Below are positions 1 through 22,315 of a stretch of DNA of 22,315 nucleotides, one piece after another (positions within the stretch are counted from its first letter, which is position 1; each line of letters opens with the position of its first letter). Source of the DNA: a virus; IMG/VR virus record IMGVR_UViG_3300006353_000009, positions 1 to 22,315 of that record, one strand, 5' to 3'. The notes beneath the pieces were generated by a model, which saw only the letters and a list, made by a program, of their open reading frames with translations, was not told the DNA's origin and made no database searches. The translations under genes and the position numbers were made by a program.

Positions 1-2768
1 CCACCCGTCGCGCTCATGGCGGCGACGCTGGTCTGGAAGAGGTTGATGATCATCGGCAGCAAGCCGAGCGCGTTGCCGCCCGCACCAGCGGCCTGCGCGA
101 GCCGGGCGATGCCGGCCACCGCGCTGTCGGTCGTCGTGCTGAGCTTCGTGGTGCTGCGCGCGGCATCGGCCTGCGCGGTGTTGGCCTCGCTGAACAGGTC
201 GAGCACCGACTGCTCGCCGCTCGGCGTCATGTCGTGGTCCGTTCGCGTGAAGTCGCCCGTCGTGAGGCCGACGCCCGCGGTGCCGCCGGCAGGTTCGACC
301 GGCACGCCAGGAGGCGGCGCCGGCGTGTTCGCGAGCGTGGCCTGCATCCGCTCCAGGGCCGCGATCGTCGGCTCGATGCCTTGCGCCTGCAACGACGTGA
401 AGCCCGCCGCCACGGTCGCGGTCGCCTGGTTGAGCGACTCGATCGTCGGCACCTGCGTGCCGACCGGCGACGTGTCGTGGTCGGTGCGGGTGAAGTCGCC
501 GGTCGTCAGCGTCGGCTTGCTTTCGTCGACCGCATCGCTTGCCGCCTTGCTCGCGCTCTTGGTAGCGCCGCCCTTGGTCGCCCCCTTCGCAATCTCGCTC
601 AGGCCGTCGGTAACCGACTTGGCGAGCGGCTCAGTGACCAACTTGCGGAAGACGATCCTGCCGAGGTCTTGCAGGATGCCGCGGATCGTTTGGCGCAGGG
701 TCTTGCCCTGGAAGATCGCGTCCTCGAAGCCGTGCGCGATGGCGTCGCCCGCTTCCTTCGCCGCGTCGCGCAGCTTGGTCAGCAGCGGGTCGACCTCGTA
801 GGCGGCCTTCTTGTAGGCGTTGCCCAGTTGATTCGCGAACTGGATCGCCTCGGGCGTGCCGAGCGTCTCGGCGATCTCGCGCGCCTTGTCGGCCAGCTCG
901 CCGAGCTGCTGAAGCGACGCAGCCCGGGCCGCGCCAACCGCGCGCATGGTTTCCAGTTCGGTCGCGCCGCTGGCCTGCGCGTCGAGCAGGATGCGTTCTT
1001 CCTCGGTGCGCGCCTTCTCCAGCAGCACGTTGTAGTCCTTCTGGACCTGCGAGAGCGCGCTCGTCTTCTTCAGCAGGTCGCCGTAGTCGTTGGCGACGCT
1101 GCTGCCGCCGCGATCGAAGCGCGCGAAGTCGCCCGGCGTCTTGATCGAGGCCGCGCCGAACTGCGCCTCCAGCTTCTTCGCGTCCTCGATCGCCTTGTCG
1201 TTGCGGATCGCCGTCGCACCGGCGGTGTCGCCCTTCAGGTCTAGCACCTTCGCGCGCAGCTCGTCGTAGCTGTCGCGGATCTGCTTGAGCCCGGCGATCT
1301 CCTTCTGCGTGTTCAGGATGTTGTCCTGGCTCGCCTTCTGGACCGCCTCGGCGCGCTTCTGGACCGCCTCGGCGATCTTGTTCTCGACGTCGATGCGGTC
1401 CGCGCCGGTCAGCTTTGGCAGCGCCTTCTTGTTGGCGGCGATCTCTTTGTCGATCGCGGCGAGCTGGTCGACGAGCGCGGCGTCGCGAACGACCTTCAGC
1501 GCTGCATAGTGGTTCTGCAGGCTCGTCTCGCCCTCGGCGTACACGCCGTCGAGCATCTTCTCGTAGAACCCGTAGGCCTGCTGCGACTGCTGCGCGGCGT
1601 CCCGAATGAGCTTCACCTCGCCTTCGAGCTGCTTCTTCAGCTCGGCGGTTGCGTTGCCGACGTCCGGCAGACCAGGCGCGCGCTTCTTCGGACGCTCGAC
1701 GCCAGGTCCGTAGTTGTCGCTGGCGTGGAAGGGACCGCTCGCCGCCGGCCGGCCGATCGCCATCACGCGCGCCTGGAACGCGTCCAGGTTCTTGCGCGCC
1801 TCTTTGGCCTGCGCGTTGTAGTCGGAAAAGATGTTCCCGATCGCGCTGAAGTCCTTTCGATTCCAGGCATCGAACGCAGCGGCCGAAGCACCGATGGCCT
1901 GGCCGATCTGCTGGAACACGAACGCGATGTCGGAGCCGACCACCGCGAGCGTCTGGAAGGTGGTGTTGATCGCGGTGCCGATCGCGTGGAACGCCGAGCC
2001 GTTCTCCTTCATCGCGAGGAACTCGCTGGCGACGAACTGGAGCATCGGCAACAGGTCGGACGCGATCGTCGTGCCGAGCGCGCCGGAGAGCAGCTCGATC
2101 TTTGCAATCGTGTCGTTGAACTCGTCGGCCCTCGCAGCGACCTCGGTGGTCACGCCGCTGTACTGCTTGAAGTACTCGACGTTCTTTCGCAGCGAGGCGC
2201 CGCCTTCGTTGAGCAGCGGGATCATGTCCGCGCCCGCCTTGCCGAAGATGCGAATCGCGAGCGCGGCCTTCTCGGGGCCGTCCTCGAACTCGGCGAACTT
2301 GTCAGCGATGGCCGCGAGCACCTCCTCGGCCGGCGCGCCCGACTGGATCAGCTTGTCGAGCCCCAGCACCGCGAAGCCCTGCGCCGCCTGCTTGTCGCCA
2401 GCGCGCGCGGCGGCGATCGACTTATTCAGCTTGCCGATCGCAGCGCTCGCGGTTTCGAGATCGCCGCCGGCCTGCTTCGCCGCGAAGCCGATGCCGCCGA
2501 GCGTGTCGACGGCAATGCCGGTCTTCTTCGACAGGTCGTTCAAGTGGTCGGCCGCGTCGATCGACGACTTGACGATCGCGACCAGGCCGGCCGCCGACAG
2601 GCCGATGCCGAGCGCGCCGGCGATGCTCTTAAAGCTGTTGCCGATCTGAACGCCGGTGTCGTACGCCTCCTTCTTGATTTTCTTGAGGTCTTTGGCCGCG
2701 CGGTCGGCGTCCGTGCTGAAGCTGCCCGTGCGCAGCAGGAGGTCGACGATGATGGAACCGGCACTCAT
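1..2768 (-). CDS. tail tape measure protein, lambda-like (5' part; runs off the window)
   Basis: The frame starts at ATG 2768 (MSAGSIIVDLLLRTGSFSTD), with GGAAGGG about nine bases upstream, and stays open to the window edge: at least 922 codons, so the C-terminus lies outside. The start is like many tape measure proteins; a hydrophobic stretch around residues 55-70 (SIAGALGIGLSAAGLVAIV) follows. The middle is long helical or coiled coil (VQKRAEAVQKASQ, LDLKGDTAGATAIRN). A lambda-type C-terminal-region motif is GFEDAIFQGKTLRQTIRGIL then GRIVFRKLVTEPLAKS, near residues 675-715. The length sets tail length. Late in the frame an 11-residue motif TTGDFTRTDHD occurs twice, 81 codons apart. Confidence 0.88.
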   Translation of the reverse strand, partial: MSAGSIIVDLLLRTGSFSTDADRAAKDLKKIKKEAYDTGVQIGNSFKSIAGALGIGLSAAGLVAIVKSSIDAADHLNDLSKKTGIAVDTLGGIGFAAKQAGGDLETASAAIGKLNKSIAAARAGDKQAAQGFAVLGLDKLIQSGAPAEEVLAAIADKFAEFEDGPEKAALAIRIFGKAGADMIPLLNEGGASLRKNVEYFKQYSGVTTEVAARADEFNDTIAKIELLSGALGTTIASDLLPMLQFVASEFLAMKENGSAFHAIGTAINTTFQTLAVVGSDIAFVFQQIGQAIGASAAAFDAWNRKDFSAIGNIFSDYNAQAKEARKNLDAFQARVMAIGRPAASGPFHASDNYGPGVERPKKRAPGLPDVGNATAELKKQLEGEVKLIRDAAQQSQQAYGFYEKMLDGVYAEGETSLQNHYAALKVVRDAALVDQLAAIDKEIAANKKALPKLTGADRIDVENKIAEAVQKRAEAVQKASQDNILNTQKEIAGLKQIRDSYDELRAKVLDLKGDTAGATAIRNDKAIEDAKKLEAQFGAASIKTPGDFARFDRGGSSVANDYGDLLKKTSALSQVQKDYNVLLEKARTEEERILLDAQASGATELETMRAVGAARAASLQQLGELADKAREIAETLGTPEAIQFANQLGNAYKKAAYEVDPLLTKLRDAAKEAGDAIAHGFEDAIFQGKTLRQTIRGILQDLGRIVFRKLVTEPLAKSVTDGLSEIAKGATKGGATKSASKAASDAVDESKPTLTTGDFTRTDHDTSPVGTQVPTIESLNQATATVAAGFTSLQAQGIEPTIAALERMQATLANTPAPPPGVPVEPAGGTAGVGLTTGDFTRTDHDMTPSGEQSVLDLFSEANTAQADAARSTTKLSTTTDSAVAGIARLAQAAGAGGNALGLLPMIINLFQTSVAAMSATG
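222..509 (-). repeat. duplicated 11-residue motif in the tape measure protein
   Basis: Two copies of LTTGDFTRTDHD, at 509-474 and 266-231 on the minus strand, separated by 81 codons. The residues are identical through the core but many codons differ in the third base (for example ACC versus ACG for Thr), so the copies are not recent at the DNA level. Neighbouring residues D-T-S-P-V-G-T-Q and D-M-T-P-S-G-E-Q also match partly. Confidence 0.7.
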
Positions 2769-2770
2769 GG

Positions 2771-3435
2771 CTATACCCTTCCTGCCGGGGGCTTGATCCC
2801 GAAGGCCTTAAACGTGTTCATGTCGGCGTCGCTGTACTGAACGAGTGGCGGTGGTGGCGGCTGCAACCAGTCGAGGCGATCGTCGATAGACCCGCCTCCC
2901 ATCGACGCCGCGATCAACGCCGCGGGCCGATGGAAGCGATGGAAGTCATCGAACGGATGCAGCTCGTAGAACGCGAGCCAGGCAAGGAACTCGGTCCGCG
3001 ACATGCTCGCTTTCCACTCGGCGACCGAACGGCCACCGAGCGCGAGGGCGATGACGTGCCAGAGCCAGTCGTCGCCCTTGGCGGCTAGTCGTTTCCCGTC
3101 TTCTCCTGCGCCTGCTGCTGCTGCTTGCCGTAGCCGTTGACTTCGAGAAGGGCCTTCACGATGCGCTGCATCACCGGGCGCTTGATGCGCTCGGCTTGCT
3201 CGACCGAGAGAGTCGTCTTGCCGTCTGGCTCGCACAACCCGAGTGCGACCAGGCGGGCCGAAGCCGTGGCGATCACGTCCTCGTCCGCCGAGCTGAGCCA
3301 GATCGCGTAGCGCTCCAGGGCGGTGTTCGATAGGTGCTTGAAATGCAGCACCTCCACCGAACCGTCGCCCATCTCGATAGACCGCTCCTCGACTTCGTCG
3401 CTGATGAAGAACTTGTTGTCCAGCATCGCGATCAC
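2771..3435 (-). CDS. tail assembly chaperone, long form (gpGT-like) by -1 frameshift
   Basis: Predicted frameshift product of about 221 residues: 115 from the short-form frame (to base 3091), then 106 from the -1 frame. The second part has no usable start of its own. It opens RLAAKGDDWLWHVIALALGG, continues with SRTEFLAWLAFYELHPFDD and ends in a Pro/acidic tail with YSDADMNTFKAFGIKPP. W-L-A-x-Y-x-L-x-P-F/W-D/G motifs are common in T domains of gpGT-type proteins. The T part is thought to bind the tail tube protein while G binds the tape measure. It ends just before the tape-measure ATG. Coordinates are of the total span; the frame changes at 3091. Confidence 0.8.
3046..3097 (-). promoter_or_regulatory. 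programmed -1 ribosomal frameshift site with downstream hairpin
   Basis: The minus strand carries G GGA AAC in the short-form frame (3097-3091), the X XXY YYZ slippery pattern, very close to the GGGAAAG of lambda. Slipping one base back gives GGG AAA and enters the T frame, bypassing the TAG at 3087-3085. A possible stimulatory hairpin follows: GGGCGACGAC (3077-3068) pairs with GTCATCGCCC (3055-3046), with one mismatch and a 12-base loop. The spacer of about 13 bases is longer than usual, so the hairpin's role is less certain than the slippery site. Confidence 0.8.
3085..3435 (-). CDS. tail assembly chaperone, short form (lambda gpG-like)
   Basis: A 116-residue protein in the position of the lambda gpG tail assembly chaperone, between tail tube and tape measure. 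It has an MLDNKFFISDEVEERSIEMG beta opening and a helical body (LERYAIWLSSADEDVIATAS). A Gln-rich stretch (KQQQQAQEKTG) near the C-terminus precedes the stop. GTG 3435 overlaps the tail-tube stop (GTGA); an ATG at 3426 is another possible start. A canonical slippery heptamer lies two codons from the stop, so part of the translation should continue in the -1 frame to make the longer form. The proteins help assemble the tail around the tape measure and are not expected in the virion. Confidence 0.8.
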   Translation of the reverse strand: MIAMLDNKFFISDEVEERSIEMGDGSVEVLHFKHLSNTALERYAIWLSSADEDVIATASARLVALGLCEPDGKTTLSVEQAERIKRPVMQRIVKALLEVNGYGKQQQQAQEKTGND

Positions 3436-3923
3436 GCCGGCGTGTAGGCGTGGAACGTCACCGAGCCCGAGCGCTGCAGCGTCAGCGTGCCGCGCACGAT
3501 CTCGTTGGTCGCAATGTCGATGTTCACGTCGGAGACGTACGCATCGAACACGAACGAGCTGCGATCAGCAGGCGCGAGCCACGAGCCATCGGTGTCGATG
3601 GTCGGATCGGTGCCCGACTCGCTCAGGCAAGCAATCCACTTCATCACGCGACCGTCCTGCTTGAAGGCGAACAGCTGCTGGTGCGAGCCGTCGCGCGGAA
3701 TCAGGTTGAACGGGACGGATACCTGGCCGGTGTTGCCGAGCCCGGCTTGGTAGGTTTTGTCGCCGACGGTGTCGAGGCACGTGTCCTCGATCTGGTCGCG
3801 CGCGCCGCCCAGGCCGGTGATCCCGGTCGGGCAAGCCATCTTCACGAGGGTGGGGTCGGTCGTCGTGATGTCGTCGACGACGAACAACTCGGTGCCTTGG
3901 GTGCGAACGGTGCCAACAGTCAT
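3432..3923 (-). CDS. major tail tube protein
   Basis: A 163-residue protein of the phage tail tube family (lambda gpV/HK97 gp12-like). Its strands and conserved features include LVKMACPTGITGLGGARDQI, then TCLDTVGDKTYQAGLGNTG, VSVPFNLIPRDGSHQQLFAF and a C-terminal TLTLQRSGSVTF. These proteins stack as hexameric rings to form the tail tube, and position just before the chaperone/tape-measure genes agrees. It has its own upstream hairpin, which fits a need for high expression. Absence of a sheath gene next to it supports a siphovirus. The TGA overlaps the GTG of the tail chaperone (GTGA). Confidence 0.88.
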   Translation of the reverse strand: MTVGTVRTQGTELFVVDDITTTDPTLVKMACPTGITGLGGARDQIEDTCLDTVGDKTYQAGLGNTGQVSVPFNLIPRDGSHQQLFAFKQDGRVMKWIACLSESGTDPTIDTDGSWLAPADRSSFVFDAYVSDVNIDIATNEIVRGTLTLQRSGSVTFHAYTPA

Positions 3924-3942
3924 GATGTGCCTCTCGGAAATG

Positions 3943-3967
3943 AAAAAGGCCCGCGTTCAGCGGGCCT
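3943..3967 (-). terminator. intrinsic terminator-like hairpin upstream of the tail tube gene
   Basis: Minus strand: AGGCCCGC, loop TGAAC, GCGGGCCT, then TTTTCA. The eight-pair stem and following T-run make a good intrinsic-terminator candidate in the gap between the lectin/DUF3168 gene (stop 3999) and the tail tube start at 3923. It may act as a partial terminator or as a 5' stabiliser for the highly expressed tail tube message. Confidence 0.65.
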
Positions 3968-3998
3968 GGGTGGGTGAAACGGGTGGTGGGGTGAGGGA

Positions 3999-5090
3999 CT
4001 ACGTCGTCTCTTCGCGATCGACAAACCAGTCGAACGTGAGTGCGATGCGGTACAGCTTCGTCTCGGGCTCGCGCAGGTCGATCGGCACGCCGGTCATGTG
4101 CGCGTGCGGCTCGATCGCGTCACGCACGGCAAGCGCGAGCAGCTCGACGCCGGAGTCGGTCTGGTGCCAGACATCGACCTGCACCGTGACGCGGTCGACC
4201 GGCGGCAGGTCGCTCAGGTTGTTCTCCGGGTCGCCGAAGACAACGAACCAGGTGACGTACGGCCTGCTGGCGTCCTGCGGCGCGTTGCCGTGCCGATAGA
4301 TGCGCGGCGGGTTCGTGCCGACGATCGCCTTAACCGCGACCGAAGCCTTCAGCGTCTGGAACACGGGTGGAAACATGGTGAGCCCGGGGGATGGTGGTGG
4401 GGGCGGCGGTGCTGGCGGTGGCGGTGCGGGTGGTGCTCCAGTCAGAGCAGCGGCCTCCGACAAGGTCAGGTTCTTGTAGAGGGCGATCCGGTCCACGTTC
4501 TTGCTGCCGTGGACATCGCCAGTAAAGGGGGCGATCACGCAGCGCACGAAGTTCATGACCGGCACCATGCCGATCAAGCCGGACGTCTCGCGCACCGTCC
4601 CGTCGACGATCAGCGAAACACTGCCATCCGCCGCCACGTAGAGGCCGAGCGTGTGGGTGCCAGACCCCGGAAAGAAGTTGGCGCTCTGCCAGTATTCGCT
4701 CGCGCTGTTAGCGTCGGCGTACGCAGTGCCGTCGCCAGACCAAAACACCTCCAGGGAGTCGACGCCGTCGCTGTACAGCGTGGCGGTGATCCATCCGTTG
4801 ACCGTGCTCCCGACATCGCCGGCCAGCAGCAGGAAGTACGGCAGCTCGTCGACGAACACCTCGTTCGCGTCGCCGTAGCCGAACAGGAACACCGACCCTT
4901 CACCGCTGCTGTAGTCGACCAGCGGCGGCACCAGGCGATTGCCAAGGATCTCGCCCTGGAGCTCCGGTGGAGGCGTCGGCGTCCTCCAGTTGCTGAGCCC
5001 GGTGATCGCCGGCGAAACGTCCATCGGCCGCGTCGTCGGATCGGTTCCGTCCGGGGCGGTGAAGGTGTCCAGCAGGATCGTCGTGGCCAT
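3999..5090 (-). CDS. lectin-like domain fused to DUF3168 tail-completion domain
   Basis: A 363-residue protein with two parts. Residues 1 to about 215 are a beta-rich, concanavalin-like jelly-roll candidate (HTLGLYVAADGSVSLIVDG, VDRIALYKNLTLSEAAALTG), the layout of LamG-like modules. A Pro-rich linker (PAPPPPAPPPPPPSPG) joins it to residues 239-363, a DUF3168 tail-completion domain: MFPPVFQTLKASVAVKAIVG, PYVTWFVVFG, VDRVTVQVDVWHQTD, DLREPETKLYRIALTFDWF. DUF3168 proteins usually are stand-alone at 120-140 residues and cap the tail tube. No Shine-Dalgarno precedes the ATG at 4376 that would start a stand-alone version, so the frame looks like a true fusion, placing a sugar-binding-type domain at the neck. 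Confidence 0.75.
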   Translation of the reverse strand: MATTILLDTFTAPDGTDPTTRPMDVSPAITGLSNWRTPTPPPELQGEILGNRLVPPLVDYSSGEGSVFLFGYGDANEVFVDELPYFLLLAGDVGSTVNGWITATLYSDGVDSLEVFWSGDGTAYADANSASEYWQSANFFPGSGTHTLGLYVAADGSVSLIVDGTVRETSGLIGMVPVMNFVRCVIAPFTGDVHGSKNVDRIALYKNLTLSEAAALTGAPPAPPPPAPPPPPPSPGLTMFPPVFQTLKASVAVKAIVGTNPPRIYRHGNAPQDASRPYVTWFVVFGDPENNLSDLPPVDRVTVQVDVWHQTDSGVELLALAVRDAIEPHAHMTGVPIDLREPETKLYRIALTFDWFVDREETT

Positions 5091-5103
5091 GTCGGGTCAG
5101 GCC

Positions 5104-5613
5104 CTACTTCTTGTTCTGCCGGGCCAGCTTGCGCACGATGCGATTGATGTCCCGGATCAGCTCGGTCTCGATCGTCGAGATCGCCTGGGCGCCCTTCGCG
5201 ATGACGGCTGGTCGAATCCACGGCTCGGCCGGCTGCTGCGACGTGCCGTACTCCAGCCAGGCGGCGGTCTTCGCAGCGGTCACGGGTTCCTTGCCGCCAC
5301 GCGGATAGAACTGCTTGCGGCGCACGCGCACCAGGTAGCGCTCGCCGTTCGTGCCGGTTGGCGGCTTGCCGCGCGACACGATCAGGTTCTTCAGCAGAAA
5401 GCCCGTCGACTCGCGCTTGCCGGTGCTGGTCGCGTTCGCGGTGACCGCCTGCAGGTTCAGCTTCTCCTGTTCGAGGATCACGCGCGCGCCCTTGCGCAGA
5501 GCGCGCTTCACCGGGCCGCCGCGCTTGCTGACGATCTCGGGCGGGAGCTGCTGCAGCGTTTGCAGCACGCCGTCCAGGCCCGTGAGCCGCATCTCAAAGA
5601 AGCTGCTGTTCAC
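5104..5613 (-). CDS. HK97 gp10-like head-tail / tail completion protein
   Basis: A 169-residue protein of the HK97 gp10 family, a neck or tail-completion component at the head-tail junction. The N-terminal MRLTGLDGVLQTLQQLPPEI and the following RALRKGARVILEQEKLNLQ match the family's helical opening. Later come PVTAAKTAAWLEYGTSQQPA and WIRPAVIAKGAQAI, which match the conserved F/L-E-Y-G-T and P-F/W-x-R-P-A motifs. GTG 5613 overlaps the stop of methyltransferase D (GTGA). The frame extends further upstream but those codons belong to the methyltransferase. Core morphogenesis genes therefore resume directly after the cassette. Confidence 0.85.
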   Translation of the reverse strand: MNSSFFEMRLTGLDGVLQTLQQLPPEIVSKRGGPVKRALRKGARVILEQEKLNLQAVTANATSTGKRESTGFLLKNLIVSRGKPPTGTNGERYLVRVRRKQFYPRGGKEPVTAAKTAAWLEYGTSQQPAEPWIRPAVIAKGAQAISTIETELIRDINRIVRKLARQNKK

Positions 5614-6257
5614 CGCGGCCACCTGTTTCGCTGGAAGGCGAAGGTGTGGATGTCCTCGCGCCCGGCGTCCATCTCGAACGTCTGCCGCTCCAGCAGCATG
5701 AACCCATGCATGTCCATCCACATCACGAAGCCGGCGGCGGTCCAGTAGTACAGGTGCTCGCCAGGTCGGTAGTGCTTCGACTGGCGGATGTGGTCGAGGT
5801 CGTCGAACAAAGGGATGCTGATGAACACCCGCGCGTGGAGCTGCACCTCGCGCAAGTACAGGCCCGGGTCTTCGACGTGCTCGATCACATCCCAAAACGT
5901 GTAGCCGCCGAACGCGTCGAGATTCGCGGCCCACAGGTCATTGCGCTTGAGCCACTCGATCGCAACAGGGTTCACGTCGAAGCCGAACGTGTTGGGCCGC
6001 TTCTTGATGAACTCGCCGGAGCCGATCCCGATGTCGACGACCGCGCTGCGCCCGAGGTACTTGTCGACGATCGCGATGCGCCCAGCATTGATCTCGCGCG
6101 CGATCTGCTGGTCCTCGTAGCTCAGGCACTTGCCGTAGTAGTCGGCGTCGTAGTTGATCACGTGCGAGCGGTCCAGTTGGTAGGCCACGCCGTGCTCCGG
6201 GCACAGCATCAGGTCGCGATCCCAGATGGCCGGGAACGTCTTCACGAAGCGATCCAT
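5610..6257 (-). CDS. class I SAM-dependent methyltransferase D (Methyltransf_23-like)
   Basis: A 215-residue protein, last of the cassette. The N-terminus has a CPEHG segment (19-23) before the SAM-binding motif I VVDIGIGSGEF (73-83), then FGFDVNPVAIEWL (91-103) and FWDVIEHVEDPGLYLREV (121-138), a family hallmark. HYRPGEHLYYWT (162-173) is a conserved-looking active-site stretch in sugar and lipid methyltransferases of this type. ATG 6257 overlaps the preceding stop (TGATG); an in-frame GTG sits at 6260. Its stop overlaps the GTG of the gp10-like gene, which ties the cassette into the tail-gene operon. Probable role: methylating a sugar or glycan made by the neighbouring transferases. Confidence 0.75.
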   Translation of the reverse strand: MDRFVKTFPAIWDRDLMLCPEHGVAYQLDRSHVINYDADYYGKCLSYEDQQIAREINAGRIAIVDKYLGRSAVVDIGIGSGEFIKKRPNTFGFDVNPVAIEWLKRNDLWAANLDAFGGYTFWDVIEHVEDPGLYLREVQLHARVFISIPLFDDLDHIRQSKHYRPGEHLYYWTAAGFVMWMDMHGFMLLERQTFEMDAGREDIHTFAFQRNRWPR

Positions 6258-6823
6258 CACTCGGCCGTCCAGAGCGCGAAGATGTCAATGACCCTGACCT
6301 GATGCTTCGGCAGCGTGTTCACAAAGTCATAGGTCGCGTTCAGGTGCGGCGCGCCGCGATCGTCGTAGTCGTGGAACAGCACCGTGCCGCAGCGCTTCAC
6401 CAGCTCGAAGTCGGCGGCCACGATCGCGCCGTCCTTCGCGCCGTCGATGAACGCGAAGTCGAACTCCAGCGTGTTGATCAAGGCCGCCTTCTCGGCGTTG
6501 TCCGCGACCAGGCGCAGGTCGATGTTGTCGATGCCGAGCGAGCGCCAGAAGGCGTGCCGGTCGTGCTTCTCGCCGAGCTGCTCCATGCGGCCGTGCTTGA
6601 GGTCGATGGTGATCACGCGCTCGCAGTACTGCGACATTTCCGCCGCGCCGACGCCGCGGTAGGTGCCGATCTCCAGCGCCGTCCGGTACTTGCCCGTCGA
6701 CAGGATCGACTGCAGCACGCCGGCGCCGCCGCGGATGCTGAGCACGCTTCGCCGCAGCATGTGCTGGTCGTAGGTCGCGACGATCTTGTCGCGCATCGGC
6801 GTGGTGAAGGCTTGATCAGGCAT
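6257..6823 (-). CDS. class I SAM-dependent methyltransferase C (O-methyltransferase-like)
   Basis: A 188-residue protein. Motif I is ALEIGTYRGVGAAEMSQYC (residues 49-67), motif II RVITIDLKHGRM (69-80), acidic post-motif FDFAFIDGAKDG (121-132), then KRCGTVLFHDYDD (143-155). The H-D-Y-D/DG-A-K pattern is that of Methyltransf_24 and related O-methyltransferases that use a metal near the acceptor. It shares the order and wording DNAEKA...LEFDFA...DG...KRCG.VLFH with methyltransferase A, so the two look like paralogues separated by gene B. I chose ATG 6823, which overlaps the preceding stop by eight bases; the frame stays open to 6868. Confidence 0.7.
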   Translation of the reverse strand: MPDQAFTTPMRDKIVATYDQHMLRRSVLSIRGGAGVLQSILSTGKYRTALEIGTYRGVGAAEMSQYCERVITIDLKHGRMEQLGEKHDRHAFWRSLGIDNIDLRLVADNAEKAALINTLEFDFAFIDGAKDGAIVAADFELVKRCGTVLFHDYDDRGAPHLNATYDFVNTLPKHQVRVIDIFALWTAE

Positions 6824-7292
6824 TGAAGGCCACCGTAGCGAAGGACCAGGCGAGATCGCGCTCGCCATGAATCACGTTGACGAAACCGAGGTCGGACAGG
6901 AGCCGGGCGATCTGCGCCGGCGCCCACGAGTGCAGGTGCTTGCGACAGTTCTGCGGGAGCCAGTACTCCATGTCCGGGTGCGGCAGGTACAGGAACAGCA
7001 CGCCGCCGGCGCGCAGACGCGAGCGCCAGTGCTCAAGCGCGGCCACCGGGTTGACCAGGTGCTCCAGGCAGTGGCTGCTGAACACGAAGTCGAAGGCACC
7101 GTGCGGCAGCTCCATCGCCTCGCCGCCCTCCTGGATGTCGACACCGATCGCGCCAGGCAGCGGCCACTTCCCGCAACCGACGTCGAGCCCGAGGCCCTTG
7201 CAGAACTTCAGCGCGGTGGGCGCGATGAACTGGCAGGCGTTGCCGTGCTTCAGGTACTCCGGGTACAACGACCCGCGGTAGTCGAAGATCAT
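6816..7292 (-). CDS. class I SAM-dependent methyltransferase B (Methyltransf_11-like)
   Basis: A 158-residue protein. Motif I is LGLDVGCGKWPLPGAIGVDI (residues 34-53), a very typical SAM-binding loop with the acidic strand-end residue. Motif IV-like FDFVFSSHCLEHLVNP (68-83) matches the H-x-L-E-H-x-x-x-P pattern of Methyltransf_11. Post-motif RLRAGGVLFLYLPHPD (93-108) follows. It ends with a strand-rich tail. The ATG overlaps the preceding stop in an ATGA junction. It is short for the family, about 60-80 residues less than many, which suggests a minimal catalytic domain. Likely methyl transfer to a small molecule or glycan, but the acceptor cannot be read from sequence. Confidence 0.72.
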   Translation of the reverse strand: MIFDYRGSLYPEYLKHGNACQFIAPTALKFCKGLGLDVGCGKWPLPGAIGVDIQEGGEAMELPHGAFDFVFSSHCLEHLVNPVAALEHWRSRLRAGGVLFLYLPHPDMEYWLPQNCRKHLHSWAPAQIARLLSDLGFVNVIHGERDLAWSFATVAFNA

Positions 7293-7831
7293 TTCCGCCG
7301 CCACAGCGCCAGGCCCGCACCACCGAACGTCACCTCCGCGTCCGGCAGCGACATGACCAAGTCCCACACCGGCTTCTGGAACGGCCAGGCCTCGTGAAAC
7401 AGCACGCGCCCGCAACGCTTGGTCAGCGCCCAGTCGAGCGGCGTGTCGGCGGCGTGGTTGCCGTCGAGGTAGGCGAAGTCGAACTCCAGCTTCGCCACGA
7501 CGCGCGCCTTCTCCGCGTTGTCGAGGATGTCGACGCAGCGGATGTTCGTGATTCCGAGATGCCGGATCACGTCGTGCTTCAGCTCGTTGTGCGCGATGTC
7601 GACGGTGACCACCTCGTCGAAGAACTGCGAGAGCACGACCGCGGTGAGCGCGTTCCACGTGCCGATCTCGAAGCACCGCTGGCCGCGCACCTCGTTCTCG
7701 GTGAGCACCTTCTCCAGACCGTGGAACACGCTGGAGCGCCGGAACGGCGCGCCGCCGAACTGCTGGTACACGCTCATCAGACGCGGGTTCTTCAGCAAGA
7801 TCTGCAGGCGCTCGCCCACCTGCTTCTCCAT
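7289..7831 (-). CDS. class I SAM-dependent methyltransferase A
   Basis: A 180-residue protein with the Rossmann-fold methyltransferase pattern. Motif I is FEIGTWNALTAVVLSQF (residues 54-70), motif II VTVDIAHNELK (75-85), and an acidic post-motif DFAYLDGNH (118-126) followed by KRCGRVLFHEAW (138-149). The FDFAYLDGNH and H-E segments resemble Methyltransf_24/O-methyltransferase-like proteins acting on small molecules or sugars. It is clearly similar to methyltransferase C at 6257-6823. The ATG at 7831 follows the upstream stop by one base; a GTG at 7852 (GGAG upstream) would add seven residues. Substrate unknown; context suggests a sugar. Confidence 0.68.
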   Translation of the reverse strand: MEKQVGERLQILLKNPRLMSVYQQFGGAPFRRSSVFHGLEKVLTENEVRGQRCFEIGTWNALTAVVLSQFFDEVVTVDIAHNELKHDVIRHLGITNIRCVDILDNAEKARVVAKLEFDFAYLDGNHAADTPLDWALTKRCGRVLFHEAWPFQKPVWDLVMSLPDAEVTFGGAGLALWRRK

Positions 7832-7832
7832 C

Positions 7833-8522
7833 TCAGTCGTCCAGTACTGCACGCTCGCTCCCGAGGTTCTGCGAGAGCGCCCGGTCCACGATGATCGGGT
7901 GCTGCTCCATGTTGTTGATGAGCCATTCGCGCTCGCGCGCCGGCACGTGGCCGATCGGATCGGCAGGGTCGCCAGGCCGCCACTTCTCGTCGACGTTGTG
8001 CAGACCCGAGGCGAAGAAATCGAAGCCGGTGATGTACAGCGACGCCGGCCCGCACGACAGGATGTCGAGCAGCGCGGCGAAGCCGGTCGTCGGGATGTGG
8101 CCACCGAGCAGCTCGAAGCCGACCATGAAGTCGGCGATGCGCGGCACGAAGGTGTCGCAGAACCACCAGCCCGCACGCTGCCGGTAGATGTAGCGAAAGT
8201 CGACCCCGTGCATTCGTCCGTTCTGGCGGTGCCAGGCCGACTGCATGAATTGCGCGTTCGGACACTTGCAGACGCACAGGTCGACGCCGTCGCGCTTCAG
8301 CTCCTCCACGCTCTTGCGGATCGACGAACCGAAGAAGCTGTAGAAGACGTCGGTGCGCGCGCCGGCCGCCGGCGAGAGCTTGTAGTTGTTCACACGAACG
8401 ACCACGTCGTGGCTGTCGATGAACCCGGGCCGGTTGTCGAGCACGCCAGGCCCACTGCCAACGAGCGCGACGCGCCGACCTTGCAGCCGGCGCTGCACGA
8501 CCGTCCTATCGCAGAAAGCCAT
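7833..8522 (-). CDS. GT29-like sialyltransferase-type glycosyltransferase
   Basis: A 229-residue protein with the layout of GT29-type sialyltransferases. Sialylmotif L-like stretch: VALVGSGPGVLDN (residues 18-30) and GFIDSHDVVVRVNNY (33-47), matching V-G-N-S/G then I-D-x-x-D-x-V-x-R-x-N. Sialylmotif S-like stretch: PTTGFAALLDIL (144-155) then SLYITGFDFF (161-170), matching P-S/T-T-G with G-F. A late histidine region, HNVDEKW, may act as sialylmotif VS. It is shorter than eukaryotic enzymes and has no membrane anchor or signal. It overlaps the preceding gene by 17 bases. The donor may be CMP-sialic acid or a related acidic sugar such as legionaminic acid or Kdo, but this is family inference. 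Confidence 0.65.
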   Translation of the reverse strand: MAFCDRTVVQRRLQGRRVALVGSGPGVLDNRPGFIDSHDVVVRVNNYKLSPAAGARTDVFYSFFGSSIRKSVEELKRDGVDLCVCKCPNAQFMQSAWHRQNGRMHGVDFRYIYRQRAGWWFCDTFVPRIADFMVGFELLGGHIPTTGFAALLDILSCGPASLYITGFDFFASGLHNVDEKWRPGDPADPIGHVPAREREWLINNMEQHPIIVDRALSQNLGSERAVLDD

Positions 8523-9291
8523 CGATCACCGCCATCAGGTCCACCTTTCGCCAGTTGTCGACGACCGCCTTGGTCGTCTCTCGATGCAGCACCTTCTGCG
8601 GCGTGATCCGCCGCACGTACTGGTGCAGCGAGCCGAGCCCCTTGCTCGACCAGACAATCAGCGCCGGCTTGGAGAACGACTCGGCCAGCGGCACGATGAA
8701 CGAGCAGTAGCCGAGGAAGCCATCGGCCACCGACGCGACGTCGAGCAGCTGCCGCACGCTCGTCCGGTTCGCCAGATCGACGTCGATGCCGGAGAACTCG
8801 AACAGCGCCTGGCCGGCGCCCACCTGCACGATCAGCGCGCGCCCGCGCAGCGCGTCGATCGCCATCTGGATCACGCGGCAGTCGGGCAGCAGCTCGGCAC
8901 CGAAGCCGTCCGTGCGCCCCATCGGCACGCGCGGAAGCTGCACGCAGACGATCGGCCGGCCAGCGCCGCGCAACCGCTGCACCAGGTCCAAGTCGGTCGG
9001 CCGCCAGTCGAGCCGCAGGTCGACCGGCCCGCGAATGCCCGCCTGGATGCAGCAGTCCTCGAATTGCGTCGTGCCTTCCAGCCCCTTGCGCAGCGAGTAG
9101 TGCGCGACGATGTCGACGCCGGCGCGCGCGAACGGTGCCGTCTCGACCGCGCCGCCGAGCTGCGAGAAAACATCCGGCCAGGCCGTGCGGACCTTCACAC
9201 GCAGCCCGGTGTCCACGAGATGCCGCACGACGCTCTGCACGTACAGCGCATCGCCGAGCCCCATGCCGCCGCGCACGACCTTCGCTCTCAC
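8506..9291 (-). CDS. GT9/heptosyltransferase-like glycosyltransferase
   Basis: A 261-residue protein resembling ADP-heptose:LPS heptosyltransferases (GT9, GT-B fold) but shorter than the roughly 320-350 residues typical of bacterial ones. The N-terminal GGMGLGDALYVQSVVRHL (residues 8-25) is the glycine-rich acceptor-side loop. A second Rossmann half starts at PIVCVQLPRVP (113-123), continues to LIVQVGAG (153-160) and ends with SVRQLLDVASVADGFLGYCS (178-197), the donor-binding region where GT9 enzymes have a G-x-S/C motif before A-x-x-x-x-K-P. GTG 9291 overlaps the preceding stop (GTGA). The likely reaction is transfer of a sugar from a nucleotide-sugar; donor and acceptor are not identifiable. 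Confidence 0.68.
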   Translation of the reverse strand: MRAKVVRGGMGLGDALYVQSVVRHLVDTGLRVKVRTAWPDVFSQLGGAVETAPFARAGVDIVAHYSLRKGLEGTTQFEDCCIQAGIRGPVDLRLDWRPTDLDLVQRLRGAGRPIVCVQLPRVPMGRTDGFGAELLPDCRVIQMAIDALRGRALIVQVGAGQALFEFSGIDVDLANRTSVRQLLDVASVADGFLGYCSFIVPLAESFSKPALIVWSSKGLGSLHQYVRRITPQKVLHRETTKAVVDNWRKVDLMAVIDGFLR

Positions 9292-9893
9292 AGCGCCGCG
9301 CTCAGTTCGACGCGCCGAAAGCAGGTCAGCGCCGTGGCCCGGCTGCAGTTCAACACCTCCACCCCGCGCCCGGCCGCGAACTTCGCGACGTTCGCAAAGT
9401 GCCTCGGCCAGCGCTTCATCGAGGCCGCGTTTCCGAGCCCCTTGGGATGGTCGCCATGCCAGTGCACCGCGCCGCCCATCTTCTGGCAGTCGTAGCCGAG
9501 CAGCACGACGCGGCGCGCACGACCGATCACCGCCAGCGAGATCGCCGCCGTGCCCGAGTTGCCGAAGGGCGTGAACCAGGGCTGGTTGTGGAACGACTGG
9601 ACCCCCAGCGTCTTGCCGGCGATCGAGCAGGTGACGCGCTCGCCGCTGAACACGTCGTCGACGGACGGGCCGCCGTCTTTCGGGCGCTTGCCGTACTCCT
9701 TCCACCAGGCCGCGTCGTGTCCGAACAGCACCGAGGCCCACGGGCAGCGACGGTAGGTCGTGTTGGTCACGATCGTCGGATGGCCCGACGCGCGCACCGC
9801 CTCGCAGTCCTCCACCGTGAGGCTGGGACCGCTCGCGATACACACGACCGTGCATCCAATGAATCGCTCGGCCCAGTGCGGATCAGCCTTCAT
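9288..9893 (-). CDS. GPSL-motif transferase-like protein (DUF115/MptE-like)
   Basis: A 201-residue protein, first of the cassette. The N-terminal CIASGPSLTVEDCEA (residues 18-32) is a nucleotide- or sugar-nucleotide-binding loop like that of DUF115/MptE-like proteins and some glycosyltransferase relatives. Other conserved-looking segments are VTNTTYRRCPWASVLFGHD (42-60), GNSGTAAISLA (111-121), RVVLLGYDC (128-136) and HWHGDHP (144-150). The pattern of a Rossmann-like start, a central G-N/T-S-G motif and L-L-G-x-D resembles the sialyltransferase-like protein downstream, so a transfer role is plausible. The substrate is unknown. The ATG lies inside the end of the head-closure gene and its stop overlaps the next GTG. 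Confidence 0.6.
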   Translation of the reverse strand: MKADPHWAERFIGCTVVCIASGPSLTVEDCEAVRASGHPTIVTNTTYRRCPWASVLFGHDAAWWKEYGKRPKDGGPSVDDVFSGERVTCSIAGKTLGVQSFHNQPWFTPFGNSGTAAISLAVIGRARRVVLLGYDCQKMGGAVHWHGDHPKGLGNAASMKRWPRHFANVAKFAAGRGVEVLNCSRATALTCFRRVELSAAL

Positions 9894-10221
9894 TGACCCC
9901 GGACGTGCAGAGCAGCGTGATCTGCCCGATGCCGCTGTCCGGGTCCGGGATCACCGCCTCGATGTTGTAGATCGTGCCGCGATGCACGCCGCGCATGCTC
10001 GGCCGGAACCCGGAGCGGAAGCGCACGACGATGCGCGTGTTCACCTTCGACTGCACGGCCTGGGCCGCGATCAGCTCGCGCCCGGAGAGCGCGCTGATCT
10101 GCGCAGGGATGTTCACCATCACCGGCGTCCAGGCCTCGACCTGCGCGCCGTCCGAGTCCAGCTCGACGCCCAGCTCCTCGAACGTGACGCGGTGGCGCAG
10201 TCGACCAGCAGCGGGCCTCAC
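9883..10221 (-). CDS. head closure / head-tail adaptor protein
   Basis: A 112-residue protein of the phage head-tail joining family (SPP1 gp16-like, Phage_H_T_join), which seals the portal-connector channel after packaging. The signature is RLRHRVTFEELG at the start, an interrupted strand pattern including WTPVMVNIPAQISALSGREL, then IVVRFRSGFRPSMRGVHRG and YNIEAVIPDPDSG. I chose GTG 10221, which overlaps the preceding stop (GTGA); the frame is open further upstream to 10287 but those codons lie in other genes. The gene ends 11 bases inside the start of the glycosyl/methyl-transfer cassette. Confidence 0.82.
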   Translation of the reverse strand: MRPAAGRLRHRVTFEELGVELDSDGAQVEAWTPVMVNIPAQISALSGRELIAAQAVQSKVNTRIVVRFRSGFRPSMRGVHRGTIYNIEAVIPDPDSGIGQITLLCTSGVNEG

Positions 10222-10304
10222 GGCAGCATCCACAGAAGCGAGAGGGCCAGCGCCGCTGCCCTCCACGGGTTGAACCACACGGCCCACGCAAGCGCGACCA
10301 GCAT
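10218..10304 (-). CDS. 28-residue hydrophobic microprotein (single membrane segment)
   Basis: A tiny gene, 28 codons plus stop, MLVALAWAVWFNPWRAAALA then LSLLWMLP. It fills the gap between the connector and the head-closure gene exactly: its ATG overlaps the connector stop (TGATG) and its TGA overlaps the next GTG (GTGA). Two hydrophobic stretches flank FNPWR, giving a single likely membrane segment or a short hairpin. The tight coupling at both ends argues that it is translated. The function is unknown; a membrane-inserted accessory, or a coupling peptide whose translation delivers ribosomes to the next gene, are both possible. Confidence 0.55.
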   Translation of the reverse strand: MLVALAWAVWFNPWRAAALALSLLWMLP

Positions 10305-10921
10305 CACGCCATCCCCAGTCGCACGCGCAGCGGGCGCATCAAGGCCTCGGCACCATTGGGAATGCTGATCATCGCCAGCTCGGTCGAATCCTCGCGATTG
10401 CGAAACAGGTGCCCGAGGATCAGCAGGATCGCGGCGCGGATCGCCTTCGGCATCGGCTCGCCGCCGTCGCTGTCGACGCCATAGCCGGCCAGGTAGCGAA
10501 TCCGCACCAGGTTCGTCGCCGGGACCACGACCGGCCACGCGGTGGCGACCGGGCGCACGCGCGCCGGCAGGCGGTAGTTGTCGAGCACGAACGCATCGGC
10601 GTCGAGCTCGTCGTCGCTGCCTTCGCCCCACGAGATGCTCTGGATCTCGCGCACCGGGCCCATCGGCAAATCGATCGGCAGGCCGTCGAGGCTGGTGCTG
10701 AGCGGGAACTCGTCCAGCGCCACCTCGAGTACGCGGGTCGACAGGGACAGGCCGAGGAAGTTCTCGCAGTGCTCGCGGGCGGCGGCGAGCCAGCCCTCGA
10801 TCATCACGTCGTCGATCGGGTCGACGTCGCTGTCCTCGTACGGCTTCGCTTCGAGATGCGCGCGCGCCTCCTCGATCGAGATCGGCTCGGCGATCGGCGC
10901 CTGGATAACCTTCGGCGTCAT
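10304..10921 (-). CDS. head-tail connector protein (phiE125 gp8 / HK97 gp6-like)
   Basis: A 205-residue protein of the phage head-tail connector family (phiE125 gp8/gp6-like), which forms the ring bound beneath the portal. Recognisable features: the N-terminal SIEEARAHLEA; the helical segment VMIEGWLAAAREHCENFLG; a beta region (VLEVALDEFP, LPMGPVREIQSISW); VRIRYLAGYG; and the C-terminal helix PKAIRAAILLILGHLFRNRE. The frame is open upstream to 10990, but ATG 10921 (MTPKVIQAPI) overlapping the previous stop in ATGA gives the family-consistent N-terminus. Its own stop overlaps the start of a tiny hydrophobic gene. Confidence 0.88.
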   Translation of the reverse strand: MTPKVIQAPIAEPISIEEARAHLEAKPYEDSDVDPIDDVMIEGWLAAAREHCENFLGLSLSTRVLEVALDEFPLSTSLDGLPIDLPMGPVREIQSISWGEGSDDELDADAFVLDNYRLPARVRPVATAWPVVVPATNLVRIRYLAGYGVDSDGGEPMPKAIRAAILLILGHLFRNREDSTELAMISIPNGAEALMRPLRVRLGMA

Positions 10922-12525
10922 GGTGCGGCCCTGCCATTGCTCAGGCCGCGCGAGGGCGCGTCGCGCCCGCGTTTGACCGCCAGGCGCCAATGCGCGGACG
11001 GACCGGCCGGTGGTTCATCGGTGTCCTGCTTCGCGATCCAGTAGCCGCCGCCGTACGTGTAGCCATCGCCGGCCTCGGCGTGCACGCCCTTTCGATACAC
11101 GCCGCGGTCGATCGGCATGCCGGCCAGCACCAGCTCGCGCGAGATGCGCCGCTCGCCCGCGCAGAGCGTGATCGTCAGCACGCGGCCGTCGAGCGCCAAC
11201 TGCAAGTCGTCCGGCGTGAAGCCGTCGCGTCCATCCTTGGCCTCGGGCATGCGGTCGACGACGCGCTGGAGCGTCTCGCCGGCACGCCGCTCGAAGTCCA
11301 GCGCCCAGCGCGCGACCTCGGCCTCCAGCGCCGGGCGGACATCGTCGAGCGTGACGCTCGCGCCATCCTTCGCCTTCGGGATCTGCGCGACTGCATCGGC
11401 AACCGCGCGCTGCACCTCCACGCGCAGCACCTCCGGGTCAAGCGTTTTCGTGGTTTCGGGCAATTCGGCGACAGCGCTTGCAACCGCGGCGCGGATGACG
11501 TCGGGGTCCGCATCCTTGCCGTCGCGTGGCACCGGCAGCGCAGCGACGGCGCGCTCGACCTCGGCGCGCAGGAGAGCCGGATCGGCATCCTTCCCGTTCT
11601 GCGGCGGCGGCACCAGGGCAACCCGGCGCGCGACTTCGACGTCGACCAGGCCGGCGAGCTGCGAGCGCATCGTTTCGATCTCCAGGCGCATCGCCGCGTG
11701 CATCTGGTCCGAGTGGTGGACCAGCGCGGCCTGCGCGCGCTCGACCAGGCCGGGCAGGATTTCGTCGACGCGCTGGCGAATCAGCTCGGGATCAAAGTCC
11801 TTACCCGGGTCGCCCTTCGCCGGGGGCGGCAGTGCAGCGACCGCCGTCGCGGCAGCGGCAGCGATCTGGCCCGACAGCTCGACGAGGTCGACCGAGCGGC
11901 CGGGTTCACCGTCCTTCGCCTTGGGCAGCGCGGCCACCGCATCGGCCACCAGGCGACGAATCAGCTCCGGGTCGGCATCCTTGCCCGGCTGCGGCGCCGG
12001 AAGCGCGCTGACGGCCTTTGTGACCGCCTGTGGCACCGCTTCTGCGACCGCCGACTCGACGAGCGCGGCGATCTGCGCCGGGTCCGCGTCTTTGCCAGGC
12101 GCGCCGTCCTTCGGCGCCGGGATCTGGTCGAGCGCCGCCGTCACCTTCGCGAGCACGACCTCGGCGATGGCGTCGGCGTCGGCATCCTTCCCGTTTTCTG
12201 CCCTGGGAAGGCCCGCCACGGCCCGCGTGACAGCTTCTTCGAGCACGGCAGGGTCGTAGTCCCGACCGTCCCTCGGGACCGGCAGAGCGCCCACAGCCTT
12301 CGCCGCCGCCGCCGAGATTTCGCCGGCCAGCGCGACCAGGTCGACCGACTCGCCGTCCTTCGGCTTCGGCAAGGCCGCGAGCGCCTCGGCGACCATGCGG
12401 CGCACGTTCTCGGGCTGGCGCTGATCCATCTCGTCCAGCCGTGCCACGAGCGGGCGCAAAGCGCGCGCGACGTGGCCCTTCACTGACGCGATCAATGCAT
12501 CCGCAATGGCGTTGAGGTCAGTCAT
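10918..12525 (-). CDS. long repeat fibre-like protein with a C-terminal carbohydrate-binding-like domain
   Basis: A 535-residue protein. After a helical start (MTDLNAIADALIASVKGHV) it has about twelve units of roughly 30-35 residues. Each unit holds a helix of Val/Ala character followed by a P-x-P/A-x-DGKDADP linker (PVPRDGKDADPDVIR, PAPKDGAPGKDADPAQI, PAPQPGKDADPELI). The C-terminal 80 residues (VYRKGVHAEAGDGYTYGGGYWIAKQDT and SAHWRLAVKRGRD) match the G-x-x-Y-x-x-G-D-x-V-x-Y-x-G-x-x-W pattern of small carbohydrate-binding modules on phage fibres. The layout suggests a rod-like trimeric fibre with a sugar-binding tip. Its stop overlaps the connector start (ATGA), so a fibre sits inside the head-tail joining operon. 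Confidence 0.75.
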   Translation of the reverse strand: MTDLNAIADALIASVKGHVARALRPLVARLDEMDQRQPENVRRMVAEALAALPKPKDGESVDLVALAGEISAAAAKAVGALPVPRDGRDYDPAVLEEAVTRAVAGLPRAENGKDADADAIAEVVLAKVTAALDQIPAPKDGAPGKDADPAQIAALVESAVAEAVPQAVTKAVSALPAPQPGKDADPELIRRLVADAVAALPKAKDGEPGRSVDLVELSGQIAAAAATAVAALPPPAKGDPGKDFDPELIRQRVDEILPGLVERAQAALVHHSDQMHAAMRLEIETMRSQLAGLVDVEVARRVALVPPPQNGKDADPALLRAEVERAVAALPVPRDGKDADPDVIRAAVASAVAELPETTKTLDPEVLRVEVQRAVADAVAQIPKAKDGASVTLDDVRPALEAEVARWALDFERRAGETLQRVVDRMPEAKDGRDGFTPDDLQLALDGRVLTITLCAGERRISRELVLAGMPIDRGVYRKGVHAEAGDGYTYGGGYWIAKQDTDEPPAGPSAHWRLAVKRGRDAPSRGLSNGRAAP

Positions 12526-12537
12526 GGTCTTTCGCGT

Positions 12538-12753
12538 TCAAAGGTGGTGTTCATTGAGAGACGAGAGCGCCGCGCTGATCACGAGCAGCAGCAGCTCCTC
12601 TTCGTCGTGCGCCTGCTCGTGCAGTGGCGTTCGGCGCGCCGGGCGCTGCGCGCGACCGCCGCCCTGTTGCGGCGGTGGTGCAGGCGGCTGCTCAGCGTCG
12701 CCCCAGCTCACGCCCCAGCTCGTACCCCAGCTGGAGCCCCAGGCGCCGCTCAC
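12538..12753 (-). CDS. small Ser-Trp-Gly repeat protein
   Basis: A 71-residue protein with GTG start right after the stop of the upstream gene (TGAGTG). The N-terminus is a four-fold repeat of SWG (SSWGTSWGVSWGDAE), a signature seen in small uncharacterised proteins of many phage late regions. Then comes a Pro/Gln/Arg-rich linker and a C-terminal acidic-hydrophobic helix (HDEEELLLLVISAALSSLNE). No enzyme motif is present. Together with the flanking fibre-like genes it may be a small partner of the fibre or a chaperone, but this is only positional. There is a 12-base gap to the next gene. Confidence 0.65.
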   Translation of the reverse strand: MSGAWGSSWGTSWGVSWGDAEQPPAPPPQQGGGRAQRPARRTPLHEQAHDEEELLLLVISAALSSLNEHHL

Positions 12754-13866
12754 TCAAGGCCCCCACGGGTCGCTGGGCGCTCCTGAGCCGGTCACGTTGA
12801 CGTCGTTGACGGCGCGAATGTTGGCGTCGACCTTGTTCGGGACCGTGAAGGCCAGCTGGTCGGTCTTGGTCTTGATGGCCGCGGTGTCGGCCTTCGCAGC
12901 GGCAACATCGGCCGACACCGAGGCACCGGCCGGCGTCCCGAGCTTCGCGTCGACCGCGGCGACCGCAGTGCCGAGCGTGGACACGTCGCCGCTCGACGCA
13001 GGCGAGGCCGGCAGGTTGTCGGTCTTCGCCTTGATCGCCGCGACCTCGGTGTCGATGTAGCCGCCCATCGTCGCGAGCGTTGCGTCGATCGTGCTGAACG
13101 CGCTCGCGATGTCGGAGGCATCCGCCGGATCGCTCGGCAGGTTGTCGGTCTTCGCTTTCACCGCGGCAATCGAGGCGTTGTCGGGAGCGGTGTAGCTACC
13201 GCCCGCGAGCCGCGAACTGATCGCCGCATCGATCCGGTCGACGAGCAGCTTGCCGATCGAGCCGACCGTGGTCAGCGCCGACGTGAGCGCACCCCAGATC
13301 GACGCGGCGAGGGTTGTGCGTTCGCCACTGGTCAGCGCCATTGCATCGCCGGCCTGCGCTGCGGTCTTCGCCGAGTCATAGGCCGACGTCAGCGCGACCG
13401 GCGCAGTGACCGATGCGACCGCACCGCCTGCAAAGGTCGAGCGACTGCTGATCGCTGCATCGAGGTTGTCGAGATTGCCGGCGCGCGTCGAGGTCACGCG
13501 CGCGAGTAGCGTCGTCGTGCCGCTCGTGTCTGCGCCGGCGTAGGTCGAGCGACTCGAAATGTCCGCGTCCAGATGCGCCGCGCGAGCCACCGTGTAGTCG
13601 GCCTCGGTGTGGATCGCGATCGGCGCAAGGGTCACACCGCTCGTGGTGGTGGTGGGATCAAGCACCACGATCTCGCCATCCATCTCGGTCGCGGTCAGCG
13701 TGACGTAGTACCAGCCGCTGCCGCTCTCGACGACTGCGTTGGTGGTCGGCGCCGGGTTCGCGCCGTCCTTCGCGGTCTTCGTCGTGATGGTGAGGGCAGG
13801 AACACCGGCGTTGCTGGAGTCGACCGCTTTGAAAGGCACTTTCGCGGCGACGTTGCGCTTGTACAT
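12754..13866 (-). CDS. repeat-containing fibre-like structural protein
   Basis: A 370-residue protein starting MYKRNVAAKVPFKAVDSSNA. The first ~100 residues form a beta domain (VPALTITTKTAKDG, YYVTLTATEMDGEIVVL) of the type that heads many phage fibre-like proteins. A repeat region follows: DADISSRST, DAAISSRST and DAAISSRLAG, then AAIKAKTDNLP twice and AAIKTKTDQL. These heptad-like repeats suggest a trimeric coiled coil. I chose ATG 13866 because AAAGGGGG lies upstream at good spacing; an in-frame ATG at 14001 would add 45 residues but has no clear ribosome-binding site. The gene ends directly before the GTG of the next one. Virion-fibre role is an inference. Confidence 0.7.
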   Translation of the reverse strand: MYKRNVAAKVPFKAVDSSNAGVPALTITTKTAKDGANPAPTTNAVVESGSGWYYVTLTATEMDGEIVVLDPTTTTSGVTLAPIAIHTEADYTVARAAHLDADISSRSTYAGADTSGTTTLLARVTSTRAGNLDNLDAAISSRSTFAGGAVASVTAPVALTSAYDSAKTAAQAGDAMALTSGERTTLAASIWGALTSALTTVGSIGKLLVDRIDAAISSRLAGGSYTAPDNASIAAVKAKTDNLPSDPADASDIASAFSTIDATLATMGGYIDTEVAAIKAKTDNLPASPASSGDVSTLGTAVAAVDAKLGTPAGASVSADVAAAKADTAAIKTKTDQLAFTVPNKVDANIRAVNDVNVTGSGAPSDPWGP

Positions 13867-14017
13867 CGGGCTACCCCCTTTGAGGCTGATCGAGACGATC
13901 GCCTGCTGGAACGTCGAGTACAGCGTGCGCGCCGGCGCCTGCGTCGCGCGTGCAAAGACGACGGCCTGAGTGCCGGCAAGGTATGAAGCAAAGGAGGCCA
14001 TGCACTACGCGCCCCGC

Positions 14018-15085
14018 TCAGATGAGAGGCGCCGAGGTCGACACCCAGGGGAGCCACACGTGCCCGTACTTCACGTAGTTAAACGGCGTCGTGTTCGGGA
14101 TCGTGCTGCCCTGCGCGGGCGCACCCGAGGCCCACAGCAAATCGGCCACGCGCCCCCTTAGGTCGGTGTTCGTGTAGTCCATGACCCAAATCGGAAAGCC
14201 GCTGTAGGTCGTGTCGCTCGCATTGGCCGTCGTGTTCAGAGTGACGGTGATGCTGTTGGCTGCCGCACCGGCATTCGAGAGTGTGGGGGCCGGGCATGCA
14301 AGAACCGGCGCGCCGGAGCCGCTGTAGTTTCGCCCTTTGACAGTGACATTCGTATTGCCGCACAAGTTGTTGGCACTGCTCACCGCCGAGGTGAAGTTGC
14401 CCTGGCTACCGCTTGAGTTAACGACGCCGCCGCCACCGAAGAAGCTGATCGTCGAGTAGTTGTCGGCGCTGTGCGCGCCCTGCAGTTTCGTCACGCCGAG
14501 GATCGCGTACGCGCCGTTGTTCGTGTCGAAGGTCTCGATCCACCAGAAGTCACCGCGTGTGGACAGGTGTAGGTTCTCGCGGTGCGTCTTCGTGATGCTG
14601 TTGTCGTTGAACGTCGCGCCCGAGTAAGACCATTCGTCCGTCAGCGTCGGGCGCGCGGTCGTCGAGCCGTTCGTGCTCAGCGTCTTGCCGAGGATGAGGT
14701 CGCACTTGCCGTTCGTCGCGTTGCCGAAATCGACAATCAGGTAATACGAGCCGAGCGCTGATGGCGATTGCAGCAAGGCCCACGAGCGGCCGGTGCCGGC
14801 GGTCGTGTTCGCACCGAAGACCCAGTCGTTTGCGGTGAACGCGCCGCTGCCGGTCAGGTGCAGGCGGTCGGTCGTGTCGGCGGTCAGGTTGCCGGCGGTG
14901 CCATCGGTCGAGCCGCAGGTGCGAACGACTGACCAGTTGCCGGTGTTGCTCGCGAAGCCGAGCCCGGTATTGCCAACCAGCGAGGCGAGCAGATACCACA
15001 GCTCCCACTTGCTCTGCGTCGCCGCGTCGGCGGCGCTCGCTACCGCGCGGTTGACATCGCACGCCCAGGTCAGTTCGGTCGCCAT
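14018..15085 (-). CDS. beta-rich virion-type protein of unknown family
   Basis: A 355-residue protein with no family I can name. It is rich in Ser, Thr, Asn, Gly and aromatic residues and poor in Lys and Glu, as is usual for extracellular or virion beta structures. The N-terminal segment WACDVNRAVASAADAATQSK WELWY looks helical; then come many short strand-like stretches (LIVDFGNATNGKCDLILG, GDFWWIETFDTNNGAYAIL), and a C-terminal HVWLPWVST. Its Thr/Asn/Gly-rich codon use is distinct from the Ala/Arg-rich neighbours, hinting at an imported module. The position in a block of fibre-like genes suggests a decoration, head-fibre or surface protein. Function not assignable from sequence. Confidence 0.65.
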   Translation of the reverse strand: MATELTWACDVNRAVASAADAATQSKWELWYLLASLVGNTGLGFASNTGNWSVVRTCGSTDGTAGNLTADTTDRLHLTGSGAFTANDWVFGANTTAGTGRSWALLQSPSALGSYYLIVDFGNATNGKCDLILGKTLSTNGSTTARPTLTDEWSYSGATFNDNSITKTHRENLHLSTRGDFWWIETFDTNNGAYAILGVTKLQGAHSADNYSTISFFGGGGVVNSSGSQGNFTSAVSSANNLCGNTNVTVKGRNYSGSGAPVLACPAPTLSNAGAAANSITVTLNTTANASDTTYSGFPIWVMDYTNTDLRGRVADLLWASGAPAQGSTIPNTTPFNYVKYGHVWLPWVSTSAPLI

Positions 15086-15101
15086 GTCTTGCGCATCCGT
15101 T

Positions 15102-15383
15102 TCACGTTGGTGTGGCGAGGATCTCGATCGCGAGGCCCGTGATGGGGTCGCGAACGATCTCGAAGCGATAGGAGCGCGGCGCGGCCCTGAGCGACTGCGC
15201 GAGCAGCTCGATCGCAGCGGCCAGGCGGTCGGAGTCGATCTCCTTCTCGCGCATGACCTCGCGCATCTCGCGCACGAGCTGGCCGGTGTCCACGCTCAAG
15301 CCGTCGCGACCGCGCAGAACCAGCGGCTGCGGTGACGCCGCTTCGCGTGGCGCGCTCGGCGCGACGCGGACCAGCGGCATCAT
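15102..15383 (-). CDS. small hypothetical phage protein, likely helical with a beta C-terminus
   Basis: A 93-residue protein starting at ATGATG and overlapping the preceding stop in an ATGA junction. The front part is a flexible Ala/Pro/Ser stretch ending in LVLRGRDGLSVDTGQL. The middle is a strongly amphipathic helix (REMREVMREKEIDSDRLAAA). The C-terminus, SYRFEIVRDPITGLAIEIL, looks like a beta hairpin and resembles short phage proteins found after portal genes whose tail reads F-E-V-x-R-D-x-x-G-x-I. No catalytic motif is visible. It is probably co-translated with its neighbours and part of the virion accessory module. Confidence 0.6.
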   Translation of the reverse strand: MMPLVRVAPSAPREAASPQPLVLRGRDGLSVDTGQLVREMREVMREKEIDSDRLAAAIELLAQSLRAAPRSYRFEIVRDPITGLAIEILATPT

Positions 15384-15637
15384 GGTGTGTCGAGCCCCTG
15401 GGTGACGCGCTTCGCGAAGGCCTCGAAACGCGTGTCGACCTGCTCGGTGACCTTCGCGTCGATCGCCGCACGCATCACCTCCGGGTCGGCGTCTTTGCCG
15501 TCCTTCGGAACGGGCCGCTCGCTGATCGCCTTCTCGACCGATTGCAGGCGCTCGTCGAGCGGCGCAAAGGTCGCCCGGATGTGCTCGCGCATCGCGCGCA
15601 CGACCTCGGCGGCCATCGTCTTCGCTTCGTCAAACAT
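15380..15637 (-). CDS. small phage protein with a single PKDGKDADP unit
   Basis: An 85-residue protein starting MFDEAKTMAAEVV; the ATG overlaps the portal stop by eight bases (ATGTTTGA). The first 45 residues are a likely helix or coiled coil (VRAMREHIRATFAPLDERLQ). They are followed by one copy of the motif PVPKDGKDADPEVMRAAID, the repeat unit found about a dozen times in the large fibre-like protein at 10918-12525. The helical lead-in also resembles that protein's N-terminus (SVKGHVARALRPLVARLDE). I do not recognise a described function. It may be a short partner or adaptor of the fibre, inferred only from shared sequence. Confidence 0.65.
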   Translation of the reverse strand: MFDEAKTMAAEVVRAMREHIRATFAPLDERLQSVEKAISERPVPKDGKDADPEVMRAAIDAKVTEQVDTRFEAFAKRVTQGLDTP

Positions 15638-17051
15638 GGTCGACCTCAAGAAGTTTCAGCAGCTCGGCCACAAAGACCTTCGCCGCCTGGTCGCCCTCGC
15701 TCGGCGGCTTCGGTTCGGCAGCGGGCGCCGGCGCGGGCGCTGGAGCGGGCGTCGTCTTGAACGGGTCGTCGCCGCGGTCGCGCTTGTCGAGCGCCGCGAG
15801 CGAGTAGTTCTGCTGCTGCAGATAGGGCGTGTTGCCGCCGGTGACCGGGGGCATGTTTCGCCGGGCGCGCGCCTCGTTCGGCGCCATCCATCCGCCGCTG
15901 ACCGAGTCGTTCAGGGTCTTGATCTGCGTCGCGGTGTCCATGCGCAGCAGGTCGTCGAGGTCGAACTCGGTGCCCAGCGTCTTGCCTTCGACTTCGGTCA
16001 GCCCCAGGCCTTCATCGAGGCACGACTCCAGCGACTCGATCAGCGCTTGCAGGCACTGGCTGTAGTACTGCTGGCTGAGCGCCTCGATGTTCGTGTAGGC
16101 CGGTGGCGGCTCGGCACCGACCATGTAGGCCGGCACGTGGAAGACCGAGCAGATCTGCTTGGCGCTCATGCCGAGCTGCTCGACGAGCTGCGCGTCGACG
16201 GCAGTGATCGTCATCGCCTGGTAGTTCAGGCCGTCGCCGAGCACCGCGACCTTGCCGATGTTGTCGCCGGAGAAGTTCTTGTCCCAGTGCTCCTTCAGCC
16301 GCTTGGCGACGTCCTCGCTGATCTGGCCAGGCGCGGTCAGCACGCCGCTCGGGCGGCTCATGTTCTGGAAGAACTTGGCGCTGTGGTTCTGGATCTTCAG
16401 ACCCTGCGTCGCGGCCAGGCCGCACGCGAAGATCGGCGAGATGCCGACCAGCGGGTGGAACAGGCACACCATGCGGTCGTGGATGATCTCGCTGGCCGGG
16501 ACCGCCGGCAGCGTGGTCGTCACGCCCGCCAGGTTGTCCTCCATCAGCTGGTAGAACACCGAACCGTCCTCGGCGACCAGCGGCGTGACGCGGCTCGGGT
16601 CGAGCACGTACAGCGCGATCACGACGCCACGCATGTCGCGCTCTTTGAGCACGTAGGTGTTGCCGTGGCTGAGCTTCGAGACGATCCACTGCTCGATGAA
16701 CTTCTGCCGCGTCTGGTAGCGGTTCTGCTTGCGCAGCACCGGCGAGAAGGCGGCGCTCGTGATCTCCTTCCAGATCACGTCGTCGAACTGAACCAGCTTC
16801 AGGCGCAGCTTGCCGATGTCGCTCGCGATCAGCGTCATGCATGCGAACACCGTCGCCTGCGCCAGCACCAGGTCGTGCCGCACTTCGACGTCGCGCTGCC
16901 AGTCGCCCGGGTTCAGATCGCCCGAGCGGTACAGGTTCCACCACCCGCGCGAGTCATCGACGCCCGAGAGCACACGCGGCGCGTTCAGCTTTTGCACGAA
17001 CGCTGCGCCGGCGCGCCGCACCGCAGCGCTGATGCGCGTGAGCGCGGTCAT
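15630..17051 (-). CDS. portal protein, HK97 family
   Basis: A 473-residue protein matching the HK97-type portal family (Phage_portal), the dodecameric ring at the capsid vertex through which DNA passes. Recognisable segments are the N-terminal ATVFACMTLIASDIGKL, the central KLSHGNTYVLKERD and LYVLDPSRVTPL, HPLVGISPI, then FHVPAYMVG, and near the C-terminus GGWMAPNEARARRNMPPV, which is a family hallmark. The last 50 residues are a Pro/Ala linker followed by a short helix, a less conserved tail. The portal follows the capsid gene, whereas the common order places it before protease and capsid. The start overlaps the preceding stop by one base, and its own stop overlaps the next ATG. Confidence 0.93.
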   Translation of the reverse strand: MTALTRISAAVRRAGAAFVQKLNAPRVLSGVDDSRGWWNLYRSGDLNPGDWQRDVEVRHDLVLAQATVFACMTLIASDIGKLRLKLVQFDDVIWKEITSAAFSPVLRKQNRYQTRQKFIEQWIVSKLSHGNTYVLKERDMRGVVIALYVLDPSRVTPLVAEDGSVFYQLMEDNLAGVTTTLPAVPASEIIHDRMVCLFHPLVGISPIFACGLAATQGLKIQNHSAKFFQNMSRPSGVLTAPGQISEDVAKRLKEHWDKNFSGDNIGKVAVLGDGLNYQAMTITAVDAQLVEQLGMSAKQICSVFHVPAYMVGAEPPPAYTNIEALSQQYYSQCLQALIESLESCLDEGLGLTEVEGKTLGTEFDLDDLLRMDTATQIKTLNDSVSGGWMAPNEARARRNMPPVTGGNTPYLQQQNYSLAALDKRDRGDDPFKTTPAPAPAPAPAAEPKPPSEGDQAAKVFVAELLKLLEVDHV

Positions 17052-17464
17052 CAGTCGCTGCCCTCGGCGGTCAGGTCACGCCGCTTGTACAGGCGCTTCG
17101 GCTTGTCGGCGTCGTCATCGGCCGCTGCGTCCTTCGACGCGGCCGGCGCAGGCGCGGCAGGCACGTCGAGCGCGGCCGGTTGCACGACGGGCGCCGGTGC
17201 CGGAACAGGTACGGGTGGTGGCGCCGGCGTCGACGCAGCCCGCTCAGGCGTGGTCGTCGCGCGCGGGCGGGAGCGCCCGAACGCGGCTGGCGCTGCTGCC
17301 GGCGGCGCTTCGACCGCAGGCACGACCGCCGCGGTCACCTCGGCACGCCCGAGCGCGCGCAGGAGCCGCACATCGCTGCGTCCGACAGCGTCGAACTCGT
17401 CGCCCACCTTCAACTGCCGACCGCCATAGCGGTGGGCTTTCATCGAGATCATGCGGATCGTCAT
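17051..17464 (-). CDS. small Ala/Pro-rich phage protein between capsid and portal
   Basis: A 137-residue protein. The N-terminal 45 residues (MISMKAHRYGGRQLKVGDEF, then DVRLLRALGRAEV) form a small compact-looking domain like those of short proteins often found next to phage capsid genes. The middle is a long low-complexity linker of Ala, Pro and Val. The C-terminus is basic, with KPKRLYKRRDLTAEG, a motif reminiscent of short phage head proteins that end in YxRRDM/L. I chose ATG 17464 because GGAGG lies seven bases upstream; the frame is open to 17482. Its stop overlaps the portal start (TGATG). Function unknown; a head-associated or assembly role is only inferred from position. Confidence 0.7.
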   Translation of the reverse strand: MTIRMISMKAHRYGGRQLKVGDEFDAVGRSDVRLLRALGRAEVTAAVVPAVEAPPAAAPAAFGRSRPRATTTPERAASTPAPPPVPVPAPAPVVQPAALDVPAAPAPAASKDAAADDDADKPKRLYKRRDLTAEGSD

Positions 17465-17483
17465 CGCTTCCCTCCAGGTCAAC

Positions 17484-17523
17484 AGAAAGCCCCCGGGCCT
17501 CCGCGAAGGAAGGCCCGGGGGGC
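17484..17523 (-). terminator. intrinsic terminator-like hairpin after the capsid gene
   Basis: Just past the capsid stop at 17544. Minus strand: GCC-CCCGGGCCT arm, short loop around TCCTTCGCGG, AGGCCCGGGGGC arm, then TTTCTG. The stem is long and almost pure GC, with a short T-rich tail. It fits a partial terminator that lowers read-through from the highly expressed capsid gene to the portal genes downstream. Confidence 0.6.
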
Positions 17524-17543
17524 AACCACGAGAGAGAAGGCAA

Positions 17544-18914
17544 TCAGCTCACGACGCCGCCGTACTCGGCGTCCTGCACGAACGCGACGGCGCTCGCACG
17601 ACGCTTCTGGAAGTTGATGCGGCGCACGACCTTGAAGCCGACCTGCTCGGTCTGCCACAGCGACATCAGCGTCGCCGACGCAGCGGTCGGGGTGTCGCCT
17701 GCACCTTGCGGCGCGTCGTTCTGCTCGATCGTCGCGGTGTCGGTCATCGAAATGTCGATGCCGCTGTCGCCGATCTTCCAGATGTCGGAGGGCTTGAGCA
17801 GAATCCAGTTGCCCGGGGTGACGTTGTCGCCGGTGTAGACCGTGTCGCCGAGCAGCGAGCCGCCGCTGGCGTTCAGGCCGACGAACTCCGGCTGGCCCAG
17901 CGCGTTGACCAGCAGCGCGAGCGCCTTCGCCGCCGACGGGGTCATGACCTGCACCAGGCCGCTCGCGTTCTTCGCGGTCAGGAAGCCGGCGTACAGCGAC
18001 ATCATGTCCGCACGCACGGCCGCCGCGTCGGTGCCCGACGCCGCGATGCCAGACACCCCGTTCAGGATGCCAGCCGGCGAGACGCCTGCCACGGCAGCGC
18101 TCGCGGACAGGAACGTCGTGTCGATGCGCTGCGCGCTCGCCTGCGCGATGCTGTCGCGAATCCACAGCTCGGCAGAAGGATCGGAGTCGGCCACGAGCTC
18201 CTTCGAGCACACCGCAATCGCGCCGACCTTCAGCGGCGTCAGCTCGACGTCGGAGAAGTCAGGCTTGCTGACCGGAATCGCCTTCGACTCGCCGACCCAG
18301 TAGCCGGTCGCCGCGCCGTCCTGGCCCTTGATGTGCACGCGGGCCGGCACGGTGCGCAGCGGCAGGCGATCGAACACCGTCAGGGAGTACAGGTAGTTCA
18401 CGAAGTCGCCGCTGAAGCGCGTGTCCGACTGCGCCAGCTCGGCACCCCACTCGCCGGAGCCGGTGCCGCCGCCGGCGACCGCCGCGCGGATGTACTCCAC
18501 GAGCTTCGGGTGCGTCTTGCCCCAGCGCTGCTTCGCGATGACGTCCGGCGTGCGGTAGTTGCCTTCCTTCATCGAGACGAAGGACGCAGCGCGCGCGATC
18601 ACGGTGCGGATGAAACTCTGACCCGCGAACTTGTCTTCGGGGTCGTTGTTGCGAACGATGATCGTCGGCCCACGGCTGCGCGAGGCGTTGTCCGTGTTGC
18701 TGCCGTCGATCGGCTTCGCGCTCTGGCCGTTGATCGACTCGAAACGCTTCTGGCGGATCTGGTCGTCCAGCGACTTGATCTCGTCGGTGAGGCCGTCGAA
18801 CTCGTCGCCTTCCTCGTCGGTGCTGTTGCGGCCTTCGGCCTTCCACAGCTCGGACAGCTCGTTCAGACGAGCAGCTTTCGTGTTGCGCGCTTCGCGCAGT
18901 TCGGTGAGGTTCAT
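17544..18914 (-). CDS. major capsid protein, internal start within the protease-capsid frame
   Basis: Probable internal translation product of 456 residues starting at MNLTELREARN. The ATG at 18914 is preceded by GGAAAGG about ten bases upstream, a usable ribosome-binding site, and lies just after a hairpin with a T-tract. The resulting length and architecture (about 100-residue helical delta domain, then HK97 shell) match stand-alone HK97-like capsid precursors. The delta region would act as scaffold and be removed by the protease encoded immediately upstream. This shares its frame with the 657-codon fusion, so it is listed as an alternative product, not a separate locus. Mass spectrometry or N-terminal sequencing of virions would decide which product is used. 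Confidence 0.65.
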   Translation of the reverse strand: MNLTELREARNTKAARLNELSELWKAEGRNSTDEEGDEFDGLTDEIKSLDDQIRQKRFESINGQSAKPIDGSNTDNASRSRGPTIIVRNNDPEDKFAGQSFIRTVIARAASFVSMKEGNYRTPDVIAKQRWGKTHPKLVEYIRAAVAGGGTGSGEWGAELAQSDTRFSGDFVNYLYSLTVFDRLPLRTVPARVHIKGQDGAATGYWVGESKAIPVSKPDFSDVELTPLKVGAIAVCSKELVADSDPSAELWIRDSIAQASAQRIDTTFLSASAAVAGVSPAGILNGVSGIAASGTDAAAVRADMMSLYAGFLTAKNASGLVQVMTPSAAKALALLVNALGQPEFVGLNASGGSLLGDTVYTGDNVTPGNWILLKPSDIWKIGDSGIDISMTDTATIEQNDAPQGAGDTPTAASATLMSLWQTEQVGFKVVRRINFQKRRASAVAFVQDAEYGGVVS

Positions 18915-19517
18915 GGTGGTGTTGCCTTTCCGGTTCCGGGAATAAAAAAGCCCGCTGTTCGCGGGCTCTTGCCTGGTCCCCGATGCGCCGGGGGGAGAAC
19001 GACTGCCGGCGCGCTGCCCACGGCCTGTCGCGGCCAGCAGTGCGTCGTCAATCGACTTGATGGTGGTGATGGTTGCTTCTTGATTCGCGGCGATCGTCAC
19101 GCACGACAGTTCGAGCCACAGCGAGCGGATGAAGCGATAGCCATAGGTGCCTTCGATGCGAGCGCTCTCAAGCGAGTTGAAGCCGATGGACAGACCGCGC
19201 ACCAGGCCGGTCTTGAGCATCTGCCAGTACTCGGTGAGGCGCTGCTTCAGCGGGCCCTCGTCGGGCACGTTCGCGACCTCGCACTCGACCTCGACACCGT
19301 CCGTGGTGACCTTCGCCTTGCGAACCCATCCGATCGGCTGGCCGCTGTCGTGCTGCCAGAGCAGCGGCAGTGGCAGCTTGAACTCCATGCCCTTCGGCTC
19401 GACGATGTCGCCCATGCGATCGGTGCTCGGCGTCGTCGCGATGCCGGTGAAGGTGCGCTTTCCATCCGGCGCCTCGCTGGCCGCCTTGATGTGAAGGATC
19501 GAGTAACCGCGATTCAT
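17544..19517 (-). CDS. HK97-type prohead protease fused in frame to major capsid protein
   Basis: One open frame of 657 codons. Residues 1 to about 165 are an S78 (HK97) prohead protease: candidate catalytic residues are His56 (LLWQHD), Ser110 (GLVRGLSIGFNS) and Glu136 (LWLELS), all in the family's spacing. Residues from 202 are an HK97-fold major capsid protein: an N-terminal charged delta-like scaffold region rich in coiled-coil residues (LTELREARNTKAARLNEL), then the shell domain with TGYWVGESKAIPVSKPDF and a C-terminal QVGFKVVRRINF. The protease start ATG has AGGAA ten bases upstream. No stop separates the halves; the junction crosses a terminator-like hairpin. Capsid may be made as a fusion, by internal initiation at 18914, or both. 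Confidence 0.85.
   Translation of the reverse strand: MNRGYSILHIKAASEAPDGKRTFTGIATTPSTDRMGDIVEPKGMEFKLPLPLLWQHDSGQPIGWVRKAKVTTDGVEVECEVANVPDEGPLKQRLTEYWQMLKTGLVRGLSIGFNSLESARIEGTYGYRFIRSLWLELSCVTIAANQEATITTIKSIDDALLAATGRGQRAGSRSPPGASGTRQEPANSGLFYSRNRKGNTTMNLTELREARNTKAARLNELSELWKAEGRNSTDEEGDEFDGLTDEIKSLDDQIRQKRFESINGQSAKPIDGSNTDNASRSRGPTIIVRNNDPEDKFAGQSFIRTVIARAASFVSMKEGNYRTPDVIAKQRWGKTHPKLVEYIRAAVAGGGTGSGEWGAELAQSDTRFSGDFVNYLYSLTVFDRLPLRTVPARVHIKGQDGAATGYWVGESKAIPVSKPDFSDVELTPLKVGAIAVCSKELVADSDPSAELWIRDSIAQASAQRIDTTFLSASAAVAGVSPAGILNGVSGIAASGTDAAAVRADMMSLYAGFLTAKNASGLVQVMTPSAAKALALLVNALGQPEFVGLNASGGSLLGDTVYTGDNVTPGNWILLKPSDIWKIGDSGIDISMTDTATIEQNDAPQGAGDTPTAASATLMSLWQTEQVGFKVVRRINFQKRRASAVAFVQDAEYGGVVS
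18944..18967 (-). terminator. terminator-like hairpin inside the protease-capsid coding frame
   Basis: On the minus strand: AGCCCGC, loop GAACA, GCGGGCT, followed by TTTTT. It is a textbook intrinsic-terminator shape with a seven-pair GC stem. It lies about 30 bases upstream of the internal capsid ATG and within codons that stay open through the junction (translated as roughly NSGLFY). If active it would reduce capsid transcription unless antitermination or translating ribosomes suppress it; it could also protect the 5' end of a processed capsid mRNA. Confidence 0.6.
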
Positions 19518-19566
19518 GGTGGGTGTTCCTGGTGCTGAAGGCCGCGCGAAGCGGGGCGCTCCAATG

Positions 19567-19595
19567 CAACAAGCCCGCGTGAAGCGGGCTCGTTG
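19567..19595 (-). terminator. terminator-like hairpin between TerL and protease
   Basis: On the minus strand the stem is AGCCCGC, loop TTCAC, GCGGGCT (19590-19572), extended by a further CAAC/GTTG pairing outside one mismatch. The tail is TGTTGC rather than a T-run, so it is a weak terminator at best and may instead be an mRNA-processing or stability hairpin. It is in the roughly 100-base gap after the protease start, that is, upstream of the protease rather than downstream of TerL's stop in transcription terms: transcription passes TerL's far end (19623) and then the hairpin before the protease gene at 19517. Confidence 0.5.
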
Positions 19596-19622
19596 TCGGG
19601 TTGAACGGGGGGCGATCGGTCG

Positions 19623-21284
19623 TCAGACGAAGAACGCCTGGTACTTCTTCTTCTGCGGCTGCGGGTTCATCGCCATCAGTGCTACGGAATCAAACAGGGC
19701 CATGACCGGGTCGATCTTCGCGCTGCCCGAGGCCTGCTTGGTGATCATGATCGCGTTGCCGCGAGGCTCGCTCTTGGCGTTGCTCACGGTCCAGGCCATC
19801 AGGGGACTGTTGCCGTGGTGCAGCTCGCCGGCCGCCAGCTTGCGCTCGGTGGTCTTGATCGCGCCCATCAGCTTCCAGCCCTGCGGGATGCCGACGATCC
19901 GGTCGTGCTCGATGCCGCGCCCGGTGATCGCGTCGACCACCGAACCGATGCCGGCAGGGTCGACGCCGATCTTGTAGAGCAGGCCCGACTCCTCGCACTG
20001 CTCGACGATGTCAGCCACAGCAACCATGTCCTCGCCGATCGTCGACACGATGGTCAGATCGCCATCACGCTCGAAGTCGCGGAAGCGTTCGGCCTCGCTC
20101 TTGCGCCGGATGAACACGATCGGGTGGGCCCAGGCATGGCCCCAGTGGAGCCAGTTGCCGGTGCCTTCCTCGCGCCCGAGCACCGAGATGCCGAGCAAGT
20201 CGTCGAGGCCGCCGCCGTCGATGCCGACCGTCACGACCTCGCAGCGCTTGAGCAGCTCCGGCAGCGACAGACCGCCGGTGCCTTGCTGCTCCCAGTAGTC
20301 GACGCCGGCCCAGCGATCGGAGTGCAGCGCCAGGCCGATCTCGACGTTCAGGTGCTGCGAGGCCCAGGCGCGCAGTTCCTCCTCGGAGGTCTGCTCGGCG
20401 GTGCGGAACTCTTCGACCAGGCGCGGGATGGAGATCGAGCGGCCGGCGTTCGGCGTGACCATGCTCCAGTTGTCCGGGCTGCGCCAGGTCGCCGCGTCCT
20501 TCTGCATCGCCTCGGGAAACTCGTACAGCACCGGCAGCATCGCGCCTTCTTGCCGGCCGTCGCGGATCGCGCGCGCCTTCATCAGCTCGGCGCGGAAGAC
20601 ACCCGAGGGCGCCTCCTCCGACTGCGTCGTGATGAAGGCCATGAACGCCTCGGGGAACGGCAGCATGCCGCCGCGCAGCTGACGGATCGCGCTCGCCGCG
20701 TGCGTCATCTTCGACACCACGTGCAGCTCGTCGATCAGCACGCCGGCGCACTTCTGGCCCGTCAGCATGCGCGGGTCGAAGGTCATGATCTGCAGCTCGG
20801 CCTTCGTCTCGCGGTGCACGATCATCTTCAGGTGGTCGCGCACGTGCAGCTTCTTCTGCAGCACCTCGTCAAGCGCAATCGCACCGGCCGCCGCGGAGAA
20901 CGCCAGCTCGGCGACGTCCTGCACCGGCGCGGTCATGATGAATGGCGCGTTCGGGCGCCGATTCAGCAGCAGCGCCGCGAGCATCAGCAGCGCCCCGTTC
21001 GTCGTCTTGCTGTTCTTCTTCGGCACCAGCAGGAACAGCTCGCGAATCATCCGGTTGTTGCCGACCGGGTCGAGCGAGCCGAACAGGGCCCGCACGATGT
21101 CGCGAAACCAGTCGCCGCCTGCCTCGGCCAGCGTCGGCGTCTGCGGCACGTCAGCCAGGCGCAGCTTGTTGAACACCGCGACGCCGCGCTCGGCCTGGCC
21201 GACGTCCAGCGGCAGGTCGGGCACGAGCGAGCGGCCGGCCCGGAGTCTTTCAACCCAGTCCGGGCACGCCAGGTTCCAGCTCAC
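19623..21284 (-). CDS. terminase large subunit (TerL), HK97/Terminase_1 type
   Basis: About 553 residues, the usual size for TerL, the motor that pumps DNA into the prohead and cuts the concatemer. The ATPase half has a Walker A-like loop LVPKKNSKTT near residues 86-95, a Walker B segment GVLIDELH near 181-188 and a coupling-motif-like stretch ITTQSEEAP near 218-226. The nuclease half has acidic residues in GIDGGGLDD (about 353-361), GVDPAGIGS (about 439-447) and KIDPVMALFDSVALM (about 522-536), matching the RNase H-like metal-binding fold of this family. The frame is open to 21410, but GTG at 21284 overlapping the small-subunit stop (GTGA) gives the expected N-terminus, VSWNLACPDW. Confidence 0.93.
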   Translation of the reverse strand: MSWNLACPDWVERLRAGRSLVPDLPLDVGQAERGVAVFNKLRLADVPQTPTLAEAGGDWFRDIVRALFGSLDPVGNNRMIRELFLLVPKKNSKTTNGALLMLAALLLNRRPNAPFIMTAPVQDVAELAFSAAAGAIALDEVLQKKLHVRDHLKMIVHRETKAELQIMTFDPRMLTGQKCAGVLIDELHVVSKMTHAASAIRQLRGGMLPFPEAFMAFITTQSEEAPSGVFRAELMKARAIRDGRQEGAMLPVLYEFPEAMQKDAATWRSPDNWSMVTPNAGRSISIPRLVEEFRTAEQTSEEELRAWASQHLNVEIGLALHSDRWAGVDYWEQQGTGGLSLPELLKRCEVVTVGIDGGGLDDLLGISVLGREEGTGNWLHWGHAWAHPIVFIRRKSEAERFRDFERDGDLTIVSTIGEDMVAVADIVEQCEESGLLYKIGVDPAGIGSVVDAITGRGIEHDRIVGIPQGWKLMGAIKTTERKLAAGELHHGNSPLMAWTVSNAKSEPRGNAIMITKQASGSAKIDPVMALFDSVALMAMNPQPQKKKYQAFFV

Positions 21285-21685
21285 TGCAACAGGCCGTCCC
21301 AGCTCGTGCCTTGCTCGGCACCGCGCGCCGCGCGATCGGCCAAGACCTTCTTGCCGGGCGACTCGATCGGTGCACCAGGCGCCGGGTCTTCCTTCCAGCC
21401 CGAGCGGCACTTGAGCCAGAAGATGGCCGCGGTCACGTTCGGCTTGTCCTTGTCAGTGGCCATGCGGAACAGCGAGTGCGCGACCTTCGCGTTGGCCTCC
21501 ACGTGCCCGACCGCCAGCTCGTCGAAGAAGTGCTTGCGCAGCGTCGGCGCGGAGATGCCGATCACGAGCGCGATCTCCAGCTCGGAGATGCCCATCGCGG
21601 CCATCAGCTTGACCTGCGCGCGGTCGCGCTCGGTCGGTGCATAGGGCGGCCTTCCAGCCTTGCCCTTCGTCGTCGTTTCGTCCAC
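21281..21685 (-). CDS. terminase small subunit-like DNA-binding protein
   Basis: A 134-residue protein immediately upstream of TerL. The N-terminus is GRPPYAPTERDRAQVKLMAA, followed by a helix-turn-helix-like stretch around residues 27-48 (MGISELEIALVIGISAPTL). A further helical part includes VEANAKVAHSLFRMAT and AAIFWLKCRSGWKED. This pattern occurs in phage proteins next to large terminases and suits DNA recognition at the packaging site; the assignment as TerS rests on the HTH and on position. I chose the GTG at 21685 because AAGG lies seven bases upstream; an in-frame TTG at 21691 is the alternative. Its TGA overlaps the GTG start of TerL in a GTGA junction, so the two are probably translationally coupled. 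Confidence 0.7.
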   Translation of the reverse strand: MDETTTKGKAGRPPYAPTERDRAQVKLMAAMGISELEIALVIGISAPTLRKHFFDELAVGHVEANAKVAHSLFRMATDKDKPNVTAAIFWLKCRSGWKEDPAPGAPIESPGKKVLADRAARGAEQGTSWDGLLQ

Positions 21686-21701
21686 GGTCAAACCTTCGCT
21701 T

Positions 21702-22315
21702 TCATGCCGCCACCCGCTCCGTGCTGGTGGCGGCGAACGGCCGGCCGCTGCCTTTGAGCGTCGCCGTCTTCCCGGTGAATTCCTGCCAGCGCCGCACGAT
21801 CACGTCGACGTAGCGCGGGTCCAGCTCGCACAGGCGAGCCCGCATGCCGAGCCGCTCGGCGGCGATCAGCGTCGAGCCGGAGCCGCCGAACGTGTCGAGC
21901 GCGATGTCGCCGGGCCGCGCCGAGTTGCGCAGCATCCGCTCGATCAGCGCAACCGGCTTCATCGTCGGGTGGTCTTCGGAGCGGTGCGGCTTCTCGTGGA
22001 ACAGCACGCTCGGCTCGACCTCTTCGACCTTCGCGTCGGCGTCGACCAGCAGCACGGTGTCGCCGAGCACGATCTGGTAGCGACCGTCGTCCAGGCGCGT
22101 GAAGCCGGCCGACTCGCCGAGCTGCTGCATCGTCGTCTTCTTGCGCCCGCCGAACCAGCGGTGGCGCTTGCCCTCTTTCCAGCCGTACAGGATCGGCTCG
22201 TGCATCCACTGGTAGTCGGAGCGCCCGAGCACCAGGCTGTTCTTGCGCCACACCAGGCATCCCGAGAGCTTGAAGCCGGCCGCTTTGAAGGCCGCGCGGA
22301 AGTTCAGGCCCTCGG
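21702..22315 (-). CDS. DNA methyltransferase (N6-adenine or N4-cytosine, beta class), C-terminal part
   Basis: Partial gene: the reading frame is open to the window edge, so the N-terminal part lies outside. About 204 codons are visible. Near the C-terminus is the SAM-binding motif I, DTFGGSGSTLIAAE, preceded by HPTMKPVALIERML, a pairing typical of amino-methyltransferases of the DNA_methylase/N4-N6 family (COG0863). With motif I at the C-terminal end, the catalytic DPPY/SPPY motif should be upstream, which is the beta-class order; it is not in the window, so the exact class is inferred. The visible upstream residues (CLVWRKNSLVLGRSDYQWMHEP) are also typical of phage versions. It sits just before the terminase genes. 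The likely role is methylation of phage DNA at a short sequence before packaging, perhaps as protection against host restriction. Target sequence unknown. Confidence 0.85.
   Translation of the reverse strand, partial: EGLNFRAAFKAAGFKLSGCLVWRKNSLVLGRSDYQWMHEPILYGWKEGKRHRWFGGRKKTTMQQLGESAGFTRLDDGRYQIVLGDTVLLVDADAKVEEVEPSVLFHEKPHRSEDHPTMKPVALIERMLRNSARPGDIALDTFGGSGSTLIAAERLGMRARLCELDPRYVDVIVRRWQEFTGKTATLKGSGRPFAATSTERVAA

Follow-up and report, generated by a model that had tools for sequence, protein, structure and literature searches.

The window analysed here is a virus record of 22,315 bases, whose structural genes lie on the minus strand. At 5090-3999 we found a single open frame of 363 codons, in which a tail terminator of the PF11367 (DUF3168) family is preceded by an additional N-terminal domain and a polyproline linker. 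The fused gene, its parts and the surrounding genes are as follows:

3085-3435, minus strand: tail assembly chaperone (PHROG 344, E=1.4e-8)
3432-3923, minus strand: major tail (tube) protein (PF16460, E=1.2e-49)
3999-5090, minus strand: fused gene, 363 aa, predicted jelly-roll domain, polyproline linker and PF11367 tail terminator
4002-4376, minus strand: tail terminator domain, residues 239-363 (PF11367 and PHROG 78; equivalent start codon in relatives)
4377-4445, minus strand: polyproline linker, residues 216-238 (from the sequence; a linker of like kind in the phage contig L229)
4446-5090, minus strand: predicted concanavalin-A/LamG-like N-terminal domain, residues 1-215 (39% identical homologue in L229; AlphaFold2 model)
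5104-5613, minus strand: HK97-gp10-like/Neck1 tail completion gene (PHROG 5, E=4.7e-14; start set by homology)
5610-6260, minus strand: methyltransferase of a glycosyl/methyl cassette (PF13489; PHROG 6564, E=4e-47)
6257-6868, minus strand: methyltransferase of the cassette (PF13578, E=7e-8)
6873-7115, minus strand: third methyltransferase domain of the cassette, part of a gene (PF13489, E=1.2e-11)
7833-8522, minus strand: weak resemblance to glycosyltransferase family 29 in the cassette (PF00777, E=0.0087, below the cut-off)
9288-9893, minus strand: alpha-2,3-sialyltransferase-like gene of the cassette (PHROG 4603, E=5e-49)
9883-10287, minus strand: head closure protein (PF05521 and PHROG 25)

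Elsewhere in the window, 10918-12525 encodes a 535-aa protein with many GKDADP-type repeats, a collagen-like or fibre resemblance and no NCBIfam match, and 14018-15085 encodes a 355-aa protein of structural appearance for which Pfam, PHROGs and NCBIfam gave no significant match.

The C-terminal part of the fused protein has both the sequence and the position of a tail terminator. It matches PF11367 over residues 242-358 (Pfam, E=2.3e-17), with 63.7 bits against a cut-off of 24.5, and the 'tail terminator' family PHROG 78 over residues 239-361 (E=6.8e-19). The gene is located between the gp10-like/Neck1 gene and the lambda-like tail tube gene, which is the usual place of a terminator. Residues 1 to about 215 are beta-rich, and for residues 1-220 no significant Pfam, PHROG or NCBIfam match was obtained. 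The linker consists chiefly of proline and alanine (…TGAPPAPPPPAPPPPPPSPGLT). GC3 is 0.88 before the linker and 0.90 after it, as in the neighbouring genes, and hence both halves look coding.

With an extra domain of 215 residues and a linker, the protein departs from the usual single-domain PF11367 form of about 120 aa. Relatives of the terminator domain were gathered from viral contigs and genomes, giving 93 partly redundant loci; identity is about 75% in the closest, which include one in a Burkholderiaceae MAG (L010). The added domain is absent from all 93 loci, some of which are redundant; their terminators open with a start codon equivalent to residue 239 or lying a few residues from it. 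Upstream continuations of the open frame that we inspected (e.g. in L011, L030, L031 and L035) cross the gp10-like gene in another reading frame. Across 399 genomes from the order to which L010 belongs we found 30 PF11367 matches above the cut-off, with open frames of up to 282 aa; the upstream part of the longest frames is, as far as checked, not coding-like. Halomonas phage QHHSV-1 and Moraxella phage Mcat13 each have an annotated terminator that is a gene of its own. The preliminary description of this locus had taken DUF3168 proteins to be normally small and single-domain; the related siphophage terminators collected here measure about 120 aa and lack the extension. Because the extension is absent from these relatives, the domain appears to be a gain in the lineage of the window.

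Among the relatives, differing small genes occupy the gap that separates the gp10-like gene from the terminator gene: an HNH-endonuclease-like ORF (L010:4420-4914, minus strand), a 44-aa lipoprotein-like ORF (L003:3866-3997), a short ORF in Halomonas phage QHHSV-1 (L263:2265-2489) and a 116-aa ORF (L026:2651-3001). Judged by gene content, this gap looks like an insertion hotspot.

The same domain plan occurs in a diverged IMG/VR phage contig of 59.8 kb (L229/L254), which was among the matches listed when the first motif of the N-terminal domain, DTFTxxDGT, was used for a scan. Its fusion is a 380-residue protein with a homologous N-terminal domain, a polyproline linker (PPPPSPPPPPPSP) and a PF11367 terminator (E=4.8e-9), the latter matching PHROG 347, unlike the PHROG 78 terminator of the window. 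From a reading of the frames, the gene follows a gp10-like gene and precedes the tail tube and tape measure genes. In a Moraxella phage, the relatives of this terminator are encoded on their own and measure about 115 aa. The PHROG 347 profile has 394 positions and the L229 match spans only 5-117; therefore, long terminators extended at the C-terminus may exist in the PHROG library. The bases before the start codons of the two fusions are also alike (window 5091-5112, L229 reverse strand 2763-2784; AAGAAG..GGGCCTGAC.CG), with about 0.7% of random pairs reaching an equal score.

The N-terminal domains of the two fusions are 39% identical over 242 columns (E=6e-36). An origin of the window frame in two unrelated frames joined by chance read-through, assembly error or pseudogene formation would agree with the absence of the extension in relatives, but the independent contig, with its identical domain order and this degree of identity, and the coding-like GC3 of both halves in effect refute it. 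The fusion of the extra domain to the tail terminator is real and not an artefact. In global comparisons, the jelly-roll domains share 44% identity and the terminators 26% (blastp E=0.007), while the gp10 proteins share 23% and the head closure proteins 33%; the tail tube proteins gave no significant match. Among the proteins compared, the connector alone (42%) is as similar as the N-terminal domains. Since the N-terminal domains are far more alike than the terminators that carry them, the domain looks like a transferred module, which is the simplest reading of these identities; alternatively, it may be under stronger constraint than the terminator.

The number of such fusions found is two. 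A profile of the N-terminal domain (alignment A2) detected both known domain-bearing records, and beyond L229/L254 no further homologue was found in viral contigs, phages, plasmids and about 800 genomes. A search with the second conserved motif, GDANE..V..LP, returned L229 and unrelated frames and nothing else. One weak genome match (L103) was rejected as a chance match antisense to a long gene; two others (L255 and L256) were likewise taken as chance, the antisense evidence concerning L103 alone.

We modelled the N-terminal domain with AlphaFold2 from an alignment of 13 rows, including 11 LamG-type proteins selected by motif. With several MAFFT methods, the domain's NRL and VDG landmarks fell on the corresponding landmarks in most members of a set of 12 LamG-type phage proteins. 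Two other alignments were dropped: in a full-length alignment with LamG-type rows, MAFFT set most rows on the terminator domain, and in the first N-terminal alignment the VDG landmark was misplaced. The model has a mean pLDDT of 55; confidence is moderate, at 60-87, for the greater part of residues 80-170 and 199-218. A Foldseek search gave 53 PDB matches at E<=0.001, including CBM40, laminin LG, sialidases and pentraxin. The best were CBM40 sialic-acid-binding modules (E=6e-5), followed by laminin LG (E=1e-4), CBM40 being one among many concanavalin-A-like folds in this list. Several named matches in the Foldseek viral library are concanavalin-A-like or LamG proteins, and VIA-align placed a galectin at the top (Z 12.9, rmsd 2.6 Å over 127 residues). 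The model thus has a jelly-roll fold, and this match is not fully independent because LamG-type proteins selected by motif were part of the underlying alignment. Run on the single sequence of the whole protein, AlphaFold2 reached a pLDDT of 39.6, and the resulting model gave no significant fold match. A generic LamG-type profile scored the domain at 17.6 bits, within the range of shuffled sequences that keep DTFTxxDGT (maximum 21.1).

The jelly-roll reading is supported by the matches of the model to CBM40, laminin G and galectin folds, and the N-terminal domain is likely a jelly roll of the concanavalin-A/LamG type. The proposal of a jelly-roll domain joined to a tail terminator thus held, with the architecture recurring in L229 and the model matching concanavalin-A-like lectin folds. 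As for the predicted order of the N-terminus, the model does not show a domain disordered as a whole, but residues 21-79 stay at pLDDT <50. No sugar-binding residues were identified in the N-terminal domain. Jelly-roll folds serve as protein contacts too.

In solved structures, terminators form a hexameric ring capping the tail tube, with the sheet lining the channel and the helices on the outside (PMC10721106, PMC12886913, PMC11784142). By analogy with these relatives, the PF11367 domain of the window is expected to form a hexameric ring, which would cap the tube and dock to the head. The jelly roll would hang from this ring by its polyproline tether, and six copies would project at the neck exterior. 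The T5 terminator p142 is soluble with an N-terminal tag (PMC11784142). An outward exit is likely but uncertain, since the N-terminus of the T5 terminator contributes to the subunit interface (PMC11784142). Carbohydrate-binding modules at the neck of lactococcal phages are present in many copies and bind weakly to host cells (PMC6669499). The most likely role of the six copies in the window would be weak, multivalent and accessory binding to a host surface glycan. The extra domain is probably a genuine appendage that faces outward from the virus neck, because a distantly related virus has the identical domain combination. For the complete picture, a two-domain terminator ring showing six outward jelly rolls for accessory host-glycan binding, we see about an even chance; hexameric display, outward position and glycan binding are inferred.

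Concanavalin-A-like folds are frequently structural, and the domain could accordingly be a neck decoration that clamps or shields the junction of stopper, terminator and tube and binds no glycan. A role in strengthening the neck has been proposed for the terminator decoration proteins of phage 812 (PMC12886913), and the jelly-roll collar of Milano has no known function (PMC10491603). However, the long proline tether of both the window and L229 suits projection better than a tight clamp, and close relatives manage without the domain, so that we regard a purely structural role as rather unlikely. Doubtful to a greater degree is continued use of the ancestral start at residue 239, by which the ring would consist of the short terminator alone or of a mosaic of short and long forms. 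A methionine is kept at the terminator boundary in both fusions (SPGLT-MFPPVF in the window, PPSP-MPTLSV in L229), and judging from the relatives the one at 4376 is the retained ancestral terminator start. On inspection of the sequence, though, the CCATCCCCCGGGCTCACC upstream of this ATG holds no Shine-Dalgarno-like stretch, just as the preliminary description had stated for the internal start, nor does one precede the methionine of the L229 fusion; the codons upstream of both are C-rich proline codons. RNA structure around the internal start showed nothing unusual (z=0.93).

A further suggestion was that the gene lies just after the glycosyl/methyl cassette and that both act on the same glycan. 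The cassette itself is real, with its sialyltransferase-like gene and three methyltransferase domains. The fused gene does not follow the cassette directly, as the gp10-like gene (5104-5613) intervenes. A domain that binds a glycan put on virion or host by the cassette of the phage itself would fit with the sialic-acid-binding CBM40 modules heading the Foldseek list and with the presence of the PHROG 4603 sialyltransferase-like gene in both domain-bearing records. On the other hand, this gene is also present in 9 of the 12 related records in which the domain is absent, the remaining three being short fragments (7.5-9.6 kb), and Methyltransf_23 genes occur in 10 of the 12. Moreover, CBM40 is only one of many matching folds and a galectin comes first by VIA-align. 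The cassette does not travel with the domain, since these domain-less records carry its genes; a specific link between the two found no support, and on the present gene content the cassette belongs to the phage group and not to the N-terminal domain. We consider the cassette-made glycan a very improbable ligand. Across all records searched, the PHROG 4603 gene is present in 11 of 14 and is thus nearly universal in the phage group, with methyltransferases usually nearby.

The fusion has its closest counterparts in several known systems. The neck passage structures (NPS) of lactococcal 936 and P335 phages also place carbohydrate-binding modules at a siphophage neck, one of them shown to bind the host, and have diversified through domain exchange (PMC6669499, PMC10684548). 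Unlike the window protein, an NPS is a separate collar protein of 500-900 aa with a BppU-like N-terminal ring domain and coiled coils, whereas in the window the domain is fused to the N-terminus of the terminator itself on a polyproline linker, is LamG-like and was modelled with no long coiled coil. 'Evolved' Dit and TpeX-extended major tail proteins likewise carry a sugar-binding-type module on a core tail ring protein (PMC6669499), but at the tail tip or along the tube and not at the head-proximal terminator. With gpU-type PF11367 terminators (PHROG 78 and 347) the window protein shares the terminator domain, the operon position and the expected hexamer, while the siphophage relatives collected are single-domain. 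Larger terminators are known chiefly where a sheath is contacted (PMC11784142). In the multi-domain terminators of the myophage 812 (gp99) and of PVC16, the added domains either touch the sheath or are a second copy of the terminator fold (PMC12886913, PMC11784142); the window has the genes of a sheathless tail and its added fold is lectin-like. The Milano collar gp13 surrounds the neck with a jelly-roll domain resembling glycan-binding proteins (PMC10491603), but is a separate 15-fold protein of a myophage. Overall, the fusion is a variation on known neck decoration and not a new kind of system. In our literature search of open-licence papers, no description of a lectin-fold domain on a siphophage tail terminator was found.

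The tail terminator sits at the tightly packed head-tail joint and is not usually viewed as a site of host contact. The presence of the module on two different terminators suggests that the ring can bear displayed binding domains and may even profit from them, and six extra densities around the neck are predicted. Tentatively, and at slightly less than even confidence, we propose that a siphophage can turn its terminator ring into a six-armed adhesion collar by means of a mobile lectin-fold module and a polyproline tether, without a collar gene. Grafted carbohydrate-binding modules are known from Dit, the tube protein, the receptor-binding protein and separate neck collars (PMC6669499, PMC10684548). 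To this list of tail proteins (Dit, the tube protein, the NPS and the receptor-binding protein), the terminator would add a further site.

Follow-up and report, generated by a model that had tools for sequence, protein, structure and literature searches.

Gene organization of the cassette

The window analyzed here is a 22,315-nucleotide stretch of viral DNA (IMG/VR record IMGVR_UViG_3300006353_000009, positions 1 to 22,315). Seven open reading frames, all on the minus strand, fill positions 5610-9893, between the head-closure gene HC1 and a gene similar to HK97 gp10. The location and gene content given in a preliminary description of this DNA held, but that description left the minus-strand reading direction unstated. 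In the direction of reading, the genes are:

9883..10221, minus strand: HC1, head-closure protein, upstream border (presumed start, 10221); Phage_HCP (Pfam) E 2.7e-21, phrog_25 E 1.3e-24
9288..9893, minus strand: G1, 201 aa, GT42/MptE-like putative glycosyltransferase; phrog_4603 E 5e-49
8506..9291, minus strand: G2, 261 aa, GT9/TibC-like (GT-B) putative heptosyltransferase; AF2 model with pLDDT 95, pTM 0.92
7833..8522, minus strand: G3, 229 aa, GT29-like glycosyltransferase; AF2 model with pLDDT 94
7289..7831, minus strand: G4, 180 aa, class I (O-)methyltransferase; Methyltransf_24 weak by itself, 13.4 bits against a cut-off of 26.3
6816..7292, minus strand: G5, 158 aa, class I methyltransferase; Methyltransf_23 E 2e-10, over the cut-off
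6257..6823, minus strand: G6, 188 aa, class I methyltransferase, paralogue of G4; Methyltransf_24 E 5.7e-8, over the cut-off
5610..6257, minus strand: G7, 215 aa, class I methyltransferase; Methyltransf_23 E 3.6e-9, phrog_6564 E 4e-47
5104..5613, minus strand: HK97 gp10-like/Neck1 protein, downstream border; phrog_5 E 2.5e-14

From HC1 to the gp10-like gene, the junctions measure -11, -4, -17, +1, -4, -8, -1 and -4 nt, where negative values are overlaps. The genes had been described as tightly overlapping through both borders; this is true of seven junctions, borders included, but G3 and G4, the sole non-overlapping neighbors, are separated by 1 nt. The junctions and the position amid head-tail genes support the view that the cassette is built into the late operon, and from this position it is presumably expressed late. 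Operon position suggests timing, not target. The GC and GC3 of the cassette are those of the flanking genes and give no support to a recently imported island. No membrane segments are predicted in the cassette proteins, as mean hydropathy over any 19 residues was at most 1.55 in all of them.

Three putative glycosyltransferases

Sequence searches of solved structures using the G2 and G3 profiles returned chance matches only, and a comparison of folds was needed. The predicted structure of G3 has a sialyltransferase fold, its top Foldseek matches (E values from 9e-6 to 5e-5) being to ST3Gal1 (8.7e-6), CstII (1.6e-5) and ST8SiaIII. PF00777 gave 15.9 bits for the G3 of the window, against a cut-off of 23, and matched 24 of the 27 family members at E<=0.1, the best with an E value of 1.2e-8. 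The GT29 motifs are the P-[ST]-T-G of motif S, the histidine of motif III and the H-x4-E of the VS motif. These catalytic motifs are present in G3, where T146-G147, H175, H192 and E197 do not vary among 82 sequences; H192-x4-E197 and the 17-residue spacing between H175 and H192 presumably agree with ST3Gal1. The earlier designation of G3 as GT29-like is upheld by the fold and by the profile matches of its family members.

For G2, the best Foldseek matches were TibC (E 1.3e-8) and WaaF (E 1.2e-7), with WaaC also matched, and the TM-scores of the model against TibC and WaaC/WaaF were alike, at 0.57-0.59. G2 combines a WaaC/TibC-type GT-B fold with the Asp of an N-terminal G-x-G-D; this residue, D14, is invariant in 86 sequences, and we take it to be the WaaC-type catalytic base. 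PF01075 gave no match for the G2 of the window and matched one of 26 family members, at an E value of 0.099. Since its cut-off was not reached, G2 is named GT9-like by fold only, the GT9/TibC fold found by Foldseek agreeing with the original reading. G2 is the counterpart of PAJU2 gp11 and D3 orf12.

What had been listed as a transferase-like protein with a GPSL motif, G1, is a GT42/MptE-like putative enzyme. In addition to the phrog_4603 match, the G1 family profile matches the sialyltransferase CstII at an E value of 0.007, and 18 of 28 family members match PF01973 (MptE-like) at E<=0.1. The G1 of the window scored 11.3 bits with PF01973, below the 34.6 cut-off, and it is therefore named as like these families and not as a member. 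The MptE-like family includes the Maf-type flagellin transferases. Homologues of G1 found by tblastn are PAJU2 gp10 and the D3 orf7 region (43% to D3/PAJU2) and P1 PmgO (35%).

Four methyltransferases

The remaining four genes encode class I methyltransferases, as the preliminary description had it. G5, G6 and G7 lie over the profile cut-offs, and the assignment of G4 comes from its family profile only, which matches solved O-methyltransferases with E values of 0.002-0.02. G4 contains an ExGT motif whose E55 and G57 are invariant. G7 is a homologue of D3 orf13 and PAJU2 gp12, and tblastn finds its relatives in 31 phage records.

Relatives and insertion site

G3-type cassettes were found in 84 distinct contigs (at least 84 environmental phages), usually in the order G1-G2-G3, one to three methyltransferases, and G7. 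Invariant residues were seen in each gene family across 46-90 sequences, with only five sequences for G6. The relatives of each gene in many other contigs, their near-identical order and the invariant residues argue that the gene set did not arise by chance. A survey of related phages for the same site, which had been proposed earlier, placed the cassette inside the head-tail block: head/tail genes were recognized on both sides in 48 G3 contigs, related and not independent of each other, and the cassette lay between them in all 48. The exact junctions vary and include MCP-Ad1, Ad1-HC1 and HC1-gp10. In five contigs where such markers were not recognized, terminase, portal or tail genes also lie close by, among them head genes not of the HK97 type. 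The site is empty in RHph_X2_26 and SOVA965, phages that share the capsid type but have no cassette; there, the gene for head-tail joining directly adjoins the following tail gene, which confirms the claim that the HC1 and gp10-like genes are normally close neighbors.

In 50,697 phage records, a DNA-level search for the cassette gave no match, a protein search with G2 gave none, and a protein search with G3 gave one distant match only. All known examples of the seven-gene form therefore come from uncultivated phages and prophages. Nine additional genes lie within or next to the cassettes of relatives; the only pathway gene recognized among them was one for an FkbM-type methyltransferase, and no flippase, acyltransferase or membrane protein was recognized. 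The head-fiber-like protein "fib" was considered as a general acceptor and rejected, as D3, Psp6 and several contigs carry the module without a recognized fib.

Predicted sugar donors

None of 23 virus records contained a CMP-sugar synthetase (PF02348). Three Betaproteobacteria MAGs hold a relative of the cassette, one of these relatives being an integrated prophage; each MAG has one KdsB and one HldD over the cut-off, and NeuB was found in none of the three. Since the host MAGs of the relatives have KdsB and lack NeuB, sialic acid is disfavored as a donor. We predict that the donors are host CMP-Kdo and ADP-heptose. The host of the phage itself is probably a betaproteobacterium.

Proposed function and alternatives

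We tentatively propose, giving the idea close to an even chance, that the cassette is a late cytoplasmic module which assembles a short glycan on a protein of the virion and caps it with methyl groups. G1, G2 and G3 would act one after another to attach two or three sugars, taken from nucleotide sugars that the Gram-negative host makes in any case; G1 and G3 would most likely use CMP-Kdo (or another CMP-ulosonate), and G2 ADP-heptose. Methylation of the sugars by G4-G7 would follow, with a capping set of methyltransferases that differs from phage to phage. The acceptor would most likely be a virion protein of high abundance (capsid or tail tube) that is modified during its synthesis, and the genes would for that reason be translated within the head-tail operon. 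In favor of this proposal are the enzyme folds and motifs, the position of the cassette between structural genes in relatives, the three-gene core of PAJU2 at the same junction, the empty site in cassette-free phages, the lack of predicted membrane segments, the GC and GC3 shared with the flanks, and the distribution of the donor genes. We infer this order of action, these donors and this acceptor, together with a biological role in shielding or altered adsorption. A fuller version, in which phages of LPS-bearing bacteria use the host's donors for inner-core LPS to place a methyl-capped Kdo/heptose glycan on their virion proteins, by means of a GT29-type enzyme that takes Kdo and not sialic acid, and so give the particle sugars like those of the host surface, is unlikely to be right as a whole.

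The enzyme classes do not favor a protein acceptor, since the classical substrates of GT9, GT42 and Kdo enzymes are LPS/LOS, although TibC as a fold match, and the Maf-type flagellin transferases, may by analogy serve as precedents for one. The main alternative is that the cassette instead alters the inner core of the host's LPS, or a different surface glycan, toward the end of the infection; Kdo/heptose-like and methyl groups would be added, and released progeny would then not bind debris or infected cells. We consider this somewhat unlikely. GT9 and GT42 enzymes typically belong to the LPS/LOS core and work without membrane segments, WaaF and WaaC are among the best fold matches of G2, and the predicted donors are those of inner-core LPS; but the cassette is found among the structural genes, at one of several places, and not as a separate moron, the nine extra genes offer no flippase, acyltransferase or membrane protein, and D3, of a related lineage, has a separate set of genes for serotype conversion that serves this purpose (PMC7326022).

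The depositors of PAJU2 labeled three proteins of the region "structural protein", namely the capsid, the G1 homologue and ORF015, which is the major tail protein. We count this in favor of a virion acceptor, but the label could also mean that G1 is itself a virion part. That some cassette members, above all G1, are built into the virion as structural or binding proteins, with the enzyme fold partly exapted, would also fit the position of the G1 homologue in D3 and Psp6, where it immediately follows the region of the capsid gene, and the variability of G1, the greatest among the three glycosyltransferases (mean column identity 35%). It is nevertheless improbable, as G1 keeps the conserved N44, D60, D135 and H144 and is accompanied by enzymes with intact motifs, and P1 pmgO, like each P1 gene of its set, is dispensable for laboratory plaques (PMC10695390). 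Our literature search found no virion proteome study of D3 or PAJU2. Modification of phage DNA, tRNA or a small molecule, and not of a glycoconjugate, is very unlikely. Phage glycosyltransferases hypermodify DNA (cited in PMC12619734), and some of the methyltransferases weakly match tRNA methyltransferases by profile, but no base-hydroxylation or replication gene was recognized in the neighborhood, and three glycosyltransferase types in a row with variable methyltransferases fit an oligosaccharide better.

If the cassette does glycosylate virions, such modification would be widespread in Gram-negative phages, and several late genes now called "conserved hypothetical" or "putative morphogenetic" would be explained. 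Virion glycosylation would bear on phage adsorption and immune recognition, and is testable in cultured PAJU2, D3 and P1, where gene deletion is routine. G3 would also offer a natural GT29-like enzyme from outside animals in which to study the choice between Kdo and sialic acid.

Comparison with known systems

A three-gene core (GT42-like, GT9-like and methyltransferase) occurs in Pseudomonas phage PAJU2 at exactly the same junction, HC1 to gp10-like; in D3 and Psp6 this core is split or has a shifted position. The gp10-gp11-gp12 genes of PAJU2 and other Detreviruses have the order GT42-like, GT9-like, phrog_6564 methyltransferase and are homologous to G1, G2 and G7; unlike the cassette, this module, whose function is predicted, has no GT29-like gene and one methyltransferase only. 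The suggestion of an undescribed system thus stands in part: the core has long been public in D3, PAJU2 and relatives, some of its genes annotated as sialyltransferase, GT9 or methyltransferase, but a literature search found no functional study of it.

The P1 set pmgO-pmgP-ppp-pmgQ shares a G1 homologue (PmgO, 35%), a weakly MptE-like protein (PmgP) and a PHROG glycosyltransferase (PmgQ), but is a different gene set with a phosphatase and no recognized homologue of G2, G3 or G7. The P1 structure paper does not mention PmgO, PmgP or PmgQ (PMC9024508). Serotype-conversion (gtr-like) modules of temperate phages are also phage genes that alter surface glycans, and the converting genes of D3 are a separate set (PMC7326022); here, by contrast, the genes lie in a head-tail operon and membrane flippase/transferase components were not found. 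Mycobacteriophages likewise encode glycosyltransferases, and their capsid and tail tube proteins bear glycans, a precedent for the modification proposed here (Freeman et al. 2023, cited in PMC11652166 and PMC12619734). Their hosts are actinobacterial, a GT29/GT42/GT9 set with several methyltransferases is not described in these two papers, and the glycan is shown there and predicted here. The TibC-type protein heptosyltransferases differ from G2 in length (about 380 residues against 261), in genetic setting and in sequence, with 13% identity between TibC and G2, and they provide its best fold match (E 1.3e-8).

Gene layout of the cassette

The window is a virus record 22,315 bases long, and all its recognised late genes lie on the minus strand:

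TerL, minus strand, assigned by position
Capsid fused to protease, then portal, minus strand
Several virion-type genes, after the portal in the late order, minus strand
gp6-like connector, minus strand, assigned by position and relatives
Head-closure protein HC1, then the seven-gene cassette (G1 to G7, 9893 down to 5610), then the gp10-like gene, minus strand
Tail terminator, major tail protein, chaperones and tape measure, after the gp10-like gene, minus strand

The preliminary description of tightly overlapping genes holds at all junctions but one: adjoining genes share 1-17 nt at their start and stop codons, including at both outer borders with the neighbouring genes, but G3 and G4 are separated by a 1-nt gap. 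The GC and GC3 of the cassette equal those of the adjoining genes, and a hydropathy scan of all seven cassette proteins found no hydrophobic segment of membrane-helix grade.

Identities of the cassette enzymes

The enzyme classes first proposed for the seven genes were largely borne out, by different routes. G1, described as transferase-like, belongs to phrog_4603 (E 5e-49); its family profile matched the GT42 sialyltransferase CstII (E 0.007) and 18 of its 28 family members had an MptE-like match. G2 had no Pfam match and a weak one to PHROG 6804 (E 1.3e-5), and its GT9-like designation comes from the predicted structure (pLDDT 95), which matched the protein heptosyltransferase TibC first, followed by WaaF and WaaC. 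The G3 protein of the window was by itself a weak match to GT29 (E 0.0087), while 24 of 27 relatives matched that family (best E 1.2e-8) and the predicted structure matched ST3Gal1 and CstII. H175, H192 and E197 were invariant across 82 G3 sequences; the last two form H-x4-E, which is the GT29 VS motif, and the two histidines lie 17 residues apart, as in ST3Gal1. Of the four methyltransferases, G5, G6 and G7 exceeded the cut-offs and G4 was assigned through its family profile.

Environmental relatives and insertion site

IMG/VR scans returned many loci with relatives of G2, G3 or G7. Together with other fetched loci these were reduced to 109 distinct contigs, whose genes were annotated by means of profiles made from the proteins of the window itself. 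The module is common: G3 was present in 84 (window included), directly preceded by G2 in 78, although these contigs are mutually related and the counts not independent. Structural genes were recognised on both sides in 48 of the 84, and in all 48 the cassette lay between them; they were recognised on one side only in 29 and on neither in seven. The flanks of five marker-less contigs had PHROG matches to terminase, portal or head-tail adaptor genes or to genes of the tail. The exact junction of the insertion varied (capsid/connector, connector/HC1, HC1/gp10 and others). HC1 abuts the next gene in cassette-free phages of the same capsid type, as expected if the two normally adjoin. Between none and four methyltransferases were recognised per cassette, a range due in part to some contigs being cut.

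Other genes of the window were as follows:

14018-15085, minus strand, Ser/Thr-rich protein without recognised family
12754-14001, minus strand, Ser/Thr-rich protein without recognised family
10918-12525, minus strand, 535-aa protein between portal and connector with repeated 'PKDGKDADP'-type segments
10218-10304, minus strand, very hydrophobic 28-aa ORF, MLVALAWAVWFNPWRAAALALSLLWMLP
3999-5090, minus strand, tail terminator with about 235 additional N-terminal residues and a proline-rich linker

The first protein was found in no related contig, and the second in a few; both are probably on the virion surface. The 535-aa protein has relatives in 48 of the 109; its C-terminal domain looks carbohydrate-binding, and its PHROG 'portal' label is probably wrong. 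The start of the 28-aa ORF overlaps the connector stop and its stop the HC1 start; 0 of 20 related contigs had it at the connector/HC1 site. Pfam and PHROG matches to the tail terminator cover its C-terminal part only, and the N-terminal extension resembles a lectin.

Donors, acceptor and proposed function

G3 relatives occurred in three Betaproteobacteria MAGs; one of them is on a contig of 88 kb whose two ends carry ordinary bacterial genes, and therefore in an integrated prophage. By extrapolation, the window's host would be a betaproteobacterium. In each MAG, KdsB and HldD were both represented by a single match over cut-off, and NeuB was absent from all three, a suggestive absence as MAGs can be incomplete; a CMP-sugar synthetase was found in none of 23 virus records, many of them fragments. 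Taken together, these results point to CMP-Kdo and ADP-heptose as the donors on hand.

Most likely, the glycosyltransferases would be made late in infection together with head and tail proteins, and would extend on an acceptor in the cytoplasm a short glycan of Kdo/heptose type, which the methyltransferases would then cap. Host LPS is a serious rival as the acceptor, since it is acted on by the same enzyme classes. We favour a virion protein, because the placement within the structural block is tight and repeated, and because protein glycosyltransferases include TibC, the best match of G2, and members of the MptE-like family. The two Ser/Thr-rich proteins are possible glycan acceptors.

Comparison with known systems

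Phage-encoded virion glycosylation has precedent in mycobacteriophages, as cited in PMC11652166 and PMC12619734. We found no description of a module of GT42-like, GT9-like and GT29-like genes with methyltransferases in searches of an open-access library, many subscription journals being outside that scope.

Among cultured phages, PAJU2 has the order HC1, GT42-like, GT9-like, methyltransferase, then gp13 and tail terminator. The middle gene of this trio is PHROG 6804, and its close relatives carry a GT9 annotation in other records. In this region of PAJU2, the depositors gave the label 'structural protein' to three gene products: the capsid, the homologue of G1, and ORF015, which is the major tail protein. 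The same trio occurs in D3 and Psp6, where it is split or shifted upstream, and it is also found in Klebsiella phage Eowyn and Enterobacter phage Mulvp2. The pmgO gene of P1 is a G1 relative; pmgO, pmgP, ppp and pmgQ are each dispensable for plaque formation (PMC10695390).

Tetraselmis viridis virus S20 (locus L178, 5274-8131), whose record names a green alga as host, the true host probably being a bacterium, has a different version of the arrangement, in which Caudoviricetes head genes precede a pair of G1-type genes, a glycosyltransferase gene and a methyltransferase gene. In Caulobacter phage CcrColossus (locus L177, 5959-10512), a G1-type 'sialyltransferase-like' gene directly follows a large tail gene and precedes genes for a nucleotide-sugar transferase and for a glycosyltransferase of family 9; a related gene set thus also adjoins the tail genes of giant phages.
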